Below, one piece after another: positions 1 to 52,249 of a stretch of 52,249 bases of DNA. The notes beneath the pieces were generated by a model, which was not told the DNA's origin, made no database searches, and saw only the letters and a program-made list of their open reading frames with translations. The stretch covers positions 1 to 52,249 of the forward strand of contig NZ_SCTW01000052.1 of assembly GCF_004322395.1 (NCBI RefSeq), in the 5' to 3' direction. This stretch comes from Methylobacter sp. GTDB lineage: Bacteria; Pseudomonadota; Gammaproteobacteria; Methylococcales; Methylomonadaceae. The first letter of the stretch is position 1; each line of letters opens with the position of its first letter. The position numbers and the translations under genes were made by a program.

Positions 1-117
1 TGCATGATGACACCTTATGAAAAATTGAAATCCATTGAAAATGCCAAAAACTATTTGAAAGCAGACGTTACGTTTGAAATACTGGACAAAGTTGCTCTGT
101 GTCGATTGCACTTATGA
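1..117 (+). pseudogene. C-terminal remnant of an integrase-type transposase
   Basis: Reading frame 1 is open from the window edge to a TGA at 115-117 and gives a 38-residue peptide containing TPYEKLKSIENAKNYLK. The TPYEKL...ADVTFEILD pattern resembles, from memory, the C-terminal tail of DDE integrase-core transposases common in Methylococcales. Intact versions usually continue some 25-30 residues past this point, so this copy seems to stop early. The rest lies outside the window, so whether the element is intact to the left cannot be judged. No terminal inverted repeat could be assigned on the right side. Confidence 0.4.
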
Positions 118-412
118 GTTGAATCTAAGAGTGAATAAAACGGAACTTCTTCATAACTAAGAAATATAACGAATTTGGCTTCGGCTTTTTTCAATCCGTT
201 TAAACCTATCTAATCAGCGCCCTCCTTTTTCACTCAGCTGATATCTGCCGAGTATTAAAGCTATCAGCACGCAACAGTTCAACAAACGCGTTAGCCTTTA
301 CAGGGCTTACTCATTAAATAATCTTGGTAAGCGCCGCAACGTTATTTTACAATCATCGATAAAACTTTTATCTATTTTCAAATCATCCTCATCCCAAAAG
401 ATTCGCCCGATT
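118..412. other. Gene-free stretch between transposase remnant and mobA
   Basis: About 295 bases with stop codons in all frames. I see no convincing gene, tRNA or strong terminator. It is AT-rich next to the transposase stub and lies downstream of the mobA stop, so it is probably spacer plus insertion scar. Confidence 0.4.
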
Positions 413-1012
413 CTAACTGGAAAGATTGGCCCCCTCCAGCTCAAACAATTCATCCATGGTATTAATATTGCTGAATATTTCCGGCTCGTTACTGAAATCT
501 GCCTGCACTAAATTCTGCTGTATCAGCCAATCCGCCACTTTACGCCGACCGGTGGCTAAATAATCTTGCAAACTGGTTTGCAACGTGGTCTTTATCACGC
601 AAAAAACCGGATGCAACATTTTTCCATCAAAGGCGACCGCGACATCGGCATTATTTTCCAAGCGAGTCGATAGCAACTTCTTCAAATGTTCCGTTTTAAT
701 CAATGGAGAGTCGCAAGGCATGACTACCAAGACATCGGCATCGGCATGAATCATCGCAGTTAATATGCCGGCCAAAGGGCCGTCAAAACTGTCGGTTTGA
801 TCACTAATTACCGGCCATCCAAATTGCCGGTATTGATCAATGTTCCGATTGGCATTGATAAACACACAATCCCCAACGGGAGCTATCGCAGATATCGCAT
901 AACTGATCATCGGATGACCTTTAAAATTTACCAAGCCTTTATCCCGACTATCCATGCGCCGCGCGCGACCGCCGGCAAGAATCACGCCTGCTACTTTTGT
1001 TTGACTGTTCAT
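413..1012 (-). CDS. mobA: Molybdenum cofactor guanylyltransferase MobA
   Basis: MobA transfers GMP from GTP to molybdopterin-Mo, making the guanine dinucleotide form of the molybdenum cofactor in the cytoplasm. The 199-residue product has the usual length for the family. It opens with the nucleotide-binding signature GVILAGGRARRMDSRDKGL (about residues 10-28: LAGG-x3-RM-x3-DKGL), followed by the FKGHPM block and a VMPCDSPLI segment near residue 97 carrying the metal-binding Asp. Formate dehydrogenase FdsA, encoded 5.5 kb away on the same strand, needs this kind of cofactor, so the neighbourhood is functionally sensible. It stands alone, facing away from the lipoprotein gene at 1163. Other Moco genes are not in the window. 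Confidence 0.93.
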   Translation of the reverse strand: MNSQTKVAGVILAGGRARRMDSRDKGLVNFKGHPMISYAISAIAPVGDCVFINANRNIDQYRQFGWPVISDQTDSFDGPLAGILTAMIHADADVLVVMPCDSPLIKTEHLKKLLSTRLENNADVAVAFDGKMLHPVFCVIKTTLQTSLQDYLATGRRKVADWLIQQNLVQADFSNEPEIFSNINTMDELFELEGANLSS

Positions 1013-1162
1013 AATGGTAAGCTTTGATTATCAATAATTATTCAACTGATAGGCTATTCTCGCAAGCTTGGCGTTTATTGCAAGTTGCGCATACGGCATC
1101 GCTTATTTTGCTTGATCAATCTATTTTTTCACTTTCTGACTTATTAGGAATAAAAATCGCCA

Positions 1163-1615
1163 ATGAAAATTAAATACTCCACGCCCTCTCTTTTCGTCAA
1201 CAGCTTCATGCGCCCCCCTATCTTAGGTACAACTCATGCCGCCGTGAGCCTTGCATTAGCTGCGATTATTTCAGGTTGCGCCATGGAACCGGAAAAACCG
1301 GTTGAACAAGCTGAACCCGCGCCTTTTATCAGCGACTACCCTACCCGCGACCGTGTTGAATATGTTTTAAACTGTGTAGCGCAACACGGCGGCCTGACTT
1401 ACATCACTCAATATGCCTGCGGCTGCAAAATTGACAAAATTGCTGAAAAATTGAACTTCGCAGAATACGAAGCCGCGAAAACCTTTACTTATTTAACTAA
1501 AGGTCAAACAGGCGATGCAGCTGCGGCCATGCGCGACCCGACTCAATCGAAAGATTTAAGAAAACGGCTTAAAGACGCAGAGCAATATGCTGAAAAAAAC
1601 TGTTTTGTAAAATAA
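1163..1615 (+). CDS. Small cysteine-rich lipoprotein, function unknown
   Basis: A 150-residue exported protein. A long N-terminal signal region ends in the lipobox LAAIISGC, making Cys39 the predicted lipidated residue. The mature part is soluble and carries further cysteines in VLNCVAQHGG, YACGCKID and the C-terminal KNCFVK, so disulfides in the periplasm are plausible. An AGGA-like ribosome site lies about 12 bases upstream of the chosen ATG. A later in-frame Met at residue 16 (MRPPIL) would give a more typical lipoprotein signal length. From memory, similar Cys-rich proteins sit beside PQQ-dependent alcohol dehydrogenases in methylotrophs and betaproteobacteria. That is a recollection, not something shown here. 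A strong terminator follows directly. Confidence 0.72.
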   Translation: MKIKYSTPSLFVNSFMRPPILGTTHAAVSLALAAIISGCAMEPEKPVEQAEPAPFISDYPTRDRVEYVLNCVAQHGGLTYITQYACGCKIDKIAEKLNFAEYEAAKTFTYLTKGQTGDAAAAMRDPTQSKDLRKRLKDAEQYAEKNCFVK

Positions 1616-1618
1616 AAA

Positions 1619-1656
1619 AACAACAAAGGGCGACTTTAGTCGCCCTTTGTTGTTTT
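1619..1656 (+). terminator. Rho-independent terminator of the lipoprotein gene
   Basis: A perfect 16-bp stem (arms 1619-1634 and 1639-1654, core AAAGGGCGAC / GTCGCCCTTT) closes on a TTTA loop. It is preceded by an A-run and followed by TTTT. It starts three bases after the lipoprotein stop codon. Confidence 0.85.
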
Positions 1657-1724
1657 GGCCGAAGCCTAAGCCTGATACAAAAAAGGTCAATCCTGCTTAA
1701 AGATACGCCTTTTAAAAAGCAGGG

Positions 1725-1973
1725 TTATGGATAAATAACTTTGGGAATGAAGTTAGCGGCCGGGTATTTAGGATCAAATTCGGCTTCTTTTTCTGCGGGC
1801 TTTTGAGCTGGGCATTTACATGTAGCTGAAGACGTGACAGCATCTTTATCGATATAGACGACTTTAGGTTGAAAATCCGAAGCCGGATATTGGCTGTCGC
1901 TTCCAGCAGATGCAGTTAATGAAGCCGATGCAATAAAAGCCGTCGCCAATCCTAAGATAATTATTTTTTTCAT
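1725..1973 (-). CDS. Small secreted protein with two YPA-x2-F-x-PKV-x-Y motifs
   Basis: An 82-residue protein with a clear Sec signal peptide (MKK, hydrophobic core, cleavage near ASA-G at residues 21-24). The mature part is only about 58 residues and nearly symmetrical. Residues 29-40 read YPASDFQPKVVY and residues 70-81 read YPAANFIPKVIY. Between them is a linker rich in Ala, Lys and Glu containing CKCP at 52-55. The duplicated motif and the central Cys-x-Cys suggest a small periplasmic binding or structural protein, possibly metal- or redox-linked. That is inference; I do not recognise a named family. The stop sits at the very end of the second motif. Upstream lies a pair of hairpins (2018-2077). 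Confidence 0.7.
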   Translation of the reverse strand: MKKIIILGLATAFIASASLTASAGSDSQYPASDFQPKVVYIDKDAVTSSATCKCPAQKPAEKEAEFDPKYPAANFIPKVIYP

Positions 1974-2017
1974 ATGATATTAACCTTGGGTAGTTTGTAC
2001 AGCAAGCCCCGCTGGAC

Positions 2018-2077
2018 AAATCGGCAGGAAAGCCGATTTGCATTGACCCGAATGGCGTCAGGCAGGATAGCCTGACG
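2018..2077. repeat. Tandem hairpins with matching AGGAWA loops
   Basis: Two adjacent perfect 8-bp stems: AAATCGGC/GCCGATTT (2018-2025 with 2032-2039) and CGTCAGGC/GCCTGACG (2056-2063 with 2070-2077). On the plus strand the loops are AGGAAA and AGGATA. Both hairpins therefore share the core GGCAGGAWAGCC although the outer stem bases differ. They lie between two minus-strand genes, in the leader of the small secreted protein or the tail of the ABC operon. A REP-like element is the simplest reading. Confidence 0.6.
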
Positions 2078-2161
2078 TGAATCTTCTATAACAAAGCTTG
2101 ACGGCCAAAGAGTATCGGGTATTTTAGCCGAATCCGCAACTGTTTTTGAGCCTCAAAGTCG

Positions 2162-2884
2162 TCACAAAAGTTGTTTTATTTCAGGATGATTTTGTAGCAA
2201 CTGCTGCCTAAATGATTCAATAGCCAGTTCACTGTGACGCTCACTTCGGGAGATAGGCACGACGATTTCGCTAACAACCTGCATAGGTGCTGCCGACAAA
2301 AAGATTAATCGATCGGCCAACGCAATGGCCTCGCGCAGATCATGAGTCACAAATAGAACCGTGTGCGGGCGTTGTTGCCAAAGTTTTACTAACAGCTCTC
2401 TGACTTGCCTTGCGGTTGGCGCATCCAGCGACACAAACGGCTCATCCATCAGCAACACCTCCGGATCGACGGCAAACGCCCTGATGATCGATACCCGGCG
2501 GCTCATGCCTAAGGACAATCGCTCGGGGTAAGCATGTTGCGATTGCGCTAATTGCATAACCTCAAGCAATGCGTCAACGACATCGACAGGCCCATCCAGC
2601 ACCAATTCAATATTTTCCCTAACCGTCCGCCAAGGCAGCAGCCGCGGATTCTGAAAAACGTAGCCGATCTTGGGATGCGTGTGTTGCTGTCCAACCAATA
2701 TCTCGCCATCGTAATCATTATCCAGCCCGGCAATAATATTCAACAGCGTAGTTTTACCGCAGCCGGAAGGACCCACCAGACAAATAAATTCCTCTGAGTT
2801 TAGCGACAGCTTAAGGTTCGCGATGGTTGGCTTTGCCGCTGTTGGATAGGTTTTGTTTTTGATATTGATTTGGATGTCGGTCAT
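2162..2884 (-). CDS. ABC importer ATPase, NitT/TauT (SsuB/TauB) type
   Basis: A 240-residue cytoplasmic ATPase that would drive import with the permease and binding protein encoded just upstream. Visible motifs are Walker A GPSGCGKT (38-45), Q-loop FQNPRLLPW (78-85), Walker B VLLMDEPFVSLD (143-154) and the switch His in VTHD (His181). The PWRTVRENI stretch is typical of the nitrate/sulfonate/taurine class. The signature motif is LSLGMS (123-128) where LSGGM or LSGGQ is usual, losing one conserved Gly. I start at MTDIQI because this ATG overlaps the permease stop as ATGA and gives the normal family length. The frame is open 82 codons further upstream, but those residues lie over the permease gene and look non-coding. 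Confidence 0.85.
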   Translation of the reverse strand: MTDIQINIKNKTYPTAAKPTIANLKLSLNSEEFICLVGPSGCGKTTLLNIIAGLDNDYDGEILVGQQHTHPKIGYVFQNPRLLPWRTVRENIELVLDGPVDVVDALLEVMQLAQSQHAYPERLSLGMSRRVSIIRAFAVDPEVLLMDEPFVSLDAPTARQVRELLVKLWQQRPHTVLFVTHDLREAIALADRLIFLSAAPMQVVSEIVVPISRSERHSELAIESFRQQLLQNHPEIKQLL

Positions 2885-3636
2885 CTGCGCCACCGCATAG
2901 CTTTTTTGTCCAGCGGTTTTAGAACCAGCAGCTCTATCAGCTGAATGACTGCAACAAAAGCGATGGTATAAGCCAGAATATTGGCAACATCGAACAGTTG
3001 AAAGAACAAATGCAATTGATAGCCCATACCGTTGCTGCGGCCTAATAACTCGACCACCAGAATGATTTTCCAGATTAAGGCCAGACCCGAACGGGTTGCG
3101 CCCATCACAAACGGATGCAGTTGCGGCCAAATCACATGAACCAGGGTTTTACGTTTGCCGAAACGATAACAGCGCGCCATCTCCAGTAAATCCTGATCTA
3201 AGGTGCGCGTGCCTTCGCGGATCGTGACAATGACATTGGGCAGCTTATTGATAACCACAGCGAGTATCGCCGCCGATTCAACCAGCCCGAACCAGACATA
3301 GCACAAGATAATAGTGACCAGCGCCGGAACGTTTAAAAAAATCACCAGCCAGTTATCAAAAAATGCATCAAGCTTTTTATTACGTCCCAGCACTATGCCA
3401 ATCGCGCAGCCCAGCAACATCGCAATAGTAAAACTGGCTACCAGCCGGAGCAAGGTAACGCCTAAATGAAAAGGCAGTTGCCCCGACACGCAGCCCTGCC
3501 AGAAAACGTGAGCTACGGCTTCCGGTGTCGGCAAGGTGTTGCTGTTTAAATAGACAGCCAGTCCTTGCCAGATGGCTAAGAAAGCCAGCAAGGACAGCGT
3601 TGATAAGAAATTCTTAAAGTGAAACAAACTATTCAA
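2881..3636 (-). CDS. ABC importer permease, SsuC/TauC type
   Basis: A 251-residue inner-membrane permease with about six hydrophobic segments. It carries the binding-protein-dependent transport signature around EMARCYRFGKRKTLVHVIWP (cytoplasmic EAA loop, about residues 150-170). Length and topology fit the SsuC/TauC/NrtB family. Its start overlaps the end of the binding-protein gene by eight bases and its stop overlaps the ATPase start by four (ATGA), so the three genes are one translationally coupled operon in the order binding protein, permease, ATPase. The substrate is not identifiable. The family imports nitrate, taurine, alkanesulfonates, thiamine precursors and other small molecules. 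Confidence 0.85.
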   Translation of the reverse strand: MNSLFHFKNFLSTLSLLAFLAIWQGLAVYLNSNTLPTPEAVAHVFWQGCVSGQLPFHLGVTLLRLVASFTIAMLLGCAIGIVLGRNKKLDAFFDNWLVIFLNVPALVTIILCYVWFGLVESAAILAVVINKLPNVIVTIREGTRTLDQDLLEMARCYRFGKRKTLVHVIWPQLHPFVMGATRSGLALIWKIILVVELLGRSNGMGYQLHLFFQLFDVANILAYTIAFVAVIQLIELLVLKPLDKKAMRWRR

Positions 3637-4585
3637 TCGACCAAAATGTACCGGGTTGCAGGTTCTCTGATTGCCCTGTTAACTGATTGTCGCTTAACTT
3701 ACGAAGCATCGTATAAATACGGCCTGCCGCCAGCTGTTCCGGTTCGCCCCAATGCTCAATACCGCCTTCGCAATAACGCTGACGCAATTTGGCTAGGGTG
3801 ATTAAATCATCTTCTTGGGTTAATGGGATGATTTTTTGCCAAGCGGCATCCGATGTACATAGCTGATTTTTAGCCTGCTTGCTGGCGTTAAAAAAGCTGT
3901 TGACCGCTTGTTTATGATCGTTTGCCCAGCTTTGCTTAAATACATAGCCCAGACTGGGCACATCCTCCTGAATGCCCAAACCTTTTAAAATACCTTTGCC
4001 GTCAATTATCTGGCGATAGCCCTGGGCTTCAAGCCGTGCAGCGAAATGCCAGTAAGTAAGAGCTGCATCCACACGGTTTTGCTTGATTTGCTCGTTGATC
4101 AGCGGCGGCGCGCCGAAGACTTTTTCTACCGACGCATTAAGGTCCAGCTGCTCTTGCCCGGCCAAGGCCTGTAGCAATAGCCAGTTTTTGTCCAACTCGC
4201 CCCCGGCAATCCCCAGACGTTTGCCTTTGAGGTCTTTCACCGAATGGATAGGACTGTCTTTTGCCACCACCAGAGCGCCCGAGGTGTTTGAATAAGGGTA
4301 AAAGGTAAAATCGGAACCGGTCGCGCGCAGCCTGGAAACCCAAATCCAGTCTGACACAATCATATCGACAGCACCGGACTGTAGCGCAATCTTGCCGGCT
4401 TCCGTATTGGCTAGATGGTGTATCTCCAGCTGAAAATCAGCTGACGGATTATCCTGTAAAGCCGTCAATTCCCAATCGACCGTGCCGGAAGCCTGAACGC
4501 CAATGCGAATAACGGTTTTTTCCGCAGCATAACTGCTGTATGACGCAAACAGGCACAGGCAGATAAAAAAGACCTTAGTTTTCAT
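3629..4585 (-). CDS. ABC importer periplasmic binding protein, NMT1/TauA-like
   Basis: A 318-residue protein with a Sec signal peptide (MKTKVFFICLCLFASYSSYA, cleavage near residue 20). The fold is that of the NMT1/TauA/SsuA family: strand IRIGVQASGTVDWEL, then VDMIVSDWIWVSRLR, then the KDSPIHSVKDLKGKRLGIAGGELDKNWL block typical of this group, then VDAALTYWHFAARLEAQGY. The SDW and ALTYW aromatics probably line the ligand site. First gene of a three-gene importer operon and divergent from the NlpC/P60 gene. Nearby mobA and fds genes make a link to molybdoenzymes or C1 metabolism tempting, but molybdate importers (ModA) look different, so this is guilt by location only. Confidence 0.82.
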   Translation of the reverse strand: MKTKVFFICLCLFASYSSYAAEKTVIRIGVQASGTVDWELTALQDNPSADFQLEIHHLANTEAGKIALQSGAVDMIVSDWIWVSRLRATGSDFTFYPYSNTSGALVVAKDSPIHSVKDLKGKRLGIAGGELDKNWLLLQALAGQEQLDLNASVEKVFGAPPLINEQIKQNRVDAALTYWHFAARLEAQGYRQIIDGKGILKGLGIQEDVPSLGYVFKQSWANDHKQAVNSFFNASKQAKNQLCTSDAAWQKIIPLTQEDDLITLAKLRQRYCEGGIEHWGEPEQLAAGRIYTMLRKLSDNQLTGQSENLQPGTFWSIE

Positions 4586-4720
4586 AAAAGCTGTCTCAAT
4601 ACGAGGTGAAAGCCGCCTATTCTATCTGGACGCAAGGCTTGGCGCGAGGATGATTGTAATTTCCATGCAATGACTTATCCTTATAGGCAATTTCTACTCA
4701 CCATCAAGGGCTATGAATTT

Positions 4721-5203
4721 GTGAACAACTCCGCCACTAAAAACTATCGCTGTTTTTTTATCCGGGGCGTTTTGCTCACAGCAATAGCTTTGGTTTCCGG
4801 TTGCGCAAGTACTCCTGAAACAAAACCGGTTGCGGATTATTCGCCAATGGTCGGTTATGCACTGAGTTTGCAGGGTACACCTTATCATTACGGCAAAAGC
4901 TCGCCCGAAGAAGGTTTCGATTGTAGCGGTTTTGTTAAGCATGTTTATGGTCGCCAGGGCATAGCATTACCGCGTACGGTTCAGGGAATGGCCCAATCGC
5001 TTACAGAAGTTCCGAAAAGCGATCTTCACTCCGGCGACTTGGTTTTCTTCAATACCGACGGCAAGCCGTTCTCTCATGTCGGTATTTATATCAGTAACGA
5101 TGATTTCATTCATGCGCCTAGCCGGCGTACCGGAAAGGTGATGGTGTCCAACCTTAAAGATCGTTATTGGGGGAATCGGTTTAGTTGCGCGCGCCGCCCA
5201 TAG
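4721..5203 (+). CDS. NlpC/P60 family lipoprotein, putative peptidoglycan endopeptidase
   Basis: An exported cysteine peptidase that would cut peptide cross-links in peptidoglycan (Spr/MepS-like). The catalytic Cys is in FDCSGFVKHVYG, the His in SHVGIYI, and the third polar residue in FIHAPSRRTGKV. The N-terminus has a lipobox LVSGC, predicting an outer-membrane lipoprotein. I place the start at the GTG at 4721, ten bases after an AAGGG ribosome site, which gives a normal 28-residue signal. An in-frame ATG at 4670 would add 17 residues and lacks a well-placed ribosome site. The total of about 160 residues is standard for small members of the family. It stands alone on the plus strand. Confidence 0.85.
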   Translation: MNNSATKNYRCFFIRGVLLTAIALVSGCASTPETKPVADYSPMVGYALSLQGTPYHYGKSSPEEGFDCSGFVKHVYGRQGIALPRTVQGMAQSLTEVPKSDLHSGDLVFFNTDGKPFSHVGIYISNDDFIHAPSRRTGKVMVSNLKDRYWGNRFSCARRP

Positions 5204-5255
5204 CGGCATTGTGGGGATATGGATTATTGGAGATTATTTGTAACCACGAAGCAGT

Positions 5256-5401
5256 TAGAAAATAGAATACGGATGATGCTAATTAGACGAATTTATACGG
5301 ATTTTTAAAAAAGCCCAAGTTCGTTATGCATCTTGTTTAAAGCGCTTTAAGATTTTATCAGCGCTCATCGTCAAATCCGTGTCATCCCGTGTTCTATTTT
5401 T
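5256..5401. repeat. Dispersed imperfect palindromic repeat, copy 1
   Basis: The outer arms TTAGAAAATAGAATACGGAT and, read in reverse complement, the block around 5378-5401 form an imperfect palindrome. The right half (5353-5401) matches the repeat at 16892-16939 at most positions, sharing TTTATCAG, the AATCCG core, GTCATC and TTCTATTTTT. The element abuts the fdsD stop codon, so it could also act as a 3' hairpin of the fds transcript. Confidence 0.6.
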
Positions 5402-5612
5402 AAGCAGCAAGCTTGGTGATGGCGGTTTTAACCAAAGTGCTTAATTCAGAGCCGTCTTCCTGGCAATAAGTAATAATCGCCTTACGCATTCTTGGATCCC
5501 ATGACCTTAAAATGTGATTTTTTATGCCTTCCGCAGCGATTTCTTTGTCGGGTTCAGAGTTAAAGAAATTGCCTATATCGTTGGCCATTTTGATCAGTCT
5601 TTCTATTTTCAT
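5400..5612 (-). CDS. fdsD: Formate dehydrogenase delta subunit FdsD
   Basis: A 70-residue protein matching the small delta subunit of soluble NAD-dependent formate dehydrogenases. It begins MKIERLIKMANDIGNFF and has the characteristic central segment AAEGIKNHILRSWDPRMRKAI (about residues 26-46). In Rhodobacter and Cupriavidus systems the delta subunit is part of the Fds complex and is needed for full activity. It is the last gene of the operon, starting ten bases after the fdsC stop. The length is typical and there is no sign of damage. Confidence 0.92.
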   Translation of the reverse strand: MKIERLIKMANDIGNFFNSEPDKEIAAEGIKNHILRSWDPRMRKAIITYCQEDGSELSTLVKTAITKLAA

Positions 5613-5622
5613 TGTTAATTAA

Positions 5623-6471
5623 TCACAGATAGTTGCTATGGGTTAAGCGTTGCGGATGGGTATAAATCACATGTTGATCATCACGGGCAAAACCGATTAA
5701 GGTGAGGCCTGCCTCATCAGCCAGACGTATGGCTAAACCGGTAGGTGCGGAAATGGCTGCAAGCAGCGTAATGCCGACCCAGGCTGTTTTTTGCACCATT
5801 TCATAACTGGCTCGGCTGGTAACAATTATAAAACCTGAAGATAAATCTTTGCCGGTACGCAATAAAAAACCGATCAATTTATCCAGCGCGTTATGCCGTC
5901 CTACATCTTCCCTGACATCTAAAATACCCTGTCCTGGAACAGCCCAGGCAGCGGCATGCACGGCGCCGGTTAACTGGTTAAGTTTTTGGTGTTGCTTGAT
6001 GTCTGTTAAGGCGGAACGCAGCTCCGTAGCAGACAGGGTCAAGCCGCCGCCAACCGGGCCCGGTTGGCGAATGGCTTGCTTTAAAGTGCTCGCGCCGCAT
6101 AAACCGCAACCGGTACGGCCGGTTAAATTACGGCCTTTGTCGGACATACATTGAAAACGTTGCTCCGGAATTTTTATCTGGACTTCGATGCCGTTTGAGC
6201 GGTTATAAACCCGTGCAGATAATAACTCCTGCGGATTTTTAATAATCCCTTCGGTGATGCTGAAACCCAGCGCAAACTCTTCAAGATTGGTTGGGGTTGC
6301 CAGCATGACGACATGCGGCACCCCGTTGTAAATCAAAGAAATAGGCACTTCTTCGGCAATATAGTCTTGCCTCTGTTCATGTTGCCCATCTCGCCAGCGA
6401 TCAACGATGGTTTGTTGATAACTGGGCCAGCCTAATTCTAACGGCAGCGCGGCGGCACTGCTGTTAGTCAT
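5623..6471 (-). CDS. fdsC: Formate dehydrogenase accessory sulfurtransferase FdhD/FdsC
   Basis: A 282-residue cytoplasmic chaperone of the FdhD family. Family members sulfurate and bind the bis-MGD cofactor and hand it to the formate dehydrogenase catalytic subunit. The diagnostic Cys-x2-Cys is present in RTGCGLCG (Cys122, Cys125). The conserved blocks EEFALGFSITEGII, DVGRHNALDKLIG and TSRASYEMVQK follow in the expected order, ending GFARDDQHVIYTH. The start overlaps the end of fdsA by eight bases, implying coupled translation. It could equally be called fdhD; fdsC is the name used in fds operons. Confidence 0.94.
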   Translation of the reverse strand: MTNSSAAALPLELGWPSYQQTIVDRWRDGQHEQRQDYIAEEVPISLIYNGVPHVVMLATPTNLEEFALGFSITEGIIKNPQELLSARVYNRSNGIEVQIKIPEQRFQCMSDKGRNLTGRTGCGLCGASTLKQAIRQPGPVGGGLTLSATELRSALTDIKQHQKLNQLTGAVHAAAWAVPGQGILDVREDVGRHNALDKLIGFLLRTGKDLSSGFIIVTSRASYEMVQKTAWVGITLLAAISAPTGLAIRLADEAGLTLIGFARDDQHVIYTHPQRLTHSNYL

Positions 6472-9313
6472 GGCTTATGCCTTGCTCCAGAAGTTCGAGC
6501 TGCTTTTCTGTAAACGCGCTGTATTCTTGCTGCCATTCCGAAGGCTGACTGACTTTGGTGATTTGCACGGCCGTCACTTTGTATTCAGGACAGTTGGTCG
6601 CCCAATCGGAATTATCGGTCGTGATCACGTTGGCGCCGGACTCAGGAAAATGGAAAGTAGTGTAAACAACGCCGGGCTGCACACGGTCGCTAACCAAGGC
6701 GCGCAGCACAGTCTCACCTGCACGGCTTTTGATGCCTACCCAATCGCCAGTTTTTACGCCGCGATCTTCGGCATCATGCGGATGAATTTCCAGACGATCT
6801 TCCGAATGCCAGGCGACATTTTCAGTGCGGCGTGTTTGAGCACCAACATTGTATTGCGACAAAATACGTCCGGTAGTCAGAATTAACGGATATTTGGCGG
6901 TTACGCGTTCTGCTGTTGGAACAAATTCGGTCAGCATAAACAAGCCCTTGCCGTTATCGCGCAGGAAATGCTCGGTGTGCATGATCGGCGTGCCTTCAGG
7001 CGCTTCATCGTTGCAAGGCCATTGCACACTGCCGAGGCGTTCGATCTTTTCATAACTTACGCCGGTAAAGCTCGGCGTAAGCCGTGCGATTTCGTCCATA
7101 ATTTCCGACGGATGGCTGTAATTCATCGGATAACCCATTGCATTAGCCAACATTTGGGTGACTTCCCAATCCTGGTAACCGGCCAACGGCGACATGACTT
7201 TGCGCACCGGTGAAATACGGCGTTCGGCATTGGTAAAGGTACCGTTCTTTTCCAGGAAGGACGAACCAGGCAGGAAAACATGAGCAAACTTGGCGGTTTC
7301 GTTCAGGAATATATCTTGAACGATTACGCATTCCATAGCCCGTAACGCGGCATGAACATGTTTAATATCCGGATCGGATTGAGCAATGTCCTCACCTTCG
7401 CAGTACAGACCCATAAAGCTTTTGTCCAGCGCCGCCTCGAACATGTTCGGAATACGCAGGCCAGGTTCGGAGCTAAGCTCAGTCTGCCATGCCTTTTCAA
7501 ACAGCTGATGCGTTACAGGATCGGATACATGGCGATAACCGGGGAACTCATGCGGGAATGATCCCATGTCGCAAGAACCCTGTACGTTATTTTGCCCACG
7601 TAACGGATTTACGCCAGCACCGTCATGACCCAGGCTGCCGGTAGCCATCGCCAGATTGGCAATGCCGATAACCGTGGTGGAACCTTGACTGTGTTCGGTT
7701 ACGCCCAAACCATAATAAATCGCGCCATTGCCTGCTGTGGCATAAAGCCGTGCGGCGGCCCGAAGCTCGGCAGCTGGAATACCGGTAACGGATTCGGAAG
7801 CTTCCGGTGAGTTGCGTTCCTCGGCAATAAAGGTTTTCCATTTGGCAAAAGCAGCTACATCGCAACGCTCATTGATAAAAGCCTCATCGATTAAGTTTTC
7901 GGTAACGACAACATGCCCGAGCGCATTGATCATCGCGACATTAGTGCCTGGACGCAATTTCAGGTGATGGCTGGCTTTAACATGTGGCGATTTAACCAGA
8001 TCGATTTCACGCGGATCAATTACGATCAGCTTTGCACCCTGACGCAGGCGTTTTTTCATTTGCGAACCGAATACCGGATGCCCATCGGTAGGATTCGCGC
8101 CAATCACCATAATGACATCCGCTTTCATGACCGAGTCGAAATCCTGGGTACCGGATGATTCGCCGAAGGTTTGTTTTAATCCATAACCGGTAGGCGAATG
8201 GCAAACCCGCGCGCAGGTATCGACATTATTATTACCAAAACCGGCGCGTATCAGCTTTTGCATGATGTAGACTTCTTCGTTGGTGCAACGAGAAGAAGTG
8301 ATGCCGCCGATGGAGTCTTTGCCGTATTTTGCCTGGATGCGTTTTAATTCCGACGCGGCATGATTAATGGCTTCTTCCCAGCTGACTTCCTGCCATGCGT
8401 CTTTAATACTGGCGCGGATCATAGGCTTGGTGATACGGTCTTTGTGCGTGGCGTAACCGAACGCAAAACGACCCTTGACGCAGGAATGGCCGTGATTGGC
8501 TTTGCCGTCTTTATGCGGCACCATGCGGATGACTTGCTCACCTTTCATTTCCGCCCTGAATGAACAACCGACGCCGCAATAAGCGCAGGTGGTTACTATC
8601 GCATGTTCCGGCAGACCGTTGTCGATCACCGATTTTTCCATTAGTGTCGCGGTTGGGCAAGCTTGTACGCAAGCACCGCAAGAGACGCATTCGGATTCCA
8701 AGAAAGGCTGGTTTTGGCTGGGTGATACTTTGGAATCGAAGCCGCGACCGTCGATGGTCAACGCAAAGGTACCTTGGGTTTCTTCGCAGGCTCTGACACA
8801 ACGCGAACAAACGATACATTTGCTGGGGTCGAAGCTGAAGTAGGGGTTGCTGTGGTCTTTTTCGGCTTTTAGATGCGTTTCGATTGGGTTGTAGCGCACC
8901 TCACGCAAACCAACAACACCTGCCATATCTTGCAGTTCGCAATCGCCATTGGCTGAACAGGTCAGGCAGTCCAGCGGGTGATCGGAAATATACAATTCCA
9001 TGATGCCGCGACGCACATCGGCCAGTTTTTTATTCTGGGTGACGATTTTTAAACCTTCGGCAACCGGCGTCGTGCATGAAGCGGGCATGCCCCTGCCGCC
9101 TTCTATCTGCACCACGCACAGCCGACAGGAACCGAACGGTTCGATGCTGTCGGTTGCGCATAATTTGGGGATTTCAATACCGATGCTCGCGGCCGCTCGC
9201 ATGACTGAGGTTCCTGTCGGAGCCGTGACCTGAAAACCATCAATTTCCAGCGTAACCATGTTTTCGGAGGCAGCGGCTGGTGTGCCAAAATCTTTCTCTT
9301 TATTAATCGACAT
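6464..9313 (-). CDS. fdsA: NAD-dependent formate dehydrogenase, molybdenum catalytic subunit FdsA
   Basis: The 949-residue catalytic subunit oxidises formate to CO2 at a bis-MGD molybdenum centre and passes electrons down an Fe-S chain. Modules in order: N-terminal [2Fe-2S] ferredoxin domain (Cys52, 63, 66, 80); HPLDCLTCSANGDCELQ His/Cys cluster site (112-128); two [4Fe-4S] motifs CIVCSRCVRAC (166-176) and CVSCGACVQAC (209-219); the molybdopterin-domain cluster (Cys243, 246, 250, 278); then the large molybdopterin domain. Cys371-His372 in ARVCHSPTGYGL match the Mo-ligand Cys and catalytic His known in Rhodobacter FdsA. It uses Cys, not selenocysteine. It sits between fdsB (21-base gap) and fdsC (overlap). 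Confidence 0.96.
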   Translation of the reverse strand: MSINKEKDFGTPAAASENMVTLEIDGFQVTAPTGTSVMRAAASIGIEIPKLCATDSIEPFGSCRLCVVQIEGGRGMPASCTTPVAEGLKIVTQNKKLADVRRGIMELYISDHPLDCLTCSANGDCELQDMAGVVGLREVRYNPIETHLKAEKDHSNPYFSFDPSKCIVCSRCVRACEETQGTFALTIDGRGFDSKVSPSQNQPFLESECVSCGACVQACPTATLMEKSVIDNGLPEHAIVTTCAYCGVGCSFRAEMKGEQVIRMVPHKDGKANHGHSCVKGRFAFGYATHKDRITKPMIRASIKDAWQEVSWEEAINHAASELKRIQAKYGKDSIGGITSSRCTNEEVYIMQKLIRAGFGNNNVDTCARVCHSPTGYGLKQTFGESSGTQDFDSVMKADVIMVIGANPTDGHPVFGSQMKKRLRQGAKLIVIDPREIDLVKSPHVKASHHLKLRPGTNVAMINALGHVVVTENLIDEAFINERCDVAAFAKWKTFIAEERNSPEASESVTGIPAAELRAAARLYATAGNGAIYYGLGVTEHSQGSTTVIGIANLAMATGSLGHDGAGVNPLRGQNNVQGSCDMGSFPHEFPGYRHVSDPVTHQLFEKAWQTELSSEPGLRIPNMFEAALDKSFMGLYCEGEDIAQSDPDIKHVHAALRAMECVIVQDIFLNETAKFAHVFLPGSSFLEKNGTFTNAERRISPVRKVMSPLAGYQDWEVTQMLANAMGYPMNYSHPSEIMDEIARLTPSFTGVSYEKIERLGSVQWPCNDEAPEGTPIMHTEHFLRDNGKGLFMLTEFVPTAERVTAKYPLILTTGRILSQYNVGAQTRRTENVAWHSEDRLEIHPHDAEDRGVKTGDWVGIKSRAGETVLRALVSDRVQPGVVYTTFHFPESGANVITTDNSDWATNCPEYKVTAVQITKVSQPSEWQQEYSAFTEKQLELLEQGISHD

Positions 9314-9334
9314 TTTAAACTCCTCTAATCATTA

Positions 9335-10888
9335 TCAGGCGGCTGTAGCTTTGGCATTTATCCCGAAATCTTCCGGGAAATGATTTAAAGCACTCAGTAC
9401 AGGGTAAGGCGTCATACCACCTAATGCACAGAGGGAGCCGTTGAGCAAGGTGTCGCAAAGATCACGTAACAAAGGGATGTTTTTATCGAGGTTGCGACCG
9501 TTAATAATGTCGTCCATGACTTCTACGCCACGGGTGGAGCCAATGCGGCAAGGTGTGCATTTGCCGCAAGATTCAATTTTACAAAATTCCATGCTATAGC
9601 GGGCCATTTTAGCCATATTGACTGTGTCGTCAAAAACGACAATGCCGCCATGTCCTACTACCGCCCATATGGCGGCAAAGGCTTCATAATCCAAGGGGGT
9701 GTCAAATTGCGATTCGGGCAGGTAAGCGCCGAGCGGGCCGCCTACCTGGACTGCGCGAATCGGTCGTCCGGAAGCCGAGCCGCCGCCGAAATCGTAAAGT
9801 AACTCGCGTAAAGTTAAACCAAAGCCCAGCTCGACCAAACCGGGACGCTTGATGTTGCCGGCCAGCTGTACAGGCAATGTGCCGCGAGAACGTCCCATAC
9901 CGAAATCGCGGTAATAATCGCCGCCTTTATCCAGAATAACCGGCACTGATGCTAGGGAAATAACGTTGTTGACTACGGTGGGCTGGCCGAATAAGCCTTT
10001 GATAGCTGGCAACGGCGGCTTGAAGCGCACCAGGCCGCGCTTACCTTCCAGGCTTTCCATTAATGAGGTTTCTTCTCCGCAGACATAAGCACCCGCACCT
10101 TGTCTTACTTCCAAGTTAAATGTTTTGCCGCTGCCTTGAATGTTCTCGCCTAAATAACCGGCTTCGTAAGCAGTTGCAATCGCGGCATTAAGCACATCAA
10201 AAGCGTGAGGGTATTCTATGCGCAGATAGATATAACCTTGCGTTGCATCGACACCTAAACCGGCAATCGTCATACCTTCGATTAATACAAAAGGATCGCC
10301 TTCCATGACCATGCGGTCGGAAAATGTGCCGGAGTCGCCTTCGTCGGCATTGCAGATGATATATTTTTGCTGCGATGCGGTGTTTAGTACCGTCTTCCAT
10401 TTAATGCCGGTTGGAAACGCCGCGCCGCCGCGTCCACGTAAACCTGAATCGGTTACCGCTTGGACGATTTGTTCCTGAGTCATGGCTAGCGCATTTTTTA
10501 AACCGCGATAGCCGTCATTTTCAACATAATCAGTCAAGCTGCCCGGATCGGTTTTACCGATCCGGGCAAAGGTCAGGCGTTGCTGTTTCTTGAAGTAATC
10601 AAGCTCTTCCGTCAGGCCTAAACCTAGCGCATGTGCGCCGCCTTGGGTAAAATTGGCATCGAACAAACCGGGCACGTCGCTAGGCTGAACAGGGCCGTAG
10701 GCCACGCGCCCTTTGGCGGTCGCCACTTCAACCAGCGGTTCCAGCCAGTACATACCTCTTGAACCGTTACGGACCAGGTTAATATCAACACCGCGTTTTG
10801 CGGCTTCTTTAGCAATAGCCGCAGCAACGCGATCAGCGCCCAGTGAAACAGCGCTGGAATCGCAAGGAACGTAAATAGTGTTACTCAT
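9335..10888 (-). CDS. fdsB: Formate dehydrogenase beta subunit FdsB (NADH/FMN)
   Basis: The 517-residue NAD-binding subunit of the Fds complex, homologous to complex I NuoF. A thioredoxin-like N-terminal part of about 90 residues is followed by the flavoprotein domain with the NADH/FMN motif [16 protein letters not shown] (149-164) and the glycine-rich [21 protein letters not shown]-type FMN region near residue 270. The C-terminal [4Fe-4S] site is formed by [12 protein letters not shown] (Cys441, 444, 447) plus Cys487. Electrons from FdsA reach FMN here and reduce NAD+. The start overlaps the fdsG stop by four bases (ATGA). Confidence 0.96.
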
Positions 10889-11361
10889 GCGGATGCCTCT
10901 GTATTATTAATGACAGCATCAAAGCTGTCCGCTGACACGCGACCGTAAATTTCCTTGCCGATTTGCATAGCCGGTGAACAGGCGCAATTACCTAAACAGT
11001 ACACGGGCTCTAAAGAGAACTTACCGTCTGCGGTAGTCTCATGAAAATCAATGCCCAGTTTGCTTTTGACATGCTCTTCCAATTGTCTTGCGCCCATGGC
11101 TTGACAAGATTCCGCACGGCAAAGATGAATGGTTTGCTCGCCCGGTGGCGTGTCTCTGAAATAGTGGTAAAAACTGATCACGCCGTGTACTTCTGCACGA
11201 GAAAGATTCAGCGCTGTTGCGATGTACGGGACGCTTTCAACAGGGATATAGCCCATAGCATTTTGTATATCATGCAGAATAGGTAAAAGCGCGCCGGGCT
11301 TGTCTTTAAGTGCGGCAATTATTTCTTGCACGGTTGCTTGCGTGGTGCCTGATTCTGTCAT
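10885..11361 (-). CDS. fdsG: Formate dehydrogenase gamma subunit FdsG ([2Fe-2S])
   Basis: A NuoE-like subunit of about 158 residues with a helical N-terminal bundle and a thioredoxin-like [2Fe-2S] domain. Counting from an upstream ATG, the ligands are Cys83 and Cys88 ([12 protein letters not shown]) and Cys124 and Cys128 ([10 protein letters not shown]). It is the first gene of the fds operon, with ATGA coupling to fdsB. Two ATGs lie six bases apart. I prefer the inner one (11361) because a TTGAG ribosome site sits six bases upstream, whereas it overlaps the outer one at 11367. A candidate promoter lies about 80 bases upstream. Confidence 0.94.
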
Positions 11362-11439
11362 GGTCATCTCAATATGGAGAATCCATCCTGATTAACACAA
11401 CGGCTGTTCCTGACTGTTGCATATCTAAGTGTGCCGGAT

Positions 11440-11468
11440 AGCATAGCACAAGATATTTTGAGTGTAAA
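11440..11468 (-). promoter_or_regulatory. Candidate sigma-70 promoter of the fds operon
   Basis: On the minus strand a TTTACA hexamer (11463-11468) and a TATGCT hexamer (11440-11445) are separated by exactly 17 bases. It would give a leader of roughly 70 bases before fdsG. I read it by eye only; no regulator site was recognised next to it. Confidence 0.35.
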
Positions 11469-11698
11469 AATGGCATAAAGCCGGTAAAAAGTATGAGTAT
11501 TTTAAAAAACGTCAGTTATGTATTTATTTATAATCAATATTTTTTAAATTCAGTATCTTAAAATGATTTACTCTCTTTTGTGCAACAGACTGTTCACATT
11601 TATGCTTAATTATTTACTAACTGTACCTTAACAAGTGTAGGTCGTGAACTGTCCCTTGCCCCCTTACAAGTCGTTTTAAGTCCAAAACAACAATTAAT
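11469..11698. other. AT-rich spacer upstream of fds
   Basis: With the promoter region this completes a 330-base gap between fdsG and the downstream end of the GST gene. It is AT-rich with no open frame of note and no clear hairpin. Confidence 0.4.
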
Positions 11699-12307
11699 TC
11701 AAATAAGCCCTTCTTCCTTTAACGCTCTTTGTACTGCGGGACGCGCAGAAATTTTAGCGACATAGTTCGCGAGTACCGGCCAACGGGCAATATCGATATT
11801 GACATAAGCGCCCCAACGCAGAGTGACAAACATATAGCCGTCGGCCACTGTAAAATGCTCTCCTAACAAAAATGCCCGGCTTGAAAGATGCTCTGCGACA
11901 GTTTCCAAACGCGACGTCAACGAAGCAATCATTATTCGTTTTGCGGCTTCAGGCATAGCCGGATTAAACAAAGGGCCAAACCCTCCTTTATGAATCTCGG
12001 TTGAAATAAAATTCAGCCATTGTTGCAACTGATAACGTTCGAACGTACCTGCCGGCGGGGCTAATTTTTTATCCGGCGCCTGATCTGCAAGATACTGAAC
12101 AATAGCAGGACCCTCTATTAGCTTGTTACCGTCATCAAGGATCAGTACCGGCACGTAACCGTTAGGATTTATCAGCAGAAAATCCTCTCCGGTCTTGGTG
12201 CGCTTAGCTTTCAAATCAACTTCGACCAATTCAATCGGCAGTTCCGCTTCACAGGCTGTAATATGGGGAGATAGCGAACATGCGCCTTTACTGTAATAAA
12301 GTTTCAT
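11699..12307 (-). CDS. Glutathione S-transferase, beta class
   Basis: A 202-residue cytoplasmic GST that would conjugate glutathione to electrophiles. The N-terminal thioredoxin-like domain starts MKLYYSKGACSLSPHI, where Cys10 is the catalytic cysteine typical of bacterial beta-class enzymes. NPNGYVPVL carries the cis-Pro loop and EGPAIVQYLAD the glutathione-binding Glu. The all-helical C-terminal domain includes EIHKGGFGPLF. The length matches E. coli GstA. It lies 38 bases downstream of the YceI gene on the same strand, so they may share a transcript. The substrate is unknown. Confidence 0.9.
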   Translation of the reverse strand: MKLYYSKGACSLSPHITACEAELPIELVEVDLKAKRTKTGEDFLLINPNGYVPVLILDDGNKLIEGPAIVQYLADQAPDKKLAPPAGTFERYQLQQWLNFISTEIHKGGFGPLFNPAMPEAAKRIMIASLTSRLETVAEHLSSRAFLLGEHFTVADGYMFVTLRWGAYVNIDIARWPVLANYVAKISARPAVQRALKEEGLI

Positions 12308-12345
12308 GGTTTTCTCCTATGAGCTGTATTAACAAACAAAGCCGA

Positions 12346-12912
12346 TCAGTCTTTAATCGCCTCAATTTGAATCTCGATATTGACTTCATCAGCAAGGGCC
12401 GGCGCATATTTGTCTACGCCAAAATCGGATCGCTTGATTGCCGTGGTTGCGTTGGCGCCGCAAACGTTTTTCATTGCGATCATATTCATTCCGCAATAAA
12501 AATAATCTACCACTAAATGCACCGGCTTGGTAATACCATGCAAGCTTAAATTACCATCAACGGCAACGAGTTTATCTTTATTAAAGCTCAATTTATCCGA
12601 TGTAAAAGTAATTTGCGGATAGCTCTCGGCATCAAGAAAATCCTTGCCTCGCAGGTGTTCTTCGAGATCGGCAAGCCCGGTATTGATCGAAGCCGTGTCG
12701 ATAGCTATTTGGATATTGCCGGTTGCCGATTCCGGAGACAGCATCACTTTGCCACTGGTATGATTAAAGCGCCCCCGCTGAATTGAAAAACCCAGGTGAT
12801 TGATTTCAAAGCTGGGAAATGTATGCCTGGAATCGACCGTATAAGAATCGGCAGCAGTGACAGGTAAACTCAATGTAATGCCGATAATCAAGGCGAGTAT
12901 GGTTTTGTTCAT
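12346..12912 (-). CDS. YceI family periplasmic lipocalin-like protein
   Basis: A 188-residue exported protein with a signal peptide (MNKTILALIIGITLSLPVTA). The mature part shows the YceI pattern: SYTVDSRHTFPSFEINHLGFS, then GRFNHTSGKVML, IDTASINTGLADLEEHLRGKDFLDAESYPQITF and LHGITKPVHLVVDYF. Family structures bind isoprenoid quinone or similar lipids in a beta barrel; the role in this organism is unknown. A GGAGAATTC ribosome site supports the ATG. It precedes the GST gene. Confidence 0.92.
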   Translation of the reverse strand: MNKTILALIIGITLSLPVTAADSYTVDSRHTFPSFEINHLGFSIQRGRFNHTSGKVMLSPESATGNIQIAIDTASINTGLADLEEHLRGKDFLDAESYPQITFTSDKLSFNKDKLVAVDGNLSLHGITKPVHLVVDYFYCGMNMIAMKNVCGANATTAIKRSDFGVDKYAPALADEVNIEIQIEAIKD

Positions 12913-12981
12913 AATGAATTCTCCGCTTCTTTAAGAAGGCTCAATGTCCGCCAAATTTTGGCAAACGTCAACAGAACTTAC

Positions 12982-13057
12982 GTAGGGCGCGCCGTGCGCG
13001 CCAGAAAGAGGCTAAAAAGTAAGCGTCAATCCAGAAGGCGCGCACGGCGCGCCCTAC
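12982..13057. repeat. REP-like element with 21-bp perfect inverted arms
   Basis: Arms at 12982-13002 and 13037-13057 are exact inverted copies built from GTAGGGCGCGCC and the alternating GTGCGCGCC. They close a 34-base loop. The element is far more GC-rich than the DNA around it. It ends one base before the emrB stop, so on the minus strand it would fold right after the emrAB message. A REP or MITE-type mobile palindrome is the likeliest origin. Confidence 0.75.
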
Positions 13058-13058
13058 T

Positions 13059-14627
13059 TCACTCGTGAATAGCAGCCATCTTTTCCCCATCGACTTTTTT
13101 TAAAAAAGGCGCAACAGTAAGAGAAGCCAAGAACATAACGGCGATAACCTGAAACAGGATATTAAAAGTCATCACTTCCGCTTCCCGCAACGCAAACCCG
13201 GTGATTTGCTTTAACGCGGCCAAATCAGGATCAGGCAAATTCATTTGCGACATCGATGCGGTTAATCCTTCCAGCATTTCCTGTGCATGGTAGCTGGTTG
13301 CAGTAACCGATTCGCGCAAAATCGCATAATGCGCTTTGGTAAAATAAACCATTTGTGTATTGGCAACTGCAAGGCCGATCGCGCCGCCCAGATTACGCAT
13401 CAAGTTATAAAGTCCGCTGGCGTTTTTGACTTCTTCGACCGGCAACCGGCCCAAAGCCAGTGTGTTGATCGGCAGAAAGCACAGCATTAAAGCGCTGCCC
13501 CGGATAGCCTGCGGCCAAAAGAATTCCCAATAGCCAGATTCGGCGGTTAAATAGCCGTTCAGCCATGAGCCCAAAGCAAATAGGCCAAACCCCAGGCACA
13601 GCATCCAACGCAAATCCATTTTCTTCTCCAACGGCCCTGCAATAAACGCCGAGAGCAACTGAAATATCCCGACAACCATTAAGTAATAACCGATTTCAAG
13701 GCTATTAAGGCCTTTAACGCTGGACAGGTAAATCGGCGTCAAATAAATGATCGTATAAAGCCCCACGCCCAGCACGAAACTGTAACCGCAACCTACCGCA
13801 AAATTAATATTGCGGAATGCATAAAGATCGATAATCGGGTGAGGATTTTTTAATTCCCAAACCAGCATCGCAATACCGCTGATCACGGCGACAAAGGTCA
13901 ACGCGACAATCAGGTGATCCTCAAACCACTGTTTGCTTGCGCCTTCTTCCAACACAAACTGCATACTGCCTAAAAAAACAGCGATCAGGGCTATGCCGAC
14001 AAAGTCGATTTTCTGCAACAGCGCCCAATCAGGTTGATCAATATCAAGATACCACCATACCGCCATACAAACTATTACGCCGGGGATGATGTTGATCAAA
14101 AACAGCAATTCCCAACTGTAGGTTTCAGTAAGAAAACCTCCCAGCACTGGTCCGATAGTCGGCGCCATCGTCACAATCAAACCGAGCACGATGGTCATCG
14201 CCGGTTGCAAGCGTGGAGGGAATAAAATGAAGATCACGGTAAAAGTCATCGGAATCATCGCGCCGCCAATAAAGCCCTGCAAACAGCGGAACACGATCAT
14301 CGACGGCAGATTCCAGGCGAATGCGCAAAGCAGGCTGGCTAGGGTGAAACCGCCTGCCGAGATGACATATAAATAGCGGGTCGAAAAAACCCGGCCCAAC
14401 CAGCCGGACAACGGAATAATGATGACTTCGGCGATCAGGTAAGAAGTCTGCACCCAGGCAATTTCATCTTTGGTAGCGGACAGCCCGGCCTGGATTTTCT
14501 GCAAGGAACTGGCGACAATCTGGATGTCCAGCACCGCCATAAACACGCCAATCGCCATGCTGAAAAAACCGATCCACTGGCCCAAGGTCAGCGGCGTTTC
14601 TGAGGACTGTTGATCTGTCATTGCCAC
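13059..14627 (-). CDS. emrB: DHA2-family multidrug efflux permease, EmrB-like
   Basis: A 522-residue inner-membrane major-facilitator protein with the 14 hydrophobic segments of the DHA2 group. Family landmarks include MAVLDIQIVASSLQKI (first helix), WVQTSYLIAEVIIIPLSGWL, the motif-C-like stretch GLIVTMAPTIGPVLGGFL and NASGLYNLMRNLGGAIGLA. With EmrA and an outer-membrane TolC partner (not in this window) it would expel hydrophobic compounds. The start is read as GTG with an AGG site eight bases upstream; an ATG two codons in (MTDQQSS) is the alternative. It is the second gene after emrA, separated by a 150-base palindromic repeat. Confidence 0.9.
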   Translation of the reverse strand: MAMTDQQSSETPLTLGQWIGFFSMAIGVFMAVLDIQIVASSLQKIQAGLSATKDEIAWVQTSYLIAEVIIIPLSGWLGRVFSTRYLYVISAGGFTLASLLCAFAWNLPSMIVFRCLQGFIGGAMIPMTFTVIFILFPPRLQPAMTIVLGLIVTMAPTIGPVLGGFLTETYSWELLFLINIIPGVIVCMAVWWYLDIDQPDWALLQKIDFVGIALIAVFLGSMQFVLEEGASKQWFEDHLIVALTFVAVISGIAMLVWELKNPHPIIDLYAFRNINFAVGCGYSFVLGVGLYTIIYLTPIYLSSVKGLNSLEIGYYLMVVGIFQLLSAFIAGPLEKKMDLRWMLCLGFGLFALGSWLNGYLTAESGYWEFFWPQAIRGSALMLCFLPINTLALGRLPVEEVKNASGLYNLMRNLGGAIGLAVANTQMVYFTKAHYAILRESVTATSYHAQEMLEGLTASMSQMNLPDPDLAALKQITGFALREAEVMTFNILFQVIAVMFLASLTVAPFLKKVDGEKMAAIHE

Positions 14628-14650
14628 GGGATTAACCTGGAAAAATTAAT

Positions 14651-14778
14651 TTTGTCCACGAAAGACACGGAAAGCACGAAAAGATTCAAGCAGATACCAA
14701 GCATTAGATTGTTGCCAAAAAGTTGGAATTTGAAATACATATATTTCGTGGCTTTCGTGCTTTTAGTGGACTTTAGAA
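14651..14778. repeat. CACGAA-rich imperfect palindrome between emrA and emrB
   Basis: The left arm (14651-14683, TTTGTCCACGAAAGACACGG then AAAGCACGAA) pairs imperfectly with the right arm (14742-14778, containing TTTCGTGGCTTTCGTGC and AGTGGAC). It fills almost the whole gap between emrA and emrB. A related unit lies at 15866-15966 on the other side of emrA. This looks like a dispersed intergenic repeat family built on ACGAAR units. Confidence 0.6.
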
Positions 14779-15795
14779 TTAATGCACTTTGACTTTGGCT
14801 TCAACCGACAAGCCCGGCCTCAACAACTGGAGATGCTCGGCCGAATCGAAAGCTATTTTTACCGGTACGCGGCGCACAATTTTGGTGAAGTTGCCGGTCG
14901 CGTTTTCTTCAGGCAGGATGCTGAACTCGGAACCGCTGGCCGGTGAAAAACTGTCCACTTTACCGGTTAGTTCAAGATCGGGATAGGCATCCAGTTTAAT
15001 AGTAACAGGCTGACCCAAGCGCATGTGTTCCAGTTGGGTTTCCTTGAAATTCGCCTCTACCCAGATTTTGCTGTTCTGCACTAGTGAAGCCAACGCAACG
15101 CCGGGACGAACCAATTGCCCGACTTGCACGCCGCGATTACCGATAATGCCGTCAATCGGCGCTTTAACCTTAGTATGTTCCAGATCGATTTTCGCCAAGG
15201 TCAATTGCGCTTGGGCATTTTCCAGGCGCGCTTCGGTTTCGGTGATTTCAATATCGAGAGTGGCTAATTGACTGTGTTCGGCGCTAGCTGAAGCCTGTGA
15301 ACCTCTTAGTTCAGCCGCTGCCTGTTTAGACTCCGATTGAATTTTGTCCAAAGATTGCCTAGCCGCCGAACCGCGATCGATCAGGTTATTAAAACGCTGC
15401 AAATCTTTTTGTATTTGCTCTCGCTTGGCTTGCATTGCCACTATGTTGGCGCCGGCAGTTTCAATATGCGCCCGCTGGGAAGTTTTCATCGCACGCAAAC
15501 GCTCAATGTGCGCTATTTCCGCATTGACATTAGCTTCCGCCTGAAGGACTTTAGCCAAATAATCCCGATCGTCAATTGTTACCAGAACATCGTTTTGCTT
15601 GACGGCCTGATTGTCATTGACGACTATCTCCGTCACATAACCTTGCACCCTGGAACTGATTAACACAATATTGCTTTGTAAATAAGCATCATCGGTGACT
15701 TCATAATGCTGACGGTCAAACAACCAATAGCCGGTTCCTGCAACTAAAGGAATGCCTATCAATAAAATCAGTAAAACAGAACGAAAGCGGAGCAT
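14779..15795 (-). CDS. emrA: HlyD-family membrane fusion protein, EmrA-like
   Basis: A 338-residue periplasmic adaptor with an N-terminal membrane anchor (SVLLILLIGIPLVAGTGYWLF). The split biotinyl/lipoyl domain shows in VQGYVTEIVVNDNQAVKQNDVLVTID (about 50-75) and LEHTKVKAPIDGIIGNRGVQVGQLV (about 208-232). Between them is a long coiled-coil hairpin (residues 80-205, rich in Ala, Glu, Gln). It would bridge EmrB to an outer-membrane channel. It is the first gene of the operon and divergent from the TetR gene. A promoter and a perfect palindromic operator lie immediately upstream. Confidence 0.9.
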   Translation of the reverse strand: MLRFRSVLLILLIGIPLVAGTGYWLFDRQHYEVTDDAYLQSNIVLISSRVQGYVTEIVVNDNQAVKQNDVLVTIDDRDYLAKVLQAEANVNAEIAHIERLRAMKTSQRAHIETAGANIVAMQAKREQIQKDLQRFNNLIDRGSAARQSLDKIQSESKQAAAELRGSQASASAEHSQLATLDIEITETEARLENAQAQLTLAKIDLEHTKVKAPIDGIIGNRGVQVGQLVRPGVALASLVQNSKIWVEANFKETQLEHMRLGQPVTIKLDAYPDLELTGKVDSFSPASGSEFSILPEENATGNFTKIVRRVPVKIAFDSAEHLQLLRPGLSVEAKVKVH

Positions 15796-15808
15796 AAAAC
15801 GACCTTGA

Positions 15809-15829
15809 TAAACTAAACGGTTTAGTTTA
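15809..15829. promoter_or_regulatory. Putative TetR-family operator upstream of emrA
   Basis: A perfect palindrome with 10-bp arms TAAACTAAAC and GTTTAGTTTA around one central base. It is 13 bases upstream of the emrA start codon and overlaps the edge of the -10 hexamer of the predicted emrA promoter. The divergent gene encodes a TetR-type repressor, so this is the obvious binding site. Confidence 0.75.
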
Positions 15830-15857
15830 GTCTAACGTATTGCCTGCTTTTACGCAA
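15829..15857 (-). promoter_or_regulatory. Predicted emrA promoter
   Basis: On the minus strand TTGCGT (15852-15857) and TAGACT (15829-15834) are spaced by exactly 17 bases. The palindromic operator begins at the -10 and covers the expected transcription start, a layout that suits repression by occlusion. Confidence 0.55.
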
Positions 15858-15865
15858 AAAGTTAT

Positions 15866-15966
15866 GAATTCGCCAAGAAGACGCGAAGGAGTGTTTTTAT
15901 GTCCTCGATTATCTTTGCACTTTTCCCTAAAACTTCGTGTCCTTCGTGTCTTCGTGGTAATTTTTC
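15866..15966. repeat. CACGAA-rich imperfect palindrome upstream of the TetR gene
   Basis: The left arm around CGCCAAGAAGACGCGAAGGA (15871-15890) pairs with the right arm holding CTTCGTGTCCTTCGTGTCT and TCGTGGTAA (15933-15960). It has the same flavour as the element at 14651-14778. It lies in the divergent intergenic region between emrA and the tetR gene. Confidence 0.55.
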
Positions 15967-16005
15967 TAACTCTATAACACCGTCACTTTTAAATTTAACA
16001 AATAA

Positions 16006-16620
16006 ATGACTTCAGAACCCAACGACCCCAAGCGCCAAGCCATTCTTAGTGGAGCAACCCGGATGTTTCTGGCGCACGGCTACCGAAACGTGAGCATGGA
16101 AAAAATCGCCCAGGCCGCACCGGTTTCCAAGGCGACACTTTACAATCATTTCGACAGCAAAAATGCCCTGCTCGCAGCGGTCATTTCAGACCTTTGCGGT
16201 TCTTTATTGCAAACCATGTCTCAGGTTACTATCGAATCGGATGATGTGGAAAACACCCTGACCCAAATCGCAACATCCGCGGTGGATCTGATTTTTTCCG
16301 AAGATGCGCTGGCCATTTACCGGTTGGTGGTAGCGGAAAGCCCTGATTTCCCGGAGCTTGGACAATTATTCTATGCGAGCGGTCCGCAAGCGGCTTTGAC
16401 ACAGCTAGAAGATTATTTTCGGCAGCTAAATGCAGGCAAACGTTTTAATATCGATGACCCGGTATTCGCGGCAGATGCGTTTTTCAGCATGCTGAGAGGC
16501 GATTTACACGTGCGCTGCCTGTTGATGGAAACACCATTGCCTTCCATTAACGAAAAAAAACGCTTGGTCTCACGAGTCATTGCTTTTTACATGCGGAGTA
16601 TGCTTTATGCTACGTCATAA
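16006..16620 (+). CDS. TetR/AcrR family transcriptional repressor
   Basis: A 204-residue regulator. The N-terminal TetR helix-turn-helix spans about residues 9-60 with the standard order RQAILSGATRMFLAHGY, VSMEKIAQAAPVSKATLYNHF and DSKNALLAAVI. The C-terminal ligand domain is of the TetR_C class (VDLIFSEDALAIYRLVVAE, then PVFAADAFFSMLRGDL). It is transcribed divergently from emrAB, with a palindromic site lying on the emrA promoter, so it most likely represses the efflux pair and is released by a pump substrate. No strong ribosome site is visible before the ATG; TTTAACAAATAA precedes it. Confidence 0.9.
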   Translation: MTSEPNDPKRQAILSGATRMFLAHGYRNVSMEKIAQAAPVSKATLYNHFDSKNALLAAVISDLCGSLLQTMSQVTIESDDVENTLTQIATSAVDLIFSEDALAIYRLVVAESPDFPELGQLFYASGPQAALTQLEDYFRQLNAGKRFNIDDPVFAADAFFSMLRGDLHVRCLLMETPLPSINEKKRLVSRVIAFYMRSMLYATS

Positions 16621-16844
16621 AATCATTTAATCGGCGCATTAATTATTTAATGCCTCGGCGGCTACAGCGGAAACACTGGAAGACACCATCAATAACAAGC
16701 ACCGAATACCGACATGCTTAAAACGGAAGATTTGCGCACTGTGCGACGCATGGTAACTTCAACAATGCCGCTAATAATACCGCATTGGCTATACCGCATT
16801 TGCGACGTGCAGTGGGTGTTTTGTAAAGCGCTACCAGAATGTTA
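16621..16844. other. Gene-free spacer after the TetR gene
   Basis: With the adjoining repeat this forms a 335-base gap between two convergent genes. I see no coding frame with family resemblance and no T-tract terminator. Confidence 0.4.
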
Positions 16845-16939
16845 CACAGATGACACAGGTTGGACGGGTTTACGCGGATTTTTACATTCAATTTATCAGT
16901 GTTTATCAGTCCAATCCGCGTCATCAGCGTTCTATTTTT
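16845..16939. repeat. Dispersed imperfect palindromic repeat, copy 2
   Basis: Right half (16892-16939) matches 5353-5401 closely: TTTATCAGTG, TCCAATCCGC, GTCATCAGCG and TTCTATTTTT have counterparts in both. The left half (16845-16880: ACAGATGACACAGG, GACGGGTTTACGCGGATTTT) is an imperfect inverted counterpart. It ends just before the ferritin-like gene stop. Confidence 0.6.
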
Positions 16940-16955
16940 CTAACTGCTGAAAGGC

Positions 16956-17411
16956 TTACGGATTAAACGGCTGAACGTCGCCCGGTTTTCGCAGCATTTT
17001 ATTCACTTCGTCAAGATGTAGCTCTTCCCCTACAATCATTTCCCGTGCATATTCCTCCAGCAGCACTGAAACTCCTTCAGAGAGTTTAAGCAATTCAAAA
17101 TAGGCGGCTACCGCTGTTTTCTCGTGTTCCAAACTTTCTCTTAGAATATCGCCAATATCATGCTTGGCAGTTTCCAACAAAGGGCCGATCTTAAGGGAGG
17201 GATGCCCTCCCAACAAAGTCACCAGTTCGCCCGCTTTATGCGCATGAACAAGGCTCTCGTCAGCATTGCTTTTAAGCCAGGAAACAATTGGAATGCGGTT
17301 ATAGCCATAAACCATAAGAGAATAATGCGTGTATCGAACAACTCCTGCCAATTCAAGCTCCATAATAAGGTTAAGAATTTCTATAGCCTTTTGCTTTTCT
17401 TGATCGTTCAT
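16956..17411 (-). CDS. Bacterioferritin-like four-helix protein
   Basis: A 151-residue protein of the ferritin-like superfamily. Four amphipathic helices can be followed: ILNLIMELELAGVVRYTHYSLMVYG (Glu18/Glu20 region), ADESLVHAHKAGELVTLLGG (about 50-69), DILRESLEHEKTAVAAYFELLKL, and LLEEYAREMIVGEELHLDEVNKML. Acidic and His residues at the expected places suggest a di-iron site. The bacterioferritin haem-ligand Met is not evident, since the aligned position is in VHAHK. It may store iron, reduce oxidants or serve as a small oxygenase-type protein; sequence alone does not decide. It is a single gene with a GGAGAATCG ribosome site. Confidence 0.72.
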   Translation of the reverse strand: MNDQEKQKAIEILNLIMELELAGVVRYTHYSLMVYGYNRIPIVSWLKSNADESLVHAHKAGELVTLLGGHPSLKIGPLLETAKHDIGDILRESLEHEKTAVAAYFELLKLSEGVSVLLEEYAREMIVGEELHLDEVNKMLRKPGDVQPFNP

Positions 17412-17597
17412 GTCGATTCTCCTTTGTAAAAAAGCGCCATCTAACGTTAAGTAGCTTCTGTTTAGATATTCATCAAAATCCTGATAGCGATATACGGCAC
17501 CGCTACAATCTTTAATGGAGTTTGAGTATAAACAATTCCGTTTCGTATGGATAACTAATCATGCAGAATCAGCCTTTGATCGCTTGGTATTAATGCC

Positions 17598-17954
17598 CTA
17601 CCCTGCAAACACCACATCAAACTGTTTCATCAACCCGGCTATATCTTTCCGGTAAAACTCTTGCACCGGCAGACACAAATCGCTCGGCTTTAAACCGCGT
17701 TCCTGTAGCGATTCCACTTCGGTGTAAATGTCGTTGACATCATAGATTTCCAGCGCTTTAAAAATGGATGCGGTATCTTTCATGCCCGCAATTTCGGGAG
17801 TCTGGCCGTTTTTCAGTTGAAACACGCCATCATCCAGCAACAAAATGCTGACTTGCTGGTCAAACGCGGCAGTGATCAAAATAATATCCAGCATTTCCTG
17901 AACTTGAGCGCCGCTATGCGGCGGTTTGCGAAGAACGAACAAATAACTTTTCAT
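17598..17954 (-). CDS. tusC: TusC/DsrF-like sulfur relay protein
   Basis: A 118-residue DsrE-superfamily protein. It starts MKSYLFVLRKPPHSGAQVQEMLD, then AAFDQQVSILLLDDGVFQL (the strand-loop typical of TusC), and ends near KDIAGLMKQFDVVFAG. In E. coli TusC is part of the TusBCD hexamer, which relays sulfur to TusE for tRNA 2-thiouridine; DsrEFH is the sulfur-oxidiser equivalent. I start at MKSYLF, four bases after the tusD stop, because that gives the family length of about 119. A start 31 codons earlier would overlap tusD. No tusB/dsrH gene follows. Confidence 0.85.
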   Translation of the reverse strand: MKSYLFVLRKPPHSGAQVQEMLDIILITAAFDQQVSILLLDDGVFQLKNGQTPEIAGMKDTASIFKALEIYDVNDIYTEVESLQERGLKPSDLCLPVQEFYRKDIAGLMKQFDVVFAG

Positions 17955-17958
17955 GCCC

Positions 17959-18348
17959 TCACCCGAATACGATAAAGCGGTCGGCTTCCAATGTGGCCTC
18001 AACCAGCTGACCCAAACCGGAAATGCGAAAACCGTCGGCCAGATCATTGTCCTGTTTGCCCTGCCGCTTGGCCTCGTCGCTACATAACAGTCCGCGCCGT
18101 TGCGCGGCGGAAATGCATACTACCAAGTCAACCTGATGCAGCCTTGCCAGTTCGCTCCATTGCGCGGTGAACTGGAGTTCGTCATCCGGCGGTGTGGCGT
18201 ATTTGAAGGCATGATAGACACCGTCGTTATAGAAAAATACCCGGAATATTTCGTGTCCAGCTGCCAAGGCGGCATTGATAAATTGATACGCCGTATATCC
18301 TGCATTGGACTGGTAAGGGCTGGCGTTAACTTGGATCGCGAATTTCAT
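17959..18348 (-). CDS. tusD: TusD/DsrE-like sulfurtransferase
   Basis: A 129-residue protein, the usual TusD length. It begins MKFAIQVNASPYQSNAGYTAYQFINAAL. The segment VDLVVCISAAQRRGLL holds a cysteine near residue 78, the position of the active persulfide Cys of TusD/DsrE. It ends GLGQLVEATLEADRFIVFG. It is the first gene of a two-gene tusD-tusC operon. The SNAGYTAYQF stretch and the active Cys favour a working sulfurtransferase. The third partner (TusB/DsrH) and TusE/DsrC are absent from this window. Confidence 0.88.
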   Translation of the reverse strand: MKFAIQVNASPYQSNAGYTAYQFINAALAAGHEIFRVFFYNDGVYHAFKYATPPDDELQFTAQWSELARLHQVDLVVCISAAQRRGLLCSDEAKRQGKQDNDLADGFRISGLGQLVEATLEADRFIVFG

Positions 18349-18395
18349 TGGGTTTTATAGTTCATTGCAGTATCAACAAGCTACGTTGAAAAATA

Positions 18396-18515
18396 GTAGG
18401 CCGGAATAAGGCCATCCAAGCGCGTAGCGCGAGGTGGTGTTTCCGACGAATTTGGATGATGTTTGCCGGAAACACCAGTTCTCGCTATCGCTCGAACCGG
18501 CTTATTCCGGCCTAC
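18396..18515. mobile_element. 120-bp MITE/REP element with 15-bp terminal inverted repeats
   Basis: Perfect 15-bp ends GTAGGCCGGAATAAG (18396-18410) and CTTATTCCGGCCTAC (18501-18515). Inside is a second perfect hairpin, GGTGTTTCC (18436-18444) with GGAAACACC (18468-18476). The interior includes GCGCGTAGCGCGAGG opposite TCTCGCTATCGCTCGAACC. There is no coding capacity, so it would be moved in trans (REP-associated transposase or related). It ends 12 bases from the hicA stop. Confidence 0.75.
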
Positions 18516-18527
18516 ATGACTGCCCAT

Positions 18528-18752
18528 TTATCGGGATAAAAACTCGGCAACGGAAATACCCGCTTGCTTCAAAATAGCACGCAAAGTGCCTTCCGGCATA
18601 TCGCCTGGATGATTGGGTATCGTTGTATAACGACTGGTGCTTGAGTTGTACCAAATCTCGTGGCTACCTGCGGCTTGCCTGTCGAATTGAAACCCTAACT
18701 GCTTTAATCGTTTGACGATTTCACGATAACAAAAACCACCCAACTGTCCCAT
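18528..18752 (-). CDS. hicA: HicA-family mRNA interferase toxin
   Basis: A 74-residue protein with the double-stranded-RNA-binding-like HicA fold: REIVKRLKQLGFQFDRQAAGSH (about 10-31), then EIWYN, then TTIPNHPGDMPEGTLRAILKQAGIS. His31 in GSHEIW is the conserved catalytic residue of HicA toxins, which cleave translated mRNAs. The ATG follows the hicB stop with no gap (TAAATG), so translation is coupled. The antitoxin comes first, the less classical but common hicBA order. The length of about 74 is typical. Confidence 0.9.
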   Translation of the reverse strand: MGQLGGFCYREIVKRLKQLGFQFDRQAAGSHEIWYNSSTSRYTTIPNHPGDMPEGTLRAILKQAGISVAEFLSR

Positions 18753-18983
18753 TTAGCTGCCCACAACCAGCGGATAATCGAATGAATCCTCAGTTTGCTT
18801 GAGATTGGAAAGTTGATGATGCTCGGCTTGCGCCTCAAGAAGCTTCTTGGCTACGTCACGCGCAATTTCCAAAGTTTCGGTTATTGTCCGTCCCTGAGCA
18901 ATCAATCCGGAAATATCGTCCGAGGTAGCTAAATAAACACCTTCAGGTAGTTTTTCAATATGAAGATTAATAATCTGTTCCAT
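18753..18983 (-). CDS. hicB: HicB-like antitoxin (DUF1902 type)
   Basis: A 76-residue partner of HicA. The pattern LPEGVYLATSDDISGLIAQGRTITETLEIARDVAKKLLEAQ (about 13-53) is that of the partial RNase-H-like HicB/DUF1902 fold, which blocks HicA. No separate C-terminal DNA-binding domain is present, as in other short HicB versions, so autoregulation may be weak or indirect. It lies directly upstream of and adjacent to hicA. The MITE on one side and AT-rich DNA on the other suggest a mobile island. Confidence 0.87.
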   Translation of the reverse strand: MEQIINLHIEKLPEGVYLATSDDISGLIAQGRTITETLEIARDVAKKLLEAQAEHHQLSNLKQTEDSFDYPLVVGS

Positions 18984-19228
18984 GCGACAAATCCTGATAA
19001 TTAATACTGTAGGAAAAAATAAATAAGTATATGGATTCTATAGGCTCATTGGTTATTGACCAAATATGTTTTCTGTCATTGCCATGTTGCCCTGTCTAGG
19101 ACGTTTTGCATTGGTTAAGCATGGCTCTCGAAAACGTTAAGAGCGGGGTTGCAACCCTTGCTCCGCCCAGGATCAGTGCTGTGTGCGAAGGGATAGGATG
19201 CATTATTCTTCGCCTCCCTGACTATAAA

Positions 19229-19280
19229 TTGACAATATTCAATTTTTTGTTGACAATAAATTCAATTAAAGTTGACCATA
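19229..19280 (+). promoter_or_regulatory. Three phased TTGACMATA direct repeats upstream of the HTH-ATPase gene
   Basis: TTGACAATA at 19229, TTGACAATA at 19250 and TTGACCATA at 19272 are spaced 21 and 22 bases apart, two helical turns. The first two are also followed by matching TTCAATT blocks. The last ends about 12 bases before the start codon. They could be operators for the HTH protein itself, and the TTGACA cores also resemble -35 boxes. Confidence 0.6.
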
Positions 19281-19291
19281 GGATTATTACT

Positions 19292-20320
19292 ATGACTAAA
19301 TTACGCAAAAGAACAGAAGAGATTCGCAAATTTATTGTTGCCAATGTAGAGCATCATCCAAAAGACATCGCTAATGTGACCGCAAAAAAATTTGATATAT
19401 CTCGTCAAGCAGTTAATAAACATATTCAAGTTTTAGTTGAGCAAAAAGATTTACAAACTAGTGGTACAACGCAAAGCAGGCATTACAGTTTGCAAGCTTT
19501 GGAACGATGGGAAAATTCTTATGCGCTGAATAAATCGCTTGAAGAGCATGTTGTTTGGCAAAATGATATTGAGCCAAGATTAGGCCAGATGTCAGAAAAT
19601 GTTATGGATATTTGGCAATATGGTTTTACCGAGATGCTCAATAATGCTATTGATCACTCATCAGGGACAAAAGTTGATATTCATCTGATAAGAACTGCCG
19701 CTAATTGCGAGATCATTATACGCGACAATGGAGAAGGTATATTCAAGAAAATCCAGCGAATCTTAAATTTAACGGACGAAAGACAGGCTTTGCTCGAATT
19801 GGCGAAAGGAAAATTAACTACCGATCCAGATAATCATAGCGGCGAAGGTATCTTTTTTTCATCACGATTGTTTGATAGTTTTTGGATTCTGTCAGGAAAT
19901 GTGTTTTATGACCATCGGCAAGAACAGGAAGTGGATTGGATTGATGAAAATGAGTTTCCTATCACTGGAACGACTGTTTCTATGCAGCTAAATAACAACT
20001 CACATCGAAATATAAAGCAGGTTTTTGATTCTTTTACAGACGAAGATTATAGTTTTGCGAAAACTGTTGTACCCGTGCGTTTAGCGCAATATGGACATGA
20101 AAAATTGATTTCCCGCTCTCAAGCAAAGCGGTTATTAGCGCGAATTGAACGCTTTAAAGTAGTTATGTTTGATTTTGAAGGCGTTGAAATGATTGGGCAG
20201 GCTTTTGCTGATGAGATTTTTCGGGTTTTTAGCAAACAGCATCCTGACGTTAAATTGAGTTACGTAAAGACCTGTCAAGAAGTTGAGCAGATGATTTCAC
20301 GGGCGGGATTTAAAAACTGA
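19292..20320 (+). CDS. HTH - GHKL ATPase - STAS-like (DUF4325) regulatory protein
   Basis: A 342-residue cytoplasmic protein with three parts. Residues 5-68 are a winged helix-turn-helix (AKKFDISRQAVNKHIQVLVE at 31-50). Residues 100-235 are a GHKL ATPase: N-box E114-M-L-N-N-A with D121-H122, G1 box D145-N-G-E-G149, G2 box S183-G-E-G186. There is no phospho-acceptor His box, so it resembles anti-sigma kinases (SpoIIAB/RsbW) more than sensor kinases. Residues 272-338 are STAS-like (VVMFDFEGVEMIGQAFADEIFRVF), matching DUF4325. It thus fuses on one chain parts that in Gram-positive partner switches are separate, plus DNA binding. I chose ATG 19292, ten bases after an AGGAT site; the 62 codons upstream look non-coding. 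It is more AT-rich than its neighbours, suggesting transfer. Confidence 0.8.
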   Translation: MTKLRKRTEEIRKFIVANVEHHPKDIANVTAKKFDISRQAVNKHIQVLVEQKDLQTSGTTQSRHYSLQALERWENSYALNKSLEEHVVWQNDIEPRLGQMSENVMDIWQYGFTEMLNNAIDHSSGTKVDIHLIRTAANCEIIIRDNGEGIFKKIQRILNLTDERQALLELAKGKLTTDPDNHSGEGIFFSSRLFDSFWILSGNVFYDHRQEQEVDWIDENEFPITGTTVSMQLNNNSHRNIKQVFDSFTDEDYSFAKTVVPVRLAQYGHEKLISRSQAKRLLARIERFKVVMFDFEGVEMIGQAFADEIFRVFSKQHPDVKLSYVKTCQEVEQMISRAGFKN

Positions 20321-20395
20321 GCTAGTCGCGCTTCTGGTACGTATGACAATACGGTGCAGGGATGTGACTTTATCGCAACTAAGACTATTAACAGC

Positions 20396-21115
20396 TCAAT
20401 CCTGCTTAATCTCATTAAAATAAAGCGTAGCGCCGATAACCGCAGCCGGAGCGACAATGATATTCAGCACTGGAATAGTCAGCCCCAACACCGCCAATCC
20501 GCCAAAACTCAATGCACCCAACCTTACGCTTTTGACCAGCTCTTTCTGTTCGGAAAATAACACACCTTGATTTTCCAGCGGATAAGCCAGATATTCCAGC
20601 GCCATGCCCCAAGCCCCGAACAGTGCCCATAAAAAAGGCGCAACGACATTGATACCCGGAATGATCGACAATATCAGCAACGGCAAGGCTCTGGTCAGCA
20701 GATAGCCCATGCGCTTCGATTCCGCAACAAGGACTTTAACCAAAGGCTGCTCAGCCGTTGCTAAAGCTTGGCCTTTTACCATCGCCAGCGTTTTTGCGGA
20801 TAATTTCCCGTAAAAAGGCGCGGCCAATATATTTGCCAGTACCGTAAAGGTGAAAAATCCAACGATAAAAAAGCTGATAAAAAACAGCGGCCATAATATC
20901 CAGCTTAACCAGCTCAGCCAGCCGGGGATAAACTGGCCGATCAAATCCGAAATATAAAAATAACCCAAGGTTAACGCGGCGCTGTACAACACTACATTGA
21001 TTAACATTGGGATGATTATAAATTTACGCAATTCCTGACTGCTCAACAGCTTCAGGCCCTTAAACAAAAAGCTAACGGCTAATACCGGATTGTTGCCTTT
21101 TTTATCAAATTGCAT
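20396..21115 (-). CDS. cysZ: CysZ/EI24-family sulfate transporter
   Basis: A 239-residue inner-membrane protein with four main hydrophobic regions and hemi-membrane hairpins typical of CysZ. Conserved features include the start LFKGLKLLSSQELRKFIIIPMLINV, the stretch FTVLANILAAPFYGKLSAKT and GINVVAPFLWALFGAWGMALEYLAYPLEN. CysZ admits sulfate for cysteine synthesis. The start overlaps the mtnA stop by 11 bases, so it is co-transcribed with mtnA, which handles the sulfur metabolite methylthioribose-1-phosphate. The pairing may reflect sulfur economy. Confidence 0.87.
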   Translation of the reverse strand: MQFDKKGNNPVLAVSFLFKGLKLLSSQELRKFIIIPMLINVVLYSAALTLGYFYISDLIGQFIPGWLSWLSWILWPLFFISFFIVGFFTFTVLANILAAPFYGKLSAKTLAMVKGQALATAEQPLVKVLVAESKRMGYLLTRALPLLILSIIPGINVVAPFLWALFGAWGMALEYLAYPLENQGVLFSEQKELVKSVRLGALSFGGLAVLGLTIPVLNIIVAPAAVIGATLYFNEIKQD

Positions 21116-22139
21116 TTTTTAAACCTCTCACGCCATGTTCGGAAGGATTTAATATTACGCCGCGTTCGGTCACAATCGCATAGATCAATTCCGCCGGGGT
21201 CACGTCAAAGACTGGGTTCCAGGCGTTGACTAAGGAACCGTCTTTGATATAGCAGGCGGGCAATAATTCATTCTGATTGCGTTGTTCAATCTCTATCTTG
21301 TCGCCGTTTTCGATATTCCAGTCTATCGTCGAAGTAGGCGCTGCCACCATTAACTTTACGCCATGCTGTTTGGCTAGCACGGCCAGGGAATAGGTGCCGA
21401 TTTTGTTGGCTGCATCGCCATTAGCGGCAATGCGGTCTGCGCCAACGACTATCCAATCGATAGCGCCGGATTTCATCAGCCATGCCGCCGCCGAATCGGC
21501 GACCAAAGTTGCCGGAATACCGTCTTGCGATAATTCCCAAACGGTCAGCCTCGCACCTTGCAGCCAAGGCCGGGTTTCTCCAGCATACACTTTGATAGGT
21601 TCTCTTCGATAAGCGCTACGGATAACGCCCAATGCGGTGCCGTAACCGCCTGTTGCCAAGGCCCCGGCATTACAATGCGTCATCACGCCTTTGGCGCCGA
21701 CCAGAATATCCGCACCCAATTCACCCATTTTGTGATTGGCGACAAGATCATCGGCATGAATTTTTTCTGCGCAAGTCAAGATAGCCGCAGGAGGATTATC
21801 ATGCTGCTTGGCCAATTGGGCCTTCATCTGATCCAGCGCCCAAAACAAATTAACCGCCGTTGGCCTGGACTTAGCCAGCATGTCTATATCGGCTGTGACT
21901 TTTTGCCTCCAATGATTGGATTGAGCGTAGTGCTTGCGGACCGACAGCGCCACCCCGTAAGCAGCGGCTATGCCGATAGCCGGCGCACCGCGAACACGCA
22001 TGCTTACAATCGCTTCGGTTACACCGTCAGCATCCTTATATTCATCGTAAACGATTTTTTCCGGCAATTGCCGCTGATCCAGCACTTTTAAGGCATTTCC
22101 TGTCCATTGCAAGGCTTGTACAGTTTCGTTGTTTTGCAT
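21105..22139 (-). CDS. mtnA: Methylthioribose-1-phosphate isomerase MtnA
   Basis: It isomerises 5-methylthioribose-1-phosphate to 5-methylthioribulose-1-phosphate in methionine salvage or related shunts. The 344-residue product is of normal length and has the family blocks MRVRGAPAIGIAAAYGVAL, GVMTHCNAGALATGGYGTALG (catalytic Cys in THCNAG), VYAGETRPWLQGARLTVWE and WIVVGADRIAANGDAANKIG (catalytic Asp). I start at MQNNETVQ (22139); an ATG two codons upstream is equally possible, while the further upstream extension is not typical. It is divergent from mtaD across about 65 bases and followed by overlapping cysZ. Confidence 0.95.
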   Translation of the reverse strand: MQNNETVQALQWTGNALKVLDQRQLPEKIVYDEYKDADGVTEAIVSMRVRGAPAIGIAAAYGVALSVRKHYAQSNHWRQKVTADIDMLAKSRPTAVNLFWALDQMKAQLAKQHDNPPAAILTCAEKIHADDLVANHKMGELGADILVGAKGVMTHCNAGALATGGYGTALGVIRSAYRREPIKVYAGETRPWLQGARLTVWELSQDGIPATLVADSAAAWLMKSGAIDWIVVGADRIAANGDAANKIGTYSLAVLAKQHGVKLMVAAPTSTIDWNIENGDKIEIEQRNQNELLPACYIKDGSLVNAWNPVFDVTPAELIYAIVTERGVILNPSEHGVRGLKNAI

Positions 22140-22204
22140 AGTCATTTTTATCAAAAACCAATGGTAAAAAGTTATAATTTGGCAACCCAATACAGGAATA
22201 TCTT

Positions 22205-23518
22205 ATGACAGTTGTCGATACCCTCATCCACGCTCGCTGGATTATACCCGTTGAACCGGAATCCGTAACCTATGAACACCATTCGCTGGTTATCGATGGC
22301 GGTCGAATTATCGATCTACTACCTACTGAAATTGCCAAGCAAAAATATCAGGGTACGACCACCGAGAATCTCGAAAACCATGCGCTGCTGCCCGGCCTAA
22401 TCAACAGCCACACCCATGCGGCGATGACGTTAATGCGAGGTATTGCCGATGATTTGCAACTGATGGACTGGCTGCAAAACCACATCTGGCCGCTGGAGCA
22501 AAAATGGATGACTGAAGCGTTTGTCAAAGACGGTACCGATCTGGCAATAGCCGAGATGATTTTGGGTGGAACGACCTGCTTCAATGATATGTATTTTTTC
22601 CCTGAAATCACCGCAGCACAGGCGATACATCACGGCATACGCGCCAGTGTCGGTTTGATCGTCATCGATTTCCCGACGGTCTGGGCCGAAAACAGCGACG
22701 CCTATATTGAAAAGGGTCTGGCGCTGCATGATCAACTTCGCCACCACCCGTTGATTTCCACGCCCTTTGCTCCGCATGCGCCGTACACAGTGTCGGACGA
22801 ACCGTTGCAAAAAATCAAAGCCATTGCCGATGAGCTGGAACTGCCGATTCATATGCATGTCCATGAAACACTGCATGAAGTCCAACAGGAACAGGAGAAA
22901 ACCAGCCAGCGCCCCTTGCAGAGATTACATGAACTCGGCCTGATCGACCCGTCATTCATAGCGGTGCATATGACTCAGTTAACCGATAACGAAATCGCCC
23001 GGTTTGCAGAATCCGGTGCTCATATCGTGCATTGCCCGGAATCCAATTTAAAACTGGCCAGCGGCTTTTGCCCGGTCGCCAAATGTATTGCGGCAGGTAT
23101 CAATGTGGCTTTGGGCACCGACGGCGCGGCCAGTAACAACGATCTGGATATGTTCGGAGAAATGCGCACCGCGGCGTTGCTCGGCAAAGCTGTTGCCGGG
23201 GACGCCAGCGCCATTCCTGCCATGACTGCGTTGCGCATGGCGACCATCAACGGGGCCAAGGCCTTAGGCCTGGACCATGAAACAGGATCGTTAAGTATCG
23301 GCAAAGCCGCCGACGTGATTGCCGTTGATTTATCGCATCTGGAAACCCAACCGTTATATTGCCCGATTTCGCAGATTGTTTACGCTGCCAGCCGCCAGCA
23401 AGTCACCGATGTCTGGGTGGCGGGCAAACGCTTGTTAAAACAGCGCCATCTGACTACTGTTAATATTGATGAGTTGAGGATCAAAATCGCCGAGTGGCGG
23501 GAGCGGTTGGCGAAATAA
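22205..23518 (+). CDS. mtaD: 5'-methylthioadenosine/S-adenosylhomocysteine deaminase MtaD
   Basis: A 437-residue zinc amidohydrolase that deaminates methylthioadenosine (to methylthioinosine) and often S-adenosylhomocysteine. Metal ligands are visible in INSHTHAAM (His69, His71), HMHVHET (216-222), AVHMTQL (His255) and the catalytic-Asp loop GTDGAASNNDLDMFGEMR (Asp306). The N- and C-terminal composite beta domain (LIHARWIIPVEP; VWVAGKRLLK) is intact. An AGGA site lies eight bases before the ATG. It is divergent from mtnA, whose substrate would be formed from methylthioinosine by phosphorolysis. A decayed second copy of residues 285-378 lies at 28640-28893. A guanine or triazine deaminase is less likely. 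Confidence 0.9.
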   Translation: MTVVDTLIHARWIIPVEPESVTYEHHSLVIDGGRIIDLLPTEIAKQKYQGTTTENLENHALLPGLINSHTHAAMTLMRGIADDLQLMDWLQNHIWPLEQKWMTEAFVKDGTDLAIAEMILGGTTCFNDMYFFPEITAAQAIHHGIRASVGLIVIDFPTVWAENSDAYIEKGLALHDQLRHHPLISTPFAPHAPYTVSDEPLQKIKAIADELELPIHMHVHETLHEVQQEQEKTSQRPLQRLHELGLIDPSFIAVHMTQLTDNEIARFAESGAHIVHCPESNLKLASGFCPVAKCIAAGINVALGTDGAASNNDLDMFGEMRTAALLGKAVAGDASAIPAMTALRMATINGAKALGLDHETGSLSIGKAADVIAVDLSHLETQPLYCPISQIVYAASRQQVTDVWVAGKRLLKQRHLTTVNIDELRIKIAEWRERLAK

Positions 23519-23523
23519 CAAAG

Positions 23524-24858
23524 CTACTCTATCTTAGACTTGCCAAATAAAATCTCCACAAAAAACCCGCCTAACTTGTTTGATCGTCCCATGTTAAGTT
23601 GGCCTCCGTGTTGCTCTACAATAACTCGTGCAATTGACAAACCCAGGCCATGACCGTTGACGGTTTCATCCAGCCGGGTACCGCGCTGGGCCAGCCGGGC
23701 AAGATCATCCTCGGAAACGCCGGGACCGTCATCTTCAATGACAAGATGAATCTTTTGATTGGTAGTAAGACTGACTGCAACGGTCGATTTAGCCCATTTA
23801 CAGGCATTATCAAGCAGGTTTCCAACCAATTCCAACATATCTTCCCTATCAATAAATAAGCCTACAGTTTCCGGCGCGGAAAAAGTAATGGAAAGGTTTT
23901 TGTCCCGATATATGTTTTGTAAGGCGTAAATTAATGCGGATATTTCGCCCTGAATATCAAACTTTAAAGCCGCTGAACCTCCGCCGGCCAGACGTCCCCG
24001 TTTAAGGACACGCTCCATTGTTTTCTGCATATTTTGGGTTTGCGCTTGTAAAGTATCCCAGGCCTCTGGATTTGACTGTAAGACTTCTTCTCGCGATAGT
24101 TGCTGCAATATCGTTAAAGGGGTTTTTAACGCGTGGGCAAGATCACTCAGACTATTACGCGATCTTTGCAAACGTTGCTCCATTACAGTCAGCAACCCAT
24201 TAAATTCCCTCACCAATACAGCCACTTCTTGCGGAACATTGGTGTCAAGTTGAGCTATTTCACCCTGTTCTAGTGCCTTGATCTGCATTTGTATGCGTGC
24301 TAACGGATAAAACCCCATGCGCAAAATGATAACTTGCGCAGCAATCAATAAGAGCAATAAAACCAGCGAGATTAATGTATATCGATACTGAAATATGGCT
24401 ATACGCGCCAAGGTCGGTGTCAAATCCTGAGCTATTGCAATGGTTATATTTCGGTTCATTTTGCTATAGCCGTACACCATAACAAGTAAAGGTTGTTGCT
24501 TTGGGCCTGTAACATAAAGTTTACTTATTTCTCCGGCAGGTAGCGTCTGAATATCAAGATTTTGATCCACTAACGAGGGAGAATGAATGACCTGTTCACT
24601 GGCGACGACTTGATAATAGTCGCCTGAAAACGGTTCAAGATAAACAGGCTCCATTCGATTAATATCCATCGTAACGTTATTGCCATCATTGATAGAAATT
24701 GCAGAGAGTATATTCGCTCCATCATTTTCCATATGCTCGGCAACAGCTTCTTCCGCCAAATAGCGAATTGAACTACTGCCTAGCCACCATAAGGTGATGA
24801 ATACGATGATGAGGCTGATAAACAGGCCAATGCCCAAATGCAGCTGTAACGATTTCAT
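23524..24858 (-). CDS. Sensor histidine kinase, PhoQ/QseC-like
   Basis: A 444-residue membrane sensor. TM1 is at residues 8-27 and TM2 at about 160-180, enclosing a periplasmic sensor domain of about 130 residues. HAMP-like and dimerisation helices lead to the H-box SDLAHALKTPLTIL with phospho-acceptor His242. The ATPase domain has an N-box GNLLDNACKWA resembling PhoQ, G1 box EDDGPGV and G2 box GHGLGLSIARVIVEQHGG. It overlaps the response-regulator gene by four bases. The signal is unknown; PhoQ-like kinases sense divalent cations, peptides or low pH, but the acidic Mg-binding patch cannot be confirmed by eye. It converges with mtaD, five bases apart. Confidence 0.9.
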   Translation of the reverse strand: MKSLQLHLGIGLFISLIIVFITLWWLGSSSIRYLAEEAVAEHMENDGANILSAISINDGNNVTMDINRMEPVYLEPFSGDYYQVVASEQVIHSPSLVDQNLDIQTLPAGEISKLYVTGPKQQPLLVMVYGYSKMNRNITIAIAQDLTPTLARIAIFQYRYTLISLVLLLLLIAAQVIILRMGFYPLARIQMQIKALEQGEIAQLDTNVPQEVAVLVREFNGLLTVMEQRLQRSRNSLSDLAHALKTPLTILQQLSREEVLQSNPEAWDTLQAQTQNMQKTMERVLKRGRLAGGGSAALKFDIQGEISALIYALQNIYRDKNLSITFSAPETVGLFIDREDMLELVGNLLDNACKWAKSTVAVSLTTNQKIHLVIEDDGPGVSEDDLARLAQRGTRLDETVNGHGLGLSIARVIVEQHGGQLNMGRSNKLGGFFVEILFGKSKIE

Positions 24859-25523
24859 TCAGACATCTCTTTAAACACATACCCTTGTCCGCGCCGGGTT
24901 TCAATGCGTTGCTTGCCGATGATATGGCGCAAGTGATTCACGTAAACCTCAATCACATTGCTGTCTTTGTCCGAATCAAAATCATAGATCTGCCCAATCA
25001 ATATCGATTTACTTAAAACCTGGCCTGGGTGCAGAAGAAAAAAACGTAACAATTTGAATTCGGTACCGGTCAATTCGTGAATGACGCCGGTCTTTAATGT
25101 GACTCGCTGACGATCTTCGTCCAGAATCAAATCGCCTATTTGCAGTTTGCCGCCAGGATTTTGATGGGCGCGATGAATGATGGCGTTGACGCGGGCCAAC
25201 AGTTCTTCGGTATGAAAAGGCTTTGCAAGATAATCATCCGCACCTGCTTTAAAGCCATCCACTTTTTCATGCCATGCATCTCGGGCGGTCAGTATGAGTA
25301 CCGGGACATTATTGCGGTTAGCCCGCCAGTTTTGCAAAACGGTTATACCGTTACGTTTGGGTAGGCCTAAATCCAGGATGACCAATTCATAAATACCTTC
25401 ACTGCCCATATATTCGCCTTCAATGCCATCATAAGCAACGTCTACCGAGAAACCTGCTTTTTCCAAGGCTTTCTTTAAAATGCGGACTAAGTCGTGATTA
25501 TCCTCAATGAGTAATAGGCGCAA
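24855..25523 (-). CDS. OmpR/PhoB-family response regulator
   Basis: A 222-residue partner of the kinase. The receiver domain has acidic Asp8/Asp11-type residues (LIEDNHDLV), phospho-acceptor Asp51 in LVILDLGLPKRNG, Thr79 (LILTARD) and Lys101 (YLAKPFH). The C-terminal winged helix (about 125-220) contains LTGTEFKLLRFFLLHPGQVLSK and ends TRRGQGYVF, typical of PhoP/QseB. It is the first gene of the two-gene operon, and its stop overlaps the kinase start as ATGA. Target genes are not evident; the neighbouring Ig-repeat exoprotein, on the same strand upstream, is a possible target by location only. Confidence 0.93.
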   Translation of the reverse strand: MRLLLIEDNHDLVRILKKALEKAGFSVDVAYDGIEGEYMGSEGIYELVILDLGLPKRNGITVLQNWRANRNNVPVLILTARDAWHEKVDGFKAGADDYLAKPFHTEELLARVNAIIHRAHQNPGGKLQIGDLILDEDRQRVTLKTGVIHELTGTEFKLLRFFLLHPGQVLSKSILIGQIYDFDSDKDSNVIEVYVNHLRHIIGKQRIETRRGQGYVFKEMSE

Positions 25524-25714
25524 GATATTCCCTTTATTCTGGATTAATAGATAGCTCTGTTTTAATTATTGAGCGTAGGGCCTGTAGTGACAAAGAAATT
25601 AACAATAGCAGGATTCACCTGGAGTTTTGTCTGCAATGTAACATCGGATAGTGGTTAATTCTAGAAAAAAGCTACAGCTTACCGTGTTCTCATGGACGTT
25701 AATACAACAGAACG

Positions 25715-25745
25715 TGCCATCCCCACAAACTAAGTGAGGATGGCA
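25715..25745 (-). terminator. Hairpin downstream of the Ig-repeat protein gene
   Basis: TGCCATCC-x-CAC (25715-25726) pairs with GTG-x-GGATGGCA (25735-25745) around a short loop, with one internal mismatch. It begins 15 bases after the stop of the minus-strand exoprotein gene. No T-run follows, so it may be an mRNA 3' stabiliser rather than an intrinsic terminator. Confidence 0.45.
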
Positions 25746-25759
25746 GTATGTGATGACGA

Positions 25760-28303
25760 TTAGTTAATCGTTATTTTTGTGGCCGTGTTTATGCCATTGG
25801 CGGTAAAACCTTTACTGACTTCAGCATAGTCGCCAACCTTAAAAGTTTTCGCGTCATTCCAGGCAACAGTAGCACATCCGGTAACGACAACCTTACCGCC
25901 TACAGTAATCGTAGTAGCGGTGACGGCAGTGATCTTTTGCTTGCTGACGCTAAATGACGTTGCACCGGCTGGTTTGGTACAAGAAGCTGGAGGAGGCGTA
26001 ACCACAGGTGCAGCAATCGTTACAGTATTAGTAGCGGTTGCTGAAGTTCCATACGCGTCAACTACCGTAACAGTAAGCGCATATGTACCTGCCGTTGTAG
26101 GTGTGCCGCTAAATACACCATTCGCTGCATTGACTCCCGGAATGGATCCCGTTACAGACCAATTCAAAGCGCCTTTTCCACCGGTGGCTGTTAAACTACC
26201 GGAGTATGGGACTCCAACCTGACCATTGCCTAATTCTCCAGAAATCGTAATCGGAACAACAGGAGCAGGATCGACCGTCAATGTCAGATTAGAAAAAACA
26301 CTTTCGCTAATTGAGTCGGATACTGAAATGATCACCGTAAAATCCCCCGATTGACTAGGCGTACCGCCAATCGAAGTGCCATCAAAAGTCATCCCAGCGG
26401 GCAGACCGTTTACAACAACTGTATAAGGTGCAATACCACCAGCGGCAGTAACCGCTATTGCGGGGTAAGCAACATCCACTGTCCCGTTAGCTAAGGTGAT
26501 TGCATTCAAACTTAAGCTGGGGGCAACGGTCATTGATGAAGCGACACAGAAACTCTGATTATCTAAAGTACCGGAATAGCTGACTAACTGGCCGGCTTTA
26601 AATCCATCAATTTTTTGTAAAGGCGCAACAAACGTCGTGTTAGCTTCCGGGGCATAATTCACACTCTGACCGCCATTCGCAATACCTCCTTCAATATCCA
26701 ACCAGAATTTATTGACCGATGAAATTACTTTGTTAGTACCCGAACAGGCAACCGGAGCAGGCGGCGGTGGAGGGGGAACAACAACCGGAGCATCGACTAT
26801 CGTCAGCGTAGCCGAGGATACTTGCGAATAGCCGAGCGAGTCGGTTGCCTGAATGGTGACTAACATAGAACTCGCAGAATCAGGAGTACCGCTAATCGTA
26901 TCGCCGGTTAAAGTCAGACCGGAAGGCAAACTGCCGGAAACACTGTAGGTAATTGCACCATAGCCCCCGGTTACCGACAACTGCTGACCATAAGATACAC
27001 CAACCGTACCCTGATCTAACACAAGACTGAATACTATCGGCGTATCGGCGACTTCAATATTGGTCGCCGCTGAGATGTTAGTGCCGTTTGTTACATCCTG
27101 CACATCGATAACTATTGGGAACGTGCCAATCTCAGTGGGCGTACCAACAATAGCGTTTACATTGTTATCAAAACTTAACCCGGCAGGTAAACCGGTCACC
27201 GTAATCGTCAATGTATCGCCGGGATTGCCGGGTATCGGATTAATCGGTTGATTGTATGGCGAACCCACAGTCGCGCCGGCAATAGACGCATTCAAGGTAG
27301 GCGCTATCGGCAGCGGCGGTGCATCTGGAATGACGCCGTCAAAGTTAATGCCCGCATTTTGCGCTACGATAAACTCGCCCAAATCGCCGGGCGCCGGTCC
27401 TGCTATGCCGGGAGTGTCGCTGCCGTTAGGCTTCGCTTCATTTGTTTCCGGGTCACGAGCGCCGGTGTATTTATAAAACTCGAAGCGATAAACAACGCCT
27501 GTCGCGCCCGGGTCCAATTTCACGCCAGTTAAATCGATTTGGCCGGAACCGGGATTGCCGGCATCTACCTGTAGCAATTGCCATTCAAGCTGAGTTTGGG
27601 TCTTGGCTTTCTTAATAACCGCATTTTCCGCGACCAAATCCTCGACAGCTACATCCTCCAACGTACCTGTAGCCGTTACTTTTACCCAACGAGGCTCGCC
27701 AAACTCATACAATTGCGGTACAGGCGCTGCAATCACAACATTAACCTGGGGCGGCTGCGGCACGTTCGCGATCGGTGGGACAGGCGTTACCGTCCAAACC
27801 GGGTTAGGCACCGTGGCTACAACAGGTGTTAATGCACTTGGGTTTCCGGGAGTTTCCACTAACCATGTGTATTTGACATTAGGGGTGCTGACCGACGTAC
27901 TGACGCCAAAGTGGTCGCAAGGATAGAGAGGGCCATAATCGGGAGCACCGTAGGGCCAACAACTGTCAGATGGGCTAACAGGCAATGTGCCTGACGGAGT
28001 TCCTGCCGACCAAGAGCCGTTATAATTGGCTTGATAGATAATTTTCACGCCGAAGCCGGTCGCATCGGTATATTCTGTTACCGTTGGAGCCCCGTATCTT
28101 TCCATATTAGGCCAGCGGTCAGCCGCACCAAAAATTGAAGTGATATCGCTCGAATGGATACCGTGAATATCAATTTCGAAACCATGCGCCGTTTTCCCCG
28201 TGTCATTGATTACGTCGAAATTAGCCAACTGCCCGAATACTTGCGAATAGGCGGGAATTGACATAGCTGCCAACAATAAAAATAACGATAAAAGCCTTAA
28301 CAT
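25760..28303 (-). CDS. Large secreted protein with four Ig-like (He_PIG) domains
   Basis: An 847-residue exported protein. Signal peptide 1-20 (MLRLLSLFLLLAAMSIPAYS). An N-terminal domain of unknown family (about 25-310) starts FDVINDTGKTAHGFEIDIHG. Then come four putative Ig domains marked by GTPT/GTPD/GTPS repeats at about 338-418, 421-502, 596-677 and 685-763. Two short modules, each following a proline run (VVPPPPPPAPV at 507-518 and PVVTPPPAS at 766-774), start with Cys and contain an FK-x-GQLVSYSG or FKVGDYAEVSKG motif (520-592 and 774-847). The C-terminal one resembles DUF5666-type beta domains. No LPXTG, autotransporter barrel or dockerin is seen. Likely a surface or extracellular adhesion or scaffold protein. 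It is a single gene with a hairpin after the stop. Confidence 0.75.
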   Translation of the reverse strand: MLRLLSLFLLLAAMSIPAYSQVFGQLANFDVINDTGKTAHGFEIDIHGIHSSDITSIFGAADRWPNMERYGAPTVTEYTDATGFGVKIIYQANYNGSWSAGTPSGTLPVSPSDSCWPYGAPDYGPLYPCDHFGVSTSVSTPNVKYTWLVETPGNPSALTPVVATVPNPVWTVTPVPPIANVPQPPQVNVVIAAPVPQLYEFGEPRWVKVTATGTLEDVAVEDLVAENAVIKKAKTQTQLEWQLLQVDAGNPGSGQIDLTGVKLDPGATGVVYRFEFYKYTGARDPETNEAKPNGSDTPGIAGPAPGDLGEFIVAQNAGINFDGVIPDAPPLPIAPTLNASIAGATVGSPYNQPINPIPGNPGDTLTITVTGLPAGLSFDNNVNAIVGTPTEIGTFPIVIDVQDVTNGTNISAATNIEVADTPIVFSLVLDQGTVGVSYGQQLSVTGGYGAITYSVSGSLPSGLTLTGDTISGTPDSASSMLVTIQATDSLGYSQVSSATLTIVDAPVVVPPPPPPAPVACSGTNKVISSVNKFWLDIEGGIANGGQSVNYAPEANTTFVAPLQKIDGFKAGQLVSYSGTLDNQSFCVASSMTVAPSLSLNAITLANGTVDVAYPAIAVTAAGGIAPYTVVVNGLPAGMTFDGTSIGGTPSQSGDFTVIISVSDSISESVFSNLTLTVDPAPVVPITISGELGNGQVGVPYSGSLTATGGKGALNWSVTGSIPGVNAANGVFSGTPTTAGTYALTVTVVDAYGTSATATNTVTIAAPVVTPPPASCTKPAGATSFSVSKQKITAVTATTITVGGKVVVTGCATVAWNDAKTFKVGDYAEVSKGFTANGINTATKITIN

Positions 28304-28639
28304 AAATTAAATTCCTTTATCACAGAACTGGTACCCGCTAATGTAGCCGGAGATAACGTCATTACCGGTAAAATATATTTAAATTTCATTATAAAATCTC
28401 TTAAAAAAAATTGATTTAAGTGGTTAATTTTATTAGATCAAATTCCTGAAATATCATTACCGCATTTCAAAGTTCAGCACCTTTATCCCATCTCCTGATG
28501 GAGAAGATCAGGTTGAAGAAATTCAAGAACCGAATTTTGATGAGTAAACGCCAGTATTTAGGATCCGCCGCAAAAATATCAGCCGAACCTGAAACGAAGC
28601 TGAAAATTTACCTTAGTACTAGCATGGAAATATATTTAT
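28304..28639. other. Gene-free AT-rich stretch upstream of the exoprotein gene
   Basis: Very AT-rich DNA with no recognisable gene on either strand. It must contain the promoter of the minus-strand exoprotein gene, but no box pair stands out. Together with the decayed mtaD copy it forms an 820-base non-coding region. Confidence 0.4.
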
Positions 28640-28893
28640 GTTGGCCGGCGGCATTTGCCGGAGTATTGAAGGTATCGCGGCAAGCATTAAAGTAGCATTG
28701 AGTACCGATGGGGCGCGGTTAGTAATAACGATTTGGATTATTCGAAGAAATGCGCACCGTGGCGTTGCTCGGCAAAACTGTTGCCGGTGACGCCGGTGCT
28801 ATTCCGCTATGACGGCGCTACGCATGGCGACTATTAACAGCACCAATGCTCTGCCTGGACCATGAAATCGATCCTTTAAGCATCGGAAAATAG
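28640..28893 (+). pseudogene. Decayed internal fragment of an mtaD-like gene
   Basis: The DNA reads like a degraded copy of intact mtaD nucleotides about 23057-23310. Shared landmarks in order are TTGGCC-GCGGC, ATTGCGGCA/ATCGCGGCA, GTACCGATGGGGCGCGG (intact GCACCGACGGCGCGGCC), GAAATGCGCACCG, GGCGTTGCTCGGCAAA, GTTGCCGG, CATGGCGA and CCTGGACCATGAAA. Single-base deletions (for example around 28715 and 28801) break the frame several times. It has the same orientation as mtaD, 5.3 kb away. It corresponds to protein residues of about 285-378, including the catalytic GTDG loop; the N- and C-terminal parts were not found. Confidence 0.85.
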
Positions 28894-29031
28894 AATTGTT
28901 AGGGCAATTAAAATACCATTTGATGACAAAACTGTCGGCCCACATCAATTGTGAAAACTTATTTTGCAATAAACGGGAAGCCCATATATGGATTCGTCAA
29001 CAGGCAATCCAGCACAACTTCGACTGATTGT

Positions 29032-29117
29032 AATCGCCGCTGTACGGTGAGCGGCGATTTGCTGCCGAGCCGCTTTACGCTCTATAGAACGCAATAGCTT
29101 CAGCGTATTGCGTTCTA
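29032..29117. repeat. Two adjacent inverted repeats downstream of creA
   Basis: The first is AATCGCCGCT/AGCGGCGATT (29032-29041 with 29050-29059). The second has 12-bp arms, TAGAACGCAATA/TATTGCGTTCTA (29085-29096 with 29106-29117), and ends 11 bases before the creA stop. The second could act as the 3' hairpin of creA; neither has a T-run. Confidence 0.55.
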
Positions 29118-29128
29118 TGCTCGTTTCA

Positions 29129-29596
29129 TTAATCCCACTTCATAACCGGCACAGATGAAATAGAATTTTTGGGAGAACCTTCAATTACCTTGTCACTGTA
29201 AGCCAAATAGACCAGAACATTACGTTTTTTATCATAGAAACGCACCACTTGCAGCGTCTTAAAAACCAGCGACAGGCTTTCTTTAAACACCGTATCGCCA
29301 TTTTTCAATTTATCCAGTTTACTCGCGTCAATGGCGCCTATTTGCCGGCATGCAATTGATGCTTCTGTCGGATCTTCAGCCAGACCTACTGCGCCTTTCA
29401 TTCCGCCTGTTTTGGCTCGTGATATATGACAGGCAACACCGGGAACATCAGGATCGTCGAATGCTTCAACCACAATTTTATGATTGGCTCCCAACAGTTT
29501 AAATGTCGTGCTTACATCGCCGATTTCTTCGGCTGACACAGTAAAGGCTAATGTACTGAGAAGCACTGTTGCCGTAAGCAAGATTTGTTTTTTCAT
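29129..29596 (-). CDS. creA: CreA family periplasmic protein
   Basis: A protein of about 155 residues with a signal peptide ([22 protein letters not shown]). The mature part matches the CreA family: [42 protein letters not shown], then [12 protein letters not shown] and [19 protein letters not shown], ending SVPVMKW. CreA is a widespread secreted protein of unknown function. I start at the ATG of MKKQ, six bases after a GTGGAT ribosome-like site; a GTG four codons upstream is the alternative. Single gene; the two conserved Cys probably form a disulfide. Confidence 0.9.
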
Positions 29597-29634
29597 AAGT
29601 TTATCCACAAAATTAAAAAGTTATACTGCCTTTA

Positions 29635-29894
29635 TTACCTGAACGCGGCTTTGAATGTTAAATCTTTGCCGCGAACCCACTCAAGTTTTACTCTGAAATG
29701 ATCCATTTTCAAAACCTGCACAGCCGCCAACAGTTTTTTGGTATAAGCCTGGGCTGGGTCAAAACCTCGGCCACACCACCCTGTTTTATGACTTTGCCTT
29801 GGTACATAATGGTAACACCGTCGGCTATTTCTGCGGCAACAGCAAGATCATCGGTGATGAACAAATAGCTCACGCCTTTTTCACAAGCAATCAT
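29635..29894 (-). pseudogene. Frameshifted C-terminal fragment of an ABC-transporter ATPase
   Basis: The first frame reads GVSYLFITDDLAVAAEIADG, then VTIMYQGKVIKQGGVAEVLTQP, which is the Walker-B-distal half of an oligopeptide-type ABC ATPase. The His of the usual THD switch is replaced by Asp (ITDDL). After TQP the frame shifts and continues as QAYTKKLLAAVQVL and further to a TAA at 29635-29637; in an intact gene HPYTKKLLAAV would follow directly. It lies 28 bases downstream of the intact dual ATPase gene and echoes its C-terminus ([17 protein letters not shown]), so it looks like the tail of a duplicated or replaced ATPase. Confidence 0.7.
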
Positions 29895-29922
29895 TCAGTT
29901 GCTTTCACATCAGAAGATGACA

Positions 29923-31566
29923 CTAAAGCAACAATCTCGGTACCGCTTCCAATAGTTTCTGCGTATAAGGATGTTGCGGATGTCCGCAAATCTGCGCAGT
30001 TGCACCCTGCTCGACAATTTTACCTTTGTACATCACGACTGTCCGGTCGCTCAAATATTCCACTACCCCGATATTATGAGTAATGAACAACAGGGTCAGA
30101 TTTCGCTGCTGACGAATGCTCAGCAGCAATTGCAAAATTTCCGCCTGCACGGAAACATCCAATGCGCTGGTAATTTCATCGCAGACAATAAATTCCGGAT
30201 TTAGCGTCAGCGCACGAGCCAGTCCGATCCGCTGCCGCTGTCCGCCTGAAAATTCGTGCGGGTAACGCCACAGGAAGTCTCTCTTCAGTTGCACATTTTC
30301 CAAAAGCCGGCCGGCAAGTTCGATGCGTTGCTCATGATTAGACCCAATGCCGTGAACTTTCATCGGTTCGGTCAAAGTGGTTTCGATTAGCAGGCGCGGA
30401 TTCAATGATGATTGCGGGTCCTGAAAGGCTATCTGCATCTTCCGCCGCAACGGTCGCAATTCGCGGGCGGAAAGCCCGGTCAGTTCCTGCCCTTGTAATT
30501 GAATGCTGCCGGAAGTCGGCTTTTCCAATTGCAGCACCGCCCGCCCTAACGTGGTTTTACCGCAACCGGATTCGCCGACCAACGCAACGATTTGGCCTTG
30601 CGGAATATCCAGCGATACTTCGTCTACCGCTCGCACATAATCGACGATGCGGCGGAGTAAGCCTTTTTTGATCGGGAACCAAACTTTCAGATTGCGGATT
30701 TGCAGTAGCGGCGTTTGATCAATCGATGACTGTTCTGCTTGGTGTTGAGATTGCACAGTTGCAGGCTTAGCCAAATTCTCAGGCAACGCAGCCAATAACT
30801 GCCGGGTATACGGATGCCGAGGCTTGCGCAACACCTCGGAACAAGGGCCGACTTCTACTATCTTACCCTGTTGCATCACCCCGACCCATTGCGCCATCTG
30901 CGACACCACCCCAAAATCGTGGGTAATAAACAGCATACTCATGCCGGTATCGTCCTGCAACTTACGCATCAGTCGCAAAATCTCAGCCTGTACGGTCACA
31001 TCCAGTGCGGTAGTGGGCTCATCGGCGATCAGCAATTGAGGCTCGCAAGCCAAAGCCATCGCTATCATCACTCGCTGCCGCTGCCCACCGGACAACTGAT
31101 GCGGATAATCGCGGAACCGACCGAACGCATAGGGTATCTGCACCTGTTCCAACGCCATCATCGTGCGCTGTTCGGCCTCGGCATCGCTCATCTCCGGATG
31201 GTGCAACTGCAACGCTTCGGTGATTTGTTCGCCGATGGTCAGCACCGGATTCAACGAGGTCATCGGCTCTTGAAAGATCATCGCGATCTGCGAGCCGCGA
31301 ACCGCCCTTATCTCCGAATCGTTCAGTTTCAACAAATCCCGGCCGTTGAACAATATTTCCCCGCTCGGGTGAGAGGCTATCCCGTACGGCAACAAGCGGA
31401 TCACCGAGAGGGCGCTAACCGACTTGCCGCTACCCGACTCACCTACCAAACAAAAGGTTTCTCCTTTGGGGATGCTGAAACTGATATCGTCGACCGCTCT
31501 GACTTCCCGGCCATCCGCTTGCAAGTGAGTACGCAGGTTACGGACTTCCAACAGCTGTCCATTCAT
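29923..31566 (-). CDS. Peptide ABC importer, fused dual ATPase (YejF/NppD-like)
   Basis: A 547-residue protein with two full ABC domains in one chain. The first has Walker A GESGSGKS (about 38-45), signature LSGGQRQRV and Walker [13 protein letters not shown]. The second has GESGCGKT (about 325-332), [22 protein letters not shown] and the switch ITHN. Oligopeptide-type C-terminal tails ([24 protein letters not shown]) follow each domain. It powers the two permeases upstream and overlaps the second by four bases (ATGA). Gene order matches yejABEF, and the position after fabI matches, from memory, the npp peptidyl-nucleoside importer next to fabI in Pseudomonas aeruginosa. Confidence 0.92.
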
Positions 31567-32744
31567 GTATTCACTCCCGCCTTGCGCGAAAGCTGCGGAT
31601 CGATTGCATCGCGAAATGCCTCACCGATTAAGTTATAGGCAAACACAGTCATAAAAATCGCCCCACCGGGAAATACCGCCATCCACCAGTTGAAGGTGGA
31701 CGATTTGACCGCCTGATCCAGCATTTGCCCCCAGGAAGGCGCATCCACTACGCCCAGTCCCAGAAAACTCAAGGTCGCCTCCGACAGGATCGCACCGGCT
31801 ACACCGAAACTGACCGCCACCAGCAACGGCGCCACGCCGTTCGGCAGCATATGCCGAAACAGAATTGAGGTAAGTGGCAAACCGCTGGCTACCGCCGCCT
31901 GCACATAATCCTGTTTGCGCAATTTCAGGAATTCCGTCCGCACATAGCGCGCATAGCCCGACCAGCTGGTGACGCCGATAATAACCATCATCATATACAG
32001 ACTGCGTCCAAAGAAAGCCACGAAAGTCAGCAGCAGAAACAACGTTGGAATGTCTTCAAAGATTTCCACCAAGCGCATTCCCAGCATATCGACAATACCG
32101 GAAAAATAGCCCATCAAGCCGCCCACAACCACGCCTATCAACAAGGCAATGCCGGATGCGATCAATCCTATACTCAGCGAAATTCGGCAAGCGTGTATCA
32201 TACGGCTCAACACATCCGCGCCGTTTTCTTCGGTACCCATTAAGTGCGTATGCCCTTCCGTTATAAAAGGTGCTTCCAAACCTTTGCTGCCCAAATCGCG
32301 CAAGTAATCGGTCGGCGCATACGGAATCGGCGGCATAATTCGCCAATCCACGTCAGCATAGGCGGCACTGCGAAAATCGTCATAAATCACCAGCACAGGC
32401 GGCTTGACGAACAGATTGACCAGCACGGCGGCAACCACACTGCCCAGCAAAAACAACAGAATGCGTTTAGCGGCACCGAGCCGTAGCCGGTAAACAGCCA
32501 ATGCGATAAAAAAAGTCGCCAATATCCATGTATCTTCCACGGACAAATATTGCAATACCGGTGCGGATATGACGCCGTCTTTGCTCATCATTAACGGCAT
32601 GGAATTCGCCAGAAACGGCGCAAACACGGCGGCGAACACCAGCAGCCCCACCCAGGCCAGACCGACTTTTACTCCAACTCCCTCCAGTGTCTTGCGCCAA
32701 ATACGCGCGGAGAAGGATTCACGGCTAACGGCGTGCTCAGTCAT
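31563..32744 (-). CDS. Peptide ABC importer permease (YejE/DppC-like)
   Basis: A 393-residue inner-membrane permease, longer than the typical 300 of DppC. The extra length is an N-terminal region with additional hydrophobic segments (WILATFFIALAVYRLRL and RILLFLLGSVVAAVLVNLFV) before the conserved part LMGTEENGADVLSRMIHACRISL. The cytoplasmic EAA loop is seen in RKQDYVQAAVASGLPLTSILFRHMLP. The C-terminal GGAIFMTVFAYNLIGEAFRDAIDP is standard for DppC/OppC. The overlap with the upstream permease gene is eight bases and with the ATPase gene four, so all are coupled. Confidence 0.9.
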   Translation of the reverse strand: MTEHAVSRESFSARIWRKTLEGVGVKVGLAWVGLLVFAAVFAPFLANSMPLMMSKDGVISAPVLQYLSVEDTWILATFFIALAVYRLRLGAAKRILLFLLGSVVAAVLVNLFVKPPVLVIYDDFRSAAYADVDWRIMPPIPYAPTDYLRDLGSKGLEAPFITEGHTHLMGTEENGADVLSRMIHACRISLSIGLIASGIALLIGVVVGGLMGYFSGIVDMLGMRLVEIFEDIPTLFLLLTFVAFFGRSLYMMMVIIGVTSWSGYARYVRTEFLKLRKQDYVQAAVASGLPLTSILFRHMLPNGVAPLLVAVSFGVAGAILSEATLSFLGLGVVDAPSWGQMLDQAVKSSTFNWWMAVFPGGAIFMTVFAYNLIGEAFRDAIDPQLSRKAGVNT

Positions 32745-33813
32745 AGCTTACCCGTGGATCGGCCAAGGTATAACAGAAGTCGGCAATCAAATAGCCTATT
32801 AAAGTGAGAAAACCGCTAACCCAGGTAATTGACAGCACCAGTTCGCGATCACGGCCTTTTACCGCCTCCACGGCGAGTTGCCCCATACCATTGATGCTGA
32901 AGATATTTTCGACAATCAAAGAGCCCGCCAACAGGCTGGGCAACAGCCCTGCCGATATGGTAATCAGCGGCAACAGGCTGTTGCGAAAGACATGTTTCCA
33001 TAACACGTCATTTTCGGCCAAGCCCTTGGCCCTGGCAGTTCTGGCATAATCGGAATGCAGATTTTCCAATATTGAAGTCCGCATCAATTTCGCCAATGCG
33101 GCAAAACTGCCGTAGGATAAACAGATCACCGGCAACACCAAGTGCCACAGCCGATCCAACAGAAAGCCGCGCATAAAACCGGTTTCGCCCCAATGCGGCA
33201 GGAACGGCATGTCCTGTGCTTCACGGCTGCTGATGCCGGCAGTCGGAAACCAATGAAAATGTTGAATATTGGCGAAAAACCCCAGCAACAGCACTCCGGC
33301 CAGCATGGTGGGGACAGACCACAAAGCCAACATCGACATACCGGTTCCTACATCGAAAGCGCTGCCCCGGCTAGTCGCGGACTTCATTCCAACCATAATC
33401 GCAATGGCATAGGTAAATGGGATGGTAACTAGATTAAGCAGCAGCGTAATCGGAATGCGTTCGGCAAGAATGTCCGACACAGGCCGTCCGTATTGGAAGC
33501 TGGTCCCCAAATCCATGCCCTTGTTGAAAGAAAACTCACCGCGCTTACCCTGCCCGTCGGTCACAAAACCGATCGGCGAAACATTATTCAACCAGCGCAG
33601 GTATTGCACCGGCGCAGGCTGGTCCAGCCCGTAACGCTTGTTGTAATAATCCAGCAGCGCCTGCTTTTCCTGCGGCTTCATATCCATACCTCCAACCAAC
33701 GTCTGTGCGCTGATGCCGCCCGGCGACATCGCCATCACCGTAAACACTACGACCGTAATTCCCAGCAAGGTAGGAACCATCAACAGTAAACGACGCAGCA
33801 GATAAGTCAACAT
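32737..33813 (-). CDS. Peptide ABC importer permease (YejB/DppB-like)
   Basis: A 358-residue inner-membrane permease. It begins MLTYLLRRLLLMVPTLLGI, the characteristic DppB/YejB N-terminus. Its EAA loop is DYARTARAKGLAENDVLWKHVFRNSLLP and its end is YTLADPRVSYD. Six membrane segments are expected. A periplasmic loop of about 100 residues after the first helix (GLDQPAPVQYLRWL) is normal for the group. It forms the channel with the YejE-like protein. It starts 15 bases after the binding-protein gene stop. Confidence 0.91.
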   Translation of the reverse strand: MLTYLLRRLLLMVPTLLGITVVVFTVMAMSPGGISAQTLVGGMDMKPQEKQALLDYYNKRYGLDQPAPVQYLRWLNNVSPIGFVTDGQGKRGEFSFNKGMDLGTSFQYGRPVSDILAERIPITLLLNLVTIPFTYAIAIMVGMKSATSRGSAFDVGTGMSMLALWSVPTMLAGVLLLGFFANIQHFHWFPTAGISSREAQDMPFLPHWGETGFMRGFLLDRLWHLVLPVICLSYGSFAALAKLMRTSILENLHSDYARTARAKGLAENDVLWKHVFRNSLLPLITISAGLLPSLLAGSLIVENIFSINGMGQLAVEAVKGRDRELVLSITWVSGFLTLIGYLIADFCYTLADPRVSYD

Positions 33814-33828
33814 TAGAAATCCCTCCGC

Positions 33829-35673
33829 TTATGGCGTATATTTCTGTTGAGCCGCAGGCACGTAGGTTTCCAACGGCAAGGAACCCAGATTCAAACCCAG
33901 CTTGGTCATTTGCAGGTTGTGGATGCGTTTATCGACAAACAGCAAACTCTTGCGGCGCATCAGAAAGGTATAGGGCTGATCCTCATAAACGATCCGCTCA
34001 GCCTGCTGCCACAACGGCATGCGTTTACTTTCATCCACGGTTCGGCGCGCTTCATCAATCAGATTATCCAGCACCGGATTTTTGTAGCCTGTGAAATTAT
34101 CGCCATTACTGACTGCCTGCGCACTGTGAAATGTCTGGTACAGATCGGTTTCAATTCCGCTGGTCCAGCCTAGCGTGATCGCATCGAAGTCTTTTTTATC
34201 AAGGTTTTCCAACATCACCGGCCATTCCTGCGGGAACGGGATCATTCTCACTCCGGCACGGCTATACAGGTCTTTCAACAGCAACACCATGCGTTTGGTG
34301 TCCTCGTTCGATTCCAGATAGGTCAGCTTGAATTCGAAGGGTTTTCCCGCCTTATCTTCCAACACCCCATCGCCGTTACGATCTTCATAGCCGACCTCTT
34401 TCAACAGAGACTTAGCCTTATCCAGGCTGAATTGATAGGATTGCAAAGCGCTATCGTGCTGCTTACTGGCCTTGCCGAACGGACTGACCGCAGGTTCGGC
34501 GTAATTCAGGAAAACATCCTTGATGACACGGTCCACGTCGGTCAAGTAAGTCATAGCTTGCCTGATCCGCTTGTCGGCAAAGCGGGTCGGTTTGCCGCCG
34601 CGCTGCTGGTTCCAGCCGATATAGCTGTAGCCGACCACCGGAGGCATATATTCGAAGTTTTGGCTCTTGGAAATGATTTGTGCATCTTTTTTCAGTTCTT
34701 GGTACTCGACAGGACGAGCAGAGTAAGAATCGATGTCGCCATTGCGGTAAGTGGTCAGTCGGGCGCTGTCGTTTTGGATAATCTTCCACAAAATACGGCT
34801 ATATGAGGGCTGTACATCGCCCCAATAGCGTTCATTACGCACCAGCTCGACATTGCCTTTGTCCGGCGTCCAATTCTGGGGATCGATCAACTTATAAGGT
34901 CCGCTACCTAATATCAAGCCTTTGGACTCGTTAAACTTTTGCGGTTCTTTCAAATAAGCCGCATAAAAATGCTTGGGCAAAATCGGCATGCCGCCAGCCA
35001 GTGACAGCGCCTCGAAATACGGTTCCTTGAAGGTAAACACAACTTCGTATTTGCCGTTGGTCTTCACCTCCTTGATCTTTTCCAGATATGCCCTGTCGCG
35101 CGGCGCTTGAATGGCATCGGTCATAATAAAACCGAAGGTGAAAGTCACATCCTCCGCCGTCAACGGCTCGCCGTCGGAAAAACGCACATCTTCCCGCATC
35201 TGGAAGCTGATCACCAAACCATCCTCACTAACCTTCCAACTTTTGGCGATTAATCCTTCCCATTCCAAGGTGTCGGGATTGCGGGTGATCAGACTCTCCA
35301 ACACGTAGCTTTGCACATTGGAAGCGTAGGCATCGGTGGAAACCAATGGCGTGATGGTCTTGAGGTTAGTGCCGAAGGCTTCTACACTCCAATCGCCCTG
35401 TGCATAATCAGGCAGACGGGTAGCCTCGTAGGCTCGTTTAAAAGCTGGGGCAATTTTTTCGGCTGTTGCAGAATTTGCAGCCGGCACTACGCCGGAAGCA
35501 ATTGCACTACGTAATTCGCGCATACTCTTTGCCTGTTCCGACATTGCGCTTTGCATCTCTGTGAGTTTCAACCACTGCCGGTCGATCTGGTACATAGCCA
35601 GCAACAGCAATAGTGTCAGCAAGCTAAGGAGTGAATAAAGAATCCAGTCCCGGATAGTGAGTTGTTTTTGCAT
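33829..35673 (-). CDS. Membrane-anchored solute-binding protein of the peptide ABC importer
   Basis: A 614-residue family-5 extracellular solute-binding protein (DppA/YejA type). Signature regions include LITRNPDTLEWEGLIAKSWKVSEDGLVISFQMREDVRFSDGEPLTAEDV and TYLTDVDRVIKDVFLNYAEPA. Instead of a cleavable signal it starts with a basic stretch, one membrane helix (about 12-29, ILYSLLSLLTLLLLLAMY) and a short coiled coil (30-60, LKLTEMQSAMSEQAKSMREL). No cleavage motif or lipobox follows, so it is probably tethered to the inner membrane and perhaps oligomeric. It is the first gene of the four-gene operon. The ligand is likely a peptide or peptide-like compound. Confidence 0.9.
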   Translation of the reverse strand: MQKQLTIRDWILYSLLSLLTLLLLLAMYQIDRQWLKLTEMQSAMSEQAKSMRELRSAIASGVVPAANSATAEKIAPAFKRAYEATRLPDYAQGDWSVEAFGTNLKTITPLVSTDAYASNVQSYVLESLITRNPDTLEWEGLIAKSWKVSEDGLVISFQMREDVRFSDGEPLTAEDVTFTFGFIMTDAIQAPRDRAYLEKIKEVKTNGKYEVVFTFKEPYFEALSLAGGMPILPKHFYAAYLKEPQKFNESKGLILGSGPYKLIDPQNWTPDKGNVELVRNERYWGDVQPSYSRILWKIIQNDSARLTTYRNGDIDSYSARPVEYQELKKDAQIISKSQNFEYMPPVVGYSYIGWNQQRGGKPTRFADKRIRQAMTYLTDVDRVIKDVFLNYAEPAVSPFGKASKQHDSALQSYQFSLDKAKSLLKEVGYEDRNGDGVLEDKAGKPFEFKLTYLESNEDTKRMVLLLKDLYSRAGVRMIPFPQEWPVMLENLDKKDFDAITLGWTSGIETDLYQTFHSAQAVSNGDNFTGYKNPVLDNLIDEARRTVDESKRMPLWQQAERIVYEDQPYTFLMRRKSLLFVDKRIHNLQMTKLGLNLGSLPLETYVPAAQQKYTP

Positions 35674-36042
35674 GATTTCAGTCTATCTAAAGAATTTTAA
35701 CGGAGGTTTATGCAACGCCTTTTCGGATTAGGCGAGGATAGCACAAAAGCACTGTTTACATGGCCCGTATTATTCAAAAAGTCCATTACTGTTTAATTTT
35801 AAAAGACGGCATCAGCCAATACATTAGTATCGGTCACGGCAACAACCCTCGTCGCAATTCAGCTTGTCTCGAATGCTTATCTCTCAATTTATTCGCGGGG
35901 AGCATAATAGCCGATTTACAATAATTCCTGTAACTCAGCCTGAGAGCGCTGAAGAGGAAGACTGACAAAATGCTGGACATCATTAGGTGGGTCATAGATA
36001 CTTGGATTTTTATTGTAACAACAAAAACATTGGGAGATGATA
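35674..36042. other. Divergent intergenic region between the peptide importer and fabI
   Basis: About 370 bases between two divergent transcription units, so it should hold both promoters. A short open frame on the minus strand near 35916-36000 encodes DPPNDVQHFVSLPLQRSQ, which looks like protein but has no recognised start or family. A GGGAG ribosome site at 36032-36036 belongs to fabI. Confidence 0.45.
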
Positions 36043-36825
36043 ATGGGTTTTATGCAGGGCAAACGTGTCTTGATTGTGGGTTTAGCCAGCAACCGTTCAA
36101 TTGCATGGGGCATTGCCCAAGCCATGCACCGCGAAGGAGCTGAATTAGCCTTTACCTTTCAAAATGATAAGCTGCAAAGTCGCGTCGAAGAAATGGCTGG
36201 GCAATGTGAGTCCAATATTACTATTGAATGTGATGTCAGCAGCGACGAGCACATAAACAACGTTTTTAAAGTGCTGGGAGAACACTGGGACGGTTTGGAT
36301 TGCATTGTGCATTCGGTTGCTTATGCACCCCGCGATGCGCTGGATGGCGATTATGTCAATGCAACAACCAGAGAAAACTTTCAGATTGCCCATGATATCA
36401 GCTCGTACAGTTTTACTGCACTGGCAAAAGCAGGACGTCCGATGATGCAAGGCCGAAATGGATCATTGTTAACCCTGACTTATTTAGGCGCCGACCGGGC
36501 TATTCCGAACTACAATGTCATGGGTGTAGCTAAAGCCAGCTTGGAAGCGAATGTCCGCTATATGGCGGTGGCATTAGGCGCAGAAGGAACTCGGGTCAAC
36601 GCTATTTCCGCAGGCCCGATCAGAACTCTGGCGGCGTCAGGCATTAATAATTTTAAATCGATGCTCAGCAAAGCGGCCGATACTGCGCCTTTAAAGAAGA
36701 ATGTAACCATTGAAGAAGTCGGAAATGCAGCGGCATTTATGTGTTCCGACCTGGCTTCAGGTATTACCGGTGAAATCACTTTTGTGGATTGCGGCTATAA
36801 TATTGCCGGTTTAGCAGCGTCTTAA
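36043..36825 (+). CDS. fabI: Enoyl-[acyl-carrier-protein] reductase FabI (NADH)
   Basis: A 260-residue enzyme that reduces the enoyl-ACP double bond in the last step of each fatty-acid elongation cycle. It closely resembles the E. coli protein: MGF[34 protein letters not shown], then [33 protein letters not shown] and [18 protein letters not shown]. The catalytic Tyr-x6-Lys is in [12 protein letters not shown] start at the ATG at 36043, six bases after GGGAG; the ATG at 36037 abuts the ribosome site. FabI is the triclosan target. It converges with ppiD across a shared terminator. Confidence 0.97.
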
Positions 36826-36842
36826 TGCAAGAATTTTGACAC

Positions 36843-36871
36843 AAAAAAGGGAGCGTTAAGCTCCCTTTTTT
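36843..36871. terminator. Bidirectional terminator between fabI and ppiD
   Basis: An A6 run, stem GGGAGC/GCTCCC (36849-36854 with 36860-36865), a five-base loop and a T6 run. The symmetrical A and T tracts let it work for both convergent genes. Confidence 0.88.
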
Positions 36872-36887
36872 ATTTCCGGTTTGCCAG

Positions 36888-38750
36888 TTACTTCGGCGCT
36901 TTCATTGATATGTCGGCATCTGCCTGCAAACTATTGATCAGCGCATTAAATTCAGTCTGACCGAAAGCTTTGGCAATATTCTTTGTTGCCAAATCCAACT
37001 GCTTTTTGTCATCTTCAGTCATTACGCCTTCTTTTACTTTTGACAGATTCACTACGACTTGCTCACCAGCAGGTAATTCGGCAATAAAGATAGTGGGTTT
37101 GTCGCCGACAGGTTTGGCCGCCTTAAAAATCGCCTCGCTTAGCGGCAAAGGCACATCGTCTTTGCTGCGCGTCAATCCTGAAACCGTCTTCACTTGAAGT
37201 TTATTTTCAGCCGCAACAGCTTGAATAGACTCTCCTGCCTGTAACTTGGCCTTGATCTGCTTGGCTTTTTCGACGGCCAATTGCTTGGCTTTATCAGCCT
37301 GCAACACAGCAACTATGTCCTGTTTAACATCCTTTAGCTCACGCGCAGCAGCCGCCTTGTGCTCCAACAGTCGCAATACAATCAAGCGATCAGTTCCCAA
37401 TTCTATTGGTGTACTGTTATTGCCATGTAGAACTTCTTCAGTAAAGGCAGCGTTACGAATCTTTTCATTATCTGCAATGCCGTCACCTTTGTCTTTGGTG
37501 AATAAGTTCGATTTCTTAATCGTGACGCCCAACGCATCTGCTACCGTTTTCAGATTATCGGGGTGCTCATAACTCATTTCAGTCAGCGTTTCACCTGCTT
37601 CATAAAAAGCATTTTCCGCTTGTGCCTTTTGATAAGCTTTAGTCACTTCATTTTTGACTGCATCGAAAGGCTTAACCTCACCCGGCACTAACTCAGTTAC
37701 TTTAATCAAATGATAACCGAATGCAGATTTAACAGGATTCGATACTTCGCCCAATTTTAGAGCGCTCGCCGCATCTTCAAACGGTTTCTCCATAGTACCC
37801 GCATTAAACAGGCCTAAATCTCCGCCTATTTTAGCGGTTAACTTATCATCGGAAACTTCCGCCGCTAAAGCGGTAAAGTCTTTATTCGCCAGTTCTTTTT
37901 TTGCTTTTAACGCTTTTTCCAAAGCGGTTTTTTCATCGGTCTTGTCATTAATAGCAAATAGGATATGACTGATTTTTCTTCGCTCGGCAGTGGTATATTG
38001 ATCTTTTTGTTCCTCATAGAAAGCTTTCAACTTATCATCAGTTACCGCTATAGTTTTGGCCATATCTTCAAGTGATAATTCTATGTACTCTACAGAGACC
38101 TGCTCAGGTATTTGATATAAATCCTGATGCCGTTGATAATAAGCTTCTATTTCTTGATCTGAGGGCTGTTCTGCTAGTTTTTGTACCGCAACAGTGATGT
38201 AATTTACATCGCGCTGCTGATTCTGGATCTTAAAAAAGCTTTCGACATCATATTTTGTTGCAAAACTACTATCTATAATGCTGCGCTGAAATTGCTCCAT
38301 GATCAACGCGTTCTTGATTCTGTTTACAAATTCCATAGAGGATATTTTTTGTAAATTGAGCATTGTCTTATAACGCTTCTCATCAAATTTACCATCTACC
38401 TGAAAATAGGGCAGGGATTGGATAAATTCACGCGCGGTATCATCAGTTGTAACTAAGCCTTTGGCACGCACATACTGCAATAAAACTTCATCCTTTATCA
38501 GCTTTTCCAATGCTTGCGCTTTTAAGCTTTGTTCGTCAATCGTCATTCCTTGAAGATTCTGGCTATATTGTTCATAAGCCCTGTTAACATCGCGCTGAAA
38601 AAAATCCTTATCACCGACGGAAGCGACGGGAGCTTCTTCTCCGGTATCCAGATAATTCTGAATACCCCATAAAGCAAAAGGCACACAAATTATTATCAAA
38701 ATACCCCATGCAAAAGCACCTTGCGCTTTTTCTCTAATCTTTGTCAGCAT
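36888..38750 (-). CDS. ppiD: Periplasmic chaperone/peptidyl-prolyl isomerase PpiD
   Basis: A 620-residue inner-membrane-anchored chaperone facing the periplasm, which helps newly exported outer-membrane and periplasmic proteins leave the Sec translocon. One TM helix at about 14-33 (AFAWGILIIICVPFALWGIQ), then a SurA-N-like helical chaperone region, then one parvulin domain (about 250-360: RRKISHILFAI, LAAEVSDDKLTAKIGGDLGLFNAG, SAFGYHLIKVTELVPGE), then a second degenerate region and a C-terminal helical part. Order and length fit the family. The gene follows hupB and two tRNAs, as in other gammaproteobacteria. Confidence 0.93.
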   Translation of the reverse strand: MLTKIREKAQGAFAWGILIIICVPFALWGIQNYLDTGEEAPVASVGDKDFFQRDVNRAYEQYSQNLQGMTIDEQSLKAQALEKLIKDEVLLQYVRAKGLVTTDDTAREFIQSLPYFQVDGKFDEKRYKTMLNLQKISSMEFVNRIKNALIMEQFQRSIIDSSFATKYDVESFFKIQNQQRDVNYITVAVQKLAEQPSDQEIEAYYQRHQDLYQIPEQVSVEYIELSLEDMAKTIAVTDDKLKAFYEEQKDQYTTAERRKISHILFAINDKTDEKTALEKALKAKKELANKDFTALAAEVSDDKLTAKIGGDLGLFNAGTMEKPFEDAASALKLGEVSNPVKSAFGYHLIKVTELVPGEVKPFDAVKNEVTKAYQKAQAENAFYEAGETLTEMSYEHPDNLKTVADALGVTIKKSNLFTKDKGDGIADNEKIRNAAFTEEVLHGNNSTPIELGTDRLIVLRLLEHKAAAARELKDVKQDIVAVLQADKAKQLAVEKAKQIKAKLQAGESIQAVAAENKLQVKTVSGLTRSKDDVPLPLSEAIFKAAKPVGDKPTIFIAELPAGEQVVVNLSKVKEGVMTEDDKKQLDLATKNIAKAFGQTEFNALINSLQADADISMKAPK

Positions 38751-38785
38751 AGCTCTGTCCTAAAGAAACAACTTAAATTTTAATC

Positions 38786-38827
38786 AAAAAAAAAGCTCCG
38801 AACCAATCGATCCGGAGCTTTTTGATT
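38786..38827 (-). terminator. Terminator after the hupB-tRNA transcript
   Basis: Stem AAAAAGCTCCGGA against TTCGGAGCTTTTT (reading the minus strand) followed by more T residues. It starts right after the tRNA-Asp 3' end and closes the hupB-tRNA-Val-tRNA-Asp unit. Confidence 0.85.
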
Positions 38828-38828
38828 T

Positions 38829-38905
38829 TGGCGGAGTGGACGGGGCTCGAACCCGCGACCACCGGCGTGACAGGCCGGTATTCTAACCAACTGAACTACC
38901 ACTCC
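38829..38905 (-). tRNA. tRNA-Asp (GTC)
   Basis: 77 bases including an encoded CCA. Acceptor stem GGAGTGG/CCACTCC with discriminator G, D arm TAGTTCAGTTGGTTAGA, anticodon arm CCGGCCTGTCACGCCGG with GTC, T arm GGTTCGAGCCC. Six bases separate it from tRNA-Val. Confidence 0.96.
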
Positions 38906-38911
38906 AAAGTC

Positions 38912-38987
38912 TGGTGGGTGCTGAGGGGTTCGAACCCCCGACCCTCGCCTTGTAAGGGCGATGCTCTCCCGGCTGAGCTAAGCACCC
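38912..38987 (-). tRNA. tRNA-Val (TAC)
   Basis: 76 bases with an encoded CCA. Acceptor stem GGGTGCT/AGCACCC, D arm TAGCTCAGCCGGGAGA, anticodon arm CGCCCTTACAAGGCG with TAC, T arm GGTTCGAACCC. Its 5' end is 13 bases after the hupB stop, so it is probably processed from the hupB message. Confidence 0.96.
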
Positions 38988-39000
38988 GACTAAAGAAGGC

Positions 39001-39273
39001 CTAGTTTACAGCATCTTTTAAAGATTTGCCAGCTTTAAATGAAGGAATTTTTGCAGCTTTAATAGTAATCTCAGCTCCAGTCTGTGGATTGCGTCCTTTC
39101 CGCTCCGCTCTTTCTTTTACTGCATAAGTTCCAAATCCAACTAAAGCGACTGAATCACCACTACTCAATGCTTTTGTAACCGCGCCAATAAAACCATCCA
39201 ATGCACGACCCGCATCCGCTTTAGTTAATTCTGCAGACTCAGCTATAGCATCAATAAGTTCTGATTTATTCAT
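39001..39273 (-). CDS. hupB: DNA-binding protein HU-beta
   Basis: A 90-residue nucleoid-associated protein. It starts [29 protein letters not shown] and has the beta-arm sequence [32 protein letters not shown], with the intercalating Pro in GRNPQTG. It bends and compacts DNA. Placement between lon and ppiD is the usual gammaproteobacterial position of hupB. Two tRNA genes follow at once on the same strand. Confidence 0.97.
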
Positions 39274-39464
39274 TATTCCCCCTTAGGAAGTCATTTTTTA
39301 AGATTATATTCTAGAAGACCAGCATGATAATTCTTGTGCCCCATCCAGCGACACAAGAATACGAACCCTTTATAACAACTGCTCTTACGCAGTGTCAAGC
39401 TTTAACCACCCGGGAAACCATGATTTTTGCGGTTTTGAGAACTTCACAACAAACCTGGGCGACT

Positions 39465-41882
39465 TTAATGCGCCGTTAGACCCTGTTTTATTATTTTTAC
39501 TGTATCAGTCTCATTCTTTGCTTGTTCTTCAGCTTCCATTTTTTCAACAGGAACAGGCATATATTGCAAAGCAACTTCCAGCACCTCATCTATCCAGTGG
39601 ACAGGCTTTATCTCCAGATTTTGCTTGATATTTTCCGGTATTTCAGCCAAGTCTTTTTCATTCTCAGCAGGAATTAAAACTATTGTTATTCCACCGCGAT
39701 GAGCCGCCAGAAGCTTTTCTTTTAAGCCTCCGATAGGCAGCACTTGACCTCGCAAGGTGATTTCACCAGTCATAGCTACGCAAGCTCGAACAGGTATCTT
39801 GGTCAAGGCTGAGATAATGGCTGTGCACATACCTATACCCGCGCTAGGTCCATCTTTGGGCGTCGCACCCTCAGGCACATGTATATGAATATCATTCTTC
39901 TGAAACAGCTCATGATCAATTCCCAGGATTTCTGACCGACTCCTGACTACGGTCATTGCAGCTTCAATTGACTCTTTCATGACATCGCCGAGCTTACCTG
40001 TTGACGAATGCTTGCCTTTCCCTGGAGTAACCGCCGTCTCAATAGTTAATAATTCACCTCCAACTTCGGTCCAGGCCAAACCGGTAACTTGTCCAATTTG
40101 ATCTTTCTCTTCAGCCAAGCCGTAATGAAAGCGCTTAACCCCCAGATATTTATCCAAACTCCCAGGATTAACAACGACCTTGGTCTTTCTCGGTTTCAAT
40201 AACAAGTCTTTAACTACTTTACGGCAAATTTTCGAAATTTCCCGCTCAAGACTCCGAACACCGGCTTCTCGAGAGTAATAACGGATTATGTCTCTAACTG
40301 CTTCTTCCGTGATCTGAATTTCCTGCTCTTTAAGACCGTTATCTTTAACTTTCTTTGGAATTAAATACCGAAGTGCGATATTGATTTTTTCATCTTCCGT
40401 ATAGCCGGCAATGCGAATGACCTCCATTCTATCGAGTAACGCCGGCGGGATATTCATCGTATTGGCTGTTGCAACAAACATCACATCAGACAAATCAAAG
40501 TCCACTTCCAGATAATGATCCGAGAAAGTATGATTCTGTTCGGGATCCAGCACCTCTAATAAAGCAGAAGCGGGATCCCCTCGAAAATCGGCCGCCATCT
40601 TATCAATTTCATCTAGCAAAAACATTGGGTTACGTGTTTTTACTTTAGCCAGATTCTGTAAGATCTTACCGGGCATAGAACCTATATAAGTGCGCCGATG
40701 CCCACGAATCTCGGCCTCATCGCGCACACCGCCTAAAGCCATTCGCATATATTTACGATTGGTTGCCCTGGCAATGGATTCGCCTAACGATGTTTTGCCC
40801 ACGCCTGGCGGTCCCACCAAGCACAAAATAGGCCCTTTGAGCTGTTTCACCCGTTGCTGAACAGCTAGATACTCAAGTATGCGCTCTTTAACTTTTTCTA
40901 AACCGTAATGTTCGGCCTCCAAAACCTGTTCTGCAACTTTTAAATCGTGCCGCACTTTGGTTTTTTTCTTCCAGGGCACATTGATCATCCAGTCTATATA
41001 ATTGCGCACCACAGTCGCCTCAGCTGACATAGGCGACATCTGCTTAAGCTTATTAAGCTCTGCATCCGCTTTTGCTTTGGCTTCTTTTGACATACCGGCA
41101 TTTTCAATTTTCTTGGTCAATTCTTCAATTTCATTGGGTACATCATCCATATCCCCCAACTCTTTTTGAATCGCCTTCATCTGTTCATTCAGATAATATT
41201 CTCTTTGATTCTTCTCCATCTGCTGCTTAACGCGCACGCGGATTCTCTTCTCCATCTCCAGAAGATCAACCTCTCCTTCCATTAAAGTCATTAAATCTTC
41301 AAGACGCTTTTCAATATCGGCTGTTTCAAGAATAGTCTGCTTTTCATTGACTTTTAAAGTCATATGAGCTGCCATCGTATCCGCAAGCCGACTGGGATCA
41401 TCAATACCGGACAGCGAATTCAAGACTTCCGGCGGAATCTTATTATTTAACTTAACGTATTGATCAAACGAATTAATTACTGTCCGCTGCAATACATCCT
41501 GTTCTTGCTCGGTTAGTTTCAAAACATCGTGAATTTCTGTTACCACAGCAGAAAAATAGTTTTTTGTCTCCTTATAGTTCACTACCGTGCAACGCTGGAC
41601 TCCTTCGACCAGAACCTTGACCGTTCCATCGGGCAATTTCAGCATCTGCAAAATATTAGCCGAGGTACCAACCTGATAAAGATCGGCTATGTCCGGCTCA
41701 TCAATATCCGCTTCTTTTTGCGCAACCAGCAAAATCCGCTTATTGTCTTTCATCGCCGCATCTAAAGCATCAATTGATCTTTCTCTACCGACAAACAATG
41801 GAATAACCATATGCGGATAAACTACTACATCTCTAAGCGGCAAAACCGGAATCAGTACATTTAATTGTTGTAATTCTGTCAT
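39465..41882 (-). CDS. lon: ATP-dependent protease Lon
   Basis: An 805-residue cytoplasmic AAA+ protease that degrades misfolded and regulatory proteins. The N-terminal substrate domain starts [24 protein letters not shown]. The AAA+ module has Walker [13 protein letters not shown] and Walker [12 protein letters not shown]. The protease domain has the catalytic Ser in [11 protein letters not shown] and the Lys in [21 protein letters not shown] start at MTELQQL, where a GGAAATG site is well spaced; five codons upstream another ATG abuts that site. A sigma-32-like promoter lies about 40 bases upstream. Downstream is a 190-base gap and then hupB. Confidence 0.97.
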
Positions 41883-41921
41883 TTTATGCATTTCCAAAAA
41901 TGGAACAATTTGTAAAAAAGG

Positions 41922-41949
41922 TTATGGGGGCATTATCTTAAATAGCAAG
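41922..41949 (-). promoter_or_regulatory. Sigma-32-type heat-shock promoter of lon
   Basis: Reading the minus strand, CTTGCTA (41943-41949), 13 bases, then CCCCATAA (41922-41929). This is close to the RpoH consensus CTTGAAA-N13/14-CCCCAT. It lies about 40 bases upstream of the lon start. Heat-shock control of lon is well known in E. coli. Confidence 0.7.
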
Positions 41950-41988
41950 AATACTTACCCAATATTATGATGGGCTTATCTACAGCAC

Positions 41989-42026
41989 AAAAAAAGGGAG
42001 CTTTAAAATAAAAAGCTCCCTTTTTT
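41989..42026 (-). terminator. Terminator downstream of clpX
   Basis: Stem GGGAGCTTT/AAAGCTCCC (41996-42004 with 42012-42020), a seven-base loop, flanked by an A-run and a T-run. It sits between clpX and the lon promoter, so lon is transcribed separately. Confidence 0.88.
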
Positions 42027-42046
42027 ATCCATCCAGAAATTAAGCT

Positions 42047-43321
42047 CTAAGATTCAGCCGAAGCCTTTTTCTTTTCATTTTCATAAACCAGAATAGGCTC
42101 CGATTCACCTAAAATAACACTACCATCAACAACCACTTTGCAAATATTATCTGCAGACGGCAATTCATACATTGTATTCAGCAGAACATTTTCAACAATT
42201 GTCCTTAAGCCTCTTGCGCCTGTTTTTCTTTCCATAGCTTTACGGGCAATCGCAATCAGTGAGTCATCCCGGAATTCCAATTCAGCACCTTCCATCTCAA
42301 ACAAATGCTTATATTGCTTGATCAGCGCATTTTTTGGCTCGGTCAATATCTGCACCAAAGCGCTCTCATCCAATTCTTCTAACGTAGCAACAACCGGAAG
42401 GCGACCGACAAACTCGGGAATCAATCCGTATTTAATCAGATCTTCAGCCTCGACTTCAGCAAACAATTGCCCGATATTTTTAGATTCATCTTTGGTTTTT
42501 ATATCGGCCGAGAAACCGATCCCGCCTTTTTCCGACCGGTCTTTAATAACCCGATCTAGACCGGCGAAAGCGCCTCCGACTATAAACAAAATATTCGCCG
42601 TATTAACTTGCAAAAATTCCTGCTGAGGATGCTTCCGCCCACCTTGAGGAGGAACCGAAGCAATCGTTCCTTCAATCAGTTTCAATAAAGCCTGCTGAAC
42701 ACCTTCACCTGAAACATCTCGGGTAATTGACGGATTATCTGATTTTCTGGAAATCTTATCGATTTCATCGATATAAACAATACCGGTTTCAGCCTTCTCT
42801 ACATCATAATCACATTTTTGCAGAATCTTCTGAATGATATTCTCTACATCTTCGCCCACATAACCCGCTTCTGTCAGTGTAGTTGCATCGGCGATAGTGA
42901 ACGGCACATCCAATAAACGAGCCAATGTTTCGGCCAGTAAGGTTTTACCTGAACCGGTAGGCCCGATTAATAAAATATTACTTTTTGCTAACTCAACCGT
43001 GTCTTTTTTAGACTTGTTGCGGAGCCGTTTATAATGATTATAAACAGCCACGGCCAAAATCTTTTTTGCATTTTCTTGGCCAATAACGTAGCTATCAAGT
43101 TCTTCTTTTATTTCTTTCGGCTTGGGCAACTCACCGCCACCGAGAGAAGAGGAATCATCCTGCAATTCGTCTTTTATAATGTCGTTACAAAGATCTACAC
43201 ATTCGTCACAGACATAAACTGACGGCCCGGCAATAAGCTTTCTAACCTCATGCTGACTTTTACCGCAAAAAGAACAATAAAGCAGCTTATCGTCATCTTT
43301 GCTGTTTTTGTCATTACTCAT
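42047..43321 (-). CDS. clpX: ATP-dependent Clp protease ATP-binding subunit ClpX
   Basis: A 424-residue AAA+ unfoldase that feeds tagged proteins into ClpP. The N-terminal zinc-binding domain has Cys16, Cys19, Cys38 and Cys41 ([19 protein letters not shown]). Walker A is [15 protein letters not shown], followed by the pore loop [10 protein letters not shown] and Walker [11 protein letters not shown]. The ClpP-contact IGF loop appears in [10 protein letters not shown] start at MSNDKN, with GGGAG nine bases upstream; an ATG seven codons earlier lacks such a site. It follows clpP, with an inverted repeat in the 88-base gap. Confidence 0.97.
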
Positions 43322-43360
43322 AAATTGGACTCCCGCAAACATCCAAAGATGATGTTTTTA

Positions 43361-43391
43361 ATTTCGATAAAATTAAAGAATATATCGAAAT
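43361..43391. repeat. Inverted repeat between clpP and clpX
   Basis: Perfect 9-bp arms ATTTCGATA (43361-43369) and TATCGAAAT (43383-43391) around a 13-base AT-rich loop. It lies in the clpP-clpX gap and might tune read-through or be an operator. It lacks a terminator T-run. Confidence 0.4.
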
Positions 43392-43409
43392 ACAAAAAAA
43401 CACCAACCG

Positions 43410-44057
43410 TTATTTATTAGAAACAGTTGTTCGGCTCGACAACATTTGATCGATTAAACCATAGCTGACAGCATCACTCGCACTTAAAAAATTATCTCTG
43501 TCTGTATCTTGCTGAACCTTTTCTATCGGCTGACCTGTATGATCAGAAAGAATTTTATTCAGTTTTTCTCTGATTGACAGAATTTCTCTGGCATGAATAT
43601 CAATATCAGAAGCCTGCCCTTGAAAACCGCCCAAAGGCTGATGAATCATCATTCTTGAGTGAGGCAAGCAATAACGCTTACCTTTTGCTCCGCCAGTTAA
43701 AAGTAACGCGCCCATACTGGCTGCCTGACCAATACACATGGTACTGACATCAGGCTTGATAAACTGCATAGTGTCATAAATTGACATACCTGCCGTTACC
43801 GAGCCGCCTGGCGAATTGATATATAAATGGATGTCTTTATCAGGATTTTCCGATTCCAGAAAAAGCAACTGTGCAACAACCAGATTAGCCATGTAATCTT
43901 CAACTTGCCCCACTAGAAAAATCACCCGTTCTTTCAATAATCTTGAATAAATATCGAAAGAACGCTCGCCTCGAGCTGTTTGCTCAATAACGATAGGAAC
44001 CAATCCACCCGCCGCTTCCGGAGCCATCATTTGATTTCTTGCGTACTGGTTATACAT
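43410..44057 (-). CDS. clpP: ATP-dependent Clp protease proteolytic subunit ClpP
   Basis: A 215-residue serine peptidase forming the tetradecameric barrel used by ClpX. Catalytic triad, aligned to the E. coli enzyme: Ser114 ([11 protein letters not shown]), His139 (MMIHQPLGG) and Asp188 ([10 protein letters not shown]). The N-terminal [30 protein letters not shown] is almost canonical. A short propeptide is expected to be removed autocatalytically. It starts nine bases after the tig stop, so tig-clpP are probably co-transcribed. Confidence 0.97.
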
Positions 44058-44066
44058 TTAAACCCC

Positions 44067-45362
44067 TTAACTTTGTTTACTCATCGCATCGTTAAAACTT
44101 ATAGTTACATCAGACACTTTCGCCCGCTCAACCAACCAATCGATAGTTTGATTTTCCAATACCATCTGCCTCACATCGTTCAATCGGCTTTTATCCGAAT
44201 AATACCAATCAACAACGTCTTGAGGACGCTCATAGCTTTTCGCCATATCTTCAATAGTAGTGCGTACTTTGCTGTCGTCTACTTTTATATCGTTTTTTTG
44301 AATAATCTCACTTAAGATTAATCCCAAAGCTACACGACGTTTTGCCTGTTCTTCAAACATATCCCTAGGCAACTTTAAATCGTCCAACTTGACTTTCTGC
44401 CTTTTGGCGGTTTCGATGTAGGGCTTCATCATACTTTCGACTTCCTGATCGACCATTGTGTTTGGAACTGCAATCTGAATTTTTTCATATAAAGCATTCA
44501 TCACTGCGTTTTTAAGCTTGCCATGCAATGCCTGCTCAAGCTCACTTTCCAGATTGCTTTTGATGTCTTCACGGAAAGCATCTATCGAACCTTCTATGCC
44601 ATAAGCCTTGATAAAAGCATCATCGATTTCCGGCAGTACAGGTTCCTCGACACTAATAACTTCAACTTCAAATTCAGCCTCTTTGCCCGCCAATTTCTCG
44701 TTGCCATATTCTTCTGGAAAAGACACTTTAAAGGCCTTATTGTCACCCGCTTTGAGACCAATCAAGTTATCTTCAAAACCTGGAATCATTAGTTTCGAAC
44801 CAATTTCAACCTGATAATTATCTACTTTTCCATCAGTAAAATTTTCATCTTCACAAACCCCTGAAAAACTAATCGTCATGCGATCATTTTCCTGGGAAGC
44901 CCGCTCAACGATGACCCAGCTTTTCTTTTGCGCTCTTAACTTCTCAATCATGTCATCAACATCGGCATCTTTGACAACAGCGACAGGACGCGACACTTCA
45001 ATTTGCTCAACGCCTTCCAGTGAAATTTCAGGATAGACCTCAAACTCAGCGGTATATTTAAAACCTTCGGTTTCATCTGAAGGATGAATATGCGGATGAC
45101 CTGTCGGCCTTAAATCCTGTTCTTGCAATGCCTCATAATAAGTCGACTGGATCAAGTCCCCGGCAATTTCTCCACGAACTCTATCTCCATACATTTTTTC
45201 AACTACATGCTGAGGCACTTTTCCTGGACGAAAACCATCGATTTTAACTTCGCGCGCTAAGGACTTTAAACGTGCAGCCATTTTTTTCTGAACAACCTCT
45301 TCAGGCACGCTAACAGTCATTTTTCTGCTTAATTCTGATGTCTTTTCGACAGAAACTTGCAT
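44067..45362 (-). CDS. tig: Trigger factor (ribosome-associated chaperone)
   Basis: A 431-residue chaperone that binds at the ribosome exit tunnel. The ribosome-binding domain contains the signature-like VKIDGFRPGKVPQHVVEKMYG (about residues 38-58). The FKBP-type isomerase domain (about 155-240) shows DRMTISFSGVCEDENFTDGKVDNYQVEIGSKLMIPGFEDNLIGLKAGD. The helical C-terminal chaperone part follows. A GAGGTAAAG ribosome site supports the ATG. First gene of the tig-clpP-clpX series. Confidence 0.96.
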   Translation of the reverse strand: MQVSVEKTSELSRKMTVSVPEEVVQKKMAARLKSLAREVKIDGFRPGKVPQHVVEKMYGDRVRGEIAGDLIQSTYYEALQEQDLRPTGHPHIHPSDETEGFKYTAEFEVYPEISLEGVEQIEVSRPVAVVKDADVDDMIEKLRAQKKSWVIVERASQENDRMTISFSGVCEDENFTDGKVDNYQVEIGSKLMIPGFEDNLIGLKAGDNKAFKVSFPEEYGNEKLAGKEAEFEVEVISVEEPVLPEIDDAFIKAYGIEGSIDAFREDIKSNLESELEQALHGKLKNAVMNALYEKIQIAVPNTMVDQEVESMMKPYIETAKRQKVKLDDLKLPRDMFEEQAKRRVALGLILSEIIQKNDIKVDDSKVRTTIEDMAKSYERPQDVVDWYYSDKSRLNDVRQMVLENQTIDWLVERAKVSDVTISFNDAMSKQS

Positions 45363-45466
45363 TTCTTTACCTCAATTAAAATTTAAAAAAGATTTTATAG
45401 AATACCGATGAACGGCTCAAAGAACTGAAAAGTTAACGATGAACGCTAACTCTTTTATGAATTGGG

Positions 45467-45551
45467 TGGTGCGAATGGAGAGACTCGAACTCTCACAGGA
45501 TAACCTACTGGAACCTAAATCCAGCGCGTCTACCAGTTCCGCCACATTCGC
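45467..45551 (-). tRNA. tRNA-Leu (TAG)
   Basis: 85 bases with an encoded CCA. Acceptor stem GCGAATG/CATTCGC, D arm TGGCGGAACTGGTAGAC, anticodon arm CTGGATTTAGGTTCCAG with TAG, a long variable arm (TAGGTTATCCTG) and T arm AGTTCGAGTCT. It lies 105 bases upstream of tig on the same strand. Confidence 0.95.
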
Positions 45552-45764
45552 ATTTTTAATGAACTTCTAATTATATCCGTAATTGTACGAGTACAACAAG
45601 CTATAATTTTCTTTAAAACCTTGCATGCATATAGTCATTTATTGCCAAAAAAAATGCCTTACTGCTCACACTTCTACTCTAAAACCTCAATTCAATGTTT
45701 GCATATTGCTCATATAGATGTAGTATTGCTTTGAAGCCAATGTAATATATTTAAGGGGCACGAC

Positions 45765-46016
45765 ATGAACATTACACCAACTACCAGTGCAGTTAATCTA
45801 ATCAATACCGCTCAACATAGATCGGCGGATGCGGCCCAAGTAATCGCCGAACTTCCGATACAAAAAGATGAGGTCGGCAGTTCAGAATTCAGGTCCAGTG
45901 ACATTACTAAACCGGTACTCAGCTTAAAAGAGTCTGAACTGGAAACTTCTGCCGCAGTTAAATTACTTCAAGCCGATAAAGAAACAATTGGTTCTTTGCT
46001 GGACATCAAAGCCTAA
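45765..46016 (+). CDS. Small acidic protein of unknown function
   Basis: An 83-residue soluble protein with no signal peptide or membrane segment. It is rich in Ser, Ala, Glu and Lys with one long likely helix (PVLSLKESELETSAAVKLLQADKETIGSLLDIKA, about 50-83, not meant as one motif but as its extent). The N-terminal part (TSAVNLINTAQHRSADAAQVIAEL) also looks helical. A strong AAGGGG site seven bases before the ATG and an independent upstream region argue that it is a real gene. From memory, similar short proteins occur in other Methylococcales; no function is known to me. The stop is one base from the stop of the convergent radical SAM gene. Confidence 0.6.
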   Translation: MNITPTTSAVNLINTAQHRSADAAQVIAELPIQKDEVGSSEFRSSDITKPVLSLKESELETSAAVKLLQADKETIGSLLDIKA

Positions 46017-46017
46017 G

Positions 46018-46872
46018 CTAATCGCTTACCAGCACATCAAAACCTAAGAGCCTGATTTCATCAGCGAACGCATTCAGCGTCCCTAACGACAATTTCTCCA
46101 GCCGCCCGGATTCCGGCTGGAGAGATGGCCTCGCAATTGTATACAACATTATACATTTCAACACGCAGCCCTTTGCTTTAATGCTCCTTAGCAAATCAAG
46201 AAAAGCGTTTTTTTCTTCCAAGGACAAGCCTCGCTTATCATAATCCAATAAACATGTTTGCAGCTTCGTCGGGCAAAGACTTGCTGAAAGCAACAGATTC
46301 TCAACGCTCGCCTGACGGCTTTGCCCTGCATTATTCATTAAAGCTCTACCTTCTTCTGTAGCGCTATCGAACTTAAACCATACCTCTCCGCCATATTCCT
46401 TTAACTTCTTCAGCCCATTTTGGACGCTACTCCGGTGCAACAAACTTCCATTGGTAATCAACACAAAATTACTCTGCGGTAAAACACCGGCTTCTGACGC
46501 TATTTTCCCAATCAACGCTACAGCATCATCAAAATCTTTTACACTGGTCGGCTCGCCATTTCCGGAAATAGCAATATCCTTAATGACTCGCTTGTCTTCA
46601 TCAACCTGAAAGCGCTGATAGAAATCGCCATTCAACACATTATCAAGAAAAAATCTCAGCTCATTTTCCAATAACTGAAAATCCAGGTCCGGCGCAGCTC
46701 CGATCTTTAAATCAGGCACTTGGCAATAAATGCAACGCCAGTTACAGGCATTATTGGTATTAAAATTGATTCCGATAGACAAGCCGCCTGCTCGCCTGGA
46801 AAGTACCGGATATACATACTTTAACCCGGCAATATCTCGGCTATGATCAGTTGTCGTTAATCTTGTTCCCAT
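46018..46872 (-). CDS. Radical SAM superfamily protein
   Basis: A 284-residue protein with the radical SAM [4Fe-4S] motif Cys-x3-Cys-x2-Cys at Cys43, Cys47 and Cys50 (ACNWRCIYCQ). The SAM-binding GNGEPTSVKDF (GGE-like motif) and later strands ILVITNG-like NFVLITNGSLL and VWFKFDSATEEG follow the usual partial TIM barrel. No C-terminal extra cluster is obvious. This COG0731-like group includes enzymes of cofactor and tRNA modification, but the substrate cannot be told. It is separated from fhcC by a terminator, so it has its own promoter. Its place next to methanopterin-linked genes hints at C1-cofactor work, by location only. Confidence 0.85.
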   Translation of the reverse strand: MGTRLTTTDHSRDIAGLKYVYPVLSRRAGGLSIGINFNTNNACNWRCIYCQVPDLKIGAAPDLDFQLLENELRFFLDNVLNGDFYQRFQVDEDKRVIKDIAISGNGEPTSVKDFDDAVALIGKIASEAGVLPQSNFVLITNGSLLHRSSVQNGLKKLKEYGGEVWFKFDSATEEGRALMNNAGQSRQASVENLLLSASLCPTKLQTCLLDYDKRGLSLEEKNAFLDLLRSIKAKGCVLKCIMLYTIARPSLQPESGRLEKLSLGTLNAFADEIRLLGFDVLVSD

Positions 46873-46910
46873 AACTATATTTGAAATAAACAGATTGATA
46901 GCGAACCAAT

Positions 46911-46945
46911 AAAAAAGCCCCAGTTTTTTATACTGAGGCTTTTGT
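46911..46945 (-). terminator. Terminator after the fhc operon
   Basis: On the minus strand AGCCTCAG pairs with CTGGGGCT (one wobble), followed by TTTTTT. It starts about 30 bases after the fhcC stop and before the radical SAM gene. Confidence 0.82.
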
Positions 46946-46970
46946 TTATCCCTAACTTAATACCATACGA

Positions 46971-47786
46971 TCACGTTATTTTAACCAGAACCTCACCACG
47001 ACCCATCTCCGACATATCGCCAGCATATCGCCGCACTCGGTTAAAAGCCGCAGAGCTATCCGCAAATTTGGAATTAAGCTTTTTAAATGATGCAAACAAT
47101 ATTGGCAAAAATGCCAATGTATGCGCACCGCAATCGTTAAATCTTGCCGATACCTGCGGTTGATTCCATAACAATAACGTACCCCGACGCATCGCAAAAC
47201 CCAAATATTTGCCGGTCTGCCCCATGACAGCGATAGTACCCGCTGTCATTCTGGAACCGCAATAATCACCGGCATTGCCTTCGATCAAAATATTTCCGCG
47301 GCGCATATGGTCACCGGCACGCTCGCCGACATTGCCTTTCACCAGGATAGTTCCGCCTTTCATACCCATTTTGTTACCAGGCAAAGCAGCACCCAAAAAG
47401 TCCCCAACATTACCGTTAATCGTCAAAAAGCCTTTTTTCATTTCGCAGGCCGCATAAAGACCGACATTACCAAATACCTCAATTTCGCCGGATTTCATGC
47501 CCAAACCAAGATAAGCACCTGCATCGCCTTCAACCGTTATGCATCCGCCATCCAATTCCTTGCCGATAAAATCGAGTTTGTTAAAGCTGTTTTTTATTAC
47601 AATGTCTTGCGCATCGCTACCTGCAATGATGAATAATTCATCTACCCGGATTTTGCGCTTGCCATTCTGTAAAGTGAGCGCGGCAATTTCCGCAAGCGGC
47701 ATATCAGCCAGCTTTTGGCAAACCAATGGCGACATATCGACACGCTGATCCGGTTGGTGTTTCAGCGTAAAGGTTAAAGCGCTCAT
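46971..47786 (-). CDS. fhcC: Formyltransferase/hydrolase complex subunit C (FhcC)
   Basis: A 271-residue beta-helix protein homologous to formylmethanofuran dehydrogenase subunit C. The repetitive pattern GDAGAYLGLGMKSGEIEVFGNVGLYAACEMKKG continues with NVGDFLGAALPGNKMGMKGG, NVGERAGDHMRRG and NAGDYCGSRMTAG (about residues 80-200), one turn per repeat. In methylotrophic bacteria Fhc moves the formyl group from H4MPT to a methanofuran-like carrier and hydrolyses it to formate. Subunit C is a structural and carrier-binding part. It overlaps fhcD by four bases and is the last gene of the operon. Confidence 0.95.
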   Translation of the reverse strand: MSALTFTLKHQPDQRVDMSPLVCQKLADMPLAEIAALTLQNGKRKIRVDELFIIAGSDAQDIVIKNSFNKLDFIGKELDGGCITVEGDAGAYLGLGMKSGEIEVFGNVGLYAACEMKKGFLTINGNVGDFLGAALPGNKMGMKGGTILVKGNVGERAGDHMRRGNILIEGNAGDYCGSRMTAGTIAVMGQTGKYLGFAMRRGTLLLWNQPQVSARFNDCGAHTLAFLPILFASFKKLNSKFADSSAAFNRVRRYAGDMSEMGRGEVLVKIT

Positions 47787-48679
47787 GCCATAATCTCCTG
47801 TAAGTGAAAGTGGAACGGCCCTAACTTACCACCATAATTACCCGCACTAATGCGTTTGATACCGTTCGCGGCGCCTAAATCGCAAACCGCCTGAATACCC
47901 ACACGCATGGCTTTATCAATGTCTTCTTTAGTTAAACCGTCGATAACAATTTCCATGACCGATTCAATTTCCGGCGAAAGATCGGTTTTGGTCATGCCTT
48001 TTAAAGTCGGACAAAAAGCACCATTGGTTGACGCTCCCAAAGCCGCATATTTCGATCCAACCTTAGAACCGGAGCGTACAACGCCACCAGGAAAAGGCAT
48101 AATCACATTCGGAATTTTACGCATTTCTTCAATTGCCGCTTCACAGGCTGCCAGCGCTTGCGGTTGCGACTCAGCCAATACTAAAAAGTTGCCGCCACCG
48201 ACTGCTTCGACCTGCCCTGTAGTCGCTTCAGCTAAAAACTCGCCGTCCATAACAGGAATGCGCCAGTAACGCTTGCCATCAATAAGCTTAGCCACCTGAA
48301 AACCGTCGCCAAAATAACGCAGATTTTTACCCAACGCGATGCGTGTACCGCCATCAATGCCTGCAAATAGGGCTGAGGTCGGCGATGTCAATACGCATTG
48401 CCCTGCCCTGGTTTCAAGCTGCTTGGCCAAGCCTTTACCACCCATTGCAAAAATCATGATCGAAACGCCCGGACGACCGTCCGGAGTCTCGGATGGATCA
48501 AGAACCCGCTCAATGCCAGCCTCGCAACCGCAGGCAATCACCGAAGTAGCAAAGCCTGTCATGGCTTGGGCTGAAATCATCGCCCATTTTTCATTTTGTG
48601 CGGTAATAATCGCGCGAGTGGCTTTCATCGGAAAAGCCTCGGCAAAGGTTGCGTCTATTGCTACACCGTTAATAATCAT
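47783..48679 (-). CDS. fhcD: Formyltransferase/hydrolase complex subunit D (formylmethanofuran:H4MPT formyltransferase)
   Basis: A 298-residue Ftr homologue that carries the formyl transfer between tetrahydromethanopterin and the methanofuran-type cofactor. It starts MIINGVAIDATFAEAFPMKATRAIITAQNEKWA. Family blocks include ACGCEAGIERVLDPSETPDGRPGVSIMIF, LTSPTSALFAGIDGGTRIALGKNLRYFGDGFQ and MPFPGGVVRSGSKVGSKY. The length equals the archaeal enzyme. The ATG overlaps the stop of the 98-residue coiled-coil gene (ATGA), and its stop overlaps fhcC. It is cytoplasmic, in complex with FhcABC. Confidence 0.96.
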   Translation of the reverse strand: MIINGVAIDATFAEAFPMKATRAIITAQNEKWAMISAQAMTGFATSVIACGCEAGIERVLDPSETPDGRPGVSIMIFAMGGKGLAKQLETRAGQCVLTSPTSALFAGIDGGTRIALGKNLRYFGDGFQVAKLIDGKRYWRIPVMDGEFLAEATTGQVEAVGGGNFLVLAESQPQALAACEAAIEEMRKIPNVIMPFPGGVVRSGSKVGSKYAALGASTNGAFCPTLKGMTKTDLSPEIESVMEIVIDGLTKEDIDKAMRVGIQAVCDLGAANGIKRISAGNYGGKLGPFHFHLQEIMA

Positions 48680-48972
48680 ATTCCAGCGCTCAGTTTAATT
48701 AATAATGCGGCGATCAAGGCCGTTTGTAAAAATCCAACTCCAACAGTCCAGCGAACTAATTCAGCTTTAGTTTCAGCAATGTTCAACTCCAGCTTTAATT
48801 CGGACTCTCTAATATCCTGTTTGGTTGCAGACTCGGATAAGTGCAATTCACTTTGAAACTGCTCAAGAGCCTGACTCAGCGCTTCTACTTGCGCCCGTGC
48901 TTGTTCCTCGGTTATGCCCGAATCTTTCAGCTTACGAATGAACGCGTAAGTATCAAAGGCTAATGTTGTCAT
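48676..48972 (-). CDS. Coiled-coil membrane protein (DUF1640-like) inside the fhc operon
   Basis: A 98-residue protein. Residues 3-45 form a helical start (LAFDTYAFIRKLKDSGITEEQARAQVEALSQAL, given as extent), residues 48-72 a charged coiled coil (KQDIRESELKLELNIAETKAEL) and residues 76-94 one membrane helix (TVGVGFLQTALIAALLIKL). This is the pattern of the DUF1640/CCDC90-like family, often seen as loose small genes in bacteria. Here it lies between fhcA (19-base gap) and fhcD (ATGA overlap), so it is made together with the Fhc complex. A role in anchoring or assembling Fhc is inference; chance insertion is possible. Confidence 0.8.
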   Translation of the reverse strand: MTTLAFDTYAFIRKLKDSGITEEQARAQVEALSQALEQFQSELHLSESATKQDIRESELKLELNIAETKAELVRWTVGVGFLQTALIAALLIKLSAGI

Positions 48973-48991
48973 TATTCAATATCCGTAACAA

Positions 48992-50659
48992 TCATGCCAC
49001 AGTCCCCTTAAGCGGATGCACAGTCAATCTGCCGCGTCCATCTTCCGTTATTTCATCATCACTGATTTTAAAATTGCTGAGTTTCATGGTCAGGAACCGA
49101 TCAAAATAAGCTTGCAAATCCTTTTCTACCGACGAGTCATAATCCGGCTTAACCACATGAGTCGTGCCCCACTTGGTGTAAACAACCTTGCCGTCAACCA
49201 CTACCAACTCACCGTCTTTAAACACATAATCCGGTTTTTCAAACATAAGCTGCCGATCAGCATTGTCAGTATAAACAGTAATATCCGCCCAGTTACCGGC
49301 GCTCAAGCCGCCGCGATCTTGCAAACCGATTAATCTGGCCGCACCGGCGCGAGTCATAATAGCAATCTCCTGTAGACTGTATTCGCGCTCAATTGATGCC
49401 AGAGTTGTCATCTTTTGCGCTTCAGGGTGTATCGTAGCCAACATATCGTTACGGAAACTTCTATCCATCAGCAAGCGGATCAAATGTGGATAGCTGGTAA
49501 ACGGAGCGCCATTCGGATGATCGGTAGTCAGGAAAATGCGCCATGGATCATCAACCAACAAGAAGGTTTCCAAACCGATCGCCCATTGCAATGCATTGAC
49601 GAAGTTTTGGTCTCTGTATTTGAACGGCACAACGCCGCAGCCCGCATCGCATTCAATATCCATGGTCACCCATTTATTCGGGCTGGCATGTTTGTGATTG
49701 GCATGTTGACGCATATTATCGCCGGACGCCGTTACGGTTTGACCGAACAGAATCTGCCCGACATCGATAGTGATATTCTTGTTTTTATTGACGGCTTCGG
49801 CAATCTGCGCCGCACCCGATGAAAACTTGAAATCCCCTTCCGTGCCGTAACTGTGGAACTGAATATGGGTCAAATGCATCGGCAAGCCGCCTATGCCCTG
49901 AATGGTATCCAGCGTAGTATTCATATTGCCGGGCACCCCCAGGTTACAGCCATGCACATGCAAGGGATGCGTGACGCCAAGTTCTTTAACCGCTGTTGCC
50001 AATACGCGTAAAATATCACGCGGTGTTACGCCGTAATGGCTGTTTTGCTCGTCCAGATCCAGTTTGCGCTGGTTAAACTTGAACGCACTGATGCCGCCGG
50101 GATTAACGACTTTAACGCCAATCGCTTTAGCCGCTTGCATGGTAAAAGCGACATAATCATTAATGGCTTTCTGGTCTTTTTTAGCCGTCAACATGCGCAG
50201 CAAATAATCATCGCTGCCCAACAGCACATAACCGCCCTTATCCAAAATCGGAATATCGGCCATTTCCATATGCGCCTGACGCGCATTAATCGGCAATACC
50301 GCAGGCTCGAAACCCGCTGTGTAGCCCATTTCCGCATAACGGTAACCGGTCACAAAGGTGCTGGGCATCGCATGGCCGCAGCCGGAACGGGTAATATCGG
50401 TACGCGCAACAGGATCGGCGCGATGATCTTCCGGCAACAAGGTTCTGGCGATATTGCCTTTACCGCCGCCGATGTGCGTATGCATATCGATCGCGCCGGA
50501 CATGACTACTTTGCCGTTTAAATCGTATTCTTTATCGACTTTAAAATCGCCAATTGGTTTGTTGACGATGCGTCCGTCCTGAATGTAAATATCCTGTTTT
50601 ACGCCATCGATCCCGCTCGCAGGATCATAAACAGCCCCGCCTGTTAATTTAATCAACAT
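48992..50659 (-). CDS. fhcA: Formyltransferase/hydrolase complex subunit A (FhcA)
   Basis: A 555-residue amidohydrolase-fold subunit homologous to FmdA/FwdA. It hydrolyses the formyl carrier to release formate. The metal-binding HxH is in GAIDMHTHIGGGK (His60, His62). Later ligand regions are visible in LHVHGCNLGVPGNMNTT, LTHIQFHSYG and the Asp in FLTTDHPNGAPFTSYPHL. The C-terminal composite domain ends DGRGRLTVHPLKGTVA. It is 11 bases downstream of fhcB. The substrate carrier in methylotrophs is a methanofuran analogue with a polyglutamate chain. It feeds formate to Fds, which is encoded in the same window. Confidence 0.96.
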   Translation of the reverse strand: MLIKLTGGAVYDPASGIDGVKQDIYIQDGRIVNKPIGDFKVDKEYDLNGKVVMSGAIDMHTHIGGGKGNIARTLLPEDHRADPVARTDITRSGCGHAMPSTFVTGYRYAEMGYTAGFEPAVLPINARQAHMEMADIPILDKGGYVLLGSDDYLLRMLTAKKDQKAINDYVAFTMQAAKAIGVKVVNPGGISAFKFNQRKLDLDEQNSHYGVTPRDILRVLATAVKELGVTHPLHVHGCNLGVPGNMNTTLDTIQGIGGLPMHLTHIQFHSYGTEGDFKFSSGAAQIAEAVNKNKNITIDVGQILFGQTVTASGDNMRQHANHKHASPNKWVTMDIECDAGCGVVPFKYRDQNFVNALQWAIGLETFLLVDDPWRIFLTTDHPNGAPFTSYPHLIRLLMDRSFRNDMLATIHPEAQKMTTLASIEREYSLQEIAIMTRAGAARLIGLQDRGGLSAGNWADITVYTDNADRQLMFEKPDYVFKDGELVVVDGKVVYTKWGTTHVVKPDYDSSVEKDLQAYFDRFLTMKLSNFKISDDEITEDGRGRLTVHPLKGTVA

Positions 50660-50670
50660 ATTACTTACAC

Positions 50671-51930
50671 CTAAAAAGCTTGTTCAATGGCATGAAGTAC
50701 GTCGAACGTACTGGGCAGGCCGGATTCGCGCAATTTCTTCAACCGTATCGCAACCACGTTATCCATACGGTAAGCATGACCGGCATGATCAATACCCGGC
50801 GTACCGACTGGAATAAACACATCCGGTTCTTTGGCAAACGTCATCCCGGAACGCCCCACCACAATGGTCGGCAAGTCTGTTACCGGCGGCACGGCTTTGA
50901 CATTAAATGCCTGAACCCAAACCAACGCATCCGCTTCGCCATTGGCCAGCAAGAAATTCGCATCGTTTAAATAAGGATCATATTCCGGAAAGCCGCTGGA
51001 AAAACGCGTGCGCGCCGGATAACCTGTAGTCCAACCGCAAACTTGGTTAGCCGTCTGGTCGCCTTCTTTACCGCCTAACGGCAAGCCGGAGCAACGGGTA
51101 TTTTGATTGTTAATATCTTTAATCATTTCAGAAAGCGTCTGCACCGTCAGCTCGGCCTGGCTATAAGCCAATGCACCGGCAGCCCAGGTCACTACACTAT
51201 AGCTCGCCGCTTTTAATTTATCGGCAATACCCTGTAAATCGACAACCGCAATGCCGCCGACTGAATCAATCCGGATCGGATTGCCTTTAACTAACGCTCT
51301 TAATACTGCAACAACATCAGGTAAATCCTCGTTTGCGCATTCAAAAACTTGCGCTTTTTGCCCACTAGGTGAAGTCGACGCCGAACCGGAAGGGGCTTTG
51401 CCCAAATAAACAACTTCACGCTTACCGGTATCGTCCAAGAACATGGATTCTTCATTCCATAGATAACGCTCGAAAAAACGCGGCGAGAAGCTTTCCAGAT
51501 CGGTCCCGACCACCAACAATAAATCGCAGCGGTTTTTTACTTCCGCCAGAGTTGTATTCATCCAGCCGGAATCTTGCAAGGCCAGAAAGTTGTTCCGTGC
51601 TCCGGTAAAATTCATATTGTCGACAACAGCGCCGCTACGATCCGCCAATGCCAGCAACGCCCGCATTCCGTTGACATCCGTCGCACAGCCGCCGATAACG
51701 GGCTGGTTAGTGTTTTTTAACAACGCCGCCGCCTTTGCCACAGCCGCATCCAAGCTGACATCCTTACCATCGATTCTTGGGCAAGTATCGGTAATCGCCT
51801 GTTCAAAAGCAGGCGAATTAACCGCACAGCCGTTTTTAACCACCTTAAGCGATACACCGTCAACCTGAATGGTCAGGTCATCCGTGCCAATACCGCAAAA
51901 AGGGCTAGGTACTTCAGTTATTTCAGACAT
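50671..51930 (-). CDS. fhcB: Formyltransferase/hydrolase complex subunit B (FhcB)
   Basis: A 419-residue protein homologous to formylmethanofuran dehydrogenase subunit B (molybdopterin-oxidoreductase fold). It starts with PSPFCGIGTDDLTIQVDG (Cys12), a trace of the cluster-binding N-terminus. The full Cys set and Mo ligand of the archaeal enzyme are missing, as known for bacterial Fhc, where this subunit has lost redox function. Conserved parts include PVIGGCATDVNGMRALLALAD and PGIDHAGHAYRMDNVVAIRLK. First gene of fhcB-fhcA-orf-fhcD-fhcC. An AAGGACAG ribosome site precedes the ATG. Confidence 0.95.
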   Translation of the reverse strand: MSEITEVPSPFCGIGTDDLTIQVDGVSLKVVKNGCAVNSPAFEQAITDTCPRIDGKDVSLDAAVAKAAALLKNTNQPVIGGCATDVNGMRALLALADRSGAVVDNMNFTGARNNFLALQDSGWMNTTLAEVKNRCDLLLVVGTDLESFSPRFFERYLWNEESMFLDDTGKREVVYLGKAPSGSASTSPSGQKAQVFECANEDLPDVVAVLRALVKGNPIRIDSVGGIAVVDLQGIADKLKAASYSVVTWAAGALAYSQAELTVQTLSEMIKDINNQNTRCSGLPLGGKEGDQTANQVCGWTTGYPARTRFSSGFPEYDPYLNDANFLLANGEADALVWVQAFNVKAVPPVTDLPTIVVGRSGMTFAKEPDVFIPVGTPGIDHAGHAYRMDNVVAIRLKKLRESGLPSTFDVLHAIEQAF

Positions 51931-52249
51931 AGAGCTGTCCTTTTATTAGTCACTATTAACATTATTGTGACAGATGACTTCTATTCGTACAACCTTGGTA
52001 TCTAGCCCGATCAAGTGTCTATCGGTACTTTATTGCCCCGCTTTCCCTGAAGAAGTACAAAGCGTAACACCGTCGAAGCAGTTCATTTTCCGCTACTAAA
52101 ATTTGGATGGATCCATTTTAACTTTCGCGAAAAATATTGGGGTGCTGAAGCTAATGCCGGCTTTGTACATCATCGAAAACCAAGCGGCATAATCTCTATT
52201 CAGGCGATTAACGCTTGAATTTAATAAGTATTCCTACTAATTGTACCGA
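51931..52249. other. Upstream region of the fhc operon, to window end
   Basis: It holds the fhc promoter, but no box pair is convincing by eye. A 5-bp dyad GTCAC/GTGAC lies at about 51950-51972. Near the end a plus-strand frame reads FREKYWGAEANAGFVHHRKP before a TGA; it has no clear start and I do not recognise it, so it may be a small gene remnant. Confidence 0.4.

Follow-up and report, generated by a model that had tools for sequence, protein, structure and literature searches.

Partner switches such as SpoIIAB/SpoIIAA and RsbW/RsbV are protein-only anti-sigma circuits. Winged-helix autoregulators of the MarR/ArsR type act at an operator of their own promoter, which is a single palindrome. 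Iteron-binding plasmid initiators and centromere binders such as TubR, in turn, combine a winged helix-turn-helix (wHTH) with direct repeats beside their own gene. Here we analysed a gene of Methylobacter sp. that resembles each of these systems in part. It lies within a 52,249-nucleotide stretch of DNA, which was analysed as a whole and is referred to as the window. We consider it fairly probable that the gene encodes an autoregulated switch protein, that is, a self-contained, ATP-gated autorepressor. Neither the family of fused proteins to which it belongs nor the upstream repeat array of this family was described in the literature searched, which covered few subscription journals.

Results

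A three-domain protein with a SpoIIAB-like fold

The reading frame is uninterrupted from its ATG and comprises the following features:

19292-20320, plus strand: coding sequence, 342 amino acids, wHTH, GHKL ATPase and DUF4325 (STAS-like) domain in this order (Pfam, alignment, AlphaFold2 model, Foldseek)
19292-19495, plus strand: winged helix domain (about residues 1-68) with SRQAVNKHIQVL as recognition helix at about 37-50 (AlphaFold2 secondary structure; weak wHTH matches; residue 38 varies with the operator word)
19541-20014, plus strand: GHKL ATPase, residues about 84-241, with N-box E114..N118..H122, G1 box D145..G147..G149, lid about 162-182, G2 box G184..G186, and T227 (Pfam, alignment, model, fold match)
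20054-20305, plus strand: DUF4325 STAS-like domain, residues about 255-338, with the invariant SRSQA (274-278) and IGQAFADE, which has Ala304 at the canonical phospho-Ser position (Pfam, alignment)

Pfam assigned residues 277-326 to DUF4325 (PF14213, 56.4 bits versus a cut-off of 23). The central part belongs to the GHKL / HATPase_c superfamily, with matches to HATPase_c (28.4 bits versus a cut-off of 26.4, residues 112-186) and HATPase_c_2 (27.6 bits versus 27.4, residues 100-198). HTH models stayed under the Pfam cut-off (HTH_11 and HTH_20, 15.4 bits each), and a profile of the family matched MarR/ArsR/IclR-type winged-helix chains of the PDB weakly (positions about 11-104, E 0.011 and up). 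An AlphaFold2 model based on alignment A1, which holds 49 of the 81 family sequences, reached a pLDDT of 88.5 and a pTM of 0.82. Its N-terminal part shows the order of a wHTH fold (helices 2-18, 26-34 and 38-50, strands 54-57 and 64-67). Among PDB structures, Foldseek matched the model best to SpoIIAB (1til, E 8.1e-6), with 1l0o also among the best; the RsbV/RsbW entry 6m36 followed at E 2.0e-3, and Hsp90/TRAP1 chains ranked between 1til and 6m36. Apart from RsbV/RsbW and SpoIIAB-complex entries, none of the 50 Foldseek matches listed was a STAS structure by name. The C-terminal part thus appears STAS-like by its Pfam family and by the strand and helix order of the model, without a separate fold match.

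Since Pfam matches, AlphaFold2 model and Foldseek ranking agree, we regard the three-domain reading as correct. This confirms an earlier note on the same DNA, which had proposed a wHTH, a GHKL ATPase and a DUF4325-like segment in one chain of 342 residues. The profile search on which that note had staked its reading matched both GHKL and DUF4325 above cut-off, and the structure prediction it had suggested gave a confident model of all three domains. Its statement that a phospho-acceptor His is absent holds as well: the dimerisation helix domain (DHp/HisKA), which carries this residue in sensor histidine kinases, was matched neither in Pfam nor in NCBIfam. NCBIfam gave weak matches only, mostly to kinase domains and far under their cut-offs. 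A PADLOC scan of the 342-residue protein returned nothing convincing (only PDLC01853 at E 0.051), and PHROG_3364, a family of unknown function, matched residues 26-239 (4.1e-14).

An invariant ATP site and a mostly lost phospho-acceptor

Eleven residues are invariant in the 49 aligned sequences (E114, N117, N118, H122, D145, G147, G149, K172, G184, G186 and T227). No variation was seen either in the stretch TEMLNNAIDHS around the N-box or in the glycines of G1 and G2; the names N, G1 and G2 box are our assignment to the conserved ATPase motifs. Because the box residues, with the roles known for them, are invariant, the GHKL domain is predicted to bind ATP, and hydrolysis or phosphotransfer would be possible.

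The column of Ala304, which we take to align with the phospho-Ser of STAS antagonists (the SpoIIAA site), contains A in 40, S in 4, G in 4 and P in 1 of the 49 fused proteins. In stand-alone DUF4325 proteins the same column is Ser in 13 of 15, a set that leaves out matches with an unplaced ORF and those whose sequence is of the fused type (L121, L127 at 3888 and L130, all lacking the Ser). On this comparison, the fused branch is mostly without the acceptor. Two marks of a partner switch are absent: Ser is found in only 4 of 49 STAS phosphorylation loops, and kinase and antagonist are fused in one chain instead of being separate proteins. The suggestion that the STAS domain is phosphorylated by its own kinase therefore finds no support at the canonical site. 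S274 and S276, located elsewhere in the DUF4325 domain, are invariant in the fused family and are possible phospho-acceptors.

A direct-repeat array precedes the gene

Immediately upstream of the start codon we found direct repeats every 21-22 bp:

19229-19236, plus strand: predicted operator unit 1, TTGACAAT, with TTGACA as -35 box in the best predicted promoter (repeat and promoter searches)
19250-19257, plus strand: predicted operator unit 2, TTGACAAT, 21 bp downstream of unit 1, with GACAAT as predicted -10 box (repeat and promoter searches)
19272-19279, plus strand: predicted operator unit 3, TTGACCAT, 22 bp after unit 2, with 12 bp from its end to the ATG (repeat search)
19229-20320, plus strand: minimal shared unit of array and ORF (nucleotide similarity to nearest relatives)

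A palindromic operator had been searched for first, as inverted dyads, and was discarded when the printed upstream sequences showed direct repeats instead. We then used a motif-blind criterion: in the 110 bp before the gene, a 10-mer had to recur after 20-23 bp with no more than one mismatch. It was passed by 62 of the 79 family loci with enough upstream DNA (17 stayed under the threshold). Among random segments taken from these loci, 4 of 395 passed, and among regions upstream of neighbouring ORFs, 20 of 787. Repeat distances peaked at 21, 22, 43 and 44 bp. In a second locus set from another collection, 19 of 21 rows passed, or 17 of 19 once the duplicate entry of one place and a protein already contained in the discovery set were removed (the count is without L086, which has the HTH only, L100 with a split frame, and L105 and L107, which lack the HTH end). 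Of 5 fused genes that are more distant and formed a small third set, 2 had the array. The array is common, but not universal, among family members.

Nucleotide similarity between the window and its nearest relatives (L002-L006) starts at -50 to -71, and its end lies at -16 to +8 relative to the stop codon. Some closer pairs share longer stretches (for example L041/L044, L066/L071 and L029/L031).

A conserved operator-like array at the own promoter, as expected of a winged-helix regulator, is thus present, with exceptions at 17 of 79 and 3 of 5 loci. The protein probably binds the upstream repeats to control its own gene. The earlier note had suggested that the protein could be a self-contained repressor, and conservation of the array together with the gene is sequence evidence in favour of this idea.

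The array overlaps a predicted promoter, and exact copies were single where detected

The best promoter-like site of the region consists of TTGACA (unit 1), a 17-bp spacer and GACAAT (unit 2), with 10 of 12 matches; promoter-like sites numbered 5 in the region versus 4.7 in shuffles. A protein bound to the units would cover both predicted boxes and thereby close the promoter of its own gene.

Searching the genome of the window for the paired array pattern, we found it at this gene only (control pattern: 0 matches). No second array was detected there even with one free base per unit: the looser pattern occurred only at the gene's two overlapping positions (its reversed control: 1 match). Two sets of further carrier genomes gave exactly one exact array in 5 of 11 and in 7 of 9 cases, with one control match in one genome of the 11-genome set. 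Each of these 12 arrays precedes a gene of the family, at 44-69 bp from its start codon. The remaining genomes (6 of 11 and 2 of 9) scored zero although they are carriers, so exact patterns overlook diverged arrays.

Operator words change while their spacing is kept

Among clades the sequence of the units differs (GTTGACAAT, CTTTACAATA, TTGTCGA, CCTTTAAGAAA) and the 21-22-bp spacing is retained. GTTGACAAT-like units occur in the clade of the window and in cyanobacteria, CTTTACAATA units in Polynucleobacter and Nitrotoga, and GTTGTCGA units at L043, L047 and L093. At four loci (L083, L096, L102 and L104), an array of CCTTTAAGAAA closes with the inverted copy TTTCTTAAAGG just before the start codon.

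By counting exact words, 75 of 99 proteins could be assigned to a word class (24 were left without class). The recognition helix starts around residue 38, which is R in all 68 TTGAC/TTTAC members, K in all 3 TTGTCG members and P or A in all 4 TTTAAGA members; shared ancestry inflates these counts. On a tree built from the rest of the protein, about six word changes were placed, and 2 of the 3 residue-38 changes fell on those branches (0.12 expected). Five of the six word changes also coincide with columns 84, 91 and 213, none of which belongs to the HTH. The covariation of word and residue 38 is suggestive of a protein that reads the array, but is not proof.

A widespread yet patchy family

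A scan of genome contigs yielded 234 relatives among 244 pattern matches, of which 80 were kept. Their ORFs comprise 329-365 amino acids in 76 cases; the other four (L030, L055, L076 and L078) are shorter, cut or broken. By record title, carriers are Methylococcales, other proteobacteria, cyanobacteria, Desulfobacterales, Planctomycetaceae, Herpetosiphonaceae, Granulicella and Nitrospirota, and the family therefore spans several phyla. Within related taxa, a full-length copy was found in 4 of 61 genomes including that of the window, and fragments in two more (G001 and G037). Of 299 genomes sampled from the phylum, 6 (the window's included) matched at E below 1e-90, and the matches in 49 others were weak and partial. 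DUF4325 of any kind occurred in 40 of 274 genomes of the class. Thus, the distribution of the gene is widespread yet patchy.

Fragments of the fused gene, consisting of the HTH end or the DUF4325 end only, were seen in relatives (L086, L087 and L127 at 3888-4133) and suggest repeated gain and decay. The fused protein had no match at E 1e-5 in the phage and plasmid collections. The search for the same architecture, which the earlier note had proposed, thus recovered a widespread fused family, and a well-characterised one was not met in the literature searched. In PMC7924643, the mention of DUF4325 / STAS-like domain terms is an annotation-table entry.

Genomic surroundings are not conserved

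The setting is AT-rich, as the earlier note had stated (GC 0.35-0.39 over the gene versus 0.40-0.55 in the rest of the 11 kb profiled). The MITE it had reported was also recovered: a 120-bp MITE-like palindrome at 18396-18515 recurs in the genome with 31 matches when both strands are counted. Five of these, among them the present copy, are nearly full-length with at least 84% identity. As for the claimed hicBA neighbour, hicA was verified (HicA_toxin, 75.8 bits) and its partner scored as DUF1902 (25.5 bits). Flanking genes encode DsrE-type and CysZ-type proteins, an IF-2B/MtnA-type enzyme and an amidohydrolase. No Rfam family was matched within 18300-20450.

The segment between dsrE and cysZ (18360-20390) is variable in the genus: it holds hicBA and the gene in the window, hicBA alone in L168, and other sequence in L154 and L158. 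In L168, which is of the same genus, hicBA occupies the same place and the gene is missing, so that hicBA is probably an incidental neighbour. A clean empty site was sought and not obtained: L155 has the window flank (19018-19086) close to cysZ, but an exact insertion junction or target duplication was not seen. This comparison used the plus strand, and 9 of 19 loci, which lie in the other orientation, gave no alignment and are uninformative. The words TTGACAAT and TTTACAAT, searched on both strands of these 19 loci, gave one single word, in L163.

We also compared the gene neighbours, a search advised by the earlier note, and nothing recurrent was found at 80 loci (L071 was not placed). The largest cluster of neighbour proteins was present at 6 of the 80. 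This lack of a recurrent neighbour is compatible with binding of a sigma factor, a further mark of SpoIIAB/RsbW-type switches. For the Pfam and PADLOC scans, 196 neighbours were counted (positions -2 to +2, 90-900 amino acids). Among the 92 adjacent proteins scanned, which are the immediate neighbours minus 5 that were partial or overlapped the focal gene, no Pfam family occurred in more than 3 and no PADLOC model in more than 2. Matches were scattered, for example type IV DinG (2), TmtA (2), GajB (1) and Drt (1). MITE and defence links look incidental, and the proposed hicBA, MITE and phage-response context is unsupported in the light of L168 and the missing recurrent neighbours.

Around the gene in Polynucleobacter (L039, L041, L042 and L044), several copies of a 40-90-bp repeat were observed. 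Beside the L042 gene, the sequence looks by eye like the 3' end of a tRNA, which would fit a tRNA-linked island.

Related ATPase and DUF4325 genes occur as split operons

A recurrent three-gene operon encodes a GHKL-type ATPase (276-371 amino acids), a DUF4325 protein (97-117 amino acids, with Ser at the STAS site) and a protein of 130-191 amino acids:

L123, 1903-3729: split three-gene operon
L125, 1902-3747: split three-gene operon
L138, 1-1986: split three-gene operon
L141, 3857-5694: split three-gene operon
L142, 3998-5644: split three-gene operon
L143, 3149-5065: split three-gene operon
L144, 2389-4315: split three-gene operon
L145, 2641-4215: split three-gene operon

The third protein has an N-terminal hydrophobic stretch in 7 of 8 operons. 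Split operons are located on plasmids, in a prophage and in a phage, and those of L142 and L144 lie near Cro/CI- or CII-type regulators. At L128, L136, L137 and L146, an ATPase next to the stand-alone DUF4325 gene was not confirmed. As in the window protein, phrog_3364 matched all 5 split ATPases scanned. The HTH profile of the family did not match any of 12 split ATPases (best E 0.39). Some split ATPases look STAS-like at their N-terminus by eye. PADLOC, run on 10 split-operon proteins, returned only DrmA (1.3e-5, L124 ATPase) and a weak Cmr5 (0.011, L138 third protein). The array was present in 0 of 11 split operons.

That is, split operons and the window protein share a related ATPase with a DUF4325 partner, but differ in that the operons have separate genes without a family HTH match, mostly keep the Ser, lack the array and reside in plasmid and temperate-phage settings. 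The split operon looks like an undescribed mobile module.

Discussion

In the autorepressor model that we favour, the winged helix would bind the 21-22-bp-spaced array just upstream of its own start codon, and several protomers would sit cooperatively on one face of the DNA. Bound units would cover the -35 and -10 boxes and block polymerase at the gene's own promoter. The GHKL domain would bind ATP, and by analogy with SpoIIAB/SpoIIAA its nucleotide state may set its contact with DUF4325, an ATP-dependent contact that could form within a protomer or between neighbours. Because both domains are in one chain and the phospho-Ser is usually gone, ATP/ADP-gated docking is likelier than phosphorylation. 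Head-to-tail packing is suggested since the repeats are direct, not inverted. Binding, repression, ATP gating and head-to-tail assembly are the parts of the model that we infer; a weakness of the model is that the benefit of an autoregulator is hard to explain if it has no second target. A more far-reaching version, which we put forward tentatively and consider doubtful, is a partner-switch module turned into a DNA-bound assembly. Protomers would line up on direct repeats two helical turns apart, DUF4325 would dock on the next ATP-loaded GHKL, and the chain would grow or break with nucleotide state. It would be an ATP-gated genetic switch of one gene, carried between bacteria along with its operator and without further targets.

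The repeats might instead be overlapping sigma-70 promoters and not a binding site of the encoded protein, with TTGACA as -35 box and, 17-18 bp further on, GACAAT/TACAAT from the following unit as -10 box. Units 1 and 2 do form a 10/12 promoter with a 17-bp spacer, the 21-22-bp period fits this need, and arrays of G-type words resemble tandem sigma-70 promoters, which could explain part of the array. Yet the words of other clades are not promoter-like (CCTTTAAGAAA; GTTGTCGAT) and the 21-22-bp array persists. Moreover, the exact array, where found, occurs once per genome and before this gene, while 0 of 11 split relatives and 20 of 787 other upstream regions have an array. Because arrays with non-promoter words exist, tandem promoters are insufficient as an explanation, and we judge them unlikely to be the right one. 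Somewhat less credible is a one-chain partner switch whose GHKL domain phosphorylates a Ser/Thr of its own or a neighbour's DUF4325, possibly S274 or S276. The SpoIIAB-like fold and the invariant E114, N118, S274 and S276 would agree with it, but the canonical acceptor is Ala in 40 of 49 fused proteins and Ser in 13 of 15 stand-alone ones. Least probable to us is an anti-phage or abortive effector, in which nucleotide pools changed by infection would lift self-repression and the accumulated protein would stop the host, for example by holding a sigma factor. A patchy distribution, a minimal conserved unit in changing surroundings and related split operons on plasmids and in temperate phages speak for such a role; PADLOC without a convincing match, no PADLOC model in more than 2 of 92 adjacent proteins and a fused protein unmatched in phage and plasmid collections at E 1e-5 speak against it.

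If the autorepressor model is true, these genes form a family of ATP-sensing repressors without description in the literature searched. Domains of the partner-switch kind have been fused to a DNA-binding domain, the phospho-Ser has mostly been lost, and the geometry of the array has been kept across several phyla. The split operons on plasmids and temperate phages suggest a wider world of GHKL-DUF4325 systems.

Compared with iteron-binding initiators and TubR, the window protein shares the wHTH and direct repeats adjoining its own gene, but it has no replication or partition domain in Pfam and no plasmid match. With SpoIIAB/SpoIIAA and RsbW/RsbV it shares the combination of a GHKL fold and a STAS-like domain, and it differs as one chain with a DNA-binding domain, with the phospho-Ser mostly replaced by Ala and no recurrent neighbour gene. 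Like the MarR/ArsR-type autoregulators, it has a wHTH fold (by a weak sequence match and by the model) and a likely operator at its own promoter, whereas the gene adds an ATPase and STAS-like module and has several direct repeats in place of one palindrome. Each single domain is already known.
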